Shown in pieces: positions 1-64,000 of a stretch of 64,000 nucleotides of DNA (position 1 is the stretch's first letter; each line of letters opens with the position of its first letter). The notes beneath the pieces are model-generated. The model was not told where the DNA came from. It ran no database searches and saw only the letters and a list, made by a program, of their open reading frames with translations. The position numbers were made by a program, and so were the translations under genes. This DNA comes from Candidatus Eremiobacterota bacterium (lineage in GTDB: Bacteria > Vulcanimicrobiota > CADAWZ01 > Ess09-12): assembly GCA_031082125.1 (NCBI GenBank), contig JAVHLM010000009.1, forward strand, positions 1 through 64,000, written 5' to 3'.

Positions 1-306
1 TGGACTTCATCGAGCTCTGCTCCACCCGCACGTGGGATGCAGAGAGGTTGCTGTCCTTCTTCAGGTCATTGTAGAATTCCTTGAGGGCCCCGGCATCCTC
101 GGTGGACTTCATCGAGCTCTGCTCCACCCGCACGTGGGATGCAGAGAGGTTGCTGTCCTTCTTCAGGTCATTGTAGAATTCCTTGAGGGCCCCGGCATCC
201 TCGGTGGACTTCATCGAGCTCTGCTCCACCCGCACGTGGGCTGCCGACACTTCGCTGTCCTTCTTCATCTCGGCATAGAGCTCTTTTACCGCGCCGGGAG
301 CCTCCC
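1..306 (-). repeat. 102-bp tandem coding repeats, two perfect copies
   Basis: Bases 1-102 and 103-204 are identical. The copy at 205-306 shares its first 36 bases and then diverges. The period is 102 bp, exactly one 34-residue unit of the giant repeat protein, so changes in copy number keep the frame. Perfect identity implies a recent duplication or gene conversion. Confidence 0.95.
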
Positions 307-2938
307 TGGATTTTAAGGCGCTCTGCTCCACCCGCACGTGGGCTGCCGACACTTCGCTGTCGCCCCTCATCTCGAGGTAAAGATTCTTCAGGGCCCCGGG
401 ATCCTCATAGCTCTTGAGGGATCCCTTCTCCAGGCTCACGTGGGCCGCAGAGAGGTCGCTGTCCTTCTTCATTTCGACATAGAGCTCTTTCACCGCGCCG
501 GGAGCTTCCCTGGATTTCAGGGCGCTCTGCTCAAGCACCACCTCTTTTGCCGCCACGTTGGGATTCTTGCCGGCGGCGGTGAGGTACTGCTTCAGGGCAC
601 CGGGATCTTCCTGGGAGATGATGGCGCTTGTCCTCACTTTTATTTCATGCGCGGCCACCTCGGGATTCTTGCCGGCGGCAGCGATATAGTCCTTCATCGC
701 GAAAGAGTCGTCAAAGCTCTTGAGGGCGCTCTCCCTTATCCTCACCTCCGATGCGGCCACGTCGGCGTTCCTGGCTGCCGAGGCAAGGTATTGTTTCCCG
801 GCCTCGGGAGATTCCTGGGATTTCAGCGCGCTTTCGCGTACCCTGATCTCCGATGCCGCCAGCTCCGGGCGCTGGCTGGTGAGGTTGTTGAACTCCTTGA
901 GAGCCTGGGTGCCCTGGGGGGTCTCCATGGCCGAAGCCTTTACCTTCAGACTCGATGAAGCCACATCAGGAGCTTTCGCCATCTGCTTGTTGAGCTCGGC
1001 CTGTTTCTCCACGCCAAGCTTGCTCTTGAGGGCGGTGCTCCAGGCCTCCATCTCCTTGGCGGCAAGCTCAGGGTGCTGGCTCACTTCGGTATTGTACTTG
1101 CTCACGACCTCCTGCCCGGTTTTTGACTTCATCGCGCTTGACTTGATCCCGAGCCAGGACAGGGCTGAGCCCATGCCTTTCGAGACACCGTCCAGCACGG
1201 CGCCGATGCTCCCTTTGCCCCCTTCGCTCTGCATGGCGGCAGTGCTGGTCTTCAGGATGTTCTTCGAGACGCCGGTATAGTTAGAGGAATTAGTGAGGAG
1301 ATCTTCAAGGGCCTGATGACCGTCGGCCGTCTCCTGGGCCTTTGCCTGGACGGCCAGCAGCTGGGACGAGAGCTCGCTGTCCTTTGACGCATGGTAGACG
1401 AGACCGGAGAAAGCACCCACGCCCCTCGTGTCCTTTTTCCCCGGGCGCTCAGCGTCAGGGCCGAAGAGGGGAGTCTTCGTCGCCTCGGCCTGCGCTTTCA
1501 CCAGGGCAGACGAGAGGCCGGTATCTTTTGACGACGCCACGAGGAATTCCTTGAGAGCCGCTTTTCCTTCATCGCTTCGCGCGGCGGAGCCCTGGACCTT
1601 CAGGAGCATGGTGGAGAGGTCGTGATCTTTTGCGCTCTCCTGCAGGAGGGCCGCCACATCGCTCCTGCCCGCTTCTGTCGCGAGGGAGCTCGCCTGGAGC
1701 TTCATATAGGCAGCCGAGAGGGACTCGTTCTTCCGCCCTCCGAGAGCCCCATAAAATTCAGTGAGAAGCTTCCTTCCCTCCTCTGAAGAGGCGGCCCTTC
1801 TCAGGGTGCCGGTGAGAGCCCCTGCAAGAGTGGGGTCCTCTGCCGCTTTTGCGAGGAGCCCGGCGACAGCTTTCTTACCCTCATCGGTCTTGAGGGCCGC
1901 GAGCTGCGCCTGGAGAAGGCTTTTTGAAAGGGCGGGATCTTTTGATGCCTCCAGATACATATCAGTCAGCAGCAGCTTTCCCCCGTCGGCAGCCGGTTTT
2001 GCAGCGCCAGGTGCCGCGGCCTTCTCGCCTTCTGCCGCCGCTGCCTTCTGCCCATCGGGTGCCACTGCTTTCTCTGCTTCCCCTCCAAGCGCTGCACTGT
2101 GGACCTGTAAAAGCTCTGCGGCAAGGGAGGGATTCTTTGCCACCTCACCCATGAACTCACCAAGGGCCTTTTTCCCCCCGTCAGTCATGGAAGACGAGAG
2201 ATGCTGCTCCAGGAGGCTCCCTGCAAGCCCGCCGTCCTGGGAGGCCTCACGGAAGAGCGCCGAGATCACCTGCGGGCCTCCCCCGGTCTTCAGCACGCCG
2301 AGCTGCATCTCCAGAAAAAGCTGCGAGGCCTTGGGATCCTGGGAAACCTGATCATAGAGGGCTTTCACGGAATCCCTGCCCTCCTTTGTCTTCATCGATT
2401 CAACCTGTGAGCGGAAAAAGTCTGTTGAGAGGCTGGGGTCTTTCGCCATTTTCCCGAAAAGGGCCGAGCTGTCTTCCAGCCTGATCTTCACCGGCGTCGC
2501 GACGGAAGGCGTTTGCGGTGCGATGATGGTGTTATCGGCACCTACAGAGACGGTCATGGTGTCGCCTGATTCTTTCAGCGCCGGGGTCTGGCTGATGTCG
2601 GCAGGCTTTTTATCCTGCGGCACCGTCACTTCTGTCACGCTTTTCTCTCCTGGGGCTGTGACAGTATCGGGCTGGGCAGGCCGGGGAGATTCTTTGTCAC
2701 CGGGGGGAAGCGCAGGAGCCTCAAAATCCTTTAAAGAAGGCTGCCGCGAGAAGGTATCGGAGATTTGCCCCTCCTTGCCGGCTCCCGGTGGTGTCGGTGC
2801 CTCCCCTGCCTTATGGCCCAGGTCCACCTTGTCGCGGGCCTGGCCGGCCTGGAGGCCTTCGGCAGCGGCCGGCCTCTCCTCGCCAAGCTTCTGGAAATGA
2901 GCAAAACCTTTGCTGTCGCCAATTTTTCCGGTGTCCAT
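1..2938 (-). CDS. Giant 34-residue-repeat protein, C-terminus outside window
   Basis: The reading frame is open from an ATG at 2938 to the left edge, giving at least 979 residues. The ATG has an AGGGG site six bases upstream; another ATG lies two codons earlier. About 160 Pro/Ala/Lys-rich, probably disordered residues come first. They are followed by about 23 units of 34 residues, each close to KDPxLSxxLLxxQxxALKT then xEGxxALxEFY, as expected of a two-helix solenoid. Two units carry low-complexity insertions (Ala/Glu/Lys-rich near 1980-2100; a Gly/Lys-rich one near 1400-1450). Units become more alike toward the C-terminus, and the last two are identical in DNA. There is no signal peptide or membrane segment. 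I do not recognise the family; the period equals that of TPR, but the TPR W/G/Y/A/P positions are not obvious. A large cytoplasmic scaffold or a secreted effector are both possible. Confidence 0.85.
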   Translation of the reverse strand, partial: MDTGKIGDSKGFAHFQKLGEERPAAAEGLQAGQARDKVDLGHKAGEAPTPPGAGKEGQISDTFSRQPSLKDFEAPALPPGDKESPRPAQPDTVTAPGEKSVTEVTVPQDKKPADISQTPALKESGDTMTVSVGADNTIIAPQTPSVATPVKIRLEDSSALFGKMAKDPSLSTDFFRSQVESMKTKEGRDSVKALYDQVSQDPKASQLFLEMQLGVLKTGGGPQVISALFREASQDGGLAGSLLEQHLSSSMTDGGKKALGEFMGEVAKNPSLAAELLQVHSAALGGEAEKAVAPDGQKAAAAEGEKAAAPGAAKPAADGGKLLLTDMYLEASKDPALSKSLLQAQLAALKTDEGKKAVAGLLAKAAEDPTLAGALTGTLRRAASSEEGRKLLTEFYGALGGRKNESLSAAYMKLQASSLATEAGRSDVAALLQESAKDHDLSTMLLKVQGSAARSDEGKAALKEFLVASSKDTGLSSALVKAQAEATKTPLFGPDAERPGKKDTRGVGAFSGLVYHASKDSELSSQLLAVQAKAQETADGHQALEDLLTNSSNYTGVSKNILKTSTAAMQSEGGKGSIGAVLDGVSKGMGSALSWLGIKSSAMKSKTGQEVVSKYNTEVSQHPELAAKEMEAWSTALKSKLGVEKQAELNKQMAKAPDVASSSLKVKASAMETPQGTQALKEFNNLTSQRPELAASEIRVRESALKSQESPEAGKQYLASAARNADVAASEVRIRESALKSFDDSFAMKDYIAAAGKNPEVAAHEIKVRTSAIISQEDPGALKQYLTAAGKNPNVAAKEVVLEQSALKSREAPGAVKELYVEMKKDSDLSAAHVSLEKGSLKSYEDPGALKNLYLEMRGDSEVSAAHVRVEQSALKSREAPGAVKELYAEMKKDSEVSAAHVRVEQSSMKSTEDAGALKEFYNDLKKDSNLSASHVRVEQSSMKSTEDAGALKEFYNDLKKDSNLSASHVRVEQSSMKS

Positions 2939-2992
2939 ATGCATCCCCCTGTCTTCTGAAGGAGTGGGTGACTGCGCTCTCTGTCCCCTGCC

Positions 2993-3021
2993 ATTGTATC
3001 AAAAATATGCCTTCATGACAA
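2993..3021 (-). promoter_or_regulatory. Sigma70-type promoter of the giant repeat protein
   Basis: On the minus strand TTGTCA (3021-3016) and TACAAT (2998-2993) are separated by exactly 17 bases. Each hexamer is one base from consensus. The start codon at 2938 lies about 50 bases downstream of the expected transcription start. Confidence 0.6.
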
Positions 3022-3169
3022 GAAATTTTTCCGGTACCCCCAGGCCATTTACCGCCTGTCATTAAAGAGGAAAAGGATATTTGCCGCCCGCTCTGTAATT
3101 TTTTATCAGTGATACGCTCCTTTCTCAAAAGGAGTCACAGGAAAAAAGAGAGCACAAGGAGGAGATGAG

Positions 3170-3745
3170 ATGAAAGTAATCGGCTTTATGGCAAGCCCCC
3201 GCAAAGGATCTAATACCGATGCCCTGCTCCGCCAGATACTGGAAGGCGCACACGAGCAGGGAGCTGAGACTGAGATTTTCTATCTCAACGATCACAAGTA
3301 CGGCCAGTGCCAGGCCTGCTATTACTGCGCCCAGCATGACGGCGAGTGCCGCCTCAAGGACGACATGCAGATCTTCTACAAGGCCATCAGGGAATGCGAT
3401 GCCTTCACCATCGCGACGCCCGTTTACATGGGCCAGATGTCGGGAATCGCCAAGATATTCTTTGACCGCCTCGTGGCCTTCATGAGGCCTGACTTCACCT
3501 CAAGGCTGAAACCCTCGATGAAGGTGCTGATGGCTTACGCGCAGGCCCAGCCTGATCACCACATGTTCAGCGCTTACTTCAAGTATACCAACGAGATGTT
3601 CGGCTTCCTGAGTTACCAGCCGATGCCTTACTTCGCCGCCGCAGGGGTAATGAACAAGGGAGATCTCGAGAAGAAGACGGAGCTCATGGAAGAGGCGAAA
3701 GAGGCAGGGAGAGTGCTGGCAGGCAAGGTGGAAGTGCCGGTGTAA
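3170..3745 (+). CDS. Iron-sulfur flavoprotein-like NAD(P)H/FMN oxidoreductase
   Basis: This 191-residue protein has the flavodoxin-like fold of the NADPH-dependent FMN reductase family. The N-terminal strand and phosphate loop read GFMASPRKGSNTDALL. Cysteines at 47, 50, 53 and 60 form C-x2-C-x2-C-x6-C, close to the compact motif that binds a 4Fe-4S cluster in archaeal iron-sulfur flavoprotein (Isf). TPVYMGQMSG matches the flavin-ring loop of the family. It is expected to be a cytosolic carrier of electrons to small acceptors such as oxygen, peroxide or quinones; the partner is unknown. A textbook AAGGAGGAG site precedes the ATG. A weak candidate promoter (TTGCCG, 17 bases, TATCAG) starts near 3081. 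It is monocistronic, with a terminator overlapping its stop. Confidence 0.85.
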   Translation: MKVIGFMASPRKGSNTDALLRQILEGAHEQGAETEIFYLNDHKYGQCQACYYCAQHDGECRLKDDMQIFYKAIRECDAFTIATPVYMGQMSGIAKIFFDRLVAFMRPDFTSRLKPSMKVLMAYAQAQPDHHMFSAYFKYTNEMFGFLSYQPMPYFAAAGVMNKGDLEKKTELMEEAKEAGRVLAGKVEVPV

Positions 3746-3769
3746 AAGACCGGGGCCTGCCTTTTTTTT
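3718..3769 (+). terminator. Branched rho-independent terminator of the flavoprotein gene
   Basis: GGCAGGC (3718-3724) pairs with GCCTGCC (3755-3761), and inside it CCGGT (3737-3741) pairs with ACCGG (3749-3753). Eight T residues follow at 3762-3769. The stem begins in the last codons of the flavoprotein gene, and the T tract ends at the stop codon of the convergent phosphate transporter gene. Confidence 0.7.
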
Positions 3770-4776
3770 CAGCAGAGGCCAATCAGATCGACAAGCCAGA
3801 AGATAAGGGCCGAGATCAGGGCCGATGCCGGGATAGTGAGGATCCAGGCGACCACTATGTTCCCCGCTATCCCCCATTTCACGGCACTCAGACGTTTTGT
3901 GGCACCTACGCCCAGGATGCTCGAGGAGATTACGTGGGTGGTGCTGATAGGCGCGCCGAAATGGGTGGCCGTCGTGATGACAAGCGCGGCGGAGGTCTCG
4001 GCGGCAAAGCCATGGATTGTCTCGAGCTTGAAGATCTTGTGGCCCATCGTTTTGATGATGCGCCACCCTCCCGATGAAGTGCCCATAGCCATTGCGCAGG
4101 CACAGGCTAGCTTGACCCAGAGAGGCACCTCCACGGTGGGGATATAGCCGAAAAGAAAGAGGGCGAGGGTGATGATGCCCATGGATTTCTGGGCATCGTT
4201 AGTGCCATGGGAGAGGGCCATGAAAGCCGACGAGACAAGCTGCAGCTTCCCGAAGACTCTCCTCACCGTGTGGGGGTGGGACTTGCAGAAGATCCATGAA
4301 AGGGCCAGCATGAAGAGAAAGCCGGCGGTAAAGCCTGCAAAAGGCGACATTACCAGAGGCAGGACAACCTTCTCCATGATGGATGCCACGTTGAGGGTTC
4401 TGACACCGCGGTATGCAATGGCGGCCCCTATAAGGCCGCCGATGAGGGCATGGGACGAGCTGCTCGGGAGCCCCAAATACCACGTGATGAGGTTCCATAT
4501 AATGGCGCCGACAAGCGCCGCAAGAACGAGGGCCTGGCATCCCTCGACAATCTTCACATTCACTATGCCTGCCCCTATGGTTTTTGCCACTTCGGTGCCC
4601 ATGAGGGCGCCCGCAAAATTAAGGACCGCTGCCATGAAAACCGCTGCCCGAGGCGAGAGCACACGGGTAGAGATAACTGTAGCAATGGCATTTGCCGTAT
4701 CATGAAACCCGTTTATGTAATCAAAAACGAGTGCAAGAATCACTATCATCAGGAAGAGAAAAAGGGCTTCATTCAT
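3769..4776 (-). CDS. pit: Inorganic phosphate transporter, Pit family
   Basis: A 335-residue, highly hydrophobic protein with about ten membrane segments. Both halves carry the Pit signature: GFHDTANAIATVIST near the N-terminus and SHGTNDAQKSMG near the middle. The family takes up phosphate, usually as a metal-phosphate complex, in symport with protons or sodium at the inner membrane. I chose the ATG at 4776 because AGGGGTG lies six bases upstream; a GTG three codons earlier is in frame but has no better site. A small palindrome at 4801-4815 sits in its leader. Pit genes often have a DUF47 partner beside them; here the only DUF47 gene in view is some 17 kb away at 20944. Confidence 0.93.
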   Translation of the reverse strand: MNEALFLFLMIVILALVFDYINGFHDTANAIATVISTRVLSPRAAVFMAAVLNFAGALMGTEVAKTIGAGIVNVKIVEGCQALVLAALVGAIIWNLITWYLGLPSSSSHALIGGLIGAAIAYRGVRTLNVASIMEKVVLPLVMSPFAGFTAGFLFMLALSWIFCKSHPHTVRRVFGKLQLVSSAFMALSHGTNDAQKSMGIITLALFLFGYIPTVEVPLWVKLACACAMAMGTSSGGWRIIKTMGHKIFKLETIHGFAAETSAALVITTATHFGAPISTTHVISSSILGVGATKRLSAVKWGIAGNIVVAWILTIPASALISALIFWLVDLIGLC

Positions 4777-4800
4777 AGTGGGCACCCCTGGTTTTCAAAG

Positions 4801-4815
4801 CATGCCAATGGCATG
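4801..4815. promoter_or_regulatory. Palindrome in the pit leader region
   Basis: CATGCC-AAT-GGCATG is a perfect 6-bp inverted repeat about 25 bases upstream of the pit start codon. It could be an operator or a small leader hairpin; nothing in the sequence decides between these. Confidence 0.35.
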
Positions 4816-4923
4816 TGAAGAGACATTCTTCCCTTTTCCTTTTCCTCCTCTCGAGGTATTCCCCTGTGGAGGAAAACAGGGCGGCGCCCTCTAATCTGTA
4901 AGAAACCCGGGAGGTGCAAGCCG

Positions 4924-5292
4924 ATGCAAAAAATCCTTATGGCCGTTCTCATCACTCTCTTCCTCGCCAGCCTTCCTGTCTGTGCCGGTGAAACGTCATG
5001 GTACAAAGGCATGACGCACTGCCATACCAACGAGTCAGACGGCGACTCGCCGCCTGATGTCACCACTTTCTGGTACAGGCATAACAGCTATAATTTCCGC
5101 GTCATTACCGACCACAACAAGGTCACCTCTTATAAGGGTCTCAACTCCAGGTCCTTCATTGTCATTCCCGGCGAGGAAGTGACGGCGAAATTCGAAAAAA
5201 AACACCTCCATGTCAATGCCATCAATATCAAGGAGACGATGGAGCCCGAGAGCGGCGAAAAAGCATACACCCAGCCCTGTTTTTTGAAATAA
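4924..5292 (+). pseudogene. Truncated PHP-domain metal-dependent phosphoesterase
   Basis: A 122-residue product begins with a signal peptide (hydrophobic residues 4-20, likely cleavage after VCAG) and continues as the N-terminal third of a PHP-domain hydrolase. Metal-binding HCHTNESDGD near residue 33, ITDHNKV, PGEEVT and HVNA are all recognisable. Family members with this start normally run to about 300 residues with further His/Asp ligands. Here the frame stops after GEKAYTQPCFLK, 16 bases before the next gene, and the missing part is not found in another frame. It is probably a decayed remnant cut by a rearrangement that placed the downstream kinase gene here; a short functional periplasmic protein cannot be excluded. 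Confidence 0.6.
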
Positions 5293-5308
5293 TCATGTAA
5301 TTCTGACC

Positions 5309-7309
5309 ATGAAACCCGCAAGAAGCATAAAAACCCATATCATTATCGCATTCGTGGCCTTGATTGCCTCCCTGGGAATCATCAAGACCGCGATGAACCA
5401 TTTCATCGTAAGGTACTATGTCCTCGACAGGGCCAAGAAACAGCTCCAGAGCGACCTCAGGATGGCGCAGTTCGTCTTTGACCAGGAGCTTTTCAGGATA
5501 CGGTCCGTAGTCTCCCTCGCGAAAGCCGGAGACGATCTCGGAGAGTTCCGCGGAAGGGAGGGACTTGACTATCTTGTGCTGGTCAGGGAGGGGGACTCTA
5601 CGAAAAGCAGGATAGTCAAGAAAGCGGAACAGACCCGCAGGGAGTCGCTGGGCACGAGGATCATAGGCGAAGAGGAGCTGAAGTCCCTCGGACAGAGCCT
5701 CTGCGAGCGCTCCGAGATGGAGATCATCGACACGCCGCAGTCGCGCCCCTCGAAGGAGAAAGTGCTGAAAAGAGCCATGGCGCTTGAGTATGCCCGCCCC
5801 TTTTTCGATTGGAACGGCAACTATATAGGAATCCTTGCGGGAGGGGAGATCCTCAACAGGAACTTCACCCTCGTGGACAGGATTCACGACACGGTCTTTG
5901 AAGACAGGAGGGCCGATCAGAAGACCACGGACATCGTGACCATATTCATTGATGACGTGCGCGTCGCCACTAACGTGCTGGACGACAGCGGGAAGCGCGC
6001 AGTGGGTACCAGGGCACCTTCCAGAGCTTATGAAAAGGTGATCCGCCAGGGGGCCATGTGCCTGGACAGGGCCTTTGTCGTCACCGACCGGTACCTCACG
6101 GCCTATGAGCCTATAAAGAACATCGACGGCGAGATAATCGGCATGCTCTACGTGGGAACCATGGAGAAGCCTTTCAGGAAGATGGAGTGGAATATCTTCC
6201 TGAGCCTCTCTGCAGGCCTCCTGGTCGTGATAATCATTGCCCTCATTATCGCCTTCCTGCTGGTGGAGACTATCGCCGGCCCCATCCTGAAGGTCCTTGG
6301 CGGCATCGAGGATCTTTCACACGGCAGCCTTGACTGCCGCGTGGAGGAAAAAACTGCCGTGAAGGAGCTTGACGCGCTGGCGAGCTCCTTCAACTCGATG
6401 GCCACAGCCATACAGGAGAGGGAGAAGAGCCTCATCACCGCCAATGAAAAGCTGGAAAAAACGAGCCTGAAGCTGGAGATCACCGATGAGAAGCTGCAGA
6501 ATGCCAATGAAAAACTGGAGACGGCCACTTCAAAGCTGGAAGACGCCAAAAGCAGGCTTGAGGCTCTCAACAGCAGCTACCTTGGCCTTATGAGCTTCCT
6601 GTCCCGTGAACTCAAGGGCATCATCTCCTCGATGATGATGAATACCTCCTCGGTGCGAGATGGCATAATTGGCGTCATAGATTCAAGGCAGCGCATTGCT
6701 CTTGACGCCGTTGCAGGGGAACTCGACTATCTCAATGCAACAGTGAACAATTTCCTGAGTCTGAGCCGTCTTGAAAAGGACGAAGCGGTTCTCTCAAAAC
6801 GCGCGGTGCTCCTCAATGAGGAAATCTTTCATGGTGCCCTTGAGGTGATTGCAAAGGCCGCCGCTGAGAAGAACATTAAAATCATAAATAACCTTGGCAA
6901 GAATATCAAGGTCCTGGCAGATCCTGATCTCCTCCTCGTCATGGCTAATAACCTCGCCGGAAATGCCCTCAATTACTGCCCGCCCGGTGGGAGAATAATC
7001 CTTTCAGGGAGAGCTGAAGGCTCTTTTGCCACCATTGAGCTTTACAATGACAGCAGGTCCCTCACCGGCGAGGAAAAGGAGAAGCTTTTCAGGAAGTTCT
7101 CGCGCCTTTCGGCAGATGAGACAGGAGGCGTCAGGGGAGCAGGCCTTGGCCTTTTCATTGCCAGGGAAATCATCGAAAAGCATGGCGGGAGGATCTGGGC
7201 CGAGGCCCGGGAAAAGGGAAATGCCTTCATATTTCGGATGGAGAGGGAAATCAGCGGTGATGAGACCGCCGAGCATAATCAGGTGAAAGAGAGTGAGACT
7301 GTTGAATGA
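5309..7309 (+). CDS. Cache-HAMP membrane kinase-like protein lacking the phosphoacceptor His
   Basis: This 666-residue protein has a membrane segment at 10-28, an extracytoplasmic single-Cache-like domain at about 35-290 (including YARPFFDWNGNYIGILAGG and AYEPIKNIDGEIIGMLYVGT), a second membrane segment at 296-319, HAMP at 320-373 and a coiled coil of EKLEKTSLKLE-type repeats at 373-422. The dimerisation helix then reads MSFLSRELKG, so Arg433 stands where histidine kinases have His. The ATPase domain keeps the N box (NNLAGNALNYCPPGG) and GAGLGLFIAREIIEKHGG, but the D-x-G-x-G box is replaced by NDSRSLTGEE. By sequence it is a pseudokinase that may sense a small ligand and act by nucleotide binding or protein contact. 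No Shine-Dalgarno site precedes the ATG, consistent with a rearranged junction upstream. Confidence 0.85.
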   Translation: MKPARSIKTHIIIAFVALIASLGIIKTAMNHFIVRYYVLDRAKKQLQSDLRMAQFVFDQELFRIRSVVSLAKAGDDLGEFRGREGLDYLVLVREGDSTKSRIVKKAEQTRRESLGTRIIGEEELKSLGQSLCERSEMEIIDTPQSRPSKEKVLKRAMALEYARPFFDWNGNYIGILAGGEILNRNFTLVDRIHDTVFEDRRADQKTTDIVTIFIDDVRVATNVLDDSGKRAVGTRAPSRAYEKVIRQGAMCLDRAFVVTDRYLTAYEPIKNIDGEIIGMLYVGTMEKPFRKMEWNIFLSLSAGLLVVIIIALIIAFLLVETIAGPILKVLGGIEDLSHGSLDCRVEEKTAVKELDALASSFNSMATAIQEREKSLITANEKLEKTSLKLEITDEKLQNANEKLETATSKLEDAKSRLEALNSSYLGLMSFLSRELKGIISSMMMNTSSVRDGIIGVIDSRQRIALDAVAGELDYLNATVNNFLSLSRLEKDEAVLSKRAVLLNEEIFHGALEVIAKAAAEKNIKIINNLGKNIKVLADPDLLLVMANNLAGNALNYCPPGGRIILSGRAEGSFATIELYNDSRSLTGEEKEKLFRKFSRLSADETGGVRGAGLGLFIAREIIEKHGGRIWAEAREKGNAFIFRMEREISGDETAEHNQVKESETVE

Positions 7310-7480
7310 GTGTCCGGAGAGGCGGTAAGGGCCGAGATTGCCAGCAGGATCGGAAGACTCCCAAGGCGGGGAGCTGGAAGAAAGCCGAGAGGAGAAGGAA
7401 GCGGAAAGACAGAATGTAAGAACGGCATATCCCGGTCAGGCATGAAAAGTACCCGCGGACATAGCGGGATCTGAGGATCC

Positions 7481-8314
7481 ATGGAAAAAGGGGAAGAAGG
7501 GACATCACCTATGGAAGAGACAGAGAGGCTCGAAAAATTCCCTCCCGCTGCGCTTGCAGCGCTTTCGGCCCGGATGGCGGCCAGGGTGGCTCCTCTCGCC
7601 ATCCTTGGCGGCGCCGCGAGGAACTGCTATGTGCGCTGCTCGATTGCCTTCGCCCTGACTTATGCGAAAGGCTCTTATGGCGGCGATGAGGGATGGAAGC
7701 GTTACAAGGCCCATGATGAATACATAAGGAGGCTCCGCAACGCGATAATGGCCCAGGATGTTGCTTTCAGAATGAGTGAAAGGCACAGGATGGGCGGCCG
7801 TTATCTATCTCCCTGTGAAGAGGTCCGGGAGGTTGAAAAAGCATGGCTTGCGGTACAGAAAAGCTCTCATGAGCACTGGCCGGCCCATGCGGCACTGAGA
7901 GTGGCTGACAGCGCATACTGGTGCGCCCGTGGAGAGCTTGCAGCGGTCATGGCCGCCTGGATGACCCTTCATCCCGAGGATCAGAGGTGGATTAACGATA
8001 ACGCCCGCTGGGCAGCCATCGAATGGGCAAAAACTGCGCTTGAATACAGTGGAACAGCAGGTGAAAAGGCTCCCGCTGCCGCCCGCTCTGACCTGGAGAG
8101 GCTCAAGGAGCTTCAGGACAGGTCACCGCTGGAACAGATTGACGGAGGGCCGGGAGGGCCCCTCGGGGAGCTCTGGCCCCCGGGAGCCGGTCCTTCCCAT
8201 GATGACGGGAGCGCCTTCATCATGGAGAGCCGCTGCGGCCTTATCATATATGATTACGAGGCGCACCGCACGCCTGGCGAGAGGCTTCAGGGCCTCTTCG
8301 CACAGGTGCTGTAA
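7481..8314 (+). CDS. Uncharacterised soluble protein, 277 residues
   Basis: I do not recognise this family. The product is rich in Ala, Trp and Arg and looks helical in the first 200 residues, with many aromatic/charged pairs (HDEYIRRLRNAI, SSHEHWPAHAALRVAD, WINDNARWAAIEWAKTAL). A Pro/Gly-rich linker (near 215-245) and a short tail follow. There is no signal peptide or membrane segment. Coding bias matches its neighbours, which supports a real gene. The ATG at 7481 has GAGGATCC just upstream; an ATG ten codons later (7511) is a close alternative. It ends 28 bases before the ankyrin gene and may be co-transcribed with it. Confidence 0.65.
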   Translation: MEKGEEGTSPMEETERLEKFPPAALAALSARMAARVAPLAILGGAARNCYVRCSIAFALTYAKGSYGGDEGWKRYKAHDEYIRRLRNAIMAQDVAFRMSERHRMGGRYLSPCEEVREVEKAWLAVQKSSHEHWPAHAALRVADSAYWCARGELAAVMAAWMTLHPEDQRWINDNARWAAIEWAKTALEYSGTAGEKAPAAARSDLERLKELQDRSPLEQIDGGPGGPLGELWPPGAGPSHDDGSAFIMESRCGLIIYDYEAHRTPGERLQGLFAQVL

Positions 8315-8342
8315 TTTTAACACCAGACTGGGGGAAACTCAT

Positions 8343-9026
8343 ATGAAAACAAAGCATGCGCTCCTGCTTCTGCTCACCGGCTGCACCTGCCTTGCCGCCT
8401 ATCACCTTGACAACGTTTTTCACCGGGCGGCGGCCCTTTCTCCCCGCTCCCTCACCGATCCTCTCTGGATCTTTCTCTGCTGCCTTGCCCGGCTCCACGA
8501 AAGGGTCATGGAGCTCCCCCTGGTCCTCAAGGTGCTCCTCGTCGTCGCAGGCCTTGCCGCCATCCTGGTCTTTCTCCACTGGCTCAAGCCTCAGTGGGGC
8601 TCATCGCTCCACCATGCAGCCCACAGGGGCGATCTTGTGACGGCAAGGCTCCTGCTCCTTGCGGGGGCCAATGCCAACGAGAAGGATATTGACGGGACTT
8701 CGCCCCTTCACCTGGCCTCTCTGCAGGGCAACTATGAAGTCGCGGCACTCCTCGTAGAGAAGGGGGCCGACGTGAACGCCACGGACTGCCACCTCATGAC
8801 GCCCCTCCACTTTGCCGCTTCCCTCAGGACGGACTATCGTACAAATGTTCCCCCTGAAAGCCAGCCTCACCAACTGAAAAACAAGGTGAAGACTGCGATG
8901 CTCCTCATTGAAAAGGGAGCCGACATGACCTGCCGCGACGAGAACCACCAGACGGCCCTCGAACTGGCGGTCTCAAGGGGCTTTGCCGACATGGAGGCAA
9001 TGCTCAGGGAGTATGGCGCCCACTGA
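8343..9026 (+). CDS. Membrane-anchored ankyrin-repeat protein
   Basis: A 227-residue protein. The N-terminus (MKTKHALLLLLTGC) is a hydrophobic segment with an L-T-G-C lipobox-like end. A second hydrophobic stretch (LKVLLVVAGLAAILVFLHW, about 62-80) is a clear membrane helix. Four ankyrin repeats follow: SSLHHAAHRGDLVTARLLL, TSPLHLASLQGNYEVAALL, MTPLHFAAS with an insertion of about 20 residues, and QTALELAVSRGFADMEAML. Ankyrin repeats bind proteins, and the partner is unknown. The start at 8343 has GGGGAAACTC upstream; a longer frame would overlap the previous gene. The 3' end overlaps the convergent kinase gene by 23 bases. Confidence 0.85.
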   Translation: MKTKHALLLLLTGCTCLAAYHLDNVFHRAAALSPRSLTDPLWIFLCCLARLHERVMELPLVLKVLLVVAGLAAILVFLHWLKPQWGSSLHHAAHRGDLVTARLLLLAGANANEKDIDGTSPLHLASLQGNYEVAALLVEKGADVNATDCHLMTPLHFAASLRTDYRTNVPPESQPHQLKNKVKTAMLLIEKGADMTCRDENHQTALELAVSRGFADMEAMLREYGAH

Positions 9027-11085
9027 TCCCGAGCGCTTTTTCCACTTGCTCCCTCAGCAGGTGGGTGTTGAGGGGCATGGGGATAATGGCGTCAAACTGT
9101 CCTTCCCATTCGGGGAGCAAGTGGGACGAGATGAGAATCACGGGGATTCCCAGAGCCTCATGGACCGTTTTGAGCACAGAGCGCAGCTTGAGCACTTCCA
9201 TATCGGGAAGCCTCTCATAGAGTATGATACACTCAGGCTTCGAGGAGAGCACTTTCCCGATGACCTCCTTGCCTGATTTCACGCGGGCTATGGTGTAGCT
9301 GTCTTCAGGAAGAGCCAGTGACAAAAGTGAAGCTGCACGATCATCGGCTCCCGCAACAAGAATGAAGCTCTTTTTTTTGTCGCTCTCAAGGGGAGGCGAG
9401 CCTTTATCGAGGCTGAAGAAGAAACCGGCTCCCCTGCCGGGAGCGCTCTTCACGGTAATGTCCGAGCCTTGGCCTTCCAGGAACCTCTTCACTATGTAAA
9501 GCCCGAGGCCCGAACCGCGGCGCTCGCCTTTTGCCTGCCCGTATTTCTCGAATATCTTCTGCTGCTCCGCTTCAGGAATGCCGCTTCCCGTGTCTTCGAC
9601 GCTGAAGGCAATCTTATCTCCCTCGAGCTGCGCCGTGACCGATACAGTCCCCCCTTCGGGGGTGAAGCGCAGGGCATTTGAGAGCAGGTTGAATAAGATC
9701 TCCCTCACCTTGTCCCTGTCGGCATGAACCCACAGGCCCCCGCCGCAGCGGAACTCCATGCTGACCTTACCAAGCAGCGCGATCCCTTCAAAGGCTTTCC
9801 TGAGATCGGCCACAAGGCCGTCAAGAGGAAAGTCCTCGGGATGGTAGGTCACCTGTCCCGCCTCGAGCCTTGCGTCATTAATGATGTTATTGATCATCGA
9901 GAGAAGTATCTCGCCTGAATCGCGGGCCAGGCCGGCAAACTCAAGCTTCTTGTCGCAGATCTCCCCGAACCTGGGATCCACGATAAGGCGCAGGTAGCTT
10001 AATATGGCCGTAAGGGGGCTCTTCAGGTCATGGACCAGGGTATGAACAAACTCATCGCGGGTCTTCTCGAGCTTCTGCTCTGATTCCTTGCGCTCGGTGA
10101 TGTCGCGCGATATGGAGAGCACCACCTTTTTCCCCCGGAGCCTGAAGAGGTGGGCGCTGACCTCCACGGGTATCATCCTGCCGTCTTTCGTGATCTGGAC
10201 TGTCTCACAGGTATCGTGGCCTCTATCAATAAGGCTCATATTGTATTCCACGCATGTATCAGCTTCTTCCCGTGGAAGAAAGTCGCCGGGGGACATGGCG
10301 AGGAACTCTTCCCTCCCATACCCAAGCATCCTGCAGATCACGCTGTTCACCTCGATGAAGAAGTCGGCCCTGCCCTCGTCGGTGAGACCGTAAAGAAACA
10401 TCATGTCATTGGCGTTATGAAAAAGCTCCCTGAATTTTTCCTCTGACTCCCTGAGAGCCTCGTTTTTTTCCTCAAGTTCAAGCGTGCGGAGGCGTATTTT
10501 CTCCTCAAGCTCATCATGGGCTCTCTTGAGGGCTTCCTCGGCCTTTTTTCTCCAGACCACGTTGGCCAGAGTGTCGGCCGCCCCCCTGAGAAAGTCAACT
10601 TCCCCCTTATCATGGGTGTGGCCTTCATCAAGGTAAAGGCAGATAACGCCAAGTATTGTGGTGCCGCGGCTGATCGGCACGCAACAGTGGCCGTGAGGTT
10701 TTATATCCTTATAGCAGATCGAATGGCGCTCATCCAGTGAGCACGATTGCTGAATCTCATTTTTCACTGCAGCGATGCCGCAGTGGCAGTGACCCAGGGG
10801 CACCTGTCTGCAAGCGGCCTTTACATGGTCGTCAAGGCCGCTTGAGGCTCTCATCACCAGCGAGCCGCTCTCCTCATCAACAAGAAATACCCCTCCCTTT
10901 GACTGCACGATAAGCCAGGGCAACGAAAGAATGAGGCCAAGCGCCTTCGAGAGGAGCTCTTCAAGGGGAATATCCTCGAGGGAAAGCAGAAGAAGGCCGT
11001 TGAGGGCGCGCTGGATCTCCGCCGTTCTCTCCAGTTTCTCCCCGGTGTCACTGCAGGATGTCCTGCCTTTTCCTTTTGTTGCCAT
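9004..11085 (-). CDS. GAF-PAS sensor histidine kinase with a C-terminal pseudo-receiver
   Basis: A soluble 693-residue kinase. A GAF domain (about 35-180) has a Cys/His-rich patch: LGHCHCG near 98 and HGHCCVPI near 131. A coiled coil, a PAS domain (about 213-330), HisKA with VHDLKSPL (His352) and a full ATPase domain follow (NLLSNALRFTPEGG, VEDTGSGIP, GSGLGLYIVKRF). The last 120 residues look like a receiver domain, but the phosphoacceptor region reads CIILYERLPDME, with Tyr instead of Asp, and the KP motif reads IIPMPLN. It therefore probably cannot be phosphorylated. The ATG at 11085 has AGGGAGG five bases upstream; the open frame continues 98 codons further, but that part looks non-coding and overlaps the divergent promoter region. 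Confidence 0.9.
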   Translation of the reverse strand: MATKGKGRTSCSDTGEKLERTAEIQRALNGLLLLSLEDIPLEELLSKALGLILSLPWLIVQSKGGVFLVDEESGSLVMRASSGLDDHVKAACRQVPLGHCHCGIAAVKNEIQQSCSLDERHSICYKDIKPHGHCCVPISRGTTILGVICLYLDEGHTHDKGEVDFLRGAADTLANVVWRKKAEEALKRAHDELEEKIRLRTLELEEKNEALRESEEKFRELFHNANDMMFLYGLTDEGRADFFIEVNSVICRMLGYGREEFLAMSPGDFLPREEADTCVEYNMSLIDRGHDTCETVQITKDGRMIPVEVSAHLFRLRGKKVVLSISRDITERKESEQKLEKTRDEFVHTLVHDLKSPLTAILSYLRLIVDPRFGEICDKKLEFAGLARDSGEILLSMINNIINDARLEAGQVTYHPEDFPLDGLVADLRKAFEGIALLGKVSMEFRCGGGLWVHADRDKVREILFNLLSNALRFTPEGGTVSVTAQLEGDKIAFSVEDTGSGIPEAEQQKIFEKYGQAKGERRGSGLGLYIVKRFLEGQGSDITVKSAPGRGAGFFFSLDKGSPPLESDKKKSFILVAGADDRAASLLSLALPEDSYTIARVKSGKEVIGKVLSSKPECIILYERLPDMEVLKLRSVLKTVHEALGIPVILISSHLLPEWEGQFDAIIPMPLNTHLLREQVEKALGISGRHTP

Positions 11086-11228
11086 TGAAGCCTCCCTGTC
11101 TGTGGTATTTTTCTTGCTGGTGAGGAATATTTCCTCCATTGCTGCGGGGCATAGCCATAAAAACCACACTTCACAAGAATTCACCAAATGAATGTCAAAA
11201 GACCTAGACATTCTGGAGTACAGATAAT

Positions 11229-11258
11229 TTGCCCCGCCTGTGCTAAAATAACTACAAT
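11229..11258 (+). promoter_or_regulatory. Candidate promoter of the SPFH gene
   Basis: TTGCCC (11229-11234) and TACAAT (11253-11258) have an 18-base spacer, about 40 bases upstream of the start codon. The -10 box is good and the -35 box is weak. Confidence 0.4.
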
Positions 11259-11296
11259 GGGACTCATCGTATCCATCATAAAGGAGGCTTGTAATC

Positions 11297-12451
11297 ATGT
11301 TCTTTTTCAGAAGGATTACTGCCAAGCCCAGCGAGTGCCTTATCATCATCAAGGACGGGAAAATGCAGAACATGGGCAACGGGGCGAGCGTTGTGGTTTA
11401 TCCATGGGACAGTTTCGTCTTTGTGCCCACCACCACCATGGAATACTGCTTCCAGATGCACCAGGAGAGCGTGGACGGCATCACCCTGAGGTTCAAGGGG
11501 ATCGTGATTTACCGCATCACCGATGTGGAGCTTGCCGCATCGCTCTTCGATTTCATCCCTGGCCGCGATCCCATAGCCCGCGCGCTGGGCGACATCTGCC
11601 TCGGCGAGCTCCGCGCCATCGTGGCGGCAATGACCATGGACCAGTGCATCAACGAGAGGAAAACAACCCTCACCGAGCATCTCAAGGAGGCCGTGATCCC
11701 CATCGTGGAAGGCCATGGCGACAAAAAAGGATGGGGGATCAAGGTGGACGTCCTCCAGGTGGCCCAGGTCTTCTGCCCCGATGAAAAGCTCCTCGCGCAG
11801 CTCCAGGCCGAGGCCCGCGACAAGATAAGGAAAACGGCGCAGTTCTCCGAGATCGAGACCAGCAAGTCCGTGACCATAGCGCAGATGGACTCGGAGCTCG
11901 AGATGGCGAGCCAGACGCTGCAGCTCGAGAAGGACAGGCTCGAGAAGAAAAGGGAGCTTGACGACAAGAGGATCACGGCGGACAACAGCATCAAGATAGC
12001 GGAGCTTGAGAAAAGCCGCGAATACGAGGAGAAGAAGATTGCCGCCGACGCCGCCCTGAAGATATCGGAGCTCGAGAGCAGGAAGCTCTCCGAGGAGAAG
12101 AAAATCACCATCGAAAGCGAGCTGAAGCTCTTCGAGATTGAGAAGCAGAAAGAGATAGCCCGCCAGGAGCTGGAGCTCAGGGAGCTCCAGTCAAAGGTGA
12201 ACGAGATCACTCTGAATGACGAGGTTCACAAGGAAAAGATCCTCATGGAGATCAAGAAGGAGATCCTGCCCCTGGAGATGCTTCCCCAGCTGACACAGAA
12301 CCTCTCGGGCATTTTCAAGGACGCCAGGATATCCTTCTCAGGGAACGACAACCCCCTACAGGGCTCCCTGATGAGCTCCATCGATCTGGTCTTTGACAGG
12401 ATAAAGGATGTATACAGGAAAGGGAACGGCGCCCCGGGTGAAAAACCTTAG
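11297..12451 (+). CDS. SPFH/Band-7 (flotillin-like) protein with 22-residue coiled-coil repeats
   Basis: A 384-residue protein. Residues 1-165 form an SPFH-type domain (VPTTTMEYCF, GIVIYRITD, RDPIARALGDICLGELRAIV). Residues 165-320 are a long charged coiled coil containing three consecutive 22-residue units at 220-241, 242-263 and 264-285, typified by EYEEKKIAADAALKISELE. The C-terminal 60 residues are less charged. Unlike classical flotillins there is no N-terminal membrane helix, so attachment would be peripheral. SPFH proteins form ring-like oligomers at membranes; the role here is unknown. AAGGAGGC precedes the ATG. A strong terminator follows. Confidence 0.85.
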   Translation: MFFFRRITAKPSECLIIIKDGKMQNMGNGASVVVYPWDSFVFVPTTTMEYCFQMHQESVDGITLRFKGIVIYRITDVELAASLFDFIPGRDPIARALGDICLGELRAIVAAMTMDQCINERKTTLTEHLKEAVIPIVEGHGDKKGWGIKVDVLQVAQVFCPDEKLLAQLQAEARDKIRKTAQFSEIETSKSVTIAQMDSELEMASQTLQLEKDRLEKKRELDDKRITADNSIKIAELEKSREYEEKKIAADAALKISELESRKLSEEKKITIESELKLFEIEKQKEIARQELELRELQSKVNEITLNDEVHKEKILMEIKKEILPLEMLPQLTQNLSGIFKDARISFSGNDNPLQGSLMSSIDLVFDRIKDVYRKGNGAPGEKP

Positions 12452-12467
12452 CGCGGCCGGTGTGATA

Positions 12468-12507
12468 GCAAAAAGGGGACAGGCTTGGAGTCTGCCCCCT
12501 TTTTTGC
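12468..12507 (+). terminator. Rho-independent terminator after the SPFH gene
   Basis: GCAAAAAGGGGACAG (12468-12482) pairs with CTGCCCCCTTTTTTGC (12492-12507) with one or two imperfections. It includes a built-in T tract and begins 17 bases after the SPFH stop codon. The next promoter overlaps its right arm. Confidence 0.75.
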
Positions 12508-12513
12508 TATAAT
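12485..12513 (+). promoter_or_regulatory. Promoter of pilin cluster 1, embedded in the terminator
   Basis: TTGGAG (12485-12490), a 17-base spacer and a perfect TATAAT (12508-12513). The -35 box lies in the loop and the -10 box just beyond the descending arm of the terminator. Transcription would begin about 20 bases upstream of the pilin gene start. Confidence 0.65.
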
Positions 12514-12540
12514 ATATCCATAAAACCTGAGGGGGGGCTT

Positions 12541-14439
12541 ATGAAAAAACGCTGTCCCTTGAAGCCGTCACGAGGCCTTATCCTCATGACGGCAATCTTT
12601 CTCGTGCTCATCATTTTCGCCCTTGTCGTCGTCACTGTCTCCATGGTGCGCCAGAACATCCTGTTCACCAGGTACAGCCATTTCAAAACCAGGGCTTACT
12701 GCCTTGCCAAGGGGGCCGTCAACCTCGCGCTGAAAGAGATGGTAAGTGACACCGGCAGCTCATGGGACACCGACCACCTGGTAAGCAGTTCATTGAGCTC
12801 TTGGCCCGTAAATAATCCTCCCTCATCTGTCTACCAGCGCGATGAGGGAGCCGACAGGATCCAGGCATGGATTACCCAGAGCACGGTCCCCGGCATACTT
12901 TATATCCACGGCCGAGGCATAGTGAACTATGCGAGCCCCCAGAGGGTATGGCAGGATTATGTGGCCGTCGTGAAAAAGGACACGACGATGCCGGTGGTCT
13001 ATGCTACGAGAAACGTCGCCGGCGCTGACCCGGTATACTACCGCGAGGGTGGGGGAGTGTGGAAGCTGGTGGAGGACGTTCCTCTCCGGGTATACTGGAA
13101 GAACAACTTCACCAAGGAGATAAAAAACGAGAGCGCCAAGCCCACCGATTCGAACTATAACTATAAAATTGCTCCCCGTATAAGGGATCTATGCGCCGAC
13201 AACAAGGGCAACCTTTACGGGGTATGGCCCAAGATCGGCCCCGACGCCCTTTACCGCTATAATCCCTCCCGGGGATGGGAGTCCATAAAACCTCCGAGCC
13301 AGGTGTACTACAACAGCAAGGGCGAGCCCACCTGCAAGGAGACAAAGCCCGTGCAGTGGCTCGGCGATCTTGCCACTGACGGTGAAAAGTACCTCTATGC
13401 CCGCTGGAACAAGGGGGGCCCTGATACCATCTACCGCCTCGACCTCGAAAAGCTCAACGATCCTGAAAATCCCACGTGGGAGAATCTCCCCCCGGCACCG
13501 AACAGCCATTACCTCAACAGGGTGAATGAAAACGGCAGGCCCATCCTCAAGGAGCCCGACAATTTCGCCTGTAATCTCTCCAACCTCTGCGTTGACAAGA
13601 ACGGCAACCTCTATGCGCGCTATAACAGGGAAGGCATCGACACGGTGTACCGATTCCCCAATGGCTTCAAAGAGGTTCCCCAGGGAGCCTCACCCCCCCA
13701 GGTGGGCATAGATAAAGATTGGCAGTGCCTTCCCGCAGCGCCGAAAGAATACTACCGGTATAAAAACGACAATCCCGACGAGCCTTTTGTGAAATATACC
13801 CCTCCGGATCGTTACGCAGGCAATATCCAGGCTCTTTCAGTCACGCCCGAGGGAACACTTTACGGCCGCTATAACATAGCAGGTCCCGATACCCTTTACT
13901 GCTTTGAGGCAGGGCAGAAAACCGAAGAAGAGATTTACAATACGGAATGGAGCACCATAGAGCCGGTGAAATTCGACTACTACCAGGAAAACTGGGAAGA
14001 AATCGATGAGGACGATGGAGATGATACTGAAGACAATGAGGTCCCTGAGGAGCCCGAAGATCTTGATAACGACAGGAATGGCCTGAATGCCCATCTGAAC
14101 TTCAAGGCCACCTCAACGGACTCGGACGGCTTGCTCTACCTGCTCAGCTCTGTCGCCTACCGCCCCGACTCCATAAGGACTTTCAACGGAAGCTCCTACA
14201 GCGCGTCGAAGCCCGGCGATGCCTACGGCATCCTGAGGCCCATGCTCGCCAAGCGCTTCAAATACCTCGCAGATCCCGCCAACTCAGCGCAGAAAAAATT
14301 CCAGTGGTGTGATCTTGAAAAAGAGGACAAGGAGGGAAACCTCAGCAAGAAGCGCGAGCGGGTAATCCGTGAGATCTGCGGGGGAGGAAAGCCCGGCGAA
14401 GGGGGAAGAAGCGTCTATGTGGTCATCTCGAACCTTTAG
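12541..14439 (+). CDS. PilX-like membrane protein with propeller-like repeats
   Basis: A 632-residue protein. A short basic N-terminus precedes one long hydrophobic helix (about 12-37, GLILMTAIFLVLIIFALVVV) and a helical stalk (RAYCLAKGAVNLALKEM), as in PilX-type minor pilins. From about residue 215 there are five blade-like repeats built on D-x2-G-x-LY-x-RYN-x2-GPDTLYRF (for example GNLYARYNREGIDTVYRF). Four of them have a Trp/Pro segment after or between them. A very acidic stretch (WEEIDEDDGDDTEDNE) lies near 485. The repeats suggest a beta-propeller or WD-like ligand or surface module on the pilus. GAGGGGGGG precedes the ATG. It is first in a three-gene pilin operon and overlaps the next start. 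Confidence 0.8.
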   Translation: MKKRCPLKPSRGLILMTAIFLVLIIFALVVVTVSMVRQNILFTRYSHFKTRAYCLAKGAVNLALKEMVSDTGSSWDTDHLVSSSLSSWPVNNPPSSVYQRDEGADRIQAWITQSTVPGILYIHGRGIVNYASPQRVWQDYVAVVKKDTTMPVVYATRNVAGADPVYYREGGGVWKLVEDVPLRVYWKNNFTKEIKNESAKPTDSNYNYKIAPRIRDLCADNKGNLYGVWPKIGPDALYRYNPSRGWESIKPPSQVYYNSKGEPTCKETKPVQWLGDLATDGEKYLYARWNKGGPDTIYRLDLEKLNDPENPTWENLPPAPNSHYLNRVNENGRPILKEPDNFACNLSNLCVDKNGNLYARYNREGIDTVYRFPNGFKEVPQGASPPQVGIDKDWQCLPAAPKEYYRYKNDNPDEPFVKYTPPDRYAGNIQALSVTPEGTLYGRYNIAGPDTLYCFEAGQKTEEEIYNTEWSTIEPVKFDYYQENWEEIDEDDGDDTEDNEVPEEPEDLDNDRNGLNAHLNFKATSTDSDGLLYLLSSVAYRPDSIRTFNGSSYSASKPGDAYGILRPMLAKRFKYLADPANSAQKKFQWCDLEKEDKEGNLSKKRERVIREICGGGKPGEGGRSVYVVISNL

Positions 14440-14815
14440 CGGCTCTCCGGGGGGCTTCACCCTTGCCGAGCTGCTGGTGGCGCTTGCCATCCTCTCCATT
14501 GCAGCCCTTGGCCTTGTGGGGGCCCAGCTCTATTCCATGAAGGCCGGCGGGGGCAGCAGGATGCGCCACACGGCAAGCACCATCGCATACCGCATAATGG
14601 TCGAGACCGAGGATACCCTCAGGAAAGACTTCCTCACCAGCGTCACCACGGCGAAAACCGGTGTCCCCGGCCAGGAAGGCTTTCAATACCAGGTCCATGA
14701 CGCCCTTGAAGGAGGCGCCACTGATCTCAAGAAAATCACCGTCACCGTATACTGGGAAGAAGAAGGGGCGGAGCGTGAATATTCGGTCTTCACCTATATC
14801 TACAAGTATAACTAA
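14417..14815 (+). CDS. Type IV prepilin-like protein, PilV-like
   Basis: A 132-residue protein with a prepilin peptidase site: SPGG then FTLAELLVALAILSIAALGL. The +1 Phe and +5 Glu are both canonical. After cleavage and N-methylation it would form a helical pilin with a small beta domain (ITVTVYWEEEGAEREYSV). The ATG at 14417 lies 23 bases inside the preceding gene, with GGGGGAAG upstream; longer in-frame starts are less likely. Its place between PilX-like and PilW-like genes suggests a minor pilin that primes assembly. Confidence 0.82.
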   Translation: MWSSRTFSGSPGGFTLAELLVALAILSIAALGLVGAQLYSMKAGGGSRMRHTASTIAYRIMVETEDTLRKDFLTSVTTAKTGVPGQEGFQYQVHDALEGGATDLKKITVTVYWEEEGAEREYSVFTYIYKYN

Positions 14816-15380
14816 AGGCGGCAGGAACAGATGCCTCAGGGCAGCGGGATTGAGCGGCATCAGCCTCGTGGAGACGCTTGTCGTTGTAGGCCTTTTCTCA
14901 GCAATTCTTCTTATTATCATCCTTATGCAGAAAGGTGGATTCAATGCCTTCCAGAAGACGCAGGTCCATGGCGACACCTACCGGATGGCGATGCTTACCG
15001 CCGAGCACCTCAAGAGGGAACTCCAGTATGTGCAGGTGACCCAGTGCGACGTGCCGGGAAAACTGAAGTACAAAGCACCGAAATATGTGAACGGCCAGAT
15101 GTACGTCAATGCTTCAGGCTGTATCGAATGGGACACCGAGGTGACCCTTTCCCTGGAGCCTGACAACAAAGGCAGTATGACTCTCATAAGGTCACAGCAG
15201 GGTACTCCCCTGAGAAATCTGTGTTCCCTGGGAAACGGCGGAGAGATTCTCTTTTCGATGCCTCAGGATAAAATCCTTGAGGTATCGATCTCCGCCAGGG
15301 TGACCGATCCCACCGCCAAGATCAAGGAGAGCGACTACCGCCTCACCACGAAGTTCTACCTTCCCAACCAGGAAATCTAG
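14775..15380 (+). CDS. Type IV prepilin-like protein, PilW-like
   Basis: About 201 residues. The prepilin motif is LSG then ISLVETLVVVGLFSAILLI, with Glu at +5. A globular domain with two widely spaced cysteines follows (CDVPGKL, NASGCIEWD). The start is uncertain: the GTG at 14775 has GGGGCGGAG upstream and gives a 30-residue leader, while TTG codons closer to the motif are possible. It overlaps the PilV-like gene by 41 bases, so translation is likely coupled. It ends 8 bases before the stop codon of the convergent PilC-like gene. Confidence 0.75.
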   Translation: MNIRSSPISTSITKGGRNRCLRAAGLSGISLVETLVVVGLFSAILLIIILMQKGGFNAFQKTQVHGDTYRMAMLTAEHLKRELQYVQVTQCDVPGKLKYKAPKYVNGQMYVNASGCIEWDTEVTLSLEPDNKGSMTLIRSQQGTPLRNLCSLGNGGEILFSMPQDKILEVSISARVTDPTAKIKESDYRLTTKFYLPNQEI

Positions 15381-15388
15381 CCGGGGCG

Positions 15389-17119
15389 CTAAATATTCTT
15401 GATGAGCTGGAAGACAGGGAGAAAGGCCGCGAGGACCACGAAGCCCACGACGATCCCCAGACCGAAAAGCATGAGAGGCTCAATTACCGAGAGGAGGCTT
15501 GACGTGGCAGTGTCAACCTCAATCTCGGCAAGATCCGCGAACTTGTTCAGAAAGACCGAGACGTTCCCCACGTGCTCGCCTGCAGCCACCATATAGACCA
15601 TAGACCGAGGGAACACGGGAAAATTTCCCAGGGCCTCTTCGAGGCTCGAGCCGTGCTCCGAGAGCAGGGTGGCCATCCCCTCAATGGCTTGGTCTATCTC
15701 TGAATAGCCCATGGGAGTCTTTTTCAGTGTATCGAGCGCATAAAGAAGGCCCCCGCCCCCGCTCAGCATCACTGCAAGAGTCCTGGCGAGCCTCGCAAGT
15801 GCCGAGGCTAACATAAGGTGACCCACGACAGGGAGCCTTGAGAGAAGATCGACTATTCTCCTTCTTCCCGCAGGGTTGCCATATAAATAGGAGAGCACAA
15901 GAGCCGCCAGTGCCGCCATTACCAGCGATAAGGACACTGAAACGAGAGGCGTGGAGGTAATTGACAGAAGGGCTCTGGTAGCCCATGGGATCTCTGCCCC
16001 CTCAGCCGCGAAAAGAGGCATGAATTTCGGGAAAATATAGAACACCAGGAATGACACCATCAGTATCGATGAGACAAGCACAATAAGCGGGTACACAAGT
16101 GCCTGCACAAGATGGCACCTTTTCCTTTCCTCCTTGGCCAGATACTCCGCCATGGCTCTCATACCCTCAGGGAGGTTCCCCATCTCTTCATTCTGCCTCA
16201 CTACATTGATATAAAAAGAAGAAAAGGCATCGGGGATGAGCTCCATCGCCCTCCATAGGCGGTGGCCCGACTGGACGGAGGCCGAGATTTTATCGGAGAT
16301 CCGGTTCAGGTTTGCATCGGAAGTCTGGCTGAGCACTTTGAGGGCAGCCACATACCCCAGGCCCGCGTTGAACATCGTGGAGAACTGAAGGGTGAAAAGG
16401 CACAGGGAGCGGAGCGAGAGCTTTCTTATAATGCCCTGCTTCACGTGGTCCTGCTTTTTTGCCGGTCCTGACGATGGGCCCCGCGCCGCGCCGACCTTCG
16501 AGCCTTCCCCTGCCGGTGGTGCCGGCGAGGTTTCCCTGCCGGGGAGCTCTTTTCTTTGAATGCCGGCCTGCCTTGCTCCCGCGTCCTCCCTGCCGGTGAG
16601 CCCTGTCGCCCTTTCCGAAGCCTTTTTTGACTCCGCCTTTCTCCTCACGGCGATCTTCCTCAGCGACTCACGGATTCTCGGATCCAGACTCACCAGGAGC
16701 TCATAGTCCTCTTTTTTCAGCAGATAGGCCGTGATATCTTCTTCGGCCCTTACGGAAGCCATGCGGACCCTCTCATCGAGGTGAGCAATCTCGCCGAAAT
16801 AGCTGGGGGCCCTGAGGGTGGCGACCTTTATCTCACGGCCTTCCCCATCCTCCCTGAGGACCGACACCGACCCGGAGGTGAGGATATAAAAAGCCGAGCC
16901 GGCGCTTCCTGCCCTGATGACATAGCTTCCCTTGTCAAATGTTATCCTGATAAGCTTTTCCTCAAGGCTGAGGAGGACTCTCCCCGGGACTCCTTCAAGA
17001 AAGTCCAGTCTCTCAAGCATTTCCCTCAGATTTTCTTTTTTCACGGGCACCGCTCTTCTCCTTCGAGGCGCCTTCCCGGGGGACGCCGTTTCACCCTGGG
17101 GAACCTGCCCATCAGGCAT
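15389..17119 (-). CDS. PilC/GspF platform protein fused to a cyclic-nucleotide-binding domain
   Basis: A 576-residue fusion. Residues 39-155 form a CNB (cAMP-receptor-type) domain: GSAFYILTSGSVSVLRE, then a phosphate-binding cassette YFGEIAHLDERVRMAS that keeps the conserved Glu and Arg contacting a cyclic nucleotide. A Pro/Ala/Gly-rich linker (155-240) leads to two type II secretion F domains (about 240-365 and 445-570) with three strong membrane segments. PilC/GspF proteins sit in the inner membrane and couple the pilus ATPase to pilin extrusion; here nucleotide binding could gate assembly. The start at 17119 lacks a clear Shine-Dalgarno site, and an internal Met (34) is possible. No PilB, PilT or PilM gene is in the window. 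It is divergent from the RsbU-like gene and convergent with pilin cluster 1. Confidence 0.88.
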   Translation of the reverse strand: MPDGQVPQGETASPGKAPRRRRAVPVKKENLREMLERLDFLEGVPGRVLLSLEEKLIRITFDKGSYVIRAGSAGSAFYILTSGSVSVLREDGEGREIKVATLRAPSYFGEIAHLDERVRMASVRAEEDITAYLLKKEDYELLVSLDPRIRESLRKIAVRRKAESKKASERATGLTGREDAGARQAGIQRKELPGRETSPAPPAGEGSKVGAARGPSSGPAKKQDHVKQGIIRKLSLRSLCLFTLQFSTMFNAGLGYVAALKVLSQTSDANLNRISDKISASVQSGHRLWRAMELIPDAFSSFYINVVRQNEEMGNLPEGMRAMAEYLAKEERKRCHLVQALVYPLIVLVSSILMVSFLVFYIFPKFMPLFAAEGAEIPWATRALLSITSTPLVSVSLSLVMAALAALVLSYLYGNPAGRRRIVDLLSRLPVVGHLMLASALARLARTLAVMLSGGGGLLYALDTLKKTPMGYSEIDQAIEGMATLLSEHGSSLEEALGNFPVFPRSMVYMVAAGEHVGNVSVFLNKFADLAEIEVDTATSSLLSVIEPLMLFGLGIVVGFVVLAAFLPVFQLIKNI

Positions 17120-17171
17120 TTGATGGAATCTTATTCATTAAAGGTGCTTCTCTCTCCTCCCTGGCCCCTCA

Positions 17172-17200
17172 TTGACAAGAGGGCACCGCGGCAGTATAAT
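17172..17200 (+). promoter_or_regulatory. Perfect consensus sigma70 promoter of the partner-switch operon
   Basis: TTGACA (17172-17177), exactly 17 bases, then TATAAT (17195-17200): both hexamers are perfect. The expected transcription start is near 17207, upstream of the GAF-RsbU-RsbW gene. Confidence 0.85.
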
Positions 17201-17260
17201 CAGAAAGATCCGGGAATGCACAGAGAAATCCATAATCCCGGCGGCGCGCACGAGGAACGT

Positions 17261-19018
17261 ATGGAAGACCGCTATAAGTTTTACTATGCCATCGGGCGCC
17301 TTTTCAACTCGAGCCTCAATATAAACCTGCTCCTGGATATTGTGCTCTCCAGGATCGTCGAAGAGATGAATGTCGAGGCGGGATCTTTCTGGCTCTATGA
17401 CAACGAGCGCGAGATGGCCATCTGCAGCTCCTGCCAGAGCCCTGGAGGCAACGCCGTCAAAAGCTCATCGATCAGCGTGAACATCGGCGTCAAAGGTTAC
17501 TGCATGCGCAACAGGAAGTCCATCATCATCGAGGACACCTCGCAGGTCCCCTGGTTCAACAACGAGTTCGAAAAGAAGATGAAGCTCAAGACGCGCAACA
17601 TGCTCTGTATTCCCCTCATGCACAAGCAGGGCCTCATGGGGATCCTCGAGCTCATCAACAGCAGGCGCACCCCCATACCCTTCACGCAGGACGACATAGA
17701 TCTGCTGGAGCCCCTGGCGAACACGGCGGCCATGGCCCTTCACAGCGCCCACCTCTTCACCGGCATCGCCGAAAAGGACAGGATGAAGAAGGAGCTTGAG
17801 TTCGCATCGTTCCTGCAGTCGGCCATTCTCCCCATCAAGAAGATCGCCACGCCCTTCTTCGAGATGCGCGCCAAGCTCGTGCCCTCCAAGGAGCTGGGCG
17901 GCGATTTTTATGACTGGCGCGAGCTCGACGAGGACAAGTTCCTCTTCCTTATCGCCGATGTCTCGGGGAACGGGAACCCCGCCGCCATCTTCATGGCCAT
18001 CGTGAGGAGCGTCCTCTGGACAGTGAGCAATTTCTTCCACGATCCCCAGAAGATCTGTGAAAAAACCAACGAGTTCGTGCGAAAATCCACAAGGATCGAT
18101 ATGTTCGTCACGCTCCTTCTTCTCATAGCCGACATGAAGAAAAAGACCCTCAAGTATGTCTCGGCGGGCCACAATTCCGGCCTTCTCATCAGGAAGGACG
18201 GGGAGCGCATTCCCCTGAAGACCAAGGGCCTTCCGCTGGGAGTCATCGAAAAATCCACCTATGAGCAGAAAGAGGTCACCATCCAGGACGACGACCTCCT
18301 TATTCTTTACACCGACGGCATCACCGAGACCCTCAACGCCGACGAGGAGGAGTTCGGAGAGAAGCGCCTTGAGAAGCTCATCATGAAGTACAGGAACCTT
18401 GAGATCAAGGAGATATTGAACCTCATACTGAACAAGCTTGACAACTTCTCTGAGGGAAGCGAGATACAGGATGACCGCTGCATGCTCATGGTGAGGCTGA
18501 AGGAGGGCGCCGATGTCTCGAAGCTTGCCAGGTCCAAGCTCCGCTCCTTCAGCATGAATGTCTCTAACGAGATGAGCGAGGTGATAAAGATCCTTGAATA
18601 TATAGAGAAGCTGGCCCAGAGCGCCGGGTTCTCAAGGGAGGAGATCAACGACATCCTCATCTCCACCGAGGAGACCTGCGTGAATGTGATAAGATATGGG
18701 CTCCCCCGCAAGGAGGTAACCCACTTCGAGATTGAGTCCTTTGTGGAGGGCGACAAGCTCACCATCACGGTGAAAGATCGGGGGGTCCCCTTCGATCCTA
18801 CGAGATTCATCGATTCCGCATCCAACTATCCCTCCAAGCGCAGGGAGGCAGGCGGGTACGGCCTGCTGCTCATCAGGCAGCTCATGGACGAGATAAATTA
18901 TCAGTATGACGAGGAAAAGGGCAACACGACGACGCTCATCAAGATCAAGAAGAAGATAAGGCTCGAGCCCGAAATGCAGAAACTCATCAAGGTTGATGCC
19001 CTCAAGGGAGCAAAATGA
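17261..19018 (+). CDS. GAF-PP2C-HATPase fusion (RsbU plus RsbW in one protein)
   Basis: 585 residues. A GAF domain (about 15-170) precedes a SpoIIE/RsbU-type PP2C phosphatase with LGGDFYDW, IADVSGNGNPAAIFM, SAGHNSGLL, LYTDGITETLN and DDRCML. The last 140 residues are an RsbW-like GHKL ATPase/kinase (STEETCVNVIRYG, VKDRGVPFDP, GGYGLLLIRQL). In partner switching the kinase phosphorylates a STAS antagonist and the phosphatase reverses this. Here both activities sit on one chain, and a STAS protein is encoded two genes downstream. The ATG at 17261 has GAGGA upstream; an ATG at 17216 is also downstream of the promoter. It overlaps the next gene by 4 bases (ATGA). Confidence 0.9.
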   Translation: MEDRYKFYYAIGRLFNSSLNINLLLDIVLSRIVEEMNVEAGSFWLYDNEREMAICSSCQSPGGNAVKSSSISVNIGVKGYCMRNRKSIIIEDTSQVPWFNNEFEKKMKLKTRNMLCIPLMHKQGLMGILELINSRRTPIPFTQDDIDLLEPLANTAAMALHSAHLFTGIAEKDRMKKELEFASFLQSAILPIKKIATPFFEMRAKLVPSKELGGDFYDWRELDEDKFLFLIADVSGNGNPAAIFMAIVRSVLWTVSNFFHDPQKICEKTNEFVRKSTRIDMFVTLLLLIADMKKKTLKYVSAGHNSGLLIRKDGERIPLKTKGLPLGVIEKSTYEQKEVTIQDDDLLILYTDGITETLNADEEEFGEKRLEKLIMKYRNLEIKEILNLILNKLDNFSEGSEIQDDRCMLMVRLKEGADVSKLARSKLRSFSMNVSNEMSEVIKILEYIEKLAQSAGFSREEINDILISTEETCVNVIRYGLPRKEVTHFEIESFVEGDKLTITVKDRGVPFDPTRFIDSASNYPSKRREAGGYGLLLIRQLMDEINYQYDEEKGNTTTLIKIKKKIRLEPEMQKLIKVDALKGAK

Positions 19019-20538
19019 ATACGGCGAAAGCACTTCATGTGATGCTTGTTATCGGGGACAGCGCCCTCAGGGAGCACTGCGCGGCGCAGCTCTCCCTTGA
19101 GCCCACGCTCCACCTCACCTCCCTCGAGAACAGCGATGAGGCTTTGCGGGAGCTTGCCGCCATGAGCTATGACATGGTCATCATCGAGGGGGGGGGCAGG
19201 ACCGGGATACCTGGTGACTTCATCAGGAAGATAAGGACAGACTACCCTGCCCTTGGAATAATCCTCATCCTGGACGGCAGCGAGGACATGAAAACCATGC
19301 TGCCTGAGCTTGAAGAGCTGAGGGTGAACCTGGCGACAAGGGCTGAGCTCCTGGAGTTTCCCGCCCGGTTCCCCCATGTCATTGCCAACATCAAGCTCAG
19401 GAAAAAAGAGAGAATCGAGTGCGAGGAGCGCATCAGGACAATCTACGAGCGCATGAAAAGCATCTTTGACACTCTCGGGGAGCGCCATGTCGAATCCATT
19501 GCCATCATTGACTCAAGCTACAGGGTTCATTTTCACAACAGGCGCGCCGCCGAAGGGAAGGAAGCATCAAGGGATATGCCCTGCTTCAGGCTCTATTACG
19601 AGCGGTCAACGCCCTGCGAATTCTGCCTCCTTAAAAAGGTCCTCGAGAGCGACAGCCTCATGAGCACCGAGATCTCCACCGAGGAGGGCAGGGAATACTT
19701 CCTCATGATGATGCCCTTTGTTGACAGCGACGGCGAGAGGAAGGTCCTCAGGATCATGAGGGACATCACTGAGTGGAGAACCCTGAACAGGCAGATGCAG
19801 CGCCAGGTTGACGAATTCTTCAGCATCTTCAACTGCCTGGACCTCGGGATCTATATAGTCGATCCCGAGACTTACACGATACTGGCGGCAAACACCCAGG
19901 CCATCAAGCTTCTGGGCGAGAATCCCGTTGACAAGAAGTGTTTCGAGGTGCTCCTCAAAGGCCACTCGGCGCCTTGCTCACACTGCGATAACGCCCTCAT
20001 CTCACGGGGGATCATCCAGTCGGGGACACTGCCCTGGGAGTTCAAATCGGCAGCCCATGACCGCTGGTACCGCTGCATCAGCAAGATAATCTCATGGCCG
20101 GGGAAAAAATTCGCCAAGATGGAAGTGATAATGGACATCACGGAATCAATGCGCACCGAGCGTGAAATCAACACCCTCAGGGTCTTTAAAGATAAAATAA
20201 GGGCACTCCCCCACCTTGCCCTCATGGAGTTTGACAGGAAGGGCAAAATCATATATGCTAACGAGGCCTCGGCGGCGATGCTGGGAAACTGTTCCGAGGA
20301 ACTCATGGGCCTCTTCATATGGCAGCTCCCCGATGATTCGTGCAAGGAGGCCATCTACCGCACCATCGAAAGACCGGGAGCGACGGACAGGGAGGCACTG
20401 GAGTGCACCCTCAACGGGAAGGAGAAAAAGGTGGAAGTCCATCTTAACTTCATCCTGCACAGGGATGTGAAAGGGAGCCTCATCGACGGGTCGGTCTTCA
20501 TCATTGAAAAGCCCAGAAAGATCACCAGGTTCTATTGA
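19015..20538 (+). CDS. Pseudo-receiver plus multi-PAS signalling protein
   Basis: 507 residues. Residues 7-125 resemble a receiver domain, but the phosphorylation site reads YDMVIIEGG, with Glu58 in place of Asp. Three PAS-like domains follow (about 150-255, 268-375 and 395-500). Two of them carry the pattern C-x-n-PC-x2-C (MPCFRLYYERSTPCEFC and KKCFEVLLKG with APCSHC), which could bind metal, a cluster or heme. There is no kinase, cyclase or DNA-binding output, so it is probably an adaptor that acts through protein contacts. Translation is coupled to the upstream phosphatase/kinase by the ATGA overlap, which suggests it is a sensory partner of that module. Confidence 0.8.
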   Translation: MNTAKALHVMLVIGDSALREHCAAQLSLEPTLHLTSLENSDEALRELAAMSYDMVIIEGGGRTGIPGDFIRKIRTDYPALGIILILDGSEDMKTMLPELEELRVNLATRAELLEFPARFPHVIANIKLRKKERIECEERIRTIYERMKSIFDTLGERHVESIAIIDSSYRVHFHNRRAAEGKEASRDMPCFRLYYERSTPCEFCLLKKVLESDSLMSTEISTEEGREYFLMMMPFVDSDGERKVLRIMRDITEWRTLNRQMQRQVDEFFSIFNCLDLGIYIVDPETYTILAANTQAIKLLGENPVDKKCFEVLLKGHSAPCSHCDNALISRGIIQSGTLPWEFKSAAHDRWYRCISKIISWPGKKFAKMEVIMDITESMRTEREINTLRVFKDKIRALPHLALMEFDRKGKIIYANEASAAMLGNCSEELMGLFIWQLPDDSCKEAIYRTIERPGATDREALECTLNGKEKKVEVHLNFILHRDVKGSLIDGSVFIIEKPRKITRFY

Positions 20539-20561
20539 TTCACCGCACAGGAGGTGTTTTT

Positions 20562-20927
20562 ATGACAGCAATAATCAAGGAATCATCAATAAATCCAGAC
20601 TATACCATACTGAAGCTCAAGCACAAGCTTGACACCGTTTCAGCCGAGGTGTTTGAGACGCAGATAAACGAGCTCATCACCAAAGGGAAAACCAATATCA
20701 TCATAGATTTCGAGGAATCAAACTACCTGAGCAGCATGGGCCTCAGGGTCCTTTTCTCGGCATCACGCCTCCTCAATGAGCAGAACCGGCGCCTGATCCT
20801 CATCAACGTGGGTCCCACGGTGATGAAAGTCATCAATATAGCCGATTGTGCCGATCTCTTTGAGATCTTCGAGAGCGAGGAGAAAGCCCTTGCAAGTCCC
20901 GGATCCAACCCGACATGCAAAGGATGA
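20562..20927 (+). CDS. STAS-domain anti-sigma factor antagonist (RsbV/SpoIIAA type)
   Basis: A 121-residue protein with the STAS fold. The phosphorylation loop reads NYLSSMGLRVLFSASR, matching the family's S-S-x-GLR-x-L, with the conserved Ser present. It is the expected substrate of the HATPase kinase and the PP2C phosphatase encoded at 17261-19018. The ATG at 20562 has an AGGAGG site; a longer in-frame start is less likely. The last 15 residues after the fold are unstructured. It lies 23 bases after the pseudo-receiver gene and 16 bases before the DUF47 gene, so it belongs to the same operon. No sigma factor or other target is present in the window. Confidence 0.92.
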   Translation: MTAIIKESSINPDYTILKLKHKLDTVSAEVFETQINELITKGKTNIIIDFEESNYLSSMGLRVLFSASRLLNEQNRRLILINVGPTVMKVINIADCADLFEIFESEEKALASPGSNPTCKG

Positions 20928-20943
20928 CAGGGAGGACTGCCAT

Positions 20944-21573
20944 ATGAAGCTTCAACTTTTCCCCAAGAATGTAAAGTTCTTCGATCTCTTCAAGGAGGAG
21001 AGCGACCTCGTTGAGAAGGCCGCTGAGGCCCTTAACGGGCTTTTCTCAAGCTTTGAGAATATCGAGGAGAAATGCAGCACCATCAACAGGCTTGAAAACG
21101 AGTGCCACACGCTGGTGAGAAGGATCAACAAGGAGCTTTACCGTAACTTTATCACCCCCCTGGACCGCGAAGACATCCACTCTATCAACCGCAGGCACCA
21201 CGAGGTGGCTTTCATAATCAAGGCCATCTCGGTGAGGATAGGCCTTTTCAACCTCCCTTCCCTCACGGCCCCCTCGGTGGAGATCATCTCGATCTTCAAC
21301 AGGATGATCAAGGAAATTAAATCCCTGATGGACGGCCTTGAGAAGATCAAGGACATTGATGAGAACATGAAGCGCATCGAGGAGATGAAAAAGCAGGCTG
21401 AAACGCTGCTTCGGCTCGCTTATGCCGAGCTCTACGAAGGCTCCCGCAAGACGCCGGAAGATGTGCTCTATATCCTCCAGTGGTCGCAGATTTATGATCT
21501 CATCCAGCAGGCCCTTGAGTCCACCGAACGGCTTGCCACTGTCATAGAGGGCATCACGCTGAAGAATGGCTGA
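20944..21573 (+). CDS. DUF47/PhoU-like protein
   Basis: A 209-residue, nearly all-helical, charged protein of the DUF47 (PhoU-like, Pit accessory) family. Hallmarks are the opening LFPKNVKFFDLFKEESDLV, the repeated E-x3-D/H metal-binding helices (INRLENECHTLVRRI; DREDIHSINRRHHEVAF) and a second three-helix half. Such proteins usually sit beside Pit transporters and are thought to modulate phosphate uptake. Here the gene lies inside a regulatory operon and the pit gene is elsewhere. The ATG has AGGGAGG upstream, and the 3' end overlaps the radical SAM gene by 8 bases. Confidence 0.88.
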   Translation: MKLQLFPKNVKFFDLFKEESDLVEKAAEALNGLFSSFENIEEKCSTINRLENECHTLVRRINKELYRNFITPLDREDIHSINRRHHEVAFIIKAISVRIGLFNLPSLTAPSVEIISIFNRMIKEIKSLMDGLEKIKDIDENMKRIEEMKKQAETLLRLAYAELYEGSRKTPEDVLYILQWSQIYDLIQQALESTERLATVIEGITLKNG

Positions 21574-22504
21574 ACTTGATCCCCTTGAGCGGCATTACCG
21601 CACCTACCCGGTGTACCTGCGGAGGCGCTTCGGCGCCCCTGTTTTCCGTATCAGCATTGACGCCGGATTCAGCTGCCCCGGCAGGGACGGGGGAAAGCCC
21701 TGCATTTACTGCAACAATGAGAGCTTCAGCCCCTCACTTTCCAGGAGCACAAAGCCCGTGAGCTTCCAGATAAGGGAGGCCCTCGCCAGGAGAAGCTGGA
21801 GGGGCCGTTACGGGGGCTTCATTGCCTACTTCCAGCCCTATACGAACACCTATGCACCTGTAAAACACCTCAAGGCTCTTTACGAGGAGGCTCTCGCCGT
21901 TGATGGCTGCCTGGGGATCTCCATCGGGACAAGGCCTGATTGCGTCGATGGCGCGGTCCTTGATCTCCTCGCCGAACTTGGCAGCCGGGCCTTTATCACC
22001 GTCGAGTACGGCCTCCAGTCGCCCCATCAGGAAAGCCTCCTATGGATGAAACGGGGCCATACGCTCGAGGCATTCCAGGATGCCGTGCGGAACACCTCAT
22101 TGCGGAGCATTGCCACTGGTGCCCATATCATCCTCGGCATCCCCGGCGAGACAGAGCCACAGATGCTTGAAACGGCTTCAATTATCTCGGGGCTCCCCCT
22201 CACGTTCCTCAAAATACACCAGCTCCAGGTGGTAAGGGGTACGGTGCTCGCCGAAATGCATGACAAAAATCCCTTTCCCCTCTGGAGCCTCGGGAAGTAC
22301 GCCTCCTTTCTCTGCGATTTCATTGAAGAGCTGAGATACGACCTGGTGATCCAGCGCCTCTACTCCCATTCCCGCCCCGACCTTCTGATAGGTCCCCTCT
22401 GGGGCGGGGACCGGCACCATATCGAAAATTTCATTCACAGGACCATAAGGGCAACAGAGGTTCAGCAGGGAAGGAGAAGAGGCGGCCAGGAAGGGAATCC
22501 ATGA
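21566..22504 (+). CDS. Radical SAM protein, TIGR01212/YhcC family
   Basis: 312 residues. An early cysteine set C37-x8-C46-x2-C49 (SCPGRDGGKPCIYCNN) would bind the 4Fe-4S cluster. YFQPYTNTYAP, GTRPDCV, VEYGLQS and HIILGIPGE are typical of this family, which is related to the Elp3-like radical SAM group. The substrate is not established; roles in tRNA modification have been proposed. The Arg/Gly-rich last 15 residues are beyond the fold. It overlaps the DUF47 gene and precedes a soluble kinase gene by 36 bases, so it appears to be carried in the signalling operon. Radical SAM chemistry fits an oxygen-poor lifestyle. Confidence 0.88.
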   Translation: MAELDPLERHYRTYPVYLRRRFGAPVFRISIDAGFSCPGRDGGKPCIYCNNESFSPSLSRSTKPVSFQIREALARRSWRGRYGGFIAYFQPYTNTYAPVKHLKALYEEALAVDGCLGISIGTRPDCVDGAVLDLLAELGSRAFITVEYGLQSPHQESLLWMKRGHTLEAFQDAVRNTSLRSIATGAHIILGIPGETEPQMLETASIISGLPLTFLKIHQLQVVRGTVLAEMHDKNPFPLWSLGKYASFLCDFIEELRYDLVIQRLYSHSRPDLLIGPLWGGDRHHIENFIHRTIRATEVQQGRRRGGQEGNP

Positions 22505-22540
22505 AAGATAGAGAAGGCATGCCACAGCGAGGTGAGCTCC

Positions 22541-23236
22541 ATGCAGAATGAAACACCGGTGAACGACCCTTTTCTCTCAATCGTCTCCCATGACCTCAAG
22601 GCTCCCGTCGGCCTCATCATCACCTACTCCTCGATGCTCAGGGATTCCCTCAACCTCTCTCACGACGACCATGACATCCTGGATGAGATCCTTCTTGCTG
22701 CTCATTCCCTGCAGATACAGGTGAACAACCTGGTGAACGCAACGAAAATAAACAGGGGTGACCTGCTGTACGACATGAAGACTTATCATCTCAGGAGCCT
22801 CATAGACCATGTTCTGGAGATCATCCAGCCCCAGTGCAGAACCAAGGGGATCGAGATAAAGAATTTCATTGACGAGAACCTCTGGATCAAGGGCGATTTC
22901 GAGAAGCTCCAGGAAGTCCTGATGAACCTCGTCAAAAATGCCATCCAGGCTTCGCCAAGAAAAAGCACCGTCACCGTGGCTGCACGGAAAGAGGGAGGAA
23001 ATGCTGTGATCGAGGTCCAGGATGCAGGGAAAGGGATAGAACCTTCGGATCTCGAGAGGGTCTTCCTCGCCGGGGAGAGGGGGTCTGACAGGAAAACCGG
23101 CGCAGGCCTGGGTCTCTATATCGCCCGAGCCATCGTGAGAGCTCACGGGAGCGATATCAACGTGGTGAGCGAGCCCGGCAGGGGAGCCTCCTTTTCATTC
23201 AGCCTTCCGCTCTCCGACCCCGAGAAGGAGGAATAG
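22541..23236 (+). CDS. Soluble histidine kinase core without sensor domain
   Basis: A 231-residue protein consisting of only HisKA and the ATPase domain. SIVSHDLKAPVGLI holds the phosphoacceptor His, NLVKNAIQASP the N box, VQDAGKGIEP the G1 box and GAGLGLYIARAIV the G2 box. All catalytic motifs are intact, unlike the kinase-like protein at 5309. With no input domain it must be controlled by partners, perhaps the pseudo-receiver/PAS protein of the same operon. GAGGTGA precedes the ATG at 22541; a GTG three codons earlier is in frame. The 3' end overlaps the convergent HD gene by 38 bases. Confidence 0.88.
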   Translation: MQNETPVNDPFLSIVSHDLKAPVGLIITYSSMLRDSLNLSHDDHDILDEILLAAHSLQIQVNNLVNATKINRGDLLYDMKTYHLRSLIDHVLEIIQPQCRTKGIEIKNFIDENLWIKGDFEKLQEVLMNLVKNAIQASPRKSTVTVAARKEGGNAVIEVQDAGKGIEPSDLERVFLAGERGSDRKTGAGLGLYIARAIVRAHGSDINVVSEPGRGASFSFSLPLSDPEKEE

Positions 23237-23828
23237 GCTTCTCTTCCCTTCCGAAAACAGCTTCGACCTCCTGCCTGAAATCCCGGAGCAGATTCTCATG
23301 GGGCGTGCATGCAAGCCTTTCCTGGAATATCTCCAGCAGGGCGCGGTAATACCAGCACTGATCCGCCATGGAACGCTTGAAGCGATTCCAGAGCCTCTCC
23401 TTATGGGTGATATAATCACGGTGGATTGTTCTTATGTTGTCAAGCTTGTCAGCGATCTCCACAAGAAGGCACCTCTCATTCATGCTCCTCAGGCTTGCAA
23501 CGGTGCTCTCCTTTCTCTCTTCCCAGGACCTGCTCTTGTCGCTCTGTGACACTGCCTCAACGAAGGCCGTGACTTCGGGACCGAATTCCGCTGCAAGGTC
23601 GGCAGCCGTTGTTCTTGTGTCCTCCAGTGTGTCATGGAGGAGCGCTGCGGCAATGACCTCATCTTCGCAGCCCGCTTCTATGAGAATAGCCGCAGCATTG
23701 AGCGGGTGGATGAGATAGGGCAGCTCCGTGCCCTTCCTGAACTGCCCCCTGTGGGCTCGCTCAGCAAAGGCCAGGGCCCTGAAGACAAGCTCTCTCTTCA
23801 CATGCACCTCCTCCTCTGCCGAAAGCAC
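23199..23828 (-). CDS. HD-domain phosphohydrolase, SpoT/MESH1-like
   Basis: 209 residues. FAERAHRGQFRKGTELPYLIHP, AALLHDTLEDT and EIADKLDNIRTI are the metal-binding and substrate segments of the (p)ppGpp-hydrolase-type HD domain of RelA/SpoT. No synthetase, TGS or ACT domain follows, so it is a stand-alone small hydrolase. It probably degrades guanosine tetraphosphate or a related nucleotide, with Mn2+ as the usual cofactor. The C-terminal 60 residues are helical. It is convergent with the kinase gene and is not obviously in an operon. The function is assigned from motifs; substrate specificity cannot be read from them. Confidence 0.85.
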   Translation of the reverse strand: MLSAEEEVHVKRELVFRALAFAERAHRGQFRKGTELPYLIHPLNAAAILIEAGCEDEVIAAALLHDTLEDTRTTAADLAAEFGPEVTAFVEAVSQSDKSRSWEERKESTVASLRSMNERCLLVEIADKLDNIRTIHRDYITHKERLWNRFKRSMADQCWYYRALLEIFQERLACTPHENLLRDFRQEVEAVFGREEKPIPPSRGRRAEG

Positions 23829-24223
23829 CGGTACTCGCCGTACAATAAAAAAACCCCGGAAGACTGCTCCATATATTTATAGGAGTTATCCCTCATGACC
23901 CCGGTCAAGAGTTTGAAGGATTTTGGCCCAGTGTGCCTCCCGGGGCGTGAAACTCGCCCTTGTACTTCTCTCGGAAATCGAGGGCTCATTTTCATGGGCC
24001 CCCTGTATCTTTCGCCCATATTATTCTTTTATCCGGCCATGAACTCCTTCTCGCCTGATCGCCATGAATCCCAGGAATGGAGCCATTCCGTTTCATGAAA
24101 AAAGTGCCGGGAAGGACAACACTTTAAGGTTTTCCATAAATTTCCTGCATGCAAAATTATTTTTTTTTTGCCCTTTTGCATGCAAAAAAAACGGCGTCAA
24201 GCAGAGCTCTTTTTCGGCACTTT
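23829..24223. other. Intergenic region with TGCATGCAAAA repeats
   Basis: About 395 bases with no convincing gene; a 67-codon frame at 23895-24098 has atypical codon use. The right part is AT-rich and holds TGCATGCAAAA (24146-24156), a run of ten T, then the palindrome TTTTGCATGCAAAA (24174-24187). The region lies upstream of the HD gene and downstream of the esterase gene, so it may combine a terminator with a binding site. Confidence 0.5.
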
Positions 24224-25603
24224 TCACTCGGTCCGCACACAGCCGAGTTGTCGGGCGAAAAACTCCATCATCTCCTGGAGGTGGATGCGCCAGAAGTTAT
24301 TGGTGTGGTTCCCGGGGTATATGCGGAACTCGTTCCTGATACCCGCCTTGTCCATCGCAAGCTTCAGGTTGAAGTTATCGCGAAGCGCCCCGCGCTCCTC
24401 ATCGCCCACCAGAAAGAAAAAATCGGTGTCCTTGGCACCTGAAACAAGTTTTATCACATTGAACTGGTTCTTCTTCCAGGAATTCTCATCGCCGACAAGC
24501 TTCCTGAGGGCATCGATTCTCCGGTAGCGGTAGAGATTGTATATGGCTGAGAAGCTCGCCGCCGCCCTGAAGGTACCGGGGTAGCGCGTCGCCAGGTAAA
24601 GGGAGCCGAAGCCTCCCATCGAGATGCCTCCTATCGCCCTCTGGCCGCTCACCGGATAGGCGGCCTCGGCGTAAGGGATCAGCTCCTTGATGATATAATC
24701 CTCCATCAGGGCATTTGCCGCCTTGGGGCTGTTGATATACCAGCTGGGGATCGTCTCACCCCAGACCCATACGTTCCCGTCCACCCATATCAGAATGATG
24801 CCGTACCGCTCTGCAAGCATCTTGACCGTCTCAACCTGGAGCCAGTCGGCCAGGTGCGATCCGCCGTATCCATGGAGCAGGATGAGGAGGGGAAATTTCT
24901 GATCTCCCCTGCCGCGAGGGGGCATATAAACCCTGAAAGGCCTGTCGGCGGCGAGGGCCTTGCTTTTAAAGGAGTCTATCCTGCACTCGCCTTCCAGGGC
25001 AAGATCGATGGGTATCCAGTAATTCTTCCCGTAGTTGTCATCAACGGTCCCGTCGGGATAGACGAAGGTATAGACTATCACCTCAGGCACCTTCCTCATA
25101 TTGAAGGGGCCTATGGTGGTTTTGTAGCGCCCCGAGGCGCGGTCCTCTTCCATCTGCTGGACGTTCACCTCAAGGTTGGGGACGGTGTTTTTCAAATACC
25201 CCCTGGGGCAGGGATGCCAGCCGTTGACGGACCAGAGGAGCGACGCCGGCTTTTCCGAGTAAATGGTGATCTCATCACTGCAGGTGGGGCCAAGGGGTGA
25301 AAAGGTCGCATGGACAACCTTCTTCTCGGTGACCATTGCAAGGGAATTGAGGCTTCCAAGCTCATTCTGCTCGAACCGTTTTGCCTTCCAGTCATAATGC
25401 CAGTCCACGCCGTTCACAAGGAACTTGTAAGGATAAAAGCCTTCAGGGACTTCCAGCGAGTGGCGCCATAGCCGTCTTTTCTCGTCAGGCTTCATGGGCG
25501 TCACGCCCTTGTTCCAGCTGTTGAATGAGCCTACAAGAAAGACCTCATTGACGGTCTCTGGCCTGCGGGGGGAAAATTCAAACTGAACCTTCACGGCGCT
25601 CAC
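24224..25603 (-). CDS. Esterase with N-terminal E-set domains (Fes/feruloyl-esterase type)
   Basis: 459 residues. Residues 8-95 form a glycogen-binding-like E-set/CBM48 module (VFLVGSFNSWN, GFYPYKFLVNGVDW). A second beta domain (about 95-205) follows, then an alpha/beta-hydrolase of the esterase D/enterochelin esterase family. The likely triad is Ser328 in GGISMGGFG, Asp401 (LVGDEERG) and His433 (YPGNHTNNFW). There is no signal peptide, so it should act in the cytosol on a small ester such as an acylated sugar or siderophore-like compound. It starts 6 bases after the S9 peptidase stop, so the two form an operon. Confidence 0.88.
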   Translation of the reverse strand: MSAVKVQFEFSPRRPETVNEVFLVGSFNSWNKGVTPMKPDEKRRLWRHSLEVPEGFYPYKFLVNGVDWHYDWKAKRFEQNELGSLNSLAMVTEKKVVHATFSPLGPTCSDEITIYSEKPASLLWSVNGWHPCPRGYLKNTVPNLEVNVQQMEEDRASGRYKTTIGPFNMRKVPEVIVYTFVYPDGTVDDNYGKNYWIPIDLALEGECRIDSFKSKALAADRPFRVYMPPRGRGDQKFPLLILLHGYGGSHLADWLQVETVKMLAERYGIILIWVDGNVWVWGETIPSWYINSPKAANALMEDYIIKELIPYAEAAYPVSGQRAIGGISMGGFGSLYLATRYPGTFRAAASFSAIYNLYRYRRIDALRKLVGDENSWKKNQFNVIKLVSGAKDTDFFFLVGDEERGALRDNFNLKLAMDKAGIRNEFRIYPGNHTNNFWRIHLQEMMEFFARQLGCVRTE

Positions 25604-25609
25604 CTCTTG

Positions 25610-27676
25610 CTATTTTCTATGGGCTTCAAACCATTCCATCACCAGCTCAAGGCGTGCCCTCCTGTTGGTGGGCCTGCCGCCCCTTGAAAGCTCGTGGGTC
25701 TCGTTCCTGAACCTCACGAAACGGACCTTTTTCCCCAGGTACCTGAGGGCCACGAAGAACTGTTCAGCTTCCCCGAGAGGGGTGAGGTTGTCATTCTCTG
25801 AGTGCATGATGAGCAGAGGTGTTGTCACCTTCTCGACATGAAAGAGGGGAGAATGCTTCATCATGCGGGTATAGTCCCTCCAGGGCACACCACCGAAAGC
25901 CTGCTCAAAATGGAAGGCGCCGCAGGACATCCCGAAGGTCGAGACAAGGTTGACTATGCTCCTGTGGGACGCGGCGGCGCAGTACCGGCCTGTCTGCGTC
26001 ACGAGCCAGTTGGTCATATAGCCCCCGTAGGATCCTCCCGTGAGAAAGAGGTTGCTCTCGTCAATGAACCCCAGGCCCTGCACATGGTCCAGGAACTCCA
26101 TCTGGTCCACCGTGTCAGGTCCTCCCCAGTACCCTTCCACCGCCGCCGTGAAAGCCGTGCCATATCCCCTGCTCCCCCGGGGATTTATGAAGAGCACGCA
26201 GTATCCCCGGGCAGCCATGAGCTGCATCTCGTGGAAAAAGGTGTACCCGTAAAGTATGTGGGGGCCTCCATGGATCTGGTGGACCAGGGGGTATTTCTTC
26301 TTTTCGTCAAAGCCGGGAGGCGTAAGGAGCCAGCCCTGGAGCTTCACCCCTTCCTTGGTGGTGAACCAGAGCTCCCGGGGCTCTGTCACTTTTGTCTCCT
26401 CCTTGAGAAACTCGTTGTACGAGGTGATCCTTTTTATCTCCCAGCGGTCCCCGCTGCGGCGGTAATGATAGATCTCGCCGGGCGACAGCATGTCGCCCCT
26501 CAGGACTGCCATGTTCTCCTTATTTCTGTCCATCGAGTAGTATGACACATCATGCTTTGCATCCTGCTCAATCCTCACAGGTACACCGCCATCTGACGGC
26601 ACCTCGTAAAGATGACAGCCTCCCTGGCGGCTTGCGCAGAAGATCATTTTGCGACCGCCGTCAATAAAAAGGGGCTGCTGCACAAGGTCGTCAAACTCCC
26701 TGGTATCGCCGATGAGCATGTTGCTTACGTACCCGTCAAAATCTTTCGTGAGGAGCTCGGTCCCGCCGCCGCCGGAAGGCACCCTGTACAACCTGAGATC
26801 CTCGACGCCGCACTTGCCTTTCTCGCCGATATGCCCCGAGAAATAGATATATGAGCCGTCATCTGACCATTCCAGCCCTGCCTTTGAGCCGTACGGCGTC
26901 GCAAGGAGCGTGGCTTTCATTGTGGCGAGATCCAGGAGATAGAGGTCATTGCGCTCGTATTCATGGATGGGATCGCTCTCCCTGCCAGAGACAAAGGCCA
27001 TAGTCTTCCCGTCGGGCGAGAGGGCCATCCCCCCGTCATCGCGGTCCCCCTCGGTAAGGGTTATGATTTCCTTTGTGGATATGTCGATGGAATAGAGGTG
27101 AAATTTCCCTGACGGCTTGATGTCTCCACCCTTGGTCTTGTAGGGTATATCTTCTATTATATTATAGGGGCGGTCCTCGTCCTTCTGCTTGTAGTCCGGA
27201 TCATTGCTCACATGGGTAAGACGCACGGGGGAATCCTGTTCCCTGTAAGTATAGAATACCCTTGTGCTGTCATTGCTCCATATATACTCTCCCAGGCTCC
27301 CCTTTTCGGTCATAAGGGGGACTGCCTCCCCGCCGTGAGCGGGCATCATCCAGAGGCCCTTTTTCTTGTCCCTGTCAGACCTGAAAATGACATGGCTTCC
27401 GTCGGGCGACCAGAGGGGGTAGCTGTCGTTGTGCTCACCGTAAGTGAAGGGGCGCAGCGCTCCGTCGCCCAGATCGGCCAGGTAGATATTGGAGTGGTAT
27501 GTGTTTTCCTTGAGATCGGTCCACTTGTAGGAGAAAAGGATCTTCCCGCCGCATGGGGATATCTCAGGCGAGTTGATGAGCTTGATACGGAAAAGGTCAT
27601 CAATGGAGAGGAGGCGCTTTTCGCCCTGGCCTTCAGCCCCGGCATCGCATTTTTTTTCATTGGTGAGCGTGTTCAT
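25610..27676 (-). CDS. S9-family peptidase (acylaminoacyl-peptidase/prolyl oligopeptidase type)
   Basis: 688 residues. The N-terminal 430 residues form a WD40-like propeller (repeated SPDGSHVIFRSDRD, SPDGKTMAFVSGR and SDDGSYIYFSG). The catalytic hydrolase has Ser549 in GGSYGGYM, Asp629 in HSENDNLTP and His661 in NETHELSRGG. Such enzymes remove N-acylated residues or cleave oligopeptides in the cytosol; no export signal is seen. The ATG at 27676 has AGGAGGAC upstream; a start 14 codons earlier is open but has no such site. It is first in an operon with the esterase. Confidence 0.93.
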   Translation of the reverse strand: MNTLTNEKKCDAGAEGQGEKRLLSIDDLFRIKLINSPEISPCGGKILFSYKWTDLKENTYHSNIYLADLGDGALRPFTYGEHNDSYPLWSPDGSHVIFRSDRDKKKGLWMMPAHGGEAVPLMTEKGSLGEYIWSNDSTRVFYTYREQDSPVRLTHVSNDPDYKQKDEDRPYNIIEDIPYKTKGGDIKPSGKFHLYSIDISTKEIITLTEGDRDDGGMALSPDGKTMAFVSGRESDPIHEYERNDLYLLDLATMKATLLATPYGSKAGLEWSDDGSYIYFSGHIGEKGKCGVEDLRLYRVPSGGGGTELLTKDFDGYVSNMLIGDTREFDDLVQQPLFIDGGRKMIFCASRQGGCHLYEVPSDGGVPVRIEQDAKHDVSYYSMDRNKENMAVLRGDMLSPGEIYHYRRSGDRWEIKRITSYNEFLKEETKVTEPRELWFTTKEGVKLQGWLLTPPGFDEKKKYPLVHQIHGGPHILYGYTFFHEMQLMAARGYCVLFINPRGSRGYGTAFTAAVEGYWGGPDTVDQMEFLDHVQGLGFIDESNLFLTGGSYGGYMTNWLVTQTGRYCAAASHRSIVNLVSTFGMSCGAFHFEQAFGGVPWRDYTRMMKHSPLFHVEKVTTPLLIMHSENDNLTPLGEAEQFFVALRYLGKKVRFVRFRNETHELSRGGRPTNRRARLELVMEWFEAHRK

Positions 27677-27815
27677 TGAAGTCCTCCTGGAGTGGCAAAA
27701 ATTATGAGAGAATGCCATCCAGTCGAATTCTCGATACCACGCTCCCGCTCCTCCTTTTCCACAGCTTAACAGGCTTTGGGAGGAATTAAAGGAGAGTGCA
27801 TGTAACTATTAAGCC

Positions 27816-29732
27816 ATGCAAGGAAGGGTTCCAGGATACCGGGGTTCAGGGAGCGGCCTGTGCCGTATGGCATTGTTTCTTATCCTGGCCCTTTTTCCTG
27901 TCTTTTCTTCCATGGCCGCATGGCCCCAGGCTGACGGAGGTGCCTTGCCTGCCGGCTCATCACCCTCTCCTGGCGGCGCCCTCCAGGAGGAGCTGCTGCC
28001 AGGCTCTCTCGATGATGCCCTCAAGTCGCTGAGCCTGGAAAAAGGGACACTGGAGCTGGTGGTCTGCGGGAAGCCCCTGCACCTGCCCGTGGTGATCCAG
28101 AAAAAATATAACGATATTTATATGAACCTTGACGACAGGGAGGTGAAGGCCCTCTTTGCCGCACTGGCAGCAGGCCTGGAAACAGAGAGCCAGAACAGGA
28201 TTATCACCGTGCAGAGAACTGGTGTGCCCAAGAGCGAAGAGATCGCCACGGTGAAGGAAGCTGAATATACCTCGGGTACCACGACGGTCCGTCTCTCGCC
28301 GCCTCCCTTTGTCGCAAGAGGCTTAACCTTTCTGGCCCTCAAGCATGTGCCGCTCCTCACGGGGGGCCTCCTCTCCCGGGACAAAAAGAAAGGCCTTTAC
28401 TACCTCGATCCCACCCTTACTTCAATCACGGTCACCCCCGGGAAAAAACATTATTTCCTGAGGATGGCGGGCACGGCCTCTTTCAGGCAGGCGCCCTTCA
28501 TCCTGAAAAATCCCAGGCGCTATGTCATTGACCTCGTCAATATCCATCTCTCCGAGGGCCTCCTCCAGATGCCCCAGAAAGAGATTTTTCACGAAGCCAT
28601 CGGCAAGATAACTTTCAGCCAGAATGAAGTGAACCCCAACAGGGTCAGGGTCGTCATCCCCCTGGCCGAAGGGATGGAGGTGCGGCTCAATCCCCCGCAG
28701 GGAAAGAACAGTGCCGAGGTGATGCTCACCCCCAGAAGCCCCAGTTCGGTCTGCTCCAGCTTCTCGCTCCAGACCGTCTCGGCCATCAGGATGGAAGTCA
28801 AGGGAAAAGAGTCGAAGGTGCTGGTGAACGTGAGCGGGCCCGTGGAATACGAGTGGCACCGCTTCAAACCTCCGGACAACAGGTTTTTTGTTGACCTCCA
28901 CAAGGCCCGGCTCCTGGGGAAAAAGCAGACCCTCAAAACCGACAACCCCCTTATCGAGGAGATCAGGATTGCCCAGTTCCAGGACAAGCCGGAGCCTGTC
29001 GTGAGGATCGCCATCGAGCTCAAGGAGCACTATCTCTGCAAGTTTGCCCCGCCTTCCCCCGGAACGAAACAGGTGGCTCTCGTCATCTCCCATGAGCTCA
29101 TCAACCTTGACGATGCGGTGATGGACGGGAACGGTGTCACGTCCTATCCCAGGCCGGGAAAGAAAATCATCTGCATCGACCCTGGCCACGGAGGCTATGA
29201 CTCAGGTGCCGTGAATGCCTCGCTGGGGCTCTGCGAGAAGACCGTGACGCTGGACATCGCGAAAAGGCTCTCGGCCCTCCTTGCGGAGCGCGGATGGAAC
29301 GTGGTCCTTACAAGAAGCACCGACAGGGATGTCAGTTATTACGGCTCCACGGACCTGGAGGAGCTGAGCGCCCGCGTCAAGGTGGCAAAAGAAATGAAGG
29401 CCGATATCTTTATAAGCATTCACTGCGATGCCTCGTCAAATACGGCGGTGCGCGGAATATCGACACACTGGTACAAGGAGCACGACAACCCCCTTGCGGC
29501 GGCGCTGCACCAGAGGATGCTCGAAGAGCTTCAGAACAGGGACCGGAAGATCCATAAGAACCGCTTCTACGTGCTCTCTCACAGCTCAATGCCCTCAGCT
29601 CTCGTGGAGACTGCCTTCATAAGCAACGCCGGAGACGCCTCGAAGCTTAACTCGCCCGACTACCGCGGGAGAATCGCAAAAGCCCTCGCCGGGGGCATTG
29701 AGCTCTATTTCAGGCTCCATCCTAAAAAATAA
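27816..29732 (+). CDS. N-acetylmuramoyl-L-alanine amidase with AMIN domains
   Basis: 638 residues with an N-terminal signal (MALFLILALFPVFSSMAA after a 17-residue leader). A copper-amine-oxidase-like N-domain (about 75-215) precedes two AMIN-type beta domains (about 215-310 and 315-430) that bind cell wall or envelope. The Amidase_3 domain (about 450-635) has zinc ligands in DPGHGGYDSG, CEKTVTLDIAK and SIHCDAS, and the catalytic Glu in ALVETAFISN. It cleaves the amide between muramic acid and the stem peptide during cell separation or remodelling. The start has no strong ribosome site; an internal ATG at 27867 sits right before the hydrophobic core. The neighbour uppP is also a wall gene. Confidence 0.92.
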   Translation: MQGRVPGYRGSGSGLCRMALFLILALFPVFSSMAAWPQADGGALPAGSSPSPGGALQEELLPGSLDDALKSLSLEKGTLELVVCGKPLHLPVVIQKKYNDIYMNLDDREVKALFAALAAGLETESQNRIITVQRTGVPKSEEIATVKEAEYTSGTTTVRLSPPPFVARGLTFLALKHVPLLTGGLLSRDKKKGLYYLDPTLTSITVTPGKKHYFLRMAGTASFRQAPFILKNPRRYVIDLVNIHLSEGLLQMPQKEIFHEAIGKITFSQNEVNPNRVRVVIPLAEGMEVRLNPPQGKNSAEVMLTPRSPSSVCSSFSLQTVSAIRMEVKGKESKVLVNVSGPVEYEWHRFKPPDNRFFVDLHKARLLGKKQTLKTDNPLIEEIRIAQFQDKPEPVVRIAIELKEHYLCKFAPPSPGTKQVALVISHELINLDDAVMDGNGVTSYPRPGKKIICIDPGHGGYDSGAVNASLGLCEKTVTLDIAKRLSALLAERGWNVVLTRSTDRDVSYYGSTDLEELSARVKVAKEMKADIFISIHCDASSNTAVRGISTHWYKEHDNPLAAALHQRMLEELQNRDRKIHKNRFYVLSHSSMPSALVETAFISNAGDASKLNSPDYRGRIAKALAGGIELYFRLHPKK

Positions 29733-29808
29733 TTCTTCCCCGGAAGGGAAAGTCATCAGACCATGTAATTATATATAATCTCAGCAACGCAGTAATTGAG
29801 GTGGATCA

Positions 29809-30633
29809 ATGAACTTCATCGAAGCGGTCATCCTGGGAATAGTGCAGGGGCTCACGGAATTTCTCCCCATCAGCTCTTCGGCCCATCTTCTCATTGTCCC
29901 CAAGGTGGCAGGATGGGACTACTTTGGCAAGGATTTTGACATTGCCCTCCACCTTGGCACCTTCATCGGGCTTGTGTATTATTACAGAACACAGGTGATA
30001 GACCTTATTGATAATTTCGTAAAGAGCCTGAGCTCCCTCAGGGCTATCCCGGGCGACCCCGAGCTGCGCCTTCCCTGGCTCATCCTCATAAGCTCCGTCC
30101 CTGCAGGCTTTGTGGGGTTTCTTTTCGGAGATTATATCGAGGAGAGGTTCAGCGGGATCGTCTCTATCGCCATATTTCTCATCGTATTCGGCATCGTGCT
30201 CGGCCTTGCCGAGGCCCGGGGGCGCCAGGAGAAGGACGTTGAGAATCTCACCATAATGGATGCAGTGATAGTCGGCATATTTCAGGCGGCAGCGCTCTTA
30301 CCAGGTGTGTCCCGCTCGGGGATCACCATGACGAGCGGGCTTTTCCTGGGCATGAAAAAGGACAGCGCGGCAAACTACTCTTTTCTCATCTCCCTCCCCG
30401 TGATCGGGGGCGCCGCCTGCTATTCCCTTTTCAAGATAATCTCCCATCCTCAGATGGTCTCCTCATGGCCCCTCTTCATCACGGGAATCGCCGCGGCGGC
30501 TCTGAGCGGTTACGGGGTGATCCGTTTCCTTCTTGAATACCTGAAAACAGGAACCTTCCTGGTTTTCACGTATTACCGGATTGTCCTGGGGATACTGCTT
30601 CTCGTGCTCTCCTTCACCGGTGTCGTCCGCTAA
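29809..30633 (+). CDS. uppP: Undecaprenyl-diphosphatase UppP (BacA)
   Basis: A 274-residue integral membrane protein with about eight helices. The two active-site motifs are GLTEFLPISSSAHL (near residue 14) and PGVSRSGITM (near 165). The enzyme dephosphorylates undecaprenyl pyrophosphate to recycle the lipid carrier for peptidoglycan and other envelope polymers, and overexpression gives bacitracin resistance. Length and both motifs are normal. GAGGTGGATCA precedes the ATG. A TATAAT box at 29774-29779 lies upstream without a clear -35 box. Its 3' end is 3 bases from the stop of the convergent regulator gene. Confidence 0.96.
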   Translation: MNFIEAVILGIVQGLTEFLPISSSAHLLIVPKVAGWDYFGKDFDIALHLGTFIGLVYYYRTQVIDLIDNFVKSLSSLRAIPGDPELRLPWLILISSVPAGFVGFLFGDYIEERFSGIVSIAIFLIVFGIVLGLAEARGRQEKDVENLTIMDAVIVGIFQAAALLPGVSRSGITMTSGLFLGMKKDSAANYSFLISLPVIGGAACYSLFKIISHPQMVSSWPLFITGIAAAALSGYGVIRFLLEYLKTGTFLVFTYYRIVLGILLLVLSFTGVVR

Positions 30634-30636
30634 AGC

Positions 30637-31983
30637 TCACTGCTCCAGGTTGTGCTCAACGAGCTTCTTTCTGAGCGTCTTGCGGTCCACCCCGAGAATC
30701 TCTGCGGCCTTGGTCTTGTTCCCCTTCACACTCATGAGCACCTTGTGGATATACTGGGCTGTCACCTCATCAAGGCTCATCCTGAGGTTCACTTTTTCCA
30801 TTGAGAAAGTGTGCTTGTACGCGACGAGCTCAGGCACATCTATCACTGCCTTGTCGTTCTTGCCCACGATAAACTCCACGAACTGCTCAAGGTCCCTCAC
30901 GTTGCCGGGCCAGTCATGGCTCTTGAGAATATCAAGGGCATTCTGGGAGAAGCGGGGTATCTGCCGGTGAATCAGCTTGGAGTAGATGGCGGCGAAATGC
31001 TCGGCAAGGAGCTCCACGTCGCCCTGACGCTCCCTGAGGGGCGGAACATTGATTGTCATGAAGTTCATTCGGAAATAGAGGTCTTCCCTGAAGAGCTTCT
31101 TTTTCACCATGCCCAGAATATCCCTTGTGCTTGAAGCTATGATGCGGAAAGGAGGCCTCACAATTTTTTCATTGCTCTCGGTAATAATCTTCTTTTCCTT
31201 CAGGAGCCTGACCAGGATTGCCTGTACAGGTGCAGTGAGGTTTGATATGTTCCTGAAAAAGAGTGTTGAGGGGGGTGTCAATGGCGCAGACGCCTCATCC
31301 TTTATCTCGGCGGCCCTGGCAAGCGCGCAGCTCACATAGGAAGCAAGGGTGCCTTCGGCAAGCTTCTCGACGATGGTGCTGCAGTTCACCGAAATAAAGG
31401 GGGCAGGAGCCTGGGAGCTCGAATAATGGATTACCCTTGCCACGAGCTCCTTCCCTGCGCCATGCTCTCCCATAATGAGCACTGGCTCTATAGCCATGGC
31501 GGCTTTGACAATATCACCATAGAGAACCCGCATATTCTCAGAGCTTCCGGTCATACCGTAACTCTCGTAGGAGGGAAGCCCCTCCTCTGTCCTGTCACCG
31601 CGGCGGGCCCTCAGGCGCTCCGCAAGGCGGTTTACCGAGGAGATAAGCTCATCGCCGGTAAAGGGCTTGGTAAGATATTCCTCTGCTCCTATCTTCACGG
31701 CCTGCACGGCACCCTCAATGGAGGGATAGCCTGTAATCACCATCACTTCAATATCACGGTAATTGCTCCGTATGTGCCTCATCAGATCGAAGCCGCTCAC
31801 CTTCGGCATCTTGAGATCGGTGATGACAATGTCGAAAGGCTTGGTCTCAAGTATCTTTATCGCATCAACTACGTTGGTGGCCGTATAAACCCTGAATCCT
31901 CTCGGCGACAGTATCTTCTTGATGACATCAAGCACCACGGCTTCGTCATCTACGACAAGGATTTTTTCTTCATTTTCCGTCAC
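30637..31983 (-). CDS. NtrC-like response regulator with degenerate AAA+ domain
   Basis: 448 residues. An intact receiver domain (DDE near 12; Asp56 in IVITDLKMP; Lys106 in LTKPF) is followed by an NtrC-type AAA+ domain. Walker A is recognisable (GEHGAGKE, 172-179). The GAFTGA loop that touches sigma54 is missing; the region reads LASYVSCALARAAE. Walker B has TLFFRNI instead of TLFLDEI. Sensor and arginine segments (FREDLYFRMN, PPLRERQGD) and the Fis-type helix-turn-helix (NKTKAAEILGVDRKTLRKKL) are preserved. It probably binds DNA after phosphorylation but cannot remodel sigma54 holoenzyme by the usual mechanism. No cognate kinase is adjacent. Confidence 0.9.
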   Translation of the reverse strand: MTENEEKILVVDDEAVVLDVIKKILSPRGFRVYTATNVVDAIKILETKPFDIVITDLKMPKVSGFDLMRHIRSNYRDIEVMVITGYPSIEGAVQAVKIGAEEYLTKPFTGDELISSVNRLAERLRARRGDRTEEGLPSYESYGMTGSSENMRVLYGDIVKAAMAIEPVLIMGEHGAGKELVARVIHYSSSQAPAPFISVNCSTIVEKLAEGTLASYVSCALARAAEIKDEASAPLTPPSTLFFRNISNLTAPVQAILVRLLKEKKIITESNEKIVRPPFRIIASSTRDILGMVKKKLFREDLYFRMNFMTINVPPLRERQGDVELLAEHFAAIYSKLIHRQIPRFSQNALDILKSHDWPGNVRDLEQFVEFIVGKNDKAVIDVPELVAYKHTFSMEKVNLRMSLDEVTAQYIHKVLMSVKGNKTKAAEILGVDRKTLRKKLVEHNLEQ

Positions 31984-32052
31984 GCCCTTACCTCCTTGGC
32001 TCCATTGTAGAGAGACATAACTCGGTTCACTTCGCCCGCATCGGGAAAAATA

Positions 32053-33027
32053 TTACTGGCAGCTTCCCCTTATATCTTTCAGGATCCCTTCGTGATAGGC
32101 ATGAAAGGTGCAGCCCGGTGCGAGGACAGCTCTGTGGCCCGATGTCTCTCTCTTGAACTCCCCGACTTCCTTTCTTACCATATCCATATTCGCCTCATCG
32201 GAAAGCAAACCCTGCGTTATGCCTCCCATGATGATTCTCTCCGTGAGCGCTTTTATCTCTCCGGGCGAGGGATTGGAACGATCCTTCCAGTCCCAGCTGA
32301 AGGCATCCACAGGGTAATCGAGGAGATCCCTCAGCCTGTTGGTGCCTTTGCAGACATGGAGGATCAGGAACAGGCTCTTTTCCCTCAGGCCTTTGAGAAG
32401 TTCCACGTCAAATGTCCGGCTGTACTTCTCATAAGTCTCGCGGTCCATAAGGCTACCGTCACCCCATTCGGTGGTGGCGTAAAAAAAGCCATCGCACCCT
32501 TCGCGGAGGCACTCGGTGGCATAAGCGGCAACAGACCTGAAGATAAGCTCAAGACCCTTAAATACAGTATCAGGCGAATCACCAAGGTACCGCTTCAGCA
32601 CCTCGGGCCCGCCGCAAAGCCTGTGGGCATAGGAGAGAGGGTTAAAGAGCGTCATCACGAGAGGCGTGTCGGGGAGACGGCCCCGAAGTCCCTTTATGAG
32701 CCTGAGATGATCGCCCCTGACACCCTCACGGGGACCAGGCTCTTCAAGAGAGAGAAAATCCCGGACCTGCTTCACCCTGAAATCAACAAGATCCTGGTGC
32801 CTGTCATCATATTTGCGGTAACGGTTTCCCCAGTCCTCAAGAAAAAATATCGAGCTGGGGTTTATTTTTACAAAATCCCAGTGAAAAGTCTCCTGGAACA
32901 TCACGGTCTTTTCCAACAGTTTTTCCCAGTGCTGCTCCTCATGGTAAAAATGTCCCCAGAACGACGCAAGGCAGCGCTCTACAGGCTCACCTCTCAGAAA
33001 AGCCTTCAGAGTTTCAAGCTTGTTCAA
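32053..33027 (-). CDS. Uroporphyrinogen decarboxylase-family protein
   Basis: About 324 residues with the URO-D TIM-barrel pattern: KLETLKAFLRGEPVER at the start, FNPLSYAHRL, EGCDGFFYATTEWGDG in the middle, LHVCKGTNRL and the ending LAPGCTFH. True HemE carries a conserved Arg-rich start and specific Asp residues that I do not see, so this is more likely a paralogue, for example related to methyltransferase or corrinoid-linked MtaA/CmuA proteins. The best start is a TTG at 33027 with GGAGGA just upstream; another TTG 14 codons earlier extends the frame without a better site. It follows the nitroreductase gene by 109 bases on the same strand. Confidence 0.8.
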   Translation of the reverse strand: MNKLETLKAFLRGEPVERCLASFWGHFYHEEQHWEKLLEKTVMFQETFHWDFVKINPSSIFFLEDWGNRYRKYDDRHQDLVDFRVKQVRDFLSLEEPGPREGVRGDHLRLIKGLRGRLPDTPLVMTLFNPLSYAHRLCGGPEVLKRYLGDSPDTVFKGLELIFRSVAAYATECLREGCDGFFYATTEWGDGSLMDRETYEKYSRTFDVELLKGLREKSLFLILHVCKGTNRLRDLLDYPVDAFSWDWKDRSNPSPGEIKALTERIIMGGITQGLLSDEANMDMVRKEVGEFKRETSGHRAVLAPGCTFHAYHEGILKDIRGSCQ

Positions 33028-33136
33028 TGCTCCTCCATCTCTTGTCTCTTGCAGTGCGTTTCTCCCCAATCAATTTGTCACGCGGGGAGAATTTCCTTCA
33101 TGGGGCTCCGGGAATACTTTTATCCAGAGCCTGCTC

Positions 33137-33664
33137 TCAGCTCCACTTTTCGCAAGCTGTTATCTCTTCAAGCTTCTTTCTCGCCTCTACAGGCTTGAAG
33201 GCAGCACTCTCGAGGGGATAGCCGAGGGGAATGAGGGCGACGACCTTGATCTCTTCAGGGATCCCCAGAATCTCCTTTACTGCTTTATGGTCAAAAGCGC
33301 CGATCCAGCAGGTACCGAGACCCTCATTCCTCGCTGCGAGAGTGAGGTGATCGACAGCGATTGAGACATCGATAAGCACGCTGAACTCTCCCATGAACCC
33401 GCCCCTGTTCGAAGTGAGGGGAAGACCGCAGGCGACAATGAGGAGAGGTGCTTCAGCGATAAAAGCCTGTTTGTTGCATGCCGCCACGAGCTGCTGCCTC
33501 ACCGCTTTATCCCTTGTGATGACAAACTTCCAGGGCTGCCTGTTGCTTCCGCTCGGAGCAATGCGCACCGCCTCGAGGACCCTTGCAAGGATTTCCTCCG
33601 GCACTGCGTCTGGCCTGTATTTTCTTATGCTTCTTCTTGTGCTCATCACTTCATAGAGTTCCAT
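33137..33664 (-). CDS. Nitroreductase-family FMN oxidoreductase
   Basis: A 175-residue protein with the FMN-binding STRRSIRKYRPDAVPEE near the N-terminus, APSGSNRQPWKFVI in the middle, and GLGTCWIGAF and VALIPLGYP toward the end, all standard for the family. It works as a homodimer with FMN and reduces nitro compounds, quinones or related substrates with NAD(P)H. The ATG at 33664 has GGGGAGG upstream; the open frame extends 23 codons further without a better site. It is probably co-transcribed with the UroD-like gene. Confidence 0.9.
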   Translation of the reverse strand: MELYEVMSTRRSIRKYRPDAVPEEILARVLEAVRIAPSGSNRQPWKFVITRDKAVRQQLVAACNKQAFIAEAPLLIVACGLPLTSNRGGFMGEFSVLIDVSIAVDHLTLAARNEGLGTCWIGAFDHKAVKEILGIPEEIKVVALIPLGYPLESAAFKPVEARKKLEEITACEKWS

Positions 33665-33730
33665 AAAACCTCCCCGATGCTGCTTCTCTCTCCCTCTCTG
33701 TTTCTCAGTTTCCCGCAAAAGTCCTCTCCA

Positions 33731-33762
33731 CAAAAAAAGAGGCCCTCCCGGACCGGGAAGGC
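33731..33762 (-). terminator. Rho-independent terminator of the 99-residue protein gene
   Basis: On the minus strand GCCTTCCCGG and CCGGGAGGGC form a 10-bp GC-rich stem, followed by CTC and seven T. It lies about 55 bases after the stop at 33817. Confidence 0.8.
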
Positions 33763-33816
33763 TTGAAACTTAAGCGCTCTGCGCCTACAAGGAGAGGTCA
33801 TTCAGAGAAATAACCT

Positions 33817-34116
33817 TTAAGCCCGTGCATAAGCAGTAGCCATATACCCTGGAGCCTGGTAACCTCCTGATCCCTGCATCGATTGGAGCTGCTCCATCAT
33901 CTCGTTGAGCATCGTCACCTGATCGGTGTTCGACGACGTGTTCTGACCGCCCTGGAGGCCGTTGAGCTGCTGCTGGATCTGCTCCATCATCTGCTTGAGC
34001 TCCTCATGCTCCTCTTTTTCATCCTCACGGTTCTCCTGCATCTGGTTGCTCATATTTCCCATCTGCATGAGCGCTGCTATCCCCAACCCTATTCCAAGTG
34101 CCGCTGCTGCCTTCAT
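33817..34116 (-). CDS. Small Gln/Met-rich coiled-coil protein, 99 residues
   Basis: I do not recognise the family. The protein begins with a hydrophobic, Ala/Gly-rich segment (AAAALGIGLGIAALMQMG, about 3-20) that may be a signal or membrane anchor. A charged coiled coil (REDEKEEHEELKQMMEQIQQ) is followed by a Gln/Asn/Ser/Gly-rich segment and a second MLNEMMEQLQ helix, with a Tyr/Ala-rich tail. GGAGGTAATC gives a strong start at 34116. Its own terminator at 33731-33762 and the AT-rich region upstream suggest an independently expressed gene. Confidence 0.7.
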   Translation of the reverse strand: MKAAAALGIGLGIAALMQMGNMSNQMQENREDEKEEHEELKQMMEQIQQQLNGLQGGQNTSSNTDQVTMLNEMMEQLQSMQGSGGYQAPGYMATAYARA

Positions 34117-34199
34117 TTTGATTACCTCCTTACATATTCCCCTGTGCTTGCAATCATTTATCCTCTTCTGCTTCATATATCACCCATTTTAAAGGGATG

Positions 34200-34375
34200 G
34201 TAAAGTTTAAATTGTAAAAAATCAGTTAACTCTAAATTGCCAACATGTTAATATAAAGGCGAAAATGGCAATATTTTTTCGAAATAAGCCAATTTTGTTG
34301 CATATTTGTTACTATTATTGCTAATTTGTTAAATTTCTTACTTTTTCTTGCTATTTGTTAAAATTTCTCATTTAC
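34200..34375. other. AT-rich island with phased TTTGTTA elements
   Basis: About 175 bases, much richer in A and T than the surroundings, with no gene. TTTGTT(A/G) recurs at 34294, 34305, 34325 and 34354, at spacings of 11, 20 and 29 bases, close to whole helical turns. Two longer near-copies, TTGCTAATTTGTTAAATTTC and TTGCTATTTGTTAAAATTTC, lie at about 34319-34338 and 34349-34368. It sits upstream of the 99-residue gene (minus strand) and downstream of the zinc-ribbon gene. It may be a curved-DNA upstream element, a nucleoid-protein site or a transferred piece. Confidence 0.55.
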
Positions 34376-34426
34376 CAGGGGTGGGATGGGGAAGGAAGGG
34401 GCGGGGTGAGATGATGGGCTTCCGTC

Positions 34427-35035
34427 TTATGCTTCAATTGCCTTGTGACTCATCGGCAGTGCCGACAGTACTCCCTCGATCTCCTCAATATTGCTCTCTA
34501 TCACTTCGCCTGCGAGGCCGATATAATCATTCCCCTCCTGCATCTTCAGGACTCCGCGCAGAAGCGCTTCCCCCTCCCCGCACCCGAGAAAACCCTCCAC
34601 ATCACAGAGGCCCTCCTCGAAGAGCATCGCGCCTTTCCCCAGCAGGTAGAGCATCTGGCGACAGCATTCGACGGCCTTGTTTTCCCTGAGGGCTACCTCA
34701 AACCTGTCCTGTATGGCGGGGAGCTCCTTCTCCCTGAAGAGGGAAAACCGGTCTCTTGTGCCCATGAAAGCAGAGACAACAGCATCCTGCGCCGCCTCGC
34801 CTTTCGTAAACTGCCAGGCTGCCTCAAGCAAGGGCCTTATAAGATCAGTATCATATGCACGGGCGGGGGATGGATAGTGAAGCCTCCGGCCGCCGCCGCC
34901 GTCAGTAACGTCAAAGAGCGATGTGGCAGGCCTGCCGGCGGTATCGGCCGAGAAGCGCGGGAGGGGTATCCTGCAGCGGATGCAGAATTTTATGCATGGA
35001 TCATCATAGGTAATGCCGCATTTCACACACATCAT
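34427..35035 (-). CDS. Uncharacterised protein with N-terminal zinc ribbon, 202 residues
   Basis: The first 25 residues form a zinc ribbon, C-V-K-C then C-I-R-C (MMCVKCGITYDD, KFCIRCRIPLP). A short linker is followed by a helical domain of about 150 residues (RPLLEAAWQFTKGEAAQDAVVSAF; AIQDRFEVALRENKAVECCRQM; ALLRGVLKMQEGNDYIGLAGEV). I do not recognise the helical domain. The preferred start is the ATG at 35035, with AAGGTG about eight bases upstream; a longer frame exists. No membrane segment is seen. Confidence 0.7.
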   Translation of the reverse strand: MMCVKCGITYDDPCIKFCIRCRIPLPRFSADTAGRPATSLFDVTDGGGGRRLHYPSPARAYDTDLIRPLLEAAWQFTKGEAAQDAVVSAFMGTRDRFSLFREKELPAIQDRFEVALRENKAVECCRQMLYLLGKGAMLFEEGLCDVEGFLGCGEGEALLRGVLKMQEGNDYIGLAGEVIESNIEEIEGVLSALPMSHKAIEA

Positions 35036-35116
35036 AGTGTTACACCTTTTCCTTTCCCTGCCCTGGCATGCCATCCTATACCGACAAGGGGGCACTTTTT
35101 AAAGGAAAAAATGTAA

Positions 35117-35146
35117 AAAATCGGTAACATTTCTATTACCGATTTT
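35117..35146 (-). terminator. Bidirectional AT-rich terminator hairpin
   Basis: AAAATCGGTAA (35117-35127) and TTACCGATTTT (35136-35146) are a perfect 11-bp inverted repeat with an 8-base loop. T-rich sequence follows on both strands. On the minus strand it lies about 70 bases after the stop of the flavoprotein gene at 35214. An operator role for the dyad is an alternative. Confidence 0.65.
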
Positions 35147-35213
35147 ATTTTTATCGTGACGATCCTGTAATAACCGCCACTTCTGTGCCTGGCTCGCCTC
35201 TCTGTTCTGAGAT

Positions 35214-35846
35214 TTACATCACAAGCCATTCGCCAAGGCGCCGGGCCTTTTTCTCATAACAAACCACTCCCCTCTTGTATACATCGCCTGCATAGAGGGT
35301 TCCCATCACCCGGGCGTTGAGGCTTCCTACCAGGATATCCTTGATGAGGGGTGTGGCCTGATCGCACCACATCCTTAAAAGTGGCGGCACAGAGCCTGAG
35401 CTGACAATGATTATGGCATTCCTCTTTCTTGTGGACCTCGGTGCAGGGCACCCCTTGACGGGCTTCTCACCGGGGTAGGCAAAGATATAGACAATCCTCT
35501 CAAGAAAGGTCTTCATGACTGCCGTTACACTGGCCATATTTACCGGCGTGCCAAATATGAAGGCATCGGCTTTCTCAATAAGAGGGTACAGCTCCTGCAT
35601 ATCATCGTCAATGGCGCAGCGGGCCCTGCTCTTGCAGGGATCGTCATTCCTGCATACATTGCAGTTACGGCAATATTCTATCTTTTTTTCAATAAGGAGC
35701 ACCTTTTCAGCTTTCACCGAGCCATTGAGAGCCATGGCTCCTTCAACAGCCCTGTCAATAAGTGTGTCAATTGTCTTTCCCTTTCTGTAACTCCCCGATA
35801 TCGCCAGGATGTTGAAATCCTTCCCGCTTTCCCTCACTGCTTCCAT
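35214..35846 (-). CDS. Second iron-sulfur flavoprotein-like oxidoreductase
   Basis: A 210-residue flavodoxin-fold protein of the NADPH-dependent FMN reductase family, with phosphate loop AISGSYRKGKTIDTLID and flavin loop FGTPVNMASVTAVMKTFLER. Cysteines 59, 62, 65 and 71 (YCRNCNVCRNDDPC) form C-x2-C-x2-C-x5-C, the compact motif of iron-sulfur flavoprotein (Isf), with a fifth Cys at 77. It is related in design to the protein at 3170 but clearly diverged. It probably moves electrons between reduced carriers and small oxidants. Monocistronic, with the terminator dyad at 35117-35146. Confidence 0.85.
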   Translation of the reverse strand: MEAVRESGKDFNILAISGSYRKGKTIDTLIDRAVEGAMALNGSVKAEKVLLIEKKIEYCRNCNVCRNDDPCKSRARCAIDDDMQELYPLIEKADAFIFGTPVNMASVTAVMKTFLERIVYIFAYPGEKPVKGCPAPRSTRKRNAIIIVSSGSVPPLLRMWCDQATPLIKDILVGSLNARVMGTLYAGDVYKRGVVCYEKKARRLGEWLVM

Positions 35847-35911
35847 TACCGCACCCCCTCACATGAATTTTTCAATTCCGTCGCACCCCGTCTCAGGCTT
35901 CGGAACAAGGC

Positions 35912-36301
35912 ATGACAAGTGAGAGTATTCACAGGGGACACAAAGACTTCCTTCTTCTCCACCGGCCGACTTCCTGCACTCCCGCAGCCGTCAGCCGGAC
36001 AGTAAAAAACGCCTTCAGCAGACAATGGAATATGTATGATATCTCACAGCCTGTGCTGCCCTGGAATGATATACTTGAGGAGAAAGGAGGTGTTCTCCCC
36101 GTGGAAAGAGAGCATACCCCGGGAATGGCTGAGCCTGAGGAGCCAGGCATTGATATTCTGCAAGAGAGCGGGCTTATTGTGAGCTTCCTTGGAGTGGTTA
36201 TGGCGAAGCCGCCGCTCGCCAGCGTGACAGTGGAACCGGCTGCATATCTCCAAGAGAGCGCCGTAAGGCTGAGAGAAGCTGATGCACTTTCGCTGAATTA
36301 A
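35912..36301 (+). CDS. Doubtful ORF, 129 residues
   Basis: An open frame in the only long gene-free stretch here (35847-36494). The product (with VLPWNDILEEKGG, PEEPGIDILQESG and VEPAAYLQESAV) matches nothing I know. Codon use is less biased to G/C at third positions than in neighbours, and only a weak site (AACAAGGC) precedes the ATG. A GC-rich hairpin at 36339-36365 lies shortly after the stop and could terminate it. It may be a fast-evolving small gene or chance. Confidence 0.3.
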   Translation: MTSESIHRGHKDFLLLHRPTSCTPAAVSRTVKNAFSRQWNMYDISQPVLPWNDILEEKGGVLPVEREHTPGMAEPEEPGIDILQESGLIVSFLGVVMAKPPLASVTVEPAAYLQESAVRLREADALSLN

Positions 36302-36338
36302 TTCCCGCCATCATACACGATACCTTATATCATAGCCG

Positions 36339-36365
36339 GGGAGCCTGTGCATATCGCAGGCTCCC
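36339..36365 (+). terminator. Terminator-like hairpin
   Basis: GGGAGCCTG (36339-36347) and CAGGCTCCC (36357-36365) form a perfect 9-bp stem with a 9-base loop. The following sequence (TTCACTCTG) is only weakly T-rich. Confidence 0.45.
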
Positions 36366-36397
36366 TTCACTCTGCCCTGCCGCCTCTCCGCGCAGAG

Positions 36398-36426
36398 TTG
36401 CCCGCCGGAGCCCTTTCTGCTACAAT
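36398..36426 (+). promoter_or_regulatory. Promoter of the geranylgeranyl-reductase-like gene
   Basis: TTGCCC (36398-36403), a 17-base spacer and TACAAT (36421-36426), with the start codon about 60 bases downstream of the expected transcription start. Confidence 0.55.
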
Positions 36427-36494
36427 ATCATCAAGGCCTCGCGGGGACTCCGCCCGGTGGGGATTTCTGACAACAGCGCCAAAGAGGTACATGA

Positions 36495-37850
36495 ATGGCA
36501 GGACAATTCACCGTTAAAGACAGCACAAAGATTGCTGTTATCGGTGCAGGCCCGGCAGGCAGCCTTTTTTCCATAATGATGCTCACAGAAAGCCGCCTGA
36601 AAGGCATAAATCCCTCCGTGACCATTTTTGATTCCAAGGATTTCAAGCAGAAGGGGCCGCGGGGCTGCAACATGTGCGCCGGCGTCCTCGGGAGGGCCAT
36701 TACTTCCAGGCTGGAAGGCCTTCAGATGGATCTTTCAGAGGTAGTGCAGCGCACCATACTGGGCTATTTTCTCCACACACCCTCGGGATCGCTCTTTCTC
36801 GAGAGCAGCGACAGGGAGGCCGACAGCCTCATATACACTGTATACAGGGGAGCAGGCCCCTTCATAGATGACCCCGACAAGCCCGTGGTGAGCTTTGACC
36901 AGTTCCTTCTCGAGAAAGCCATAGCGCTCGGCGCCCGCCTCATGGAGAAAAGAGTGAAAGAAGTGGCCGCACCCGGCAGGGGTCTTGAAAAAATTGAGGT
37001 AAAATGGGATGAAGGCATGGAAGCCTTTGACGTGGTGATAGGCGCCTTCGGGGTGAACAGCAACCTGCTGGGCAAATTTGCCGCCATGGGCTTCGGCTAC
37101 GTGCCCCCCTCTCTCTGGCAGACCTGCCAGGCAGAAATAAGGCTTGACCCCGAGTATATAAGCAAGAGGCTTATGGACATGATCCATATTTTCGCCCTCG
37201 GCATCGAGAAAATAAACTACATGGCCTTCACACCCAAGCATCATTACCTTACGGCAACGGCCGTAGGGAAAGACGTGAAGAGGGAGAACCTTGTGAAGGT
37301 CCTGTCCCATCCCCTCTTAAAGCGGCTTCTTAACATCGAATATGACATATCGTGTCACTGCCACCCCCGCCTTCCCGTGAGCTCGGCAAGGAAGCCCTTC
37401 AGGGACAGGGTGGTGATGATAGGCGACGCAAGCTTCAGCCGGTATCTCAAGAATGGCATTGAGAGCGCTTTCCTCACCTCCTCGCTGGCCGTGAAGACGA
37501 TGTTGGCAAAGGGATTCAGCGAGGATGCCTTCAGGGAGATTTATTTCCGGCAGTGCATGGAGCTTTTTCACAGAGACAATCACTATGGAAGGCTCCTTAT
37601 CAATGCTGCCGACATAGTATGGAAAGTGCCCTTCTTCCACCGCATACATATGGAGGCGGCCTTTGAGGAACTCGGGAAAAGTGATAAGGTCCTCAATTCC
37701 CTTTTATGGGATGTCCTTACAGGGGAGACACCCTACAGGGACACTTTCAGGCGCCTCCACTCAGCGGGGGTCATCAAGGGCTTTGCAAGACAGTTCCTGA
37801 AGTCCCTCGAGAGAAAGCCCCGGAAAAACCAGGAAAAGCTTACTCCCTGA
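36495..37850 (+). CDS. FAD-dependent oxidoreductase, geranylgeranyl-reductase-like
   Basis: 451 residues. The dinucleotide fold begins IAVIGAGPAGSLFSIMM (GAGPAG at 17-22), and the second FAD motif is RVVMIGDASFSRYLKNGIESA. A cysteine-containing GPRGCNMCAGVLGRA segment follows the first fold, as in geranylgeranyl reductase and related flavoproteins, where such residues shape the active site. The C-terminal region (NAADIVWKVPFFHRIH, and RLHSAGVIKGFARQFLKS) could touch membrane. The family reduces isoprenoid double bonds or related lipid substrates; the substrate here is unknown. AGAGGTAC precedes the ATG. It overlaps the convergent decarboxylase gene by 11 bases. Confidence 0.8.
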   Translation: MAGQFTVKDSTKIAVIGAGPAGSLFSIMMLTESRLKGINPSVTIFDSKDFKQKGPRGCNMCAGVLGRAITSRLEGLQMDLSEVVQRTILGYFLHTPSGSLFLESSDREADSLIYTVYRGAGPFIDDPDKPVVSFDQFLLEKAIALGARLMEKRVKEVAAPGRGLEKIEVKWDEGMEAFDVVIGAFGVNSNLLGKFAAMGFGYVPPSLWQTCQAEIRLDPEYISKRLMDMIHIFALGIEKINYMAFTPKHHYLTATAVGKDVKRENLVKVLSHPLLKRLLNIEYDISCHCHPRLPVSSARKPFRDRVVMIGDASFSRYLKNGIESAFLTSSLAVKTMLAKGFSEDAFREIYFRQCMELFHRDNHYGRLLINAADIVWKVPFFHRIHMEAAFEELGKSDKVLNSLLWDVLTGETPYRDTFRRLHSAGVIKGFARQFLKSLERKPRKNQEKLTP

Positions 37851-39351
37851 GCAGGGCTCCCTCTCCCCTGAAGGCTTCCATGTCGGGAGCTTCAGAAACC
37901 AGCCTGAATATCTGCCTGTAAGTATCCCTCTTTTTCAGCAGGCAGAGACTTCCGTCAGCGTTTACCAGAACCCTGTCTGGCCGGGGGAACGAGTTGGCAT
38001 TGGCTGCCATGAACGAGGAGTTGTATGCCCCCGTGTCCCTGATAATCACCACATCACCTCTGGCAGGGGCCCTCTGGAAGGAGACCTTGTACCGCGACAG
38101 CATATCTCCGGAAAAGCAGAGGTTTCCTCCCACGAATGCCTCAAAGGGACTCTTATCGTGGCGCCTGTGATCACCGGCAATCATCCAGCGCCTCAGGATC
38201 AGCTCGGTGAGGGCCTCACAATGGTCAAGGACGCCCATCTCGATGAGCAGAAGATTATGATGGCCTGCCACTCTCTTCACAAGGCTCACTTTTGCGAGGG
38301 TGACACCGGCATCCTCGACGATGCTTCTTCCCGGCTCGATGATGAGGAGAGGCCTTCCCAGCCCTTTCAGGGCCTCGGTGGCCCTGAGGGATTTTCCCCT
38401 TACCTCGATGGTGCTTTGCAGGATGGCTCCGAGCATTTTCTCTTTCCCGTACGGCGTATGGAACTTCTCGCCGCGCCACCTGTCAAGATTCACCGTTCCG
38501 TCGGCCTCGCCCATGAAGCCGGCAGGGCTGTTGTGCCATACGTATATCCTGCTCATGTCACCGGAAAGAGCTTTCCTGTAACCTTCGGTCACCCTAGCGA
38601 GGACCTGGTTCCATTCACCAGCACCAAGGTAGGAGACAGGAAAGCCTCCCCCTATATTGATGACAGTGCAGGGGAAGCCATGGTCTTTCAGGAGATGGCT
38701 CATTTCCACCATTTTTCCCAGTACCGCGATATAAGGCTCCAGGTCGGCAATCTGCGATCCTATGTGGGTGTGAAAGCCGCAGAAGTTCACCGGCAGGTCC
38801 TCTCCCAGGGAACTTATAAAGGAAGGGATATCCCTGAGGGGGACACCGAATTTGGTCCATGTGCCGGCGGTGAAAACGGCGAGGGCCGTGGCTTCCTCTA
38901 TGGGGTAGCCGCTTATACGCACTACCACGTCGGTTTTTTTCCCAAGCGACGAGGCAATGCCGCAGATAGTGCGGAACTCCTCGATGCTGTCTGCCACTAT
39001 GAGCATCCCCTTTGAAACGGCCTCTCGGATGAGGCGATCCTCCTTGCAGTTGCCGTTGAGATCGATCATCGAGGGAGGAATGCCTGCCTCAAGGGCCATG
39101 CGGGCCTCGTTATAGGAGGCCACATCGGCCCCCGCGCCCTCCTCCCTGATCAAGGGCAGGACTGCGGCGCAGGCTTTTGCGGCAAAACAGATTTTCCCAT
39201 GGGGATAATGCTCCTGGAACACTTTTCTGAAAGCCCTCACATTGGCCTTAACGGAAGGGCCGAAGAGCACATGGAGGGGAAGCTTGAAGCGCCTGGTCCA
39301 CCAGCAGAGAGGGTAGCCGGCGATCAGGAGCTCATACCTGCCTTGGTTCAT
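37840..39351 (-). CDS. PLP-dependent fold-III decarboxylase (LysA/ornithine-type)
   Basis: 503 residues. FAAKACAAVLPLI carries the PLP lysine; GFHTHIGSQIADL, INIGGGFPVSY, IEPGRSIVEDAG, GGNLCFSGDML and DTGAYNSSF are the canonical motifs of the alanine-racemase-fold decarboxylases. Diaminopimelate, ornithine, arginine or carboxynorspermidine decarboxylation are all possible. The protein is 60-80 residues longer than usual LysA and has an unusual Trp-rich opening (GYPLCWWTRRFKLP). The ATG at 39351 has GGAG upstream. It follows the phosphatase gene by 20 bases. Absence of other lysine-pathway genes argues against a housekeeping LysA. Confidence 0.85.
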   Translation of the reverse strand: MNQGRYELLIAGYPLCWWTRRFKLPLHVLFGPSVKANVRAFRKVFQEHYPHGKICFAAKACAAVLPLIREEGAGADVASYNEARMALEAGIPPSMIDLNGNCKEDRLIREAVSKGMLIVADSIEEFRTICGIASSLGKKTDVVVRISGYPIEEATALAVFTAGTWTKFGVPLRDIPSFISSLGEDLPVNFCGFHTHIGSQIADLEPYIAVLGKMVEMSHLLKDHGFPCTVINIGGGFPVSYLGAGEWNQVLARVTEGYRKALSGDMSRIYVWHNSPAGFMGEADGTVNLDRWRGEKFHTPYGKEKMLGAILQSTIEVRGKSLRATEALKGLGRPLLIIEPGRSIVEDAGVTLAKVSLVKRVAGHHNLLLIEMGVLDHCEALTELILRRWMIAGDHRRHDKSPFEAFVGGNLCFSGDMLSRYKVSFQRAPARGDVVIIRDTGAYNSSFMAANANSFPRPDRVLVNADGSLCLLKKRDTYRQIFRLVSEAPDMEAFRGEGALLRE

Positions 39352-39371
39352 GGTTGTCACGCTCCTTGCCC

Positions 39372-40016
39372 TCAGGCATCCTTGCCGATAGGCTCGCATT
39401 CAAGGGACTTCAGGTGGCCTGTATCATTAAGGCTCACCACTACGGCCTCTCCATCATCCTCAGGGAACTGTATGATGTTGATACAGGCATTGTCCTGGCG
39501 GATCTGCCAGAAATGGCTGTTGGAGAGCCCAAGGAGGGCCAGCACCATCACCTTGGTCACTACGCGGTGGCTTACCACGCAGAGGACCTCTCCTTCAGCC
39601 TCGCCCAGCACTCGCTTAAGTCCCCGGAGAGCGCGACGCCTGAGTATGGCCAGCGATTCGCCGCCCGGTATCCTGAACTTGTGGGGAGTCTCCATCCAGC
39701 ACCGGAAGCCCTCTGGAAAGAGCCTTTCCACTTCCGCCATGGGCATCCCCTCCCAGTCGCCGCAGTCCACATCGTTAAAAGCCTCCTCGGGTATCAGGGG
39801 GACCCTGTGGCGGGCGGCAAGAGGCTTGGCGGTCTGGATGGCACGCTTGAGGGGGCTTGATATTACTGCATAGAGTGGGGCATCTTTCAAAGCGCGGCCA
39901 ACTGCATTGGCCTGTGCAAGGCCCCGCTCATTAAGGGCAATGTCCGCCCTGCCCCTGAAAACCTCGAATCGGTTCCACTCTGTTTCCCCATGCCGGACAA
40001 GGTAAAGAGTTTTCAT
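39372..40016 (-). CDS. Histidine-phosphatase-family protein (phosphoglycerate-mutase-like)
   Basis: 214 residues. The catalytic LYLVRHGETEWN is at the N-terminus, with SSPLKRAIQTAKP, an acid in CGDWEGMPMAEVE and the second His in LCVVSHRVVTKVM. This fits a broad-specificity phosphatase such as CobC/GpmB or alpha-ribazole phosphatase. The ATG at 40016 has GGAG four bases upstream, and a longer in-frame start is unlikely because MKTLYLVRHGE is the usual family start. It is first in a two-gene operon with the PLP decarboxylase, which may mean it acts on a phosphorylated metabolite of that pathway. Confidence 0.88.
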   Translation of the reverse strand: MKTLYLVRHGETEWNRFEVFRGRADIALNERGLAQANAVGRALKDAPLYAVISSPLKRAIQTAKPLAARHRVPLIPEEAFNDVDCGDWEGMPMAEVERLFPEGFRCWMETPHKFRIPGGESLAILRRRALRGLKRVLGEAEGEVLCVVSHRVVTKVMVLALLGLSNSHFWQIRQDNACINIIQFPEDDGEAVVVSLNDTGHLKSLECEPIGKDA

Positions 40017-40064
40017 GATACTCCACTCAATTCCCCTTTCATCACCCTTTTCCTGCCGGAAGCC

Positions 40065-40093
40065 TTGACAGGAGAGGGAAGGTGCCCTATAAT
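40065..40093 (+). promoter_or_regulatory. Perfect consensus promoter of the HNH nuclease gene
   Basis: TTGACA (40065-40070), exactly 17 bases, then TATAAT (40088-40093): both hexamers are perfect. The leader to the start codon at 40166 is about 65 bases. Confidence 0.85.
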
Positions 40094-40165
40094 TAAACTG
40101 CAACATAAAAATGTAACCAGTTTTTACTGGATATTAAAGGTGCGGAGCACCGGGAGGGGAACGCC

Positions 40166-40945
40166 ATGGATCGCGTAACCACGGGGACAACGTCCGAAGC
40201 CCAGCCTTACCAGGGTGTACAGCAGGGAAGGGTGAACCGGCAGGCAGAGAGGGACTCACAGGCAGCGGCGGCTGCGCTCCCTCCCGTGGAGCAGCCCTCT
40301 TCACCGCAGGTCTCCTCGCTCCACTCTTTTTTCAACAAGGTCCTTGACACCATTGACCGCCTGCGCCATCCCGGAGGCCTCCCCGACATCCAGCGCCAGG
40401 GAGAGGAAGCCCAGAGCAGGCAGCGGAATGCCCCGGCCCAGTCAGCCGCTGCCCCTGCCGATGCGGAGGGCGGGAGAGCTGCTGACGAGGTGACCCTTCC
40501 TTACGGGGGCGGCACTGTCACCCTCAAGGGGATGAAAATGATAGACCTTGCCTATACCAAGAGACCTGATGCAGAGCACAAGGAGCTCCGTAAGCAATTT
40601 GACGGCCATGTGCGCAAGCAGTTCCTCAGGAGCCTTGCTGCCGATCCCGCCAAGGAAGCCGGCCTCAGGAAAGCGGGGCTCAAGGACAGCGATATCCAGA
40701 TGCTCCGTGATGGCAAGGTGCCGCCGGGTTTCCAGGTCCACCACAAGGTCCCTCTCGATGATATGGGCACCAATGACTTTGACAACCTCGTGCTTATCCA
40801 CAACAAACCTGAGCATACGTCAATCACCAGTTACCAGAACCGCATGACGGCGGGAATGGTTGATGGGGACACGAAACAGATGAAATGGCCCGTGCCCCTT
40901 GGCTTCGTCTATCCGCCCGACACCGGCATGGTGAGCGAGCACTGA
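40166..40945 (+). CDS. HNH/His-Me-finger nuclease with disordered N-terminus, toxin-like
   Basis: 259 residues. Residues 1-105 are Gln/Ala/Pro-rich and look disordered, with no signal peptide. The C-terminal part has a nuclease motif: FQVHHKVPLDDMG (His192-His193), then NDFDNLVLIHNKPEH (Asn207, His217). This H-H/N/H spacing is typical of HNH domains found as C-terminal warheads of bacterial polymorphic toxins and colicin-type DNases. It probably cuts nucleic acid with one metal ion. No small adjacent gene on the same strand looks like an immunity protein; a hairpin terminator and the convergent hcp gene follow. It may be a secreted effector, a phage-derived nuclease or a cell-internal enzyme. 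Confidence 0.75.
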   Translation: MDRVTTGTTSEAQPYQGVQQGRVNRQAERDSQAAAAALPPVEQPSSPQVSSLHSFFNKVLDTIDRLRHPGGLPDIQRQGEEAQSRQRNAPAQSAAAPADAEGGRAADEVTLPYGGGTVTLKGMKMIDLAYTKRPDAEHKELRKQFDGHVRKQFLRSLAADPAKEAGLRKAGLKDSDIQMLRDGKVPPGFQVHHKVPLDDMGTNDFDNLVLIHNKPEHTSITSYQNRMTAGMVDGDTKQMKWPVPLGFVYPPDTGMVSEH

Positions 40946-40975
40946 GCAAGAGCGAGAAGACATTATGAGATGACA

Positions 40976-41004
40976 AAGGGAGAAGCGGAATCCGCTTCTC
41001 CCTT
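40976..41004. terminator. Hairpin between convergent genes
   Basis: AAGGGAGAAGCGGA (40976-40989) and TCCGCTTCTCCCTT (40991-41004) are perfect inverted arms, between the ends of the HNH gene and hcp. The T tract is short on both sides, so efficiency is uncertain, but the position fits a bidirectional terminator. Confidence 0.65.
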
Positions 41005-41034
41005 GCTTTCCGGGATATCCTGTCGCCTCCAGGC

Positions 41035-42693
41035 TCAGCTTACCGTGCCGGCGCCAAGTATGGCCTTGAGATCATCATCGGCAGTCGTAGTGGGCATTAT
41101 ATTGAACTTCTCCACAAGCATCTTCAGCCCGTCAGGCGTAATGAATGCCGGAAGCGTGGGCCCGAGCCTTATATTCCTTATCCCGAGCGAGAGAAGGGAA
41201 AGGAGCACCACGACGGCCTTCTGCTCATACCATGAGATGATGAGCGAGAGGGGCAGGTCGTTGACCCCCACGTTGAAGGCTTTCGAGAGGGCGAGGGCGA
41301 TCTGAACCGCCGAGTATGAGTCGTTGCACTGCCCGATGTCAAGAAGCCTCGGGATGCCGCCGATATCGCCATAGTCTTTCTTGTTGAAGCGGTATTTTCC
41401 GCAGGCAAGAGTGAGTATCACCGAGTCCTTGGGTACCTTCTCAGCGAACTCCGTGAAGTAGTTCCTCCCCGGCTTTGCGCCGTCACAGCCGCCTATGAGG
41501 AAGAAATGCCTGATTTTTCCTGCTTTCACGGCATCAATCACTGCGCCTGCCACGCCCATCACTGCATTGTGCCCGAAGCCCACGGTGATCTCTGCGGCAG
41601 GTCCGTCTTCTGCAAAGCCTTCTGCCTTGAGGGCGGCCTCTATGACGGGAGCAAAATTCCTGTCCGATATGTGGGTTACGCCGGGCCACGCCACGAGGCC
41701 TGTGGTGAAGATCCTTCCCTTGTAGGAATCCTTGGGCTTCTGGATGCAGTTGGTTGTCATCAGAATGGCGCCGGGGAAACGGTCAAACTCCTCGCGCTGG
41801 TTCTGCCAGGCGCTCCCATAGTTCCCTGCCAGGTGGCGGTATTTCTTGAGGCCGGGGTACCCATGGGCGGGAAGCATCTCCCCGTGGGTATAGACATTGA
41901 TTCCTTTCCCTTCCGTCTGCTTGAGAAGCTCCTCCAGATCGAGGAGATCATGGCCCGAAATCAGTATGGCCTTTCCTTTCAGCGGCTCAACCCTCACCTT
42001 GGTAGGCACGGGGTGGCCGTAAGCACCGGTGTTTGCCTTGTCCAGGAGCTCCATGACCCTGAGGTTCACCTCGCCGCACCTCAGGCACAGGCCCACAAGC
42101 GCATCGGGCGCCTGCTCCTTTCTGGCAAGGTAATCGAGGGCCTCATGGACAAAGGCGTAGACGGCTTCGTCCTCCTGCCCGAGGATCTGGGCGTGATCGG
42201 CATAGGCGCAGAGCCCCTTGATACCGTAGGTGAGGAGCTCCTGAAGGCTTGAGATCTCCTTGCCGAGTTGCTCCATCCTCCTGGTAATACTGACCTCTTT
42301 TCCCTGCTCCACAAGGCCTTCAAGTGCAGCGGCAGGGTTCCATTCCGCGGGGCCGCCAAGGGCCTCAGGGGTCTTTCCTTCTCTCCTGCAGGCTTCCTGA
42401 TAAAGCTTCCTGGCCTTGTCGCGGAGCGCCGACGCTTTCCTGAGGAGCGCCTCATGCCTCAGGGGATCGAAGTTCACGTTGGTAATAGTAGAGAACATTC
42501 CCTCAAGGGTAAATACATTCACCTCCCTGTCGCTCACGCCAAATGAGCGCATTCTGTGGGCATACATCGAGAGCCCCTTGAGTGAATGGATGAGGAGATC
42601 AATGAGATCGGCCGTCTGCTCATCCTTTCCGCACACGCCCTGGACGGTGCACCCCGTCCCTTTTGCTGTCTGCTCGCACTGAAAACAGAACAT
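41035..42693 (-). CDS. hcp: Hydroxylamine reductase / hybrid cluster protein
   Basis: 552 residues, full length. N-terminal cysteines 3, 6, 15 and 21 give C-x2-C-x8-C-x5-C, the class I/III arrangement for a 4Fe-4S cluster found mostly in anaerobes. Hybrid 4Fe-2O-2S cluster ligands lie in ISGHDLLDLEELL, NVYTHGEMLPAHGYPG, TTNCIQKP, GLCLRCGE, LACGKYRFN and DIGQCNDSYSA. Hcp removes nitric oxide or reduces hydroxylamine in the cytosol. It lies 48 bases after the Rrf2 regulator gene and is transcribed with it. No Hcr reductase gene is adjacent. Confidence 0.97.
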   Translation of the reverse strand: MFCFQCEQTAKGTGCTVQGVCGKDEQTADLIDLLIHSLKGLSMYAHRMRSFGVSDREVNVFTLEGMFSTITNVNFDPLRHEALLRKASALRDKARKLYQEACRREGKTPEALGGPAEWNPAAALEGLVEQGKEVSITRRMEQLGKEISSLQELLTYGIKGLCAYADHAQILGQEDEAVYAFVHEALDYLARKEQAPDALVGLCLRCGEVNLRVMELLDKANTGAYGHPVPTKVRVEPLKGKAILISGHDLLDLEELLKQTEGKGINVYTHGEMLPAHGYPGLKKYRHLAGNYGSAWQNQREEFDRFPGAILMTTNCIQKPKDSYKGRIFTTGLVAWPGVTHISDRNFAPVIEAALKAEGFAEDGPAAEITVGFGHNAVMGVAGAVIDAVKAGKIRHFFLIGGCDGAKPGRNYFTEFAEKVPKDSVILTLACGKYRFNKKDYGDIGGIPRLLDIGQCNDSYSAVQIALALSKAFNVGVNDLPLSLIISWYEQKAVVVLLSLLSLGIRNIRLGPTLPAFITPDGLKMLVEKFNIMPTTTADDDLKAILGAGTVS

Positions 42694-42741
42694 ACCACAT
42701 ACCTCCTTTATTTTATTTGATATCTTAAAGAAACCTTAAGC

Positions 42742-43197
42742 TCAGTAACGCTCACGGGCCTTCCCCGCATGCTCCTCTATCCTGGCGCGGAAGAGGCCGG
42801 CAAGGTCCGCCAGGTGGGTCCTCTCGAAATAATCTCTCACAAGTCCATCAATCTGCACAAGGAGCGATCCCATGAGACACTTGTCACCGCAGGACCGTTT
42901 CTCAGAGAGCAGGCAGGCCGACATGTCCATGGGGCCTTCAATGGCTTCATAGACGTGAAGGAGCGTGACCTTCCTGGTGTCCTTCCCAATCCTGTATCCT
43001 CCCGAAGGGCCGCGCTCCGCCTTCACAAGGCCTGCCTTTGCAAGGCGCTGCATCACCTTGGAGAGATGGTTCTCCGAAACCTCGAGCATCTGAGAAATCT
43101 GGTGAGCCGTGAAAAGCTTCTGAGGGTCGGCGGCCATGAGCACCATGGTATGGAATGCAATTGACGCAGCTTCTGAAACCCTCAAAATGTGTGACAT
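42742..43197 (-). CDS. Rrf2-family iron-sulfur transcriptional regulator
   Basis: 151 residues with a winged-helix start (SEAASIAFHTMVLMA; ISQMLEVSENHLSKVMQRLAKAG; GPSGGYRIGK) and three C-terminal cysteines (ACLLSEKRSCGDKCLM, C-x7-C-x3-C) that can hold an iron-sulfur cluster. Members such as NsrR and IscR lose DNA binding or change targets when the cluster meets nitric oxide or oxidants. Leading an operon with hcp, it most likely senses nitrosative stress and represses its own operon. The start is the ATG at 43197, with GGAG five bases upstream; a TTG one codon earlier is less likely. Confidence 0.92.
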   Translation of the reverse strand: MSHILRVSEAASIAFHTMVLMAADPQKLFTAHQISQMLEVSENHLSKVMQRLAKAGLVKAERGPSGGYRIGKDTRKVTLLHVYEAIEGPMDMSACLLSEKRSCGDKCLMGSLLVQIDGLVRDYFERTHLADLAGLFRARIEEHAGKARERY

Positions 43198-43218
43198 CAA
43201 GACTCCTTTGTAGAATTC

Positions 43219-43242
43219 TGGTATTTATTTACTTGATTACCA
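43219..43242. promoter_or_regulatory. Probable Rrf2 operator
   Basis: An imperfect dyad with arms TGGTA and TACCA at its ends (8 of 12 positions symmetric) covers the expected transcription start of the rrf2-hcp operon and touches its -10 box. Position and symmetry suit autorepression. Confidence 0.5.
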
Positions 43243-43270
43243 TAATAACAGATATCCCCACCTTTGTCAA
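43242..43270 (-). promoter_or_regulatory. Promoter of the rrf2-hcp operon
   Basis: On the minus strand TTGACA (43270-43265), 17 bases, then TATTAT (43247-43242): a perfect -35 and a five-of-six -10 box, about 45 bases before the rrf2 start codon. Confidence 0.75.
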
Positions 43271-43410
43271 GGAGAAATAAAGAACATCCAAAAACGCTGG
43301 AACTCAAGGCCGGGCACTCAGTCGGCCGGCAGCAGGATTTTTGTCACCATAGAAGAGAAGACCATGATGATCTCAGATCCTTGCTCCTGCAGGGGAAACA
43401 AGGAGGCACG

Positions 43411-43542
43411 ATGGGCTCCGGGAAATTCAGGGGATTTTCCATAAAGACACAGGATTTCTTTGCAGGCCTAAAAGAGCATACGGAGCGCGCGCGCTCCCGC
43501 AATCTCGAGCTTTACCGTGATGACGATCTGCCCGTTTACTGA
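43411..43542 (+). CDS. Small basic protein, 43 residues
   Basis: A short frame with a near-ideal AGGAGG site four bases from the ATG. The product (GSGKFRGFSIKTQDFFAG, then LKEHTERARSRNLELYRDD) is charged and probably helical, with no membrane segment. I do not recognise it. A longer in-frame reading from 43264 is unlikely because it starts inside the rrf2 promoter. It is divergent from rrf2-hcp. Confidence 0.5.
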   Translation: MGSGKFRGFSIKTQDFFAGLKEHTERARSRNLELYRDDDLPVY

Positions 43543-43574
43543 CCTGAGAGGGGGCTTCAGGACTCTATCGCTCC

Positions 43575-44081
43575 TCAGAGCTTCACGCCCTCTCTGGACA
43601 GGAGGCTCAGCTTGGTGAAAACTCCGCCGTAGGCAGAGAAACCTCCAGGACTTTTCCCCGAAGATATGACCCGGTGGCAGGGAATCACCAGGGGAAGGGG
43701 GTTCTTTGCCATCGCCTGCCCTACAGCTCTCGCCGCACGGGGATTACCGCACTGCCTGGCAAGCTGACTGTAAGTGATGACCGTCCCCGGCGGTACCTTC
43801 TTCAGTCTCTGATAAACTTTCCGGTGAAATGGGGGCACTCCGGCAAGATCGAGGGGGATCCCGGTGAAATCGGTTTTCCCTGTTGAAAGAAGTGTCCTTA
43901 TCGCTGTCACCGCCCTATTTATCCATTGAGGAGCATCCTGAAGGGAGGTAATGGCAGCAGCGCGGGCAAGATCCCCTGCCACCTCCCGGGGATCTGCCCC
44001 GGGGAGCATGAGGCTCACGAGGCCCGCGGGGCTCCATGCCAGTCCGCAGACACCAATGTCGGTCTCAATAAGAATGCCCCT
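43575..44081 (-). CDS. ogt: Methylated-DNA-protein-cysteine S-methyltransferase
   Basis: About 168 residues. The active-site segment is LVIPCHRVISS, with the acceptor Cys. FHRKVYQRLKKVPPGTVITYSQLA and NPRAARAVGQAMAKNP form the DNA-reading helices and Arg finger. The protein repairs O6-alkylguanine by a suicide transfer to its own cysteine. The N-terminal domain is compact and begins MRGILIETDIGVCGLAW. I prefer the ATG at 44081 (AAGGGGCGAG upstream, typical family length); in-frame ATGs at 44114, 44186 and 44213 would add 11 to 44 basic residues. No Ada-type regulatory domain is present. Confidence 0.88.
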   Translation of the reverse strand, partial: RGILIETDIGVCGLAWSPAGLVSLMLPGADPREVAGDLARAAAITSLQDAPQWINRAVTAIRTLLSTGKTDFTGIPLDLAGVPPFHRKVYQRLKKVPPGTVITYSQLARQCGNPRAARAVGQAMAKNPLPLVIPCHRVISSGKSPGGFSAYGGVFTKLSLLSREGVKL

Positions 44082-44268
44082 CATCTCGCCCCTTCTCCCT
44101 TGAGCTCTCTTCATTTCTTTTCCCTGTCCTTTCCTGATGGCAATTTTCTTAAACGGCAGAGCCGTGAGGTGAAACTCCGTACTCATTCTCCATTCTGTAT
44201 CCTCCTGAAGCATACCTTTTCCTGAAGTGCACCGGTGATGAAGGGGGCAGGCCGCGGTATTTCATCTA

Positions 44269-44297
44269 TTGGAATAGAATTATTTTTCTGGTAAAAT
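44269..44297 (+). promoter_or_regulatory. Promoter of the DHH phosphoesterase gene
   Basis: TTGGAA (44269-44274), 17 bases, TAAAAT (44292-44297). A leader of about 110 bases follows, with a possible GGGCAGG/CCTGCCC hairpin (about 44363-44393) before the start codon. Confidence 0.55.
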
Positions 44298-44413
44298 AAT
44301 AAGAGGTGTTACGAAGAAAATTGTGAATATATATATTTGCGCCATGCAGGTCAGGACATGAGGGCAGGCTTCTCTCTGTCCTCTCACCTGCCCGCCAGAG
44401 AGGGCTCATAGCG

Positions 44414-45349
44414 ATGCGGCTTGTAACGCGCTCGGACTTTGACGGACTGATATGCGCCGTGCTCCTCAAGGAAGCCGGCGTCATTGACCATTACAAGTTT
44501 GTCCATCCCAAGGATATCCAGGACGGGATCGTGCCCATAAGCGAGAATGACGTGCTTACCAACATCCCTTACTGGCCCGGCTGCGGCCTCTGGTTTGACC
44601 ACCACTCCTCCGAGGATGATGTGACCTCCCTTTTCGCCGCCGACTTCAAGGGTGCCTCGAGGCCCGAGAAGAGCTGTGCCCGTATCGTCTATGATTATTT
44701 CGGCGGGAAAAAGAAATTCAAGAAGTTTGCCAAGATGATTGAAGCCGTGGACAAGAGCGATTCGGGAGATCTCACTTCAGAGGAGATCAAGAATCCTTCC
44801 GGGTGGATCCTGCTTTCCTTCATCATGGATCCCAGGACAGGCCTTGGAAAATACAAGGATTACCGCATCAGCAACTACCAGCTGATGCAGGATCTCATTG
44901 AATACTGCCGCACCCTTCCCATAGAAGAAATCCTGGCCCACCCCGATGTCCAGGAGCGCATCAGCCGCTACAGGACCGACCAGGAGCACTACATTGACAT
45001 GCTCAAGGGGTGCTCAAAGCTCTATGGCAGCTGCCTGGTAATTGATTTACGCCCGGTGAAGACCACTCCGGCGGGAAACCGCTTCATTGAATACATGCTT
45101 TTCCCTGAATGCAATGTCTCCATGAGAGTGATCTGGGGTCTCACGAAAAACATTGTGGTGTTATGCATGGGACACAGCATTCTCAACAAGAGCTGCACCA
45201 TTGACGTCGGCAACATTGCGAAACAGTACGGCGGAGGCGGCCATTTCAAGGTGGCCACGTGCCAGATCCCGGAAAGCAATGCTGACGATATACTTGATGA
45301 GGTCATCGACTACATGGTGAAACATGGACCGCCTGCCACGGTTCAGTGA
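44414..45349 (+). CDS. DHH-family phosphoesterase
   Basis: 311 residues. Metal-binding motifs are TRSDFDGLICAV (D-x-D-G), LWFDHHSSED (DHH), EAVDKSDSGD and, in the DHHA1 domain, KQYGGGGHFKVATCQ. Family members (nanoRNase/NrnA, pAp and oligonucleotide phosphatases, c-di-AMP degrading enzymes) hydrolyse short nucleotides with Mn2+. The protein lacks a membrane or PAS/GGDEF part, so it is the soluble type; the substrate cannot be fixed from motifs. AGAGAGGG precedes the ATG at 44414. A PilZ gene follows 106 bases later. Confidence 0.87.
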   Translation: MRLVTRSDFDGLICAVLLKEAGVIDHYKFVHPKDIQDGIVPISENDVLTNIPYWPGCGLWFDHHSSEDDVTSLFAADFKGASRPEKSCARIVYDYFGGKKKFKKFAKMIEAVDKSDSGDLTSEEIKNPSGWILLSFIMDPRTGLGKYKDYRISNYQLMQDLIEYCRTLPIEEILAHPDVQERISRYRTDQEHYIDMLKGCSKLYGSCLVIDLRPVKTTPAGNRFIEYMLFPECNVSMRVIWGLTKNIVVLCMGHSILNKSCTIDVGNIAKQYGGGGHFKVATCQIPESNADDILDEVIDYMVKHGPPATVQ

Positions 45350-45455
45350 CCCTGCGCATTCCATGGCTCCATGAAAAGGCACGGCAGGATTCACGCAAAG
45401 GCAGAGTCTCCGCCAAAACAGGAGTAAGAATCTCAGCACACGGGAGGAACAAGGC

Positions 45456-45881
45456 ATGTGGCCCTTTGTGAAAAAAAAGGAGCAGTCCGCGCAGGAGAAA
45501 CAGGAAAACCCAGAAGACCGGAGGAGACTGGCCAGGATCGACATGATCCTCACTGTCAACTGCCACCTGCCAGGCGAACAGGAGCTCTTCAGGATCTCCA
45601 CTGAAAACGTCAATGTCCTGGGGATCAAGTTCGTCTCACCCGTGGAGCTGAAAGAGCTCCAGGATCTGGATATGAAGATTCTCCTCCAGTCGAATTTCCC
45701 CACGATCAACGTGAAAGGGCGGGTCGTCTGGGTAATCAAGAAGGCCACAGACAAAAAAACAATCTATATAGGCGGTATAGAGTTCTTCCCTTATGACGAG
45801 GAGGAAAAAAAGTTCTTCCAGAAGTTTATCGACAAGCACGTTACCGGAGAATTTGAAATTCCTCCGCAGAAACGGCCTTAA
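45456..45881 (+). CDS. PilZ-domain protein
   Basis: 141 residues. After a basic, hydrophilic tail of 20 residues, the PilZ fold starts with RRRLARIDMILTV, which retains the R-x3-R-type c-di-GMP contact. The second motif, usually D-x-S-x2-G, reads NVNVLGIKF, so binding may be weakened. YIGGIEFF closes the barrel. Such proteins relay c-di-GMP to motility or pilus functions; here it may connect to the pilin clusters. GGGAGGAAC precedes the ATG. Confidence 0.85.
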   Translation: MWPFVKKKEQSAQEKQENPEDRRRLARIDMILTVNCHLPGEQELFRISTENVNVLGIKFVSPVELKELQDLDMKILLQSNFPTINVKGRVVWVIKKATDKKTIYIGGIEFFPYDEEEKKFFQKFIDKHVTGEFEIPPQKRP

Positions 45882-45913
45882 GAGGGTCCTTTGGGCCATC
45901 CCTCAGGGCTTGC

Positions 45914-45940
45914 AATGGCCTGCTTTCCCGGCAGGCCATT
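45914..45940 (+). terminator. Hairpin after the PilZ gene
   Basis: AATGGCCTGC (45914-45923) pairs with GCAGGCCATT (45931-45940), a perfect 10-bp stem with a 7-base loop, 32 bases after the stop. The downstream T tract is short (CTTCC). Confidence 0.55.
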
Positions 45941-46066
45941 CTTCCATGCGGCCAGTTCCTCTCCCGAAAACCTTGCAGGCTTATTCCTTCCACCGGACGG
46001 CATGAAGGAAGCCTTGAAACAAGGTCGAAGCAAGTATGGCATGCCGGGAGAAAGGGGAATTCTTTC

Positions 46067-47092
46067 ATGCGGGCGATGTCAGTTATATTGAAAGTTCTGG
46101 CCTTTATCCTCCTGGGTGCTCTTCTCGCCGGACTTGGCTTTGCCGCGGGAATGGGCACCGGCATCTACCTGTCTCTCAAACCTTCAGGCACAGGGCCTCC
46201 GGTGAGGCTTGAAATCCCCAAGGGCGCCACGGCCGGAGAGGTTGCTGCAGCTCTCGAGCGTGAAGGCGTGATTGAAAACAGGCTCCTCTTCCGCCTCACC
46301 ATGAAACTTGCCGGGGCCGAGGCCTCACTCAAGCCCGGCTGCTACCTTGTGGACCCCCGCGAGAACATGATGGAAATCGTCAACCAGTTCCGCAAGGGAA
46401 GCTTCAGGCTCCGCCTCGTGACAATTCCCGAGGGCCTCACGCTCAAGGAAGTGGCTCAGATCCTGGAAAAAAACGGCGTGGCAAAAGCCTCTGAGGTGCT
46501 CAGGACCGCCAAGGAGAGTGAATTCTCCCTGGGAGGGAAGAAGCTCCCGGACATCGAGGGCTATCTTCTCCCCAACACCTATGATATCCCCGATTTCTTC
46601 ACCACCAAAGAAGTGCTTGAGACCATGCTCAAGGCCTTTGAGACCAGTGTGCTTCCCCTTTACGAGCGGAACAGGGGAAAGCTCCCCTACAAGCTCACCC
46701 TCAGGCAGGTAGTCATTCTGGCATCAATGGTTGAAAGGGAGGCCCAGGTCCCCTCTGAGCGCCCCGTCATCGCCATGGTCTATTACAACAGGCTCAGGCG
46801 GGGCATGAGGATGGAGTGCGACGCCACAATTCAGTTCGCCCTCGGGAAGCCCAGGGCAATCCTGAAGCTGAGCGACCTCAAGCTTCAGTCGCCTTACAAT
46901 ACCTACCTCCATGACGGCCTCCCCCCGGGACCCATTGCCAACCCGGGAATCGACTGCATCAGGGCCGCCATCGAGCCTGCCCGCAATGACTACCTTTACT
47001 ACGTGCGCAATGACGTGAAAAATGACGGAAGCCATGTCTTTTCGCGGACATTTGCCGAGCACAACGAAGCCATCAGCAAATATCAGCGCTGA
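46067..47092 (+). CDS. mltG: Endolytic transglycosylase MltG (YceG-like)
   Basis: 341 residues. A membrane anchor (about 6-28) is followed by a LysM-like subdomain (VRLEIPKGATAGEVAAAL; VTIPEGLTLKEVAQILE) and the catalytic domain with IEGYLLPNTYDIP, ILASMVEREAQ (catalytic Glu) and ATIQFALGK, ending with PYNTYLHDGLPPGPIANPG. It cleaves nascent glycan strands at the outer face of the inner membrane and sets strand length. Length and motifs are normal. GAAAGGGG lies about nine bases before the ATG. It is not clustered with other wall genes here. Confidence 0.95.
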   Translation: MRAMSVILKVLAFILLGALLAGLGFAAGMGTGIYLSLKPSGTGPPVRLEIPKGATAGEVAAALEREGVIENRLLFRLTMKLAGAEASLKPGCYLVDPRENMMEIVNQFRKGSFRLRLVTIPEGLTLKEVAQILEKNGVAKASEVLRTAKESEFSLGGKKLPDIEGYLLPNTYDIPDFFTTKEVLETMLKAFETSVLPLYERNRGKLPYKLTLRQVVILASMVEREAQVPSERPVIAMVYYNRLRRGMRMECDATIQFALGKPRAILKLSDLKLQSPYNTYLHDGLPPGPIANPGIDCIRAAIEPARNDYLYYVRNDVKNDGSHVFSRTFAEHNEAISKYQR

Positions 47093-47111
47093 GACAGGGC
47101 CCATGAAAAGC

Positions 47112-47134
47112 AAAAAGCCGTGCCAGGGCACGGC
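47112..47134 (-). terminator. Rho-independent terminator of the 71-residue gene
   Basis: Reading the minus strand, GCCGTGCC and GGCACGGC form an 8-bp stem followed by five T, 28 bases after the stop at 47163. On the plus strand there is no T tract. Confidence 0.75.
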
Positions 47135-47162
47135 CGATAAGCCATTAGAGTGAGCAGGCAGG

Positions 47163-47378
47163 CTAGCCCATCATGCCGGAGGCTTCACGGGAAAAAGATG
47201 AGCTGTCATTCGAGCTGCTCCCTGCTGTCAGAAATGCCTGCTGGCGCTGCATGTTCTGGGCAAACCTCGATGCCGACGCCTGCTGCACCGACTGCATGTA
47301 CTCGGAGAATCCTTCCTTGTTTGCCTTTATTATGGCCTGTATCCCTTCGGTCAGTCCCTTTTCTCCATCTTCAGCCAT
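47163..47378 (-). CDS. Small soluble protein, 71 residues
   Basis: The product is helical and polar: KGLTEGIQAIIKANKEGFSE, then YMQSVQQASASRFAQ and a Ser/Gln-rich tail. I do not recognise it. The ATG at 47378 has GGGGGG upstream; the frame extends 21 codons further with a weaker start. It has its own terminator, so it looks like a discrete gene. Its size and Gln/Ser-rich tail recall the 99-residue protein at 33817, without clear homology. Confidence 0.65.
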   Translation of the reverse strand: MAEDGEKGLTEGIQAIIKANKEGFSEYMQSVQQASASRFAQNMQRQQAFLTAGSSSNDSSSFSREASGMMG

Positions 47379-47462
47379 GATATGCCCCCCTCGTCCGATT
47401 GGTTTTTGTCCTTCACCATGGATATCTCGCATGGTCCTCAAATCACCCTGAAAAGAGCTTCA

Positions 47463-47511
47463 AAAAAAGCTGAAATTGTTACCAGGGAGAGAATATTCTG
47501 TAAACAATTTC
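47463..47511 (-). terminator. Rho-independent terminator of the 257-residue gene
   Basis: On the minus strand GAAATTGTT and AACAATTTC (47511-47503 and 47480-47472) form a perfect 9-bp stem with a 22-base loop, followed by AGC and seven T. It begins 12 bases after the stop at 47523. Confidence 0.6.
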
Positions 47512-47522
47512 AGGAGCCTCTC

Positions 47523-48296
47523 TTACAGAATCCCCTGCTCTTTCGCCCACTTGACGAAATCCTGAACCTGCATCCTCAGGAGCTTCTCTGCATCGGCTTT
47601 CTTGTAGCCTTCAGGCATGGGATCATAGAAGACGGCTGCATTCAGTGTGCCTTCCTTAAGAAAGCCCTGGCGCACCGACTCGGCAAAAGCCTTATAATTC
47701 ACCTCGGTGACCAGTCCTTTATCAATCTTGTCAATCTTTTCATATTCCCTTGCCGGGACATATTCATAGGCAAGATTGTGCTTTGTGTCAAGGCCGTCAG
47801 CCACGAGGGGAACTTTTTCCTTTCCCGCTGCCCCTTCTACAACAGCCCCGCCGACTGCCACCTTGTGCCTGTCAAAGCTCACTCCGCTTTTCCTGAGCTC
47901 ATTCTCGATGATATTCCTGGCTTCATCCTCGGTGAGCGTGGTAAGAGGCCTTGCCGCTATCCCTCCCGATGATCCCCTTCCTTCCCCGCGGGCAAATAAG
48001 GGTGCCACCAGCACTCCTTTTTCCGCCGCGGCGAGCAGAAAAGTCCAGGCATCCCCTGTCCCCTGGCGGCCACAGCCTTCTTTACCGGCAATGGCAGAGG
48101 GCGGCTTCATTATCGAAGAGATAACGTCCTGAGCAGCGGCACCTTCCCATGCAAGGGCGGAGAAGGCGAGAGCCGCACCGGCTACCAGCGCTTTCCTCCT
48201 CCAGGAGACCGGGAGAGGTGAAAAGCGGGCCCCGGGGCCTCCCTCAAGCCGGGGATAGCGCGCCTCGTCATATGAATTCACAGGCCTGACATTCAT
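47523..48296 (-). CDS. Uncharacterised exported or membrane-anchored protein, 257 residues
   Basis: A basic N-terminus of about 33 residues precedes a hydrophobic stretch (ALVAGAALAFSALAWEGAAA, about 36-55) that could be a signal sequence or anchor. The remainder is soluble. It has LTEDEARNIIENELRKSG, a helix-rich region with SFDRHKVAVGGAVVEG, and DTKHNLAYEYVPAREYEKID, followed by a C-terminal helical part. No family is recognised. AGGGGGG lies about nine bases before the ATG. It is divergent from the gene at 48415 and has its own terminator. Confidence 0.7.
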   Translation of the reverse strand: MNVRPVNSYDEARYPRLEGGPGARFSPLPVSWRRKALVAGAALAFSALAWEGAAAQDVISSIMKPPSAIAGKEGCGRQGTGDAWTFLLAAAEKGVLVAPLFARGEGRGSSGGIAARPLTTLTEDEARNIIENELRKSGVSFDRHKVAVGGAVVEGAAGKEKVPLVADGLDTKHNLAYEYVPAREYEKIDKIDKGLVTEVNYKAFAESVRQGFLKEGTLNAAVFYDPMPEGYKKADAEKLLRMQVQDFVKWAKEQGIL

Positions 48297-48414
48297 GAAA
48301 GAGCCCCCCTTCTTCTCTGCATTCTCTCATCAGGTACCTATTAAATTTTTCTCCCTGTACAATATTGTCCTGCTTTTCCCCGTTATTATCCAAAAGCAGG
48401 CAGGGAGGTGCTCA

Positions 48415-49344
48415 ATGATGAAAAAAGCCCCGTTTTTTCTGGTTCTTGTGCTCTGCGTCATTATTATCACATGCTGCATCACCATTGCAGATAACGAGAA
48501 AAAGACCCATGCTCCGGGGATTTCCCCGTCATCGGAAGACAGGGGGGCGCCGCAGGGGCCGGGCGGCGAATTTCATGCGGTCATGCAGGAAATCCAGATC
48601 CTGAACCTGGTCAACGGGCTCTATCTCAAGGAGGAACAGATCACCAGGCTCCTCCCCCTTATCAAGGAGTATTCCTGCGTCTCACTTGAGGAGCGCACTC
48701 ATTTCAGTAACAATGAACAAGAGCATATAGGGGTAATGAAAAAGGTAAGAGATGAGCTGATGGCGGGCGAAGACCTCACTGCCGCGACGGCACGGTCCCT
48801 GGGACAGATCGAAAGGAGCGCCCAGGAGGCAAGGTACAGCTTTGTACAGAGAAAAGAGGAGCTTGCCGGGAAAGCCCTCGCCATCCTCACCGAGAACCAG
48901 AAGGTGCTTGTGGGCCAGTACCGGCCATGCATCGCCCCCCAGAGAAGCACAACGAATCCCGAAAGGATTGGCCAGTCAGGTTCGGGAGAGTTCCTTGAAA
49001 AGGTCCTCAACGATGCCAGGTCTATCCCCGAAGAGGAGTATCCCCGCTTCAGGGAGCATTTCCTGGCCGAGACAAAGAGAATGATAATCCTCCATGAGGG
49101 TGAGGAGAAGGCCGGGGAAGAGACACAGAAGCTGGGGGAGACGCTTGACAGGGCAAGGAAGCTGAATGACAAGGAATTTGAGCTCAAGAAGCCTGAGCTC
49201 ATGGCAGGCATCGGACCGGGCAAAGGCACCGTGACATCCTCAGACGGCGAAAAGGCACTCCGTGAGAACCTTGAACACTTTATCCTTTCAGAAAGAGCAT
49301 ATGGAATCTTGAAAATCCGGGCACAGGGAGCGGCACGCCATTAA
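48415..49344 (+). CDS. Periplasmic-type helical protein, CpxP/Spy-like in character
   Basis: 309 residues. A hydrophobic N-terminus (FFLVLVLCVIIITCCITIA) acts as a signal or anchor; its Cys pair is not a standard lipobox. The mature part is almost wholly helical and charged, with LYLKEEQITRLLPLIKEY, ALAILTENQKVLVGQY and EEEYPRFREHFLAETKRM, recalling LTxxQ-type periplasmic chaperones and metal resistors. I infer an envelope helical protein and cannot name a function. GGGAGGTG precedes the ATG at 48415; a second ATG follows directly, and a frame extending 40 codons upstream lacks a site. Confidence 0.7.
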   Translation: MMKKAPFFLVLVLCVIIITCCITIADNEKKTHAPGISPSSEDRGAPQGPGGEFHAVMQEIQILNLVNGLYLKEEQITRLLPLIKEYSCVSLEERTHFSNNEQEHIGVMKKVRDELMAGEDLTAATARSLGQIERSAQEARYSFVQRKEELAGKALAILTENQKVLVGQYRPCIAPQRSTTNPERIGQSGSGEFLEKVLNDARSIPEEEYPRFREHFLAETKRMIILHEGEEKAGEETQKLGETLDRARKLNDKEFELKKPELMAGIGPGKGTVTSSDGEKALRENLEHFILSERAYGILKIRAQGAARH

Positions 49345-49377
49345 ATCAGCCTGCATGAAGGTCCTTCACCGCCGGGA

Positions 49378-50196
49378 TTACGAGGAGAGAGCCTCTTCAA
49401 CCTCACCGGCAAGCTGGTAGGTCTCCTCATCAGTGAGGATGAGGTTTGTTTCAAGGCGCTGGATGCTTTCATTGACGGAAGGGGAGCGCTCGCGGAGATC
49501 CTGAAGCCTCCTGTTCTGCTCCCTTATCTCGATATCAACTTCGCCGTAATCAATTTCAAGCTTGAAGCGCCGCTGGAAGAACTGGAGAAGGGACTTTTCG
49601 GCTCTCGGATCGCCCACGTTGGCGAGATAAAAGGGAATGGTGACCCAGAGGTTCACACCCGGTATTGATCGCTGCTGGGCAGCCCATATAAGAAAGGAGC
49701 TGAGAGTGGGGCGCTGATCAGAATCCTGCTGATAGTCCACGTCTTTGCTTACGCCGAATACATCAAGCTTTTTCTTGATGTCCTGGGAGGTGAATATCCC
49801 GAAAATCTCACGGGGCGTGGTATGGGCGCTCACCGAGACCATGCGCCCGACAGTATAAAGCTCCTGCACTTTGCAGCGCTCCTCTGCCACGTCAAGAACG
49901 GTGGTAAGAAAGCGGTACCATTCGTACTGGGGAGGCTGCGACTCAAAAAGCACCACTTCACCGCTGCCGGCGTAGAAGACGCTTTCTGGTATATGGGCGA
50001 CATCATCCCGTACATGCACGTTATCCAGGGGGAAAAAGCCCACAGGGTCGAGCTTGCAGAAAGGCATGCCTCCTATGGCTTTTCTGAGAGCCTTGACGAC
50101 CATGGAAAGGCTCCGCGCATCCTCGTTCCAGAAGGCGCACACCGACGAGGCCTGAATGTCAGTATTGCTGAGAATCTTATAGGGCCCCTTCTTCAT
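49378..50196 (-). CDS. PAC2-family protein (second of a pair)
   Basis: 272 residues. The N-terminal 190 residues follow the PAC2 (proteasome-assembly-chaperone-like) pattern, with VVLFESQPPQYEWYRF, TVGRMVSVSAHTTPREIFG, VNLWVTIPFYLANVGDP and a helical C-terminus (IEIREQNRRLQDLRERS). In archaea and actinobacteria such proteins are linked to proteasomes or are of unknown role. GGGAGGAAC gives a clear start at 50196, which overlaps the upstream PAC2 gene by 20 bases, so the two are co-translated and may form a heteromer. Confidence 0.78.
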   Translation of the reverse strand: MKKGPYKILSNTDIQASSVCAFWNEDARSLSMVVKALRKAIGGMPFCKLDPVGFFPLDNVHVRDDVAHIPESVFYAGSGEVVLFESQPPQYEWYRFLTTVLDVAEERCKVQELYTVGRMVSVSAHTTPREIFGIFTSQDIKKKLDVFGVSKDVDYQQDSDQRPTLSSFLIWAAQQRSIPGVNLWVTIPFYLANVGDPRAEKSLLQFFQRRFKLEIDYGEVDIEIREQNRRLQDLRERSPSVNESIQRLETNLILTDEETYQLAGEVEEALSS

Positions 50197-51115
50197 CGCC
50201 TGTTCCTCCCTGCTTGAAGAACCTTTCTATCTCTTCTATGGCTTTCCTGGCGTCATCACCGGTAAACTGCCCGTCGGAGGGCTTGGGGGTCTTGAGCTGT
50301 TCAAGGCCCTCGGTGACTCCTTTCCTTATCTGCGTGGGGAGAGACTTGCTGAATTCCTCCATCAGCTCCTCAACTCTCTCATGGATCTTCAGGGCCCACT
50401 GGTCAAGAGGGCCGTAATCCACCTCCAGGCCTGTCATCAGGGAAAGCACCTCCAGCACGGATTTCGATGCCTGAGGATAGGGAAGCATGAGACCCTGGAG
50501 ATAGACCGGTATCTCGCCCATAAGGCAGAAGGCTTCCATCTCCTGCTCCTTTGCTACACCGAGAAGGAGCCCGTTGAGGCCCGAAATAGCCCCCTGCCTC
50601 TTTCTCCCGTGCACATCTGACATAAGAATCGTGTTGGGGAGATGCCTCACCTCTTTAAGAAGCCCTTCCTGATTAGTCACGGCCCACACACGGGGCTGCG
50701 TCGTATGATGTACCAGTGACACGGCAGCCCCCGAGGTGAATACTCTCCGGCAGCCGAGCTTTTTAGCGATTTCCATGACAATATGAGCCATGTCATAGGC
50801 TTTTCTTCCGCCCGCATAGCGCCTGATGCCTTCGTTTGGCTGCTCTTCGCCCACAAAGAACACAATGTCCCTCTCCTTGAACCTCTTGTAGTAGAATATG
50901 CTTGAAGGGAAATTGAGCTTCTCCAGGATTCCCGCCTTCACGGAGATACCCCTGGGATAAAAGAAGTCCCATGGCTCAATTTCAGCACAGGCTTTGGCAT
51001 CAAGCTGCTTTCTTGCGTAGTCAACGGCTATCAGGCCTATATTCCCTATGCCGGGCCAGCTCGCCACAAGCACAGGGTCCCGGAGCTTCGGCCTTCCTAA
51101 CATTCTGTAGCTCAT
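50177..51115 (-). CDS. PAC2-family protein (first of a pair)
   Basis: 312 residues with the PAC2 signature: DPVLVASWPGIGNIGLIAVDY at the N-terminus, VFFVGEEQPNEG, VFTSGAAVSLVHHT, ISGLNGLLLGVAKE, CLMGEIPVYLQGL, and a helical tail ending in FTGDDARKAIEEIERFFKQ. The WPGIGN and GEIP segments match the family's conserved core. The start is the ATG at 51115 with GGAG seven bases upstream (a GTG one codon earlier is possible). Its tail overlaps the next PAC2 gene. No proteasome gene is in the window. Confidence 0.87.
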   Translation of the reverse strand: MSYRMLGRPKLRDPVLVASWPGIGNIGLIAVDYARKQLDAKACAEIEPWDFFYPRGISVKAGILEKLNFPSSIFYYKRFKERDIVFFVGEEQPNEGIRRYAGGRKAYDMAHIVMEIAKKLGCRRVFTSGAAVSLVHHTTQPRVWAVTNQEGLLKEVRHLPNTILMSDVHGRKRQGAISGLNGLLLGVAKEQEMEAFCLMGEIPVYLQGLMLPYPQASKSVLEVLSLMTGLEVDYGPLDQWALKIHERVEELMEEFSKSLPTQIRKGVTEGLEQLKTPKPSDGQFTGDDARKAIEEIERFFKQGGTGDEEGAL

Positions 51116-51168
51116 CACTCATCTCCGTTCATTATGGCAGGTTGGATTTCCCGATTGAATTCCTTTCT

Positions 51169-51197
51169 ATTGTAGCATATTTATTTTTAAAACACAA
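51169..51197 (-). promoter_or_regulatory. Promoter of the PAC2 operon
   Basis: On the minus strand TTGTGT (51197-51192), 17 bases, TACAAT (51174-51169). It overlaps the last codons of the glycerate kinase gene upstream, so the PAC2 pair can be expressed independently of it. Confidence 0.5.
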
Positions 51198-52659
51198 AGA
51201 GAAAGGCGAGGTCGTTCACATTAGTGCCCGTAGGGCCTGTTACCATGAGATCTCCAGCCTCTGCAAGGTAGCGGTAAGAGTCATTGGCCTGGAGACAGTC
51301 GGCGATTTCAAGCCCCAGTGCCTTTCCCCGGAGCGCTGTCTCGCCGTCAACAAGGCCCCCTGCAGCATCAGTGGGGCCATCGCTTCCATCGGTTGCGCAG
51401 CTCACCAGGACGACATTCCCAAGGCCTTCAAGGCCTTCCGCCGCGGCAAGGGCAAGCTCCTGGTTCCTTCCCCCCATACCCCTCCCCACCACCCTCACCG
51501 TCGTTTCCCCTCCTGCCGCTATAAAGGCAGGTGCTGGCAGAGGATTTCCCGATGAGCATATTTCGCGGGCAATTGCCACCATCACATGCGCCACCTCTCT
51601 TGCCTCACCTTCAATGAAAGACGTGAGCATCAATGTGTTGAAGCCCAGAGCCGATGCCTTTTCTGCGGCTGCGGAGAGGGCCTGCCTGTTGTCGCCGATA
51701 ATGACATTCTGGACGTGGGCAAAAATCGGGTCCTGCTGCCGCGGGTTTTCAGGAACTTCACCTTTGCGCCCTTTCGTAAGGTGATCTACGACAGCTTGAG
51801 GCAGCATATCTTTTATACCATAGAGCCTGATAATATCAAGGGCGTTTTCAAATGAGCTCTCATCGGGAAATGTCGGCCCCGATGCTATCACCTCAAGGGG
51901 ATTCCCTACGACATCGGAGAGGATCAGGGATATAAGCGGCGATGGAGAGGCATGCCTGGCCAGTTTACCGCCTTTGACCCTGCAGAGGTGCTTTCTCACG
52001 CAGTTGATGTCACTGATAGGGGCGCCACATCTCAGGAGCGTGGAGGAGACTGCCTGGAGATCCTCAATAGTGAGGCCTTCTTCTGGAAAGGTGAGCAGGG
52101 CCGAGGCGCCCCCCGAGAGGAGGCAGATGAGCAGGTCCCGCTCCGTGGAGCCGTCAAGGAGAGAGAGAATTTTCTTCGTGCCCCAGGCGGAATTCTCATC
52201 AGGCAGAGGATGCCCTCCCCTGCAGAGTGTCACATTGCCACAGGGTGTGGAAGCCATATCCTTTACCATAACGAGGCCGACCGTTATCCTGTCTCCCAGG
52301 ATCTCGACGAGGGCTTCGGTCATCTGCGCTCCCGCCTTCCCTCCCCCCACGACGATGACTCTTTCATACTTTGTGAGGTCATAGGGCTTCTCATCGACGA
52401 AGAGAGAGGCGCCTTCCATCCTGACATGGCTCAGAAGAGCCCTGCGGGGCGATGCGGCCCGAAGGGCCTCCGATACCACCTCAAGGGCAGTCCTGCGCTC
52501 CTTTTCATTCCTTCTTCCCCGGTAGAGCCCTTCCGCTATCTGTCCGTAAACAGGAGCCTCCTCCGGCGGAACTGCCGCCGTGCCTGAAATTTTAGTGCCT
52601 GCTTTTATTATTTTGACCGCTCCATGAAAATCCTCCCCATACCGGCAGGATACCCCCAT
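51187..52659 (-). CDS. gck: Glycerate 2-kinase (MOFRL/GckA family)
   Basis: 490 residues. The N-terminal DUF4147 domain has VIVVGGGKAGAQMTEAL, GGHPLPDENS, LLSGGASALL, HLCRVKGGKLAR and LILSDVVGNPLEVIASGP. The C-terminal MOFRL domain has AGGETTVRV, GGRNQELAL and SCATDGSDGPTDAAGG. The enzyme phosphorylates glycerate to 2-phosphoglycerate in serine or glycolate metabolism. The start is weak: the ATG at 52659 has no ribosome site and lies in sequence that is also duplicated at 56766, while the first 45 residues are not family-like. No other ATG, GTG or TTG is in frame for about 45 codons. Confidence 0.9.
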   Translation of the reverse strand: MGVSCRYGEDFHGAVKIIKAGTKISGTAAVPPEEAPVYGQIAEGLYRGRRNEKERRTALEVVSEALRAASPRRALLSHVRMEGASLFVDEKPYDLTKYERVIVVGGGKAGAQMTEALVEILGDRITVGLVMVKDMASTPCGNVTLCRGGHPLPDENSAWGTKKILSLLDGSTERDLLICLLSGGASALLTFPEEGLTIEDLQAVSSTLLRCGAPISDINCVRKHLCRVKGGKLARHASPSPLISLILSDVVGNPLEVIASGPTFPDESSFENALDIIRLYGIKDMLPQAVVDHLTKGRKGEVPENPRQQDPIFAHVQNVIIGDNRQALSAAAEKASALGFNTLMLTSFIEGEAREVAHVMVAIAREICSSGNPLPAPAFIAAGGETTVRVVGRGMGGRNQELALAAAEGLEGLGNVVLVSCATDGSDGPTDAAGGLVDGETALRGKALGLEIADCLQANDSYRYLAEAGDLMVTGPTGTNVNDLAFLFVF

Positions 52660-52662
52660 ATG

Positions 52663-52676
52663 TTACAATCCTGTAA
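52663..52676. promoter_or_regulatory. TTAC-N6-GTAA dyad, copy 1
   Basis: TTACAATCCTGTAA lies within a longer stretch beginning CCCCATAT that recurs upstream of the third PilX-like gene (56774-56787). Recurrence at the same relative position upstream of two pilin promoters suggests an operator. Confidence 0.45.
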
Positions 52677-52786
52677 TAAAAGCCATGATTCCCAATTCCA
52701 CGTGCTTCCAATGCCTGAAACCTTATCTTTCCCTTTCCTTATAACATTCAAATGCACCCTGGAATGGTGAAAAGCACCATGATTAC

Positions 52787-52815
52787 TTTACTTTTCAGTG
52801 ATTTTATGGGATAAT
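52787..52815 (+). promoter_or_regulatory. Promoter of pilin cluster 2, copy 1
   Basis: TTTACT (52787-52792), 17 bases, GATAAT (52810-52815). The surrounding 45 bases are nearly repeated at 56890-56936, including both hexamers and the spacing. Confidence 0.65.
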
Positions 52816-52892
52816 AAAAGTGGATTGATCTACCTTGTTTCCTCATGGCTTTAATCCTTACGGAGTCCAGGCTCACAAGGAGGGGGATGGCA

Positions 52893-54725
52893 ATGAAAAA
52901 ATTATTGAAGAAAAAGGGCCTCGCCCTCGCTTCGATAATGCTGGTGATGCTGGTTCTCTCCCTGCTGGCCGTCTCGGTCGTAGGCCTTACCACCAACCAG
53001 TACAGGTACTCTCTGAAAAAACAGAATGATACCCTCGCCATGCAGGCGGCCCTGACGGGCCTCGATGCCGCGGAGAAAGCACTGGACAGGGAACTGACCT
53101 CGCCCTCCGAGGTGAAAAACTGGGACCTGCTTGCTCCGGGATCGTCCCTGGTGCCCCGCACCCGGGTGGGTGAAAAAAGCCTCTACTACAAGATCGATAT
53201 CATGGAATCCTCACCCGACACCTGCTCTGTCATAACGACGTCCACGCTTGAAAACTCCGGCGGGAGCATTGATAAGCAAAAGAGACTGAAAGCCACCTTC
53301 AAGAAAAACTGCTTCCTCTATGCCGCTTACGGCTGCGCGAAAGACGATGTGGGGGTGGCCTTAAAAGATGATTCCATCATCAGGGGCGACGTGGGGAGCA
53401 GCAGGACTTCAGGAAAAGCCGTGGCGATAGGACAGGATACCTCGCCCGTGACGGCCGACGTCACCAGTGTGTCCGTCAGCACCACTACGCATGTGCAGCT
53501 CCAGCAGAATAGTCCCACAAGCAATACCCACGTGAATGTAAACCAGACAACCACCACCTTTGTCAACTCTTCCGATGGCGATCTTCTGGCTTCAAATCTC
53601 CAGCAGAACTCCACCTCAATGTCCACTCCCTATAAGCCTCCATCGGCCTCCTCAATGCTTTCTATGAGCGTCTCGCAGAGCATGACTGTCGAAGAATTTG
53701 TTCCCCCCATAAAGATAAGCCAGAACACCTCAATTTCGGTCACTTCACCTTTAAGTGTCTTTGCCAATGCGATCACCACTTATTCCCTCAGCGTCCTTAA
53801 TAAACCCAATAAGAAGGAGCTTTCACTGAAGACCGATGAGCCTGCGGCAGCGCTCACCCGGCAGATCCTGGCACCCCAGGATTATTTTGGAAACAGCGCG
53901 GAGGAAATAAAAGGTGACATGGCATCCAGGGGCGGCCATGGGAGTTCATCTTCCTCAGGCTGGTCCGGTCCTCCCATACAATATCCGCCGCAACCTGCCT
54001 CCACTCCGTCCCCTGCCTCCACTCCGACTCCTTCCCCCAGCTTTACTCCCACTTCCAGCGATATGCTGTACACCACCTCGCAGCACTGGTCCATCAGCAA
54101 CGACCAGTCCAGCAGCGAAGACCAGTCCAAGATAGTCGGCGATATCTATCTCACCCCGGCCGGCCAGGTGGAAAGGCTGATTGGCGGCAGCATCAACTCG
54201 CTGGAAGGGAGCGAAAACAAAACTTACCTCGACAAGCTCACCGGCAAAACGATCCCTGTTCCCGCCTATCTGGAGCCAGCGGGCTCCTCGACCACCTCAG
54301 CCATTCCCGATACTCTCACCGGCGGCACCTATATATACGACACCTTTGAAGCCACAGGAAGAACCATTACCATCGACGCAAGCAAGGGGCCCATCATCCT
54401 TTACGTGAGGCAGTCATTCATCATGGACAACTCAAAAATCAACTTCACCACATCCGGCACAGCCTGCGATCCCAGGAACCTCATCGTCTATGCAAGCCCA
54501 AGCTGCTCTGTATCAATAAAGAACGGCTCAAGATGCTCCCTGCTGATGGCGGCGCCTTCCACCGATATTGATGTGCAGGGCGGTGTGAAGGGCAGCTCCC
54601 TGGTGGTAGGCTCGCTTCTCGGCAACAAGGTGAACTGCAGCGCCTCGGTAATTGAATACCCCAAAGGGCGCCTCAAGGATATGAGAGACCGGGCTCTCCT
54701 GGTGTCCTGGGAAGAGCTCCCGTAG
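52893..54725 (+). CDS. PilX-like surface protein, paralogue 1
   Basis: 610 residues. Basic KKKG, one hydrophobic helix (ALASIMLVMLVLSLLAVSVV) and a conserved stalk (TTNQYRYSLKKQ, QAALTGLDAAEKALDR) match PilX-type pilin-like proteins. A conserved domain to about 160 (FKKNCFLYAAYG) is followed by a Ser/Thr/Asn/Pro-rich middle ending in TPSPASTPTPSPSFTPTSS. A C-terminal beta-helix-like domain follows (TITIDASKGPIILYVR, CDPRNLIVY, IEYPKGRLKDMRDRALL). The ATG at 52893 keeps the same nine-base distance from AAGGAGG as both paralogues; starts at 52887 or 52845 are less likely. It is first in the five-gene pilin cluster 2. Confidence 0.85.
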   Translation: MKKLLKKKGLALASIMLVMLVLSLLAVSVVGLTTNQYRYSLKKQNDTLAMQAALTGLDAAEKALDRELTSPSEVKNWDLLAPGSSLVPRTRVGEKSLYYKIDIMESSPDTCSVITTSTLENSGGSIDKQKRLKATFKKNCFLYAAYGCAKDDVGVALKDDSIIRGDVGSSRTSGKAVAIGQDTSPVTADVTSVSVSTTTHVQLQQNSPTSNTHVNVNQTTTTFVNSSDGDLLASNLQQNSTSMSTPYKPPSASSMLSMSVSQSMTVEEFVPPIKISQNTSISVTSPLSVFANAITTYSLSVLNKPNKKELSLKTDEPAAALTRQILAPQDYFGNSAEEIKGDMASRGGHGSSSSSGWSGPPIQYPPQPASTPSPASTPTPSPSFTPTSSDMLYTTSQHWSISNDQSSSEDQSKIVGDIYLTPAGQVERLIGGSINSLEGSENKTYLDKLTGKTIPVPAYLEPAGSSTTSAIPDTLTGGTYIYDTFEATGRTITIDASKGPIILYVRQSFIMDNSKINFTTSGTACDPRNLIVYASPSCSVSIKNGSRCSLLMAAPSTDIDVQGGVKGSSLVVGSLLGNKVNCSASVIEYPKGRLKDMRDRALLVSWEELP

Positions 54726-54763
54726 GTCATGGAGTTATAAACCCCACAAGGAGGGAGACGAGT

Positions 54764-56752
54764 ATGCAGAAATTCTGGAAGAAAAAGGGCCTCGCCCTCG
54801 CGTCGATCATGGTGGTGATGCTGGTTCTCTCCCTGCTGGCTGTCTCGGTCGTAGGCCTTACCACCAACCAGTACAGGTACTCCCTGAAAAAACAGAATGA
54901 AACCCTCACCATGCAGGCGGCCCTGGCAGGACTCGACGCTGCGGAGAAAGCACTGGACAGGGACCCATTATTGCCCGACAAAGTGAACAACTGGGACCAG
55001 CTCGCTCCCAATTCCAATCTGGTGGGCTGGACCAGGGTGGGAGAGAAAAACCTCTCCTACAGGGTGGATCTCGTGGACTCCACTGCCGACACCTGCACTG
55101 TCATCTCAACAGCCAGGCTTGAGGGCCCCCGCGGGAGCATTGACAAGGAAAAGAAAGTAAAGGCCACCTTCAAGAAGAACTGCTTCCTCTACGCCGCTTA
55201 CGGCAACGGAAAAAATGCCCCGGGCGTAACGGCAGAATATAATTCCAAGATAATCGGCGACGTGGGAAGCAGCAGGGCCGATACCGCCAATGCAGGCAAG
55301 AAAGTGAATGCCGTCACCATAGGGCAGCTGGCCTCCGATGAGACGAGCAATACCGTCACCCAGGTGGCCGTTACCACCAATACGCAGGTGCAGCTCCAGC
55401 AGAGTCCTTCCACAAGCACCCCCCAGGTGAGCGTGAATCAGATGACGAGCACCGTGGTGAACTCCTCGGGAGGAGGCTCCTCGGCCTCGCAGATGAGCGA
55501 GAACTCAACGCAGTTTTCAACCTCCTCCAAGCCTCCCCCCTCGGCGTCGCCCTCGGCCCTTCTCTCAATAAGCCTTTCGCAGAGCATGACGCTCAATAAT
55601 TTCGTTCCTCCCATCAAGATAAGCCAGAGCACCTCAATCAATATCTCGAATACCCTGAATCCCATCTCCTTTGCCACCACTTCTTACTCCCTCAGCCAGA
55701 ACAAGAGAGAGCTCGACCTGGAAGCCCGCTCTTCCAGGTGCCATTCATCTTCCAGCAAGCCGAACAGCAATAGCGTGAGCGTCTCCTATTCCTGCCTTTC
55801 TGTCTCAGTGACCTTCATGAAACCTCCCGCTTATTACTCGCCGTTGTCCTATTATTGGGCGCCGCCGCCAAAGCCCCAGGTGACGATACCCCAGGTAAAA
55901 CCGCCACAGGTGACGACGCCACAGGTGACAATGCCCCAGGTAAAACCGCCCCAGGTGACGACGCCACAGGTGACATCACCACAGGTGACATCGCCACAGG
56001 TGACATCGCCGCAGGCGACTGCGCCAGAAGGCGAAACGGAGCCGCAATCCTCCATTTCGCCTTCGACAGGCCCATCCGCTTATCTGACCCAACAAACGCC
56101 ATTCGATTATTCTGCATGGTATACCACCATGCAGTCCTGGTCCATCAACGGAGAGTCCGCCGCTATGACCGACACGTCCCAGATCATAGGTGAAATCTAT
56201 GTCACCCCCGACGGCGAGGTGAAACAGGAGGCTTCCGAAGGGCACCTGGGGACTATCAACAGGACCTATGTTGAAAAGCTCACAAGCTGGATTATTCCAG
56301 TTCCCAGGTATCAGGAGCCTGATGGCCTCGCTGTCTCGTCTGCCGTTCCCGGCACCATAAAGAGCGGCAGCTATGTTTATGATACCTTCGAGGTCACAGG
56401 GAGCACCATCACCATCGACGCAAGCAAGGGGCCCATCATCCTCTACGTGAGAAGTAAATTTGCCCTGAGCGGCTCGACAATAAACTTCGCCTCCGGCACA
56501 CCCTGCGATCCCAGGAATCTCATTGTGTACTGCAGTTCATACTGCTCTGTGAGCATCAAGGATCAATCAAAGTGCTCCCTTCTCCTGGCGGCATCTTCCG
56601 CCGATATTGACGTGCAGGGTAAATCCTACGTGATAGGCTCACTGCTGGGCAACAAGGTGAAATGCACCGCTTCGGTGATTGAATACCCCAAGGGGCGCCT
56701 GAAGGATATGAGAGACCGGGCTCTCCTGGTGGCTTGGGAAGAGCTCCCGTAG
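54764..56752 (+). CDS. PilX-like surface protein, paralogue 2
   Basis: 662 residues with the same head and tail as paralogue 1, nearly identical in DNA over the first 150 and last 200 bases. The middle differs: a Ser-rich stretch with QLQQSPSTSTPQVSVNQM, a region with cysteines (SRCHSSSSKPNS, SYSCLSVSV), then ten PQVTx pentapeptide units before the C-terminal domain (SGSYVYDTFEVTG, CSVSIKDQSKCSLLLA). AAGGAGG lies nine bases before the ATG. The gene follows paralogue 1 by 38 bases with no separate promoter seen. Confidence 0.88.
   Translation: MQKFWKKKGLALASIMVVMLVLSLLAVSVVGLTTNQYRYSLKKQNETLTMQAALAGLDAAEKALDRDPLLPDKVNNWDQLAPNSNLVGWTRVGEKNLSYRVDLVDSTADTCTVISTARLEGPRGSIDKEKKVKATFKKNCFLYAAYGNGKNAPGVTAEYNSKIIGDVGSSRADTANAGKKVNAVTIGQLASDETSNTVTQVAVTTNTQVQLQQSPSTSTPQVSVNQMTSTVVNSSGGGSSASQMSENSTQFSTSSKPPPSASPSALLSISLSQSMTLNNFVPPIKISQSTSINISNTLNPISFATTSYSLSQNKRELDLEARSSRCHSSSSKPNSNSVSVSYSCLSVSVTFMKPPAYYSPLSYYWAPPPKPQVTIPQVKPPQVTTPQVTMPQVKPPQVTTPQVTSPQVTSPQVTSPQATAPEGETEPQSSISPSTGPSAYLTQQTPFDYSAWYTTMQSWSINGESAAMTDTSQIIGEIYVTPDGEVKQEASEGHLGTINRTYVEKLTSWIIPVPRYQEPDGLAVSSAVPGTIKSGSYVYDTFEVTGSTITIDASKGPIILYVRSKFALSGSTINFASGTPCDPRNLIVYCSSYCSVSIKDQSKCSLLLAASSADIDVQGKSYVIGSLLGNKVKCTASVIEYPKGRLKDMRDRALLVAWEELP
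55874..56023 (+). repeat. Ten tandem 15-bp units coding PQVTx
   Basis: Units of CC(A/C/G)CAGGT(G/A)A(C/A)(A/G)NN code PQVT(I/T/M/S) or PQVKP, ending in PQATA. The period keeps the frame, so copy number can change without loss of the protein. A proline at every fifth residue would give a stiff, extended spacer. Confidence 0.9.
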
Positions 56753-56773
56753 GTTGTTGAAGCCCCCCATATA

Positions 56774-56787
56774 TTACGATACTGTAA
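56774..56787. promoter_or_regulatory. TTAC-N6-GTAA dyad, copy 2
   Basis: TTACGATACTGTAA, with flanking CCCCATATA, corresponds to the dyad at 52663-52676 and lies about 110 bases upstream of the promoter copy at 56898. Confidence 0.45.
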
Positions 56788-56897
56788 CATATGGCGATAA
56801 TGGCATAATTATTGCGTTGCAGGCTTTCTGAGCCGATCAATCCCCTTCCTTAAAGATCTTCCGGCCATGAGAGCACCTTGAAGAGGCTCATGATTCC

Positions 56898-56926
56898 TTT
56901 ACTTTTCGGGGATTTTATGTGATAAT
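56898..56926 (+). promoter_or_regulatory. Promoter of pilin cluster 2, copy 2
   Basis: TTTACT (56898-56903), 17 bases, GATAAT (56921-56926), matching the promoter at 52787-52815. It lies upstream of paralogue 3, so the downstream half of the cluster can be expressed separately. Confidence 0.65.
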
Positions 56927-57006
56927 AATAGTGGATTACCTTACCTTGGCTGTTTTATGCTTTGAAACCTTCAGAGAGTCAAAAGCTCGCAAGGAGGATG
57001 ATGGGT

Positions 57007-59118
57007 ATGCAGAAATTCTGGAAGAAAAAGGGCCTCGCCCTCGCGTCGATAATGCTGGTGATGCTGGTTCTCTCCCTGCTGGCCGTTTCGGTCGTTGGCC
57101 TTACCACCAACCAGTACAGGTACTCCCTGAAGAAGCAGAGTGATACCCTCACCATGCAGGCGGCCCTGGCAGGACTCAACGCCGCGGAGAAAGAGCTGGA
57201 CAGGGAAGCAACCTGGCCCCTCTCAGTGAGAAACTGGGACCAGCTCGCTCCCAATTCCAATCTGGTGGGCTGGACCAGGGTGGGAGAGAAAAACCTCTCC
57301 TACAGGGTGGATCTCGTGGACTCCACTGCCGACACCTGCACTGTCATCTCAACAGCCAGGCTTGAGGGCCCCGGCGGCAGCATTGACAAGGAAAAGAAAG
57401 TGAAAGCCACCTTCAAGAAGAACTGTTTCCTCTACGCCGCTTACGGCAATACGAAAAACGACGCGGGAGTGACGGCGCTCTACAATTCAAAGATTATCGG
57501 TGACATAGGCAGCAGCAGAACCAGTGCTGCCGCTACCGGAAAAGTGGATTCCGTAATCATAGGGCACCAGGCTGAAGAAGAATCCGAGGTCACGCATGTC
57601 GCGGTGAACACCAGCACGATGGTGAATATGCTGCAGGAAAGCCCTTCAAGCGCTACCCAGGTGAATGTGAGCCAAACGACCAGCACGACAATAAACTCTT
57701 CAGGCGGAGGTTTTCTGGCTCAGCAGAACCAGACTTACACCTCCCTCAGCAAGCCCCCCCCTTCGTCTTCGTCGCCTTCGGCTATGCTTTCTCTGAGTCT
57801 CTCCACGAGCATGACCACCCAGAATTTTGTACCGCCCATTACCATAAATCAAAGCACCTCGCTGAACGTGTCATCTCCCTTGAATCCCTTCTCCTATGCC
57901 AATACCACCTATTCGCTCAATTTCAACAAGAAAGAGGTCCCGCTGAAGGCTGATGAGCCCGCCATGCTATCTCGTGGCGGCCACGGCGGCGGCTGGGGCG
58001 GCGGCGGCGGCGGCGGCGGCGGATTGATAATTTATGTCCAGTTTAATGTGATGTCTCCTAATAAATACAATTACAATAGCTCCAGCAACAGCAGCAATTA
58101 CAATTACAACTACAATAACAACAATGTTAATGTAAACCTCAGTGTAAATAGCAGCAACAATTACCAGTCACAGAGCCAGTCACAGAGCCAGACTACTGTG
58201 GTCTCCACACCGCACACACCCACTGTGACGCCTACACAACAGACGCCTTTTGCGGTATCTACACCGCACACACCCACTGTGACGCCTACGCAGCAGACGC
58301 CTATAGGGCAGACGCCTACGCAGCAGACGCCCATAGGGCAGACGCCTGCTGCGACGCCTGCGCCGCAGAGCTCTCTCAGCAGCACAGATCAGGGCGATCT
58401 TTTATATTCAAGCTCTTCCGCTACTCCTTCCACTTCATCCTCGTCTAATTACCTGCCGCCGAACAAGCCTTTCAGCTACACCGCCTGGTACAACACCATG
58501 CAGACATGGTCCATCAACAATGGATCATTTTTGGATGACACATCCCAGATTATAGGCGACATCTATGTCACTCCCCATGGCAATGTGGAAATGATAGCCA
58601 CCGAGGGGCACTACGGGGCGATAAATAACATCTATGTCGATAAACTCACAAACTGGAAAGTTCCCGTCCCTTCCTACAATGAGCCTGTGGGCCTCACGGC
58701 CACATCAGCCATTGCCGACACCATTACAGGAGGCACCTACCTCTATGACAGCTTCGACGCCACAGGAAGAACCATTACCATAGATGCAAGCAAAGGCCCC
58801 GTCATCCTCTACGTGAGGCAGAGATTTTCCCTGAGCGGCTCAACAATAAACTTCGCCTCAGGTGCACCCTGCGATCCCAGGAATCTCATCGTGTACTGCA
58901 GTTCATACTGCTCTGTGAGCATAAAGGATGAATCAAAGTGCTCCCTTCTGCTGGCGGCGCCTTCCACCGATATTGACGTGCAGGGTAAATCCTACGTGGT
59001 GGGCTCACTGCTGGGCAACAAGGTAAAATGCCATGCCTCGGTGATTGAATACCCCAAAGGGCGCCTGAAGGACATGAGAGACAGAGCGCTCCTGGTAGCC
59101 TGGGAGGAGCTCCCGTAA
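57007..59118 (+). CDS. PilX-like surface protein, paralogue 3
   Basis: 703 residues with the same head (MQKFWKKKGLALASIM) and C-terminal domain as the other two. The variable middle is the longest: a Ser/Thr-rich part, a glycine run coded by (GGC)8, an Asn/Tyr/Ser-rich stretch (NYNYNYNNNNVNVNLSVN), a QSQSQSQSQ tract and TPTQQTP repeats. The C-terminal domain again has TITIDASKGPVILYVR and two Cys-containing strands (VYCSSYCSVSIKD). AAGGAGG lies nine bases before the ATG at 57007. The frame can be read from 56962, but without a site. PilV-like and PilW-like genes follow. Confidence 0.88.
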   Translation: MQKFWKKKGLALASIMLVMLVLSLLAVSVVGLTTNQYRYSLKKQSDTLTMQAALAGLNAAEKELDREATWPLSVRNWDQLAPNSNLVGWTRVGEKNLSYRVDLVDSTADTCTVISTARLEGPGGSIDKEKKVKATFKKNCFLYAAYGNTKNDAGVTALYNSKIIGDIGSSRTSAAATGKVDSVIIGHQAEEESEVTHVAVNTSTMVNMLQESPSSATQVNVSQTTSTTINSSGGGFLAQQNQTYTSLSKPPPSSSSPSAMLSLSLSTSMTTQNFVPPITINQSTSLNVSSPLNPFSYANTTYSLNFNKKEVPLKADEPAMLSRGGHGGGWGGGGGGGGGLIIYVQFNVMSPNKYNYNSSSNSSNYNYNYNNNNVNVNLSVNSSNNYQSQSQSQSQTTVVSTPHTPTVTPTQQTPFAVSTPHTPTVTPTQQTPIGQTPTQQTPIGQTPAATPAPQSSLSSTDQGDLLYSSSSATPSTSSSSNYLPPNKPFSYTAWYNTMQTWSINNGSFLDDTSQIIGDIYVTPHGNVEMIATEGHYGAINNIYVDKLTNWKVPVPSYNEPVGLTATSAIADTITGGTYLYDSFDATGRTITIDASKGPVILYVRQRFSLSGSTINFASGAPCDPRNLIVYCSSYCSVSIKDESKCSLLLAAPSTDIDVQGKSYVVGSLLGNKVKCHASVIEYPKGRLKDMRDRALLVAWEELP
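57997..58023 (+). repeat. (GGC)8 trinucleotide run in paralogue 3
   Basis: Eight in-frame GGC codons plus GGA code a polyglycine stretch, preceded by further Gly-rich codons. Slippage would change length in whole residues. Confidence 0.9.
58207..58350 (+). repeat. TPHTPTVTPTQQTP and IGQTPTQQTP repeats in paralogue 3
   Basis: A unit of about 54 bases (CCGCACACACCCACTGTGAC onward) occurs twice, near 58210 and 58264. It is followed by two copies of a 30-base unit coding TQQTPIGQTP. All periods are multiples of three. Confidence 0.8.
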
Positions 59119-59157
59119 TTTTCTCCTGTCACCCTGGAAGGGTACGGGCCTGCGAAG

Positions 59158-59742
59158 GTGAATAGTGTAAAGGTGAGCAGCATAACCTCTCCTTCGAGAA
59201 GGGCCGGCTGGCCTCTCCCTTCAAGCGGGAAAGGCTTGTCTCTGATTGAGCTTATCATTGCCATGGTGCTCCTCCTCCTCATCCTCTTCTCGGTGGGAAT
59301 CCTTATACCCTATTCCCAGGTGAGAATGCGCAACTCCGCTTACAGGGACTCGGCCACGACACTCGCCGAGAATTTGATGGAGAGGATAAGGACAACGCGG
59401 TCCACCAACATTCCTTCAACGGCCGTCACTTACGACGGCCTTGCCTTTCCCTCACCGACACCTTCACCGGTCACCGTGGGAGGAGTGCAGGTTTTCCCGC
59501 CCACCCCTTACCCCAGGACCACCTATCAGGACTTTTCAGGCGCTCAGGTCAAGCCCGGCGGCCCCACCCAGGAACTTAGAAGCTCTGTGGAATTCATTTA
59601 TGTGGTCCGCTCCGATCCGGTCAGCTATACTCCCCTCACCCTTATAGACATCTCTGTTTACTGGGATGAAACATCGGGTGCATCAGGAGGCCACCGTCGC
59701 AAAAACCATATCACAGTCTCTTCAATGTTTTTGAGGAGGTAG
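59158..59742 (+). CDS. Type IV prepilin-like protein, PilV-like
   Basis: About 194 residues. The prepilin motif GKG then LSLIELIIAMVLLLLILFSVG has Glu at +5. The mature part has ATTLAENLMERIRTTRS after the helix, then a Pro-rich loop (FPSPTPSPVTVGGVQVFPP) and LIDISVYWDE. The start is uncertain: a GTG at 59158 follows GCGAAG, and other GTG codons lie just downstream (59173). The leader of about 27 residues is long but similar to the one in cluster 1. It ends two bases before the PilW-like gene, which suggests coupled translation. Likely a minor pilin of the same system as the PilX paralogues. Confidence 0.82.
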   Translation: MNSVKVSSITSPSRRAGWPLPSSGKGLSLIELIIAMVLLLLILFSVGILIPYSQVRMRNSAYRDSATTLAENLMERIRTTRSTNIPSTAVTYDGLAFPSPTPSPVTVGGVQVFPPTPYPRTTYQDFSGAQVKPGGPTQELRSSVEFIYVVRSDPVSYTPLTLIDISVYWDETSGASGGHRRKNHITVSSMFLRR

Positions 59743-59743
59743 C

Positions 59744-60403
59744 ATGGCGCTCAGCAAAGCGAAAAAACCAGGTATCACCCTCTCGGAGCTCATCGTGGCG
59801 ATGGCGCTCCTGACAGTGATACTCGCTCTATGCACCAACCTCTTTGTTTCCTCATTCCACAGGCTCCAGATGACAAACGCCATGCAGGACGCCCAGAATA
59901 ATGCCATAGTGGGGCTTGACCGCTTCACACGGGATTTCCGCGAGACTACCAAGCAAAGCGTGGTTTATTATAAAGACTCGAGCCACCAGTACATATACTT
60001 CCCCTCGCCCCGGGACAGGAACGGTGTCTTTCACCAGGCGCCTAACGGCTTTATTGAGTGGTCAACATGGATCGCCTATTACATGATAAGGGATCCCAAT
60101 TTTGCCTCCCAGGGCCAGCAGGGTGAGCCCACCTACCTCCTGGCACGCAGGCAGCAGGACATCCTGGACAAAAAGCTCACCAACACGCCGGCATTTGACT
60201 GGAACTCCATAAACGGCGCCGAGATAGCGGCGAAAAACGCAGTGCAGTTCAACATCACTTCAGTTCAGCTTTCAGAATACATGGTCACCTACGAAGTCTC
60301 GCTCCATACGAAAAGGGAATATAAAGGCAAGGCTTATACCTATCAGGCCGAGAGGTTCATATCCATCCGGGACCGGCTCCAGCCGATTTACCTGGACTAT
60401 TGA
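59744..60403 (+). CDS. Type IV prepilin-like protein, PilW-like
   Basis: 219 residues. The leader MALSKAKKPG precedes ITLSELIVAMALLTVILAL, with the peptidase site after Gly and Glu at +5. A helical stalk (NNAIVGLDRFTRDFRETT) is followed by a beta-rich globular part with VSLHTKREYKGKAYTY. It corresponds in position to the PilW-like gene of cluster 1. GAGGAGG precedes the ATG directly after the PilV-like stop. No cysteine pair is seen in the head domain, unlike the cluster 1 counterpart. Closes pilin cluster 2. Confidence 0.88.
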   Translation: MALSKAKKPGITLSELIVAMALLTVILALCTNLFVSSFHRLQMTNAMQDAQNNAIVGLDRFTRDFRETTKQSVVYYKDSSHQYIYFPSPRDRNGVFHQAPNGFIEWSTWIAYYMIRDPNFASQGQQGEPTYLLARRQQDILDKKLTNTPAFDWNSINGAEIAAKNAVQFNITSVQLSEYMVTYEVSLHTKREYKGKAYTYQAERFISIRDRLQPIYLDY

Positions 60404-60418
60404 CGCTCTTAAAGGGTT

Positions 60419-61669
60419 ATGGAACTTCCGCGAAGAAATGCTTTCATCATGAATACCAAGCCCCTCCCCCTCTCCTCCATTGAGCTCTATGACCTCATCG
60501 CCAGGGAGATCCCCTCCCTTACGGCGCTCCGCCGGAAACTCCATGAGCACCCGGACCTCATGTTCGAAGAGACCTTTGCCCAGGGGCTCATCGCGGAAGA
60601 ACTCTCGGCACTTGGCATCCCCTTTGAAAAGGGGATTGCAGGCACCGGCATCGCAGGGATCATCGAGACGCCCGGCGCTCCTGAAAACAGCCCCGCCACA
60701 GGGCTCCGCGCCGACATGGACGCCCTCCCGCTCCAGGAAGAGACAGGCGCTCCGTGGGCTTCCAGGGAGCCGGGGAAAATGCATGCCTGCGGCCATGACG
60801 GCCACGTGACAATGCTGATAGGTGCCGCCCGTGTCCTCTCGGCAGCGAGGGAAAAGCTCCCGCGCCCCGTAAAACTGATATTTCAGCCTGGCGAAGAAGG
60901 GGGTATGGGAGCACTGAAAATGCTTGAGGAGGGAGTTCTCACAGAAAAGGTATGCCGCCACCCCGTGGACACCATGTTTGCCCTCCACGGCTACCCTTAC
61001 GGCGATGCAGGACACCTCTATATAAAGCCGGGATCGATGTTCGCCGCCGTCGATGATTACGAAGTCACCTTTCATGGCAGGGGGGGCCACGGGAGCATGC
61101 CCCATAACACTGTTGATCCCGTAGTGGCGATAGCCCAGGCCGTAGTCTCGCTCCAGACCATCGTGAGCAGAAACGTGGACCCTCTTCACCCGGCAGTCAT
61201 CACCGTAGGGCACCTGGCGGCGGGACAGAAGTCCAACATAATCCCCGGGTCAGCAGTCCTCTCGGCCACCATAAGAACCTTTGCGCCACAGATAAGAGAG
61301 CTTGTCACGAAAAGGTTCCACGAGGTCATGGAGCATACGGCGCAGGCATTCGGCTGTAGCACCTCCATAGAGCATACAGTTTTCTGCCCTGTCACAAACA
61401 ACAGCGAAGACATAACCCGCCATGTGATGGCTTTTGCCCGCGGACTGCTCGGCAGTGAAAAAGTGCACCTGATGGAGGCACCCTGCACAGGCTCAGAGGA
61501 TTTTGCCTTCTTCTGCAACAATGTGCCGTCGGCCATAGCATTTCTGGGACTCAGGCCTGAAGATGCCGCAACCTTCCCGGACCTCCACAACCCGCATTTT
61601 GATTTCAATGACCACGTGCTTGCCCATGGCATCGGTCTTCTCTGCGCCTTTGCCCTCAGCGGACACTGA
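60419..61669 (+). CDS. M20-family amidohydrolase (IAA-amino acid hydrolase/HipO type)
   Basis: 416 residues. Metal ligands and active-site residues are in RKLHEHPDLMFEE, GLRADMDALPL, MHACGHDGHV and LIFQPGEEGGMGA. The dimerisation domain has GRGGHGSMPHNTVDP, and the final ligand lies in LHNPHFDFND. The family removes acyl groups from amino acids (hippurate, N-acetyl-amino acids, N-acetyl-diaminopimelate). There is no signal peptide. The start at 60419 follows AAAGGG closely; an ATG 10 codons on is a reasonable alternative. It follows pilin cluster 2 by 15 bases but is functionally unrelated, so it is probably a separate downstream gene. Confidence 0.93.
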   Translation: MELPRRNAFIMNTKPLPLSSIELYDLIAREIPSLTALRRKLHEHPDLMFEETFAQGLIAEELSALGIPFEKGIAGTGIAGIIETPGAPENSPATGLRADMDALPLQEETGAPWASREPGKMHACGHDGHVTMLIGAARVLSAAREKLPRPVKLIFQPGEEGGMGALKMLEEGVLTEKVCRHPVDTMFALHGYPYGDAGHLYIKPGSMFAAVDDYEVTFHGRGGHGSMPHNTVDPVVAIAQAVVSLQTIVSRNVDPLHPAVITVGHLAAGQKSNIIPGSAVLSATIRTFAPQIRELVTKRFHEVMEHTAQAFGCSTSIEHTVFCPVTNNSEDITRHVMAFARGLLGSEKVHLMEAPCTGSEDFAFFCNNVPSAIAFLGLRPEDAATFPDLHNPHFDFNDHVLAHGIGLLCAFALSGH

Positions 61670-61685
61670 CCTGAACCAGCCGGCC

Positions 61686-63197
61686 TCAGGACTTGCGGGA
61701 CTTTACAATCTCCTCCACGGTCCCCTTTATTTCTTCGAGCCTCTTCATGATACCCTCATATTGGTGCACATCAATGACAGGAGCCGGGATGCCATGGCTT
61801 TCCGTAAAGGTGGTAGTGAACGACAGGGAGTCGCCGCTTATTGTGAAAGAGACAAGGCTGTCAAGCAGCGCTTCAGGAGGGAGATCATCAACGTTCTGTG
61901 AGCATTTCTCATTGCCGGGAAAGTACCGCCTGCAGACGCGGGGCCTTGCCTCATAGATGCTACACCCCGGGAGGCCGTCACCATGGGTGCCCAGGAAAAC
62001 ACACCGCTCCCCCTCCCTGCCCCTGCCTTCAGGAACTTTTTTCAGATCGGCATTATGCTCGTTCCACGAGAATATATCGGGGACAAGATAGCGCTTCCAT
62101 GTCTCTTCAACAGGTATCCCCAGGTGCAATGCGATTCTCTCTATATCGTACGGTGATATCTCCGCCACGAAATGCCTGCAGCACTTGCCGCAGCGGCGGC
62201 ACAGAAAACTCATGGACCTGAGAGCCCCGGCTGCCTCTCCGCTCAAGGTCCCCGGAAGCTCTCTCAGCAGAGCTTTCATTGCCTTCCCGATTTCTTCCTC
62301 CTCGCCGTCCCTGAGCTCTGCCTTGCGAAATACCGTGCCATCCCTGCAGAATACAAGAAGGGAGTCTTTCAACAGCACGATTGAGAATATTTCAAACTCC
62401 GCGGAGTCTGTCCGAAGTGATGGAAGTACCGGTGGAGCATCGGCTGTGCCATAAAGGGACCGCTCCATTTCCAGTAACGCCGGGCCTGCCTTAAAATCCT
62501 CTGCCTTGACGGTTACAGGCCTGCCGGGGCGCCTGTTCTCCCTCGACGCCGCCGGGGAGAGCACCCCGCGCAGGTGCTGCAAAAGCTGGAGGGCCAGGGG
62601 ATTTTCAAGCTTCACCTCGAGGATTCTCCCTGAACGGGTCACTATTATGGCCGCAGTCCCCTCAAAGGTGATCCTCTCAAGATGACAGATGAGCTTCCCC
62701 AGGCTTTTGCGGCATATGGGCATATCAGGCTTCACGAGCGATGAGCATACATAGGGGCGCACCGGGTAGATGGCGCAGTGCCGTGTCCCGCCTGCACAGT
62801 CCCGGAGAAAAACGCAGCGGCCTGTCTGCTCCCTGATGACCCACTGCTCGCCGCCGCCGGGAGGCTTTCTGAAGAAGAAGCGCTCAAGGAGCTCTTTTAC
62901 AGGGACTGCAAGAAAGGCCGCGATGGCTTCAATCTCCTCATGGCTTGCCGCCACCGCAGCGCCGGTGCAGCAGCTGCCGCACTCCCCGCACAGGTCGCTG
63001 AAAAGCCGGTCGCCGAAATCTGTGACCAGCACGTTGACAAGCTTTCTGACCAGGTCACGCACCGCCGGCATCTCCACGAACCTTGCCGTTCTCTCATGGA
63101 CAGCGGCTCCCGGGCTCATGGACCTCACGGTGAACTGCGAGTCGGTGCACTCTATGACAAGATGGCCTGGTGGCTCCACGGAAGGCTTTTGCCTCAC
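61686..63197 (-). CDS. Double YkgJ-type cysteine-cluster protein
   Basis: 503 residues containing two copies of the YkgJ/UPF0153 zinc- or iron-chelating domain. The first has CGECGSCCTGAAVA (near 70), CVFLRDC, CAIYPVRPYVC and CRKSLGKLIC. The second has CRRCGKCCRHFVAE (near 333), CVFLGTHGDGLPGCSIYEARPRVC (as separate Cys groups) and CSQNV. A middle domain of about 100 residues separates them. Such proteins bind metal and are of unknown role, sometimes linked to flagellar or envelope functions. The start is GTG at 63197, overlapping the stop of the upstream gene by 4 bases (GTGA), so translation is coupled. Confidence 0.88.
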   Translation of the reverse strand: MRQKPSVEPPGHLVIECTDSQFTVRSMSPGAAVHERTARFVEMPAVRDLVRKLVNVLVTDFGDRLFSDLCGECGSCCTGAAVAASHEEIEAIAAFLAVPVKELLERFFFRKPPGGGEQWVIREQTGRCVFLRDCAGGTRHCAIYPVRPYVCSSLVKPDMPICRKSLGKLICHLERITFEGTAAIIVTRSGRILEVKLENPLALQLLQHLRGVLSPAASRENRRPGRPVTVKAEDFKAGPALLEMERSLYGTADAPPVLPSLRTDSAEFEIFSIVLLKDSLLVFCRDGTVFRKAELRDGEEEEIGKAMKALLRELPGTLSGEAAGALRSMSFLCRRCGKCCRHFVAEISPYDIERIALHLGIPVEETWKRYLVPDIFSWNEHNADLKKVPEGRGREGERCVFLGTHGDGLPGCSIYEARPRVCRRYFPGNEKCSQNVDDLPPEALLDSLVSFTISGDSLSFTTTFTESHGIPAPVIDVHQYEGIMKRLEEIKGTVEEIVKSRKS

Positions 63198-63865
63198 TTC
63201 AAGTCAATTCCCAGAAGGATCCTGAGGCGCTGCAGGTGATCCTTGAGAGAAGTCTCCTCGTCCTGAAAGCCCTTGTGCCTGTCTTTCCCCTCAAGGAACT
63301 CCTGGATCAGGCGCACATCGCCGTTTGTCGCATCCTTGGTCCGGGCGCTCCCGCCTTTGTACTTCACTACAAGGTAAAGGTGAGGCTCGCTCACCTTGGG
63401 GCTGCATTTCCTGCAGAGCTGAGATTCATCAAGCGTGACCGACAGCTCAGTGATATCCTTCACCGATCTCCTCATCAGGCCGGCATTTTTTACAAGCCAT
63501 TCAGCCTGGTTCACGGTGAATCCCGGCAGGGTGCCGGCAGCATATACCGTCTTTGCCCCGCATGCGGGGCATGTATATTGAACGCTTTTGGGCTCGAGCC
63601 TGGGCGCATAGCACATGGCGCCCATCTGACATTTCTGGGGCGGCGGGCTGTCTTTGAGCCTCGTGAGACGCTCTTCGAGCTCTTTTCTCGTGAGAGCGCT
63701 CTCTGCGGTACCCTGGGACGGCTCTGCCCGGGAAGGTGCCTCAAAGGCAAGGGAGGCTCTGCAGGGCACCTCCCGTGCCTGGATCCCCCCTGTGGCTTTC
63801 ACCGCAGAGAAAAGGAGCATAAGAAAAAGGACAAGGATCACCGCAAAAGACAAAAGGTATGCCAT
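63194..63865 (-). CDS. Membrane-anchored zinc-ribbon protein, 223 residues
   Basis: One N-terminal membrane segment (AYLLSFAVILVLFLMLLFSAV) is followed by a polar linker. A cysteine-rich part follows (KCQMGAMC; YTCPACGAKTVYA; LCRKCSPKV) with two CxxC pairs that can bind zinc. The C-terminus is helical (RLIQEFLEGKDRHKGFQDEE). No family is recognised. The ATG at 63865 has GGGGGTGATC upstream; a longer frame of 12 codons is possible. Its coupling to the YkgJ-type gene suggests that the two metal-binding proteins work together. Confidence 0.75.
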   Translation of the reverse strand: MAYLLSFAVILVLFLMLLFSAVKATGGIQAREVPCRASLAFEAPSRAEPSQGTAESALTRKELEERLTRLKDSPPPQKCQMGAMCYAPRLEPKSVQYTCPACGAKTVYAAGTLPGFTVNQAEWLVKNAGLMRRSVKDITELSVTLDESQLCRKCSPKVSEPHLYLVVKYKGGSARTKDATNGDVRLIQEFLEGKDRHKGFQDEETSLKDHLQRLRILLGIDLK

Positions 63866-63953
63866 CAGATCACCCCCTCTGGATGTGATTATTTTCAACA
63901 TGGCCGGCTTACTTTCCTGGAAATCCTCACCTGCCGCAGAAAATCCCTGACTC

Positions 63954-63982
63954 TTTACTCCTGCGGCCTCTTAAGGTATAAT
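63954..63982 (+). promoter_or_regulatory. Promoter pointing out of the window
   Basis: TTTACT (63954-63959), 17 bases, perfect TATAAT (63977-63982) on the plus strand, divergent from the zinc-ribbon gene. The gene it serves lies beyond the right edge. Confidence 0.6.
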
Positions 63983-64000
63983 AAGAGTAACAGGCGCTCA

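Follow-up and report, generated by a model that had tools for sequence, protein, structure and literature searches.

The PilC/GspF platform of pilus machines is a stand-alone protein in its canonical form, as a first-pass annotation of the DNA described here had rightly held. In the machine, PilC has the ATPase on one side and the pilins on the other, and nucleotide messengers are known to exert control through transcription or on the ATPase (PMC11656802). A sensor borne on the platform itself would thus add a new control point. Tip assembly has been described in Myxococcus xanthus, where PilX and the propeller protein PilY1 build a priming and tip complex (PMC7541494).

The window (the whole 64,000-nucleotide stretch of DNA that was analysed) is part of contig C9 in a draft genome of 7.43 Mb in 69 contigs. 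On its minus strand, the open reading frame at 15389-17119 holds a cyclic-nucleotide-binding (CNB) domain, a linker and PilC/GspF in a single frame, and three prepilin genes converge on it, with 8 bp between the stop codons. The features are as follows:

15389..17119, minus strand: CNB-PilC fusion gene, 576 aa from ATG 17119 or 553 aa from the probable start GTG 17050
16604..17038, minus strand: CNB domain, residues 28-172, ending in a long C-terminal helix at 147-172 (Pfam PF00027, AlphaFold2 model, fold matches)
16415..16603, minus strand: linker predicted to be flexible, residues 173-235 (pLDDT below 50 over most of 177-227)
15392..16414, minus strand: PilC/GspF platform, residues 236-576, with two T2SSF domains and three membrane segments (PF00482 twice, PDB 3jc8, hydropathy)
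12541..14439, plus strand: PilX/GspK-like prepilin of 632 aa, without Glu5 and with a putative beta-propeller-like body (sister-cassette homologues, kelch matches, structure model)
14369..14815, plus strand: minor prepilin, PilV/GspI-like, motif GGFTLAELL (PF07963 at 28 bits; TIGR02523 and TIGR01707 below cut-off)
14661..15380, plus strand: minor prepilin, PilW/GspJ-like, motif SGISLVETL (motif, gene order, sister-cassette homologues)

The two halves of the fusion are well supported by profile searches. Pfam cNMP_binding (PF00027) matches residues 59-140 with 66 bits against a cut-off of 27.5, and T2SSF (PF00482) matches twice, with a total of 139.1 bits against 25.2. Three hydrophobic segments were found by hydropathy (residues 335-372, 383-415 and 539-576), and each of the 18 near-invariant PilC residues in alignment A1 could be assigned to a position in the window protein; this alignment contains one stray 3-residue row, with no effect beyond the list of fully invariant columns, and the structure model does not draw on the alignment. 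The NCBIfam GspF profile aligns to the protein from profile position 47 onward only, the canonical N-terminal module being missing (as also in alignment A2), and the equivalog cut-offs are not reached (GspF 241.9 against 424; PilC 218.8 against 700). The protein thus reads, from its sequence, as a divergent paralogue within the PilC/GspF family and not as an equivalog. Pfam found no helix-turn-helix DNA-binding domain of the CRP/FNR type; the C-terminal part is PilC. The ATG at 17119 lacks a good ribosome-binding site, AAGGAG lies 7 nt before GTG 17050 (residue 24), and the latter appears the more likely start.

An AlphaFold2 model built from 36 aligned sequences of the same genome and its relatives (mean pLDDT 85.6, pTM 0.62), in which residues 1-17 were left unmodelled, agrees with this division. 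The pLDDT is mostly 85-97 over the CNB (28-172) and mostly above 85 over PilC (236-576), and it is mostly below 50 at residues 177-227. The linker of about 60 residues is therefore predicted to be flexible, and the orientation of the CNB relative to PilC is undefined in the model. The platform part aligns with PilC from the Myxococcus pilus model (PDB 3jc8; phmmer E 3.7e-44, Foldseek E 1.7e-11), and the CNB part resembles the CNBs of PKG, PKA, CRP and HCN in phmmer and Foldseek searches. Pfam and AlphaFold2 therefore bear out the architecture proposed in the first-pass annotation, of a CNB, a linker and two T2SSF domains in one frame.

The same annotation named a sequencing error joining two genes as what would refute the fusion. 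The assembly is a draft in 69 contigs, but an independent CNB-PilC of 538 aa with identical domain order and 39% identity to the window copy lies on another contig (C20), and third-position GC is even across the CNB, linker and PilC parts (0.65, 0.68 and 0.66). The reading that an assembly or sequencing error fused two neighbouring genes was rejected on these grounds as vanishingly improbable.

The three prepilins, with a PilX-like member that lacks Glu5, identify the neighbouring genes as a minor-pilin tip cassette of the PilV/W/X type, the PilX and PilW assignments being based on motif and gene order and not on family models. The PilV/GspI-like prepilin carries the N-methylation motif, and its listed start (GTG 14369) overlaps the preceding gene. 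No Pfam or NCBIfam family matched the PilW/GspJ-like prepilin, the true start of which is probably downstream of 14661. The large prepilin comprises a pilin helix followed by a run of short strands. Its model is modest (mean pLDDT 67.8) with mostly propellers among the Foldseek matches, and kelch matches were found in its homologues; together, these matches support a predicted beta-propeller body. It is a probable pilus tip protein, and by analogy with M. xanthus, PilX and a PilY1-like propeller seem to be merged here in one polypeptide. Elsewhere in the window, at 52845-60400 on the plus strand, is a further minor-pilin tip cluster: three tandem PilX/GspK-like proteins of 620-720 aa with nearly identical N-termini, then two prepilins, and no PilC. 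Divergent from CNB-PilC, at 17172-21573 on the plus strand, are genes for a GAF-SpoIIE-HATPase protein, for a PAS protein and for a small protein that by eye resembles STAS. This set is preceded by a 12/12 sigma-70 consensus at 17172-17200, and the true start of its first gene is probably well 3' of the listed GTG 16781.

The four-gene cassette occurs three times in the genome, with CNB-PilC in the window (C9) and on C20 and with a bare PilC on C1; only the C20 cassette has an extra gene between the pilins. In the C1 cassette, the gene for a tandem-PilZ protein of 261 aa ends 25 bp upstream of the bare PilC on the same strand; as judged by eye, the protein keeps the RxxxR motif and deviates in the second c-di-GMP motif. 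Cassettes were also found in two other families, namely in G048 (contig C124) and G028 (C200 and C434), where the PilCs of C124 and C434 have the ordinary N-terminal module and that of C200 is bare. In a quick tree with long branches, the three cassette PilCs of the present genome form one clade (SH-aLRT 97), and both fused CNBs cluster with two PilC-less CNB proteins of the same genome (support 85). Taken together, these sequence relationships indicate that a CNB replaced the canonical N-terminal module in this lineage; the C1 PilC would then either never have had a CNB or have since lost it. The first-pass annotation was right about the fusion itself and overlooked both this replacement and the membership in a repeated cassette.

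The domain-architecture search for CNB plus T2SSF that had been proposed there returned the two copies in this genome and none elsewhere among the 149 genomes of the phylum, with about 9 candidates scored per genome. A single scan of genome contigs recovered ordinary PilCs and no CNB-PilC, and tblastn against plasmids gave no match covering 80% of the query. Other long PilCs of this genome and its relatives (up to 928 aa) were considered as sensor fusions and set aside; no CNB was seen by reading, and most of their extensions are either a normal N-terminal module or low-complexity sequence rich in Pro. No open-licence paper was found that joins a CNB domain with GspF/T2SSF, which is weak evidence of novelty, and the sole open-licence paper naming both a CNB domain and PilC treats them separately.

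The phosphate-binding cassette of the window CNB is YFGEIAHLDERVRMASV. It retains each of the key residues Gly, Glu, Arg and Ala, a complete set shared by 25 of the genome's 35 CNB domains, and to this extent the ligand residues are intact, as previously described. However, the residue after the cassette Arg, a position for Ser/Thr or another small residue, is Met in the window copy, and it is Ser or Thr in 20 of the 25 CNBs with an intact site. The C20 copy has lost the Glu and Ala of the site and keeps two of the four residues. In the alignment with its PKG match (CNB-B of PKG-I), the window Met stands opposite Thr317, a cGMP-selective residue, and the window Ala opposite Arg297, a cGMP contact. 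Because Met and Ala align to these two residues, the domain, if it binds anything, would be likelier to bind cAMP than cGMP.

Besides its 11 class III cyclases, the genome has 29 PilC/GspF platform loci and 38 matches to T2SSE ATPases; PilC candidate numbers are similar or higher in several relatives (the f12 genomes and G028). The window cassette contains no PilB/PilT gene, the closest T2SSE gene on the contig is 157 kb away, and for 22 of the 29 PilCs there is no ATPase gene within 6 kb. This orphan position suggests that CNB-PilC uses shared ATPases. One further PilC locus, at L065 7687-9009 (contig C12), is an ORF that opens as a prepilin (QGFTLVEIL) and continues into repetitive linker sequence and a single T2SSF domain; it is apparently a PilC that has been broken or fused.

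Beyond the fusion, cyclic-nucleotide domains are associated with pilus ATPases in this phylum, given three lines of evidence. Four of 29 CNB genes (fused ones aside) have a gene for a PilB/PilT ATPase or for PilC no more than 1 kb away, against 0.69 expected (P=0.005), in a crude test made after the pattern had been noticed. Four PilT ATPase genes (L070, L073, L074 and L075) are directly followed by CNB-GAF or CNB-GAF-like genes, two of them checked with Pfam, and the pair recurs in three other families (L139, L140, L141 and L143). It is likely a cyclic-nucleotide input to pilus retraction; two of the four PilT-linked CNBs are degenerate at the ligand residues. Finally, on contig C5 (L060 7098-16714), genes for a CHASE2-class III cyclase, CNB-HD, PilB, a radical-SAM protein, DUF72 and PilC stand in a row on one strand, interspersed with other gene(s), a possible cyclase-to-pilus signalling locus.

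The sequences themselves show that the two domains are fused, that the fusion exists in two copies, that the cassette is repeated, that one N-terminal domain has been swapped for another and that the ligand site is mostly intact. The explanation we tentatively prefer, with a confidence somewhat short of even, is that CNB-PilC is a dedicated platform for the minor-pilin tip cassette, whose tethered CNB, in place of the N-terminal module, senses a cyclic nucleotide. The canonical cytoplasmic N-terminal module of about 60-70 residues has given way to the tethered CNB, which from its place at the PilC N-terminus would be cytoplasmic and close to the ATPase dock. The three minor pilins may form an adhesive priming or tip complex that shares ATPases and the core machine encoded elsewhere in the genome. 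A cyclic mononucleotide, cAMP sooner than cGMP, would then alter the dimerisation of the CNB or its contact with the ATPase or stator, and binding would raise or lower the use of this cassette's tip. Several observations favour this explanation: the two CNB-PilCs share one cassette type; the platforms group together, as do the fused CNBs with stand-alone CNBs of the genome; homologous cassettes elsewhere carry an ordinary module or a bare PilC; the C1 bare PilC has the tandem PilZ gene immediately upstream; the four ligand residues and the 18 PilC residues are in place; and the genome offers cyclases, the C5 row, CNB-ATPase proximity and the PilT pairs. The earlier proposal of direct gating survives in that a cyclic-nucleotide input is plausible, given the mostly intact site, the cyclases and the CNB-ATPase neighbours, but the disordered linker, the Met and the site loss on C20 count against gating in the strict sense. 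Since the linker is flexible over about 60 residues, a rigid gate is unlikely and a tethered switch, acting by ligand-dependent dimerisation, occlusion or recruitment, would be more plausible.

Several of the same observations weigh against this explanation. The Met in place of Ser/Thr, the half-lost site of the C20 copy and the two degenerate PilT-linked CNB-GAFs are also what would be expected under the main rival, in which the CNB serves for dimerisation or docking independently of any ligand and clusters platform subunits or recruits a partner, its nucleotide binding vestigial or lost. The long CRP-like C-terminal helix (147-172) with its flexible linker fits that role, but all four ligand residues are present in the window copy, in a genome with 11 cyclases, and we regard the rival as possible, if on the doubtful side. 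The altered cassette residue would likewise suit a platform that responds to a nucleoside or another small molecule in place of cAMP or cGMP. Trypanosome PKA regulatory subunits, described as cAMP-independent and in one case crystallised with guanosine, are among the closest Foldseek matches of the CNB; these presumably have substituted ligand residues, whereas the window CNB retains Arg and Ala, and this variant is unlikely.

The long disordered linker, unfavourable to allosteric gating, the distance of more than 150 kb to the closest ATPase gene on the contig, the restriction of the fusion to one genome of the 149 searched in the phylum and the crude, post hoc nature of the enrichment test also speak against the tethered sensor. 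Restriction to one genome, a third copy without CNB and 22 of 29 PilCs remote from ATPase genes could instead point to a lineage-specific, little-used or decaying duplicate without regulatory role. Yet the frame is open, with coding composition and the near-invariant PilC residues retained, and the cassette is present in three copies here and in other families, which makes such decay very unlikely. A further reading, which we consider fairly unlikely, is that the platform of each tip cassette is wired to its own messenger, with CNB fused in two and tandem PilZ beside the third, such that the levels of cyclic mononucleotide and c-di-GMP choose the displayed tip. A sensor on a separable tethered domain would be directly testable, and CNB-PilC offers a handle on why the genome retains 29 platforms, 22 without a nearby ATPase gene.

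Compared with known PilC/GspF platforms (Pfam T2SSF; PDB 3jc8), the window protein is alike in its two T2SSF domains, three membrane segments and near-invariant residues, and differs in having a CNB instead of the canonical N-terminal module and in scoring far under the GspF equivalog cut-off. Its CNB shares the fold and most of the phosphate-binding cassette with those of PKG, PKA, CRP and HCN, but is tethered to a pilus platform and has Met after the cassette Arg. The PilY1/minor-pilin clusters of M. xanthus likewise comprise several alternative minor-pilin sets per genome, with a propeller at the tip and a PilX/GspK without Glu5; in the present genome, the PilX-like pilin itself appears to contain the propeller, and every set comes with a PilC of its own (PMC7541494). 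MshE with c-di-GMP and the PilB-PilZ-FimX system also bring a nucleotide messenger to the pilus machine post-translationally, but with c-di-GMP acting at the ATPase, whereas the candidate here is a mononucleotide sensor on the platform (PMC7096442, PMC8389850, PMC11656802). The Pil-Chp/CyaB/Vfr pathway similarly ties cAMP to type IV pili; however, it acts transcriptionally through a CRP homologue and not, as proposed for CNB-PilC, through a domain of the machine (PMC11656802).
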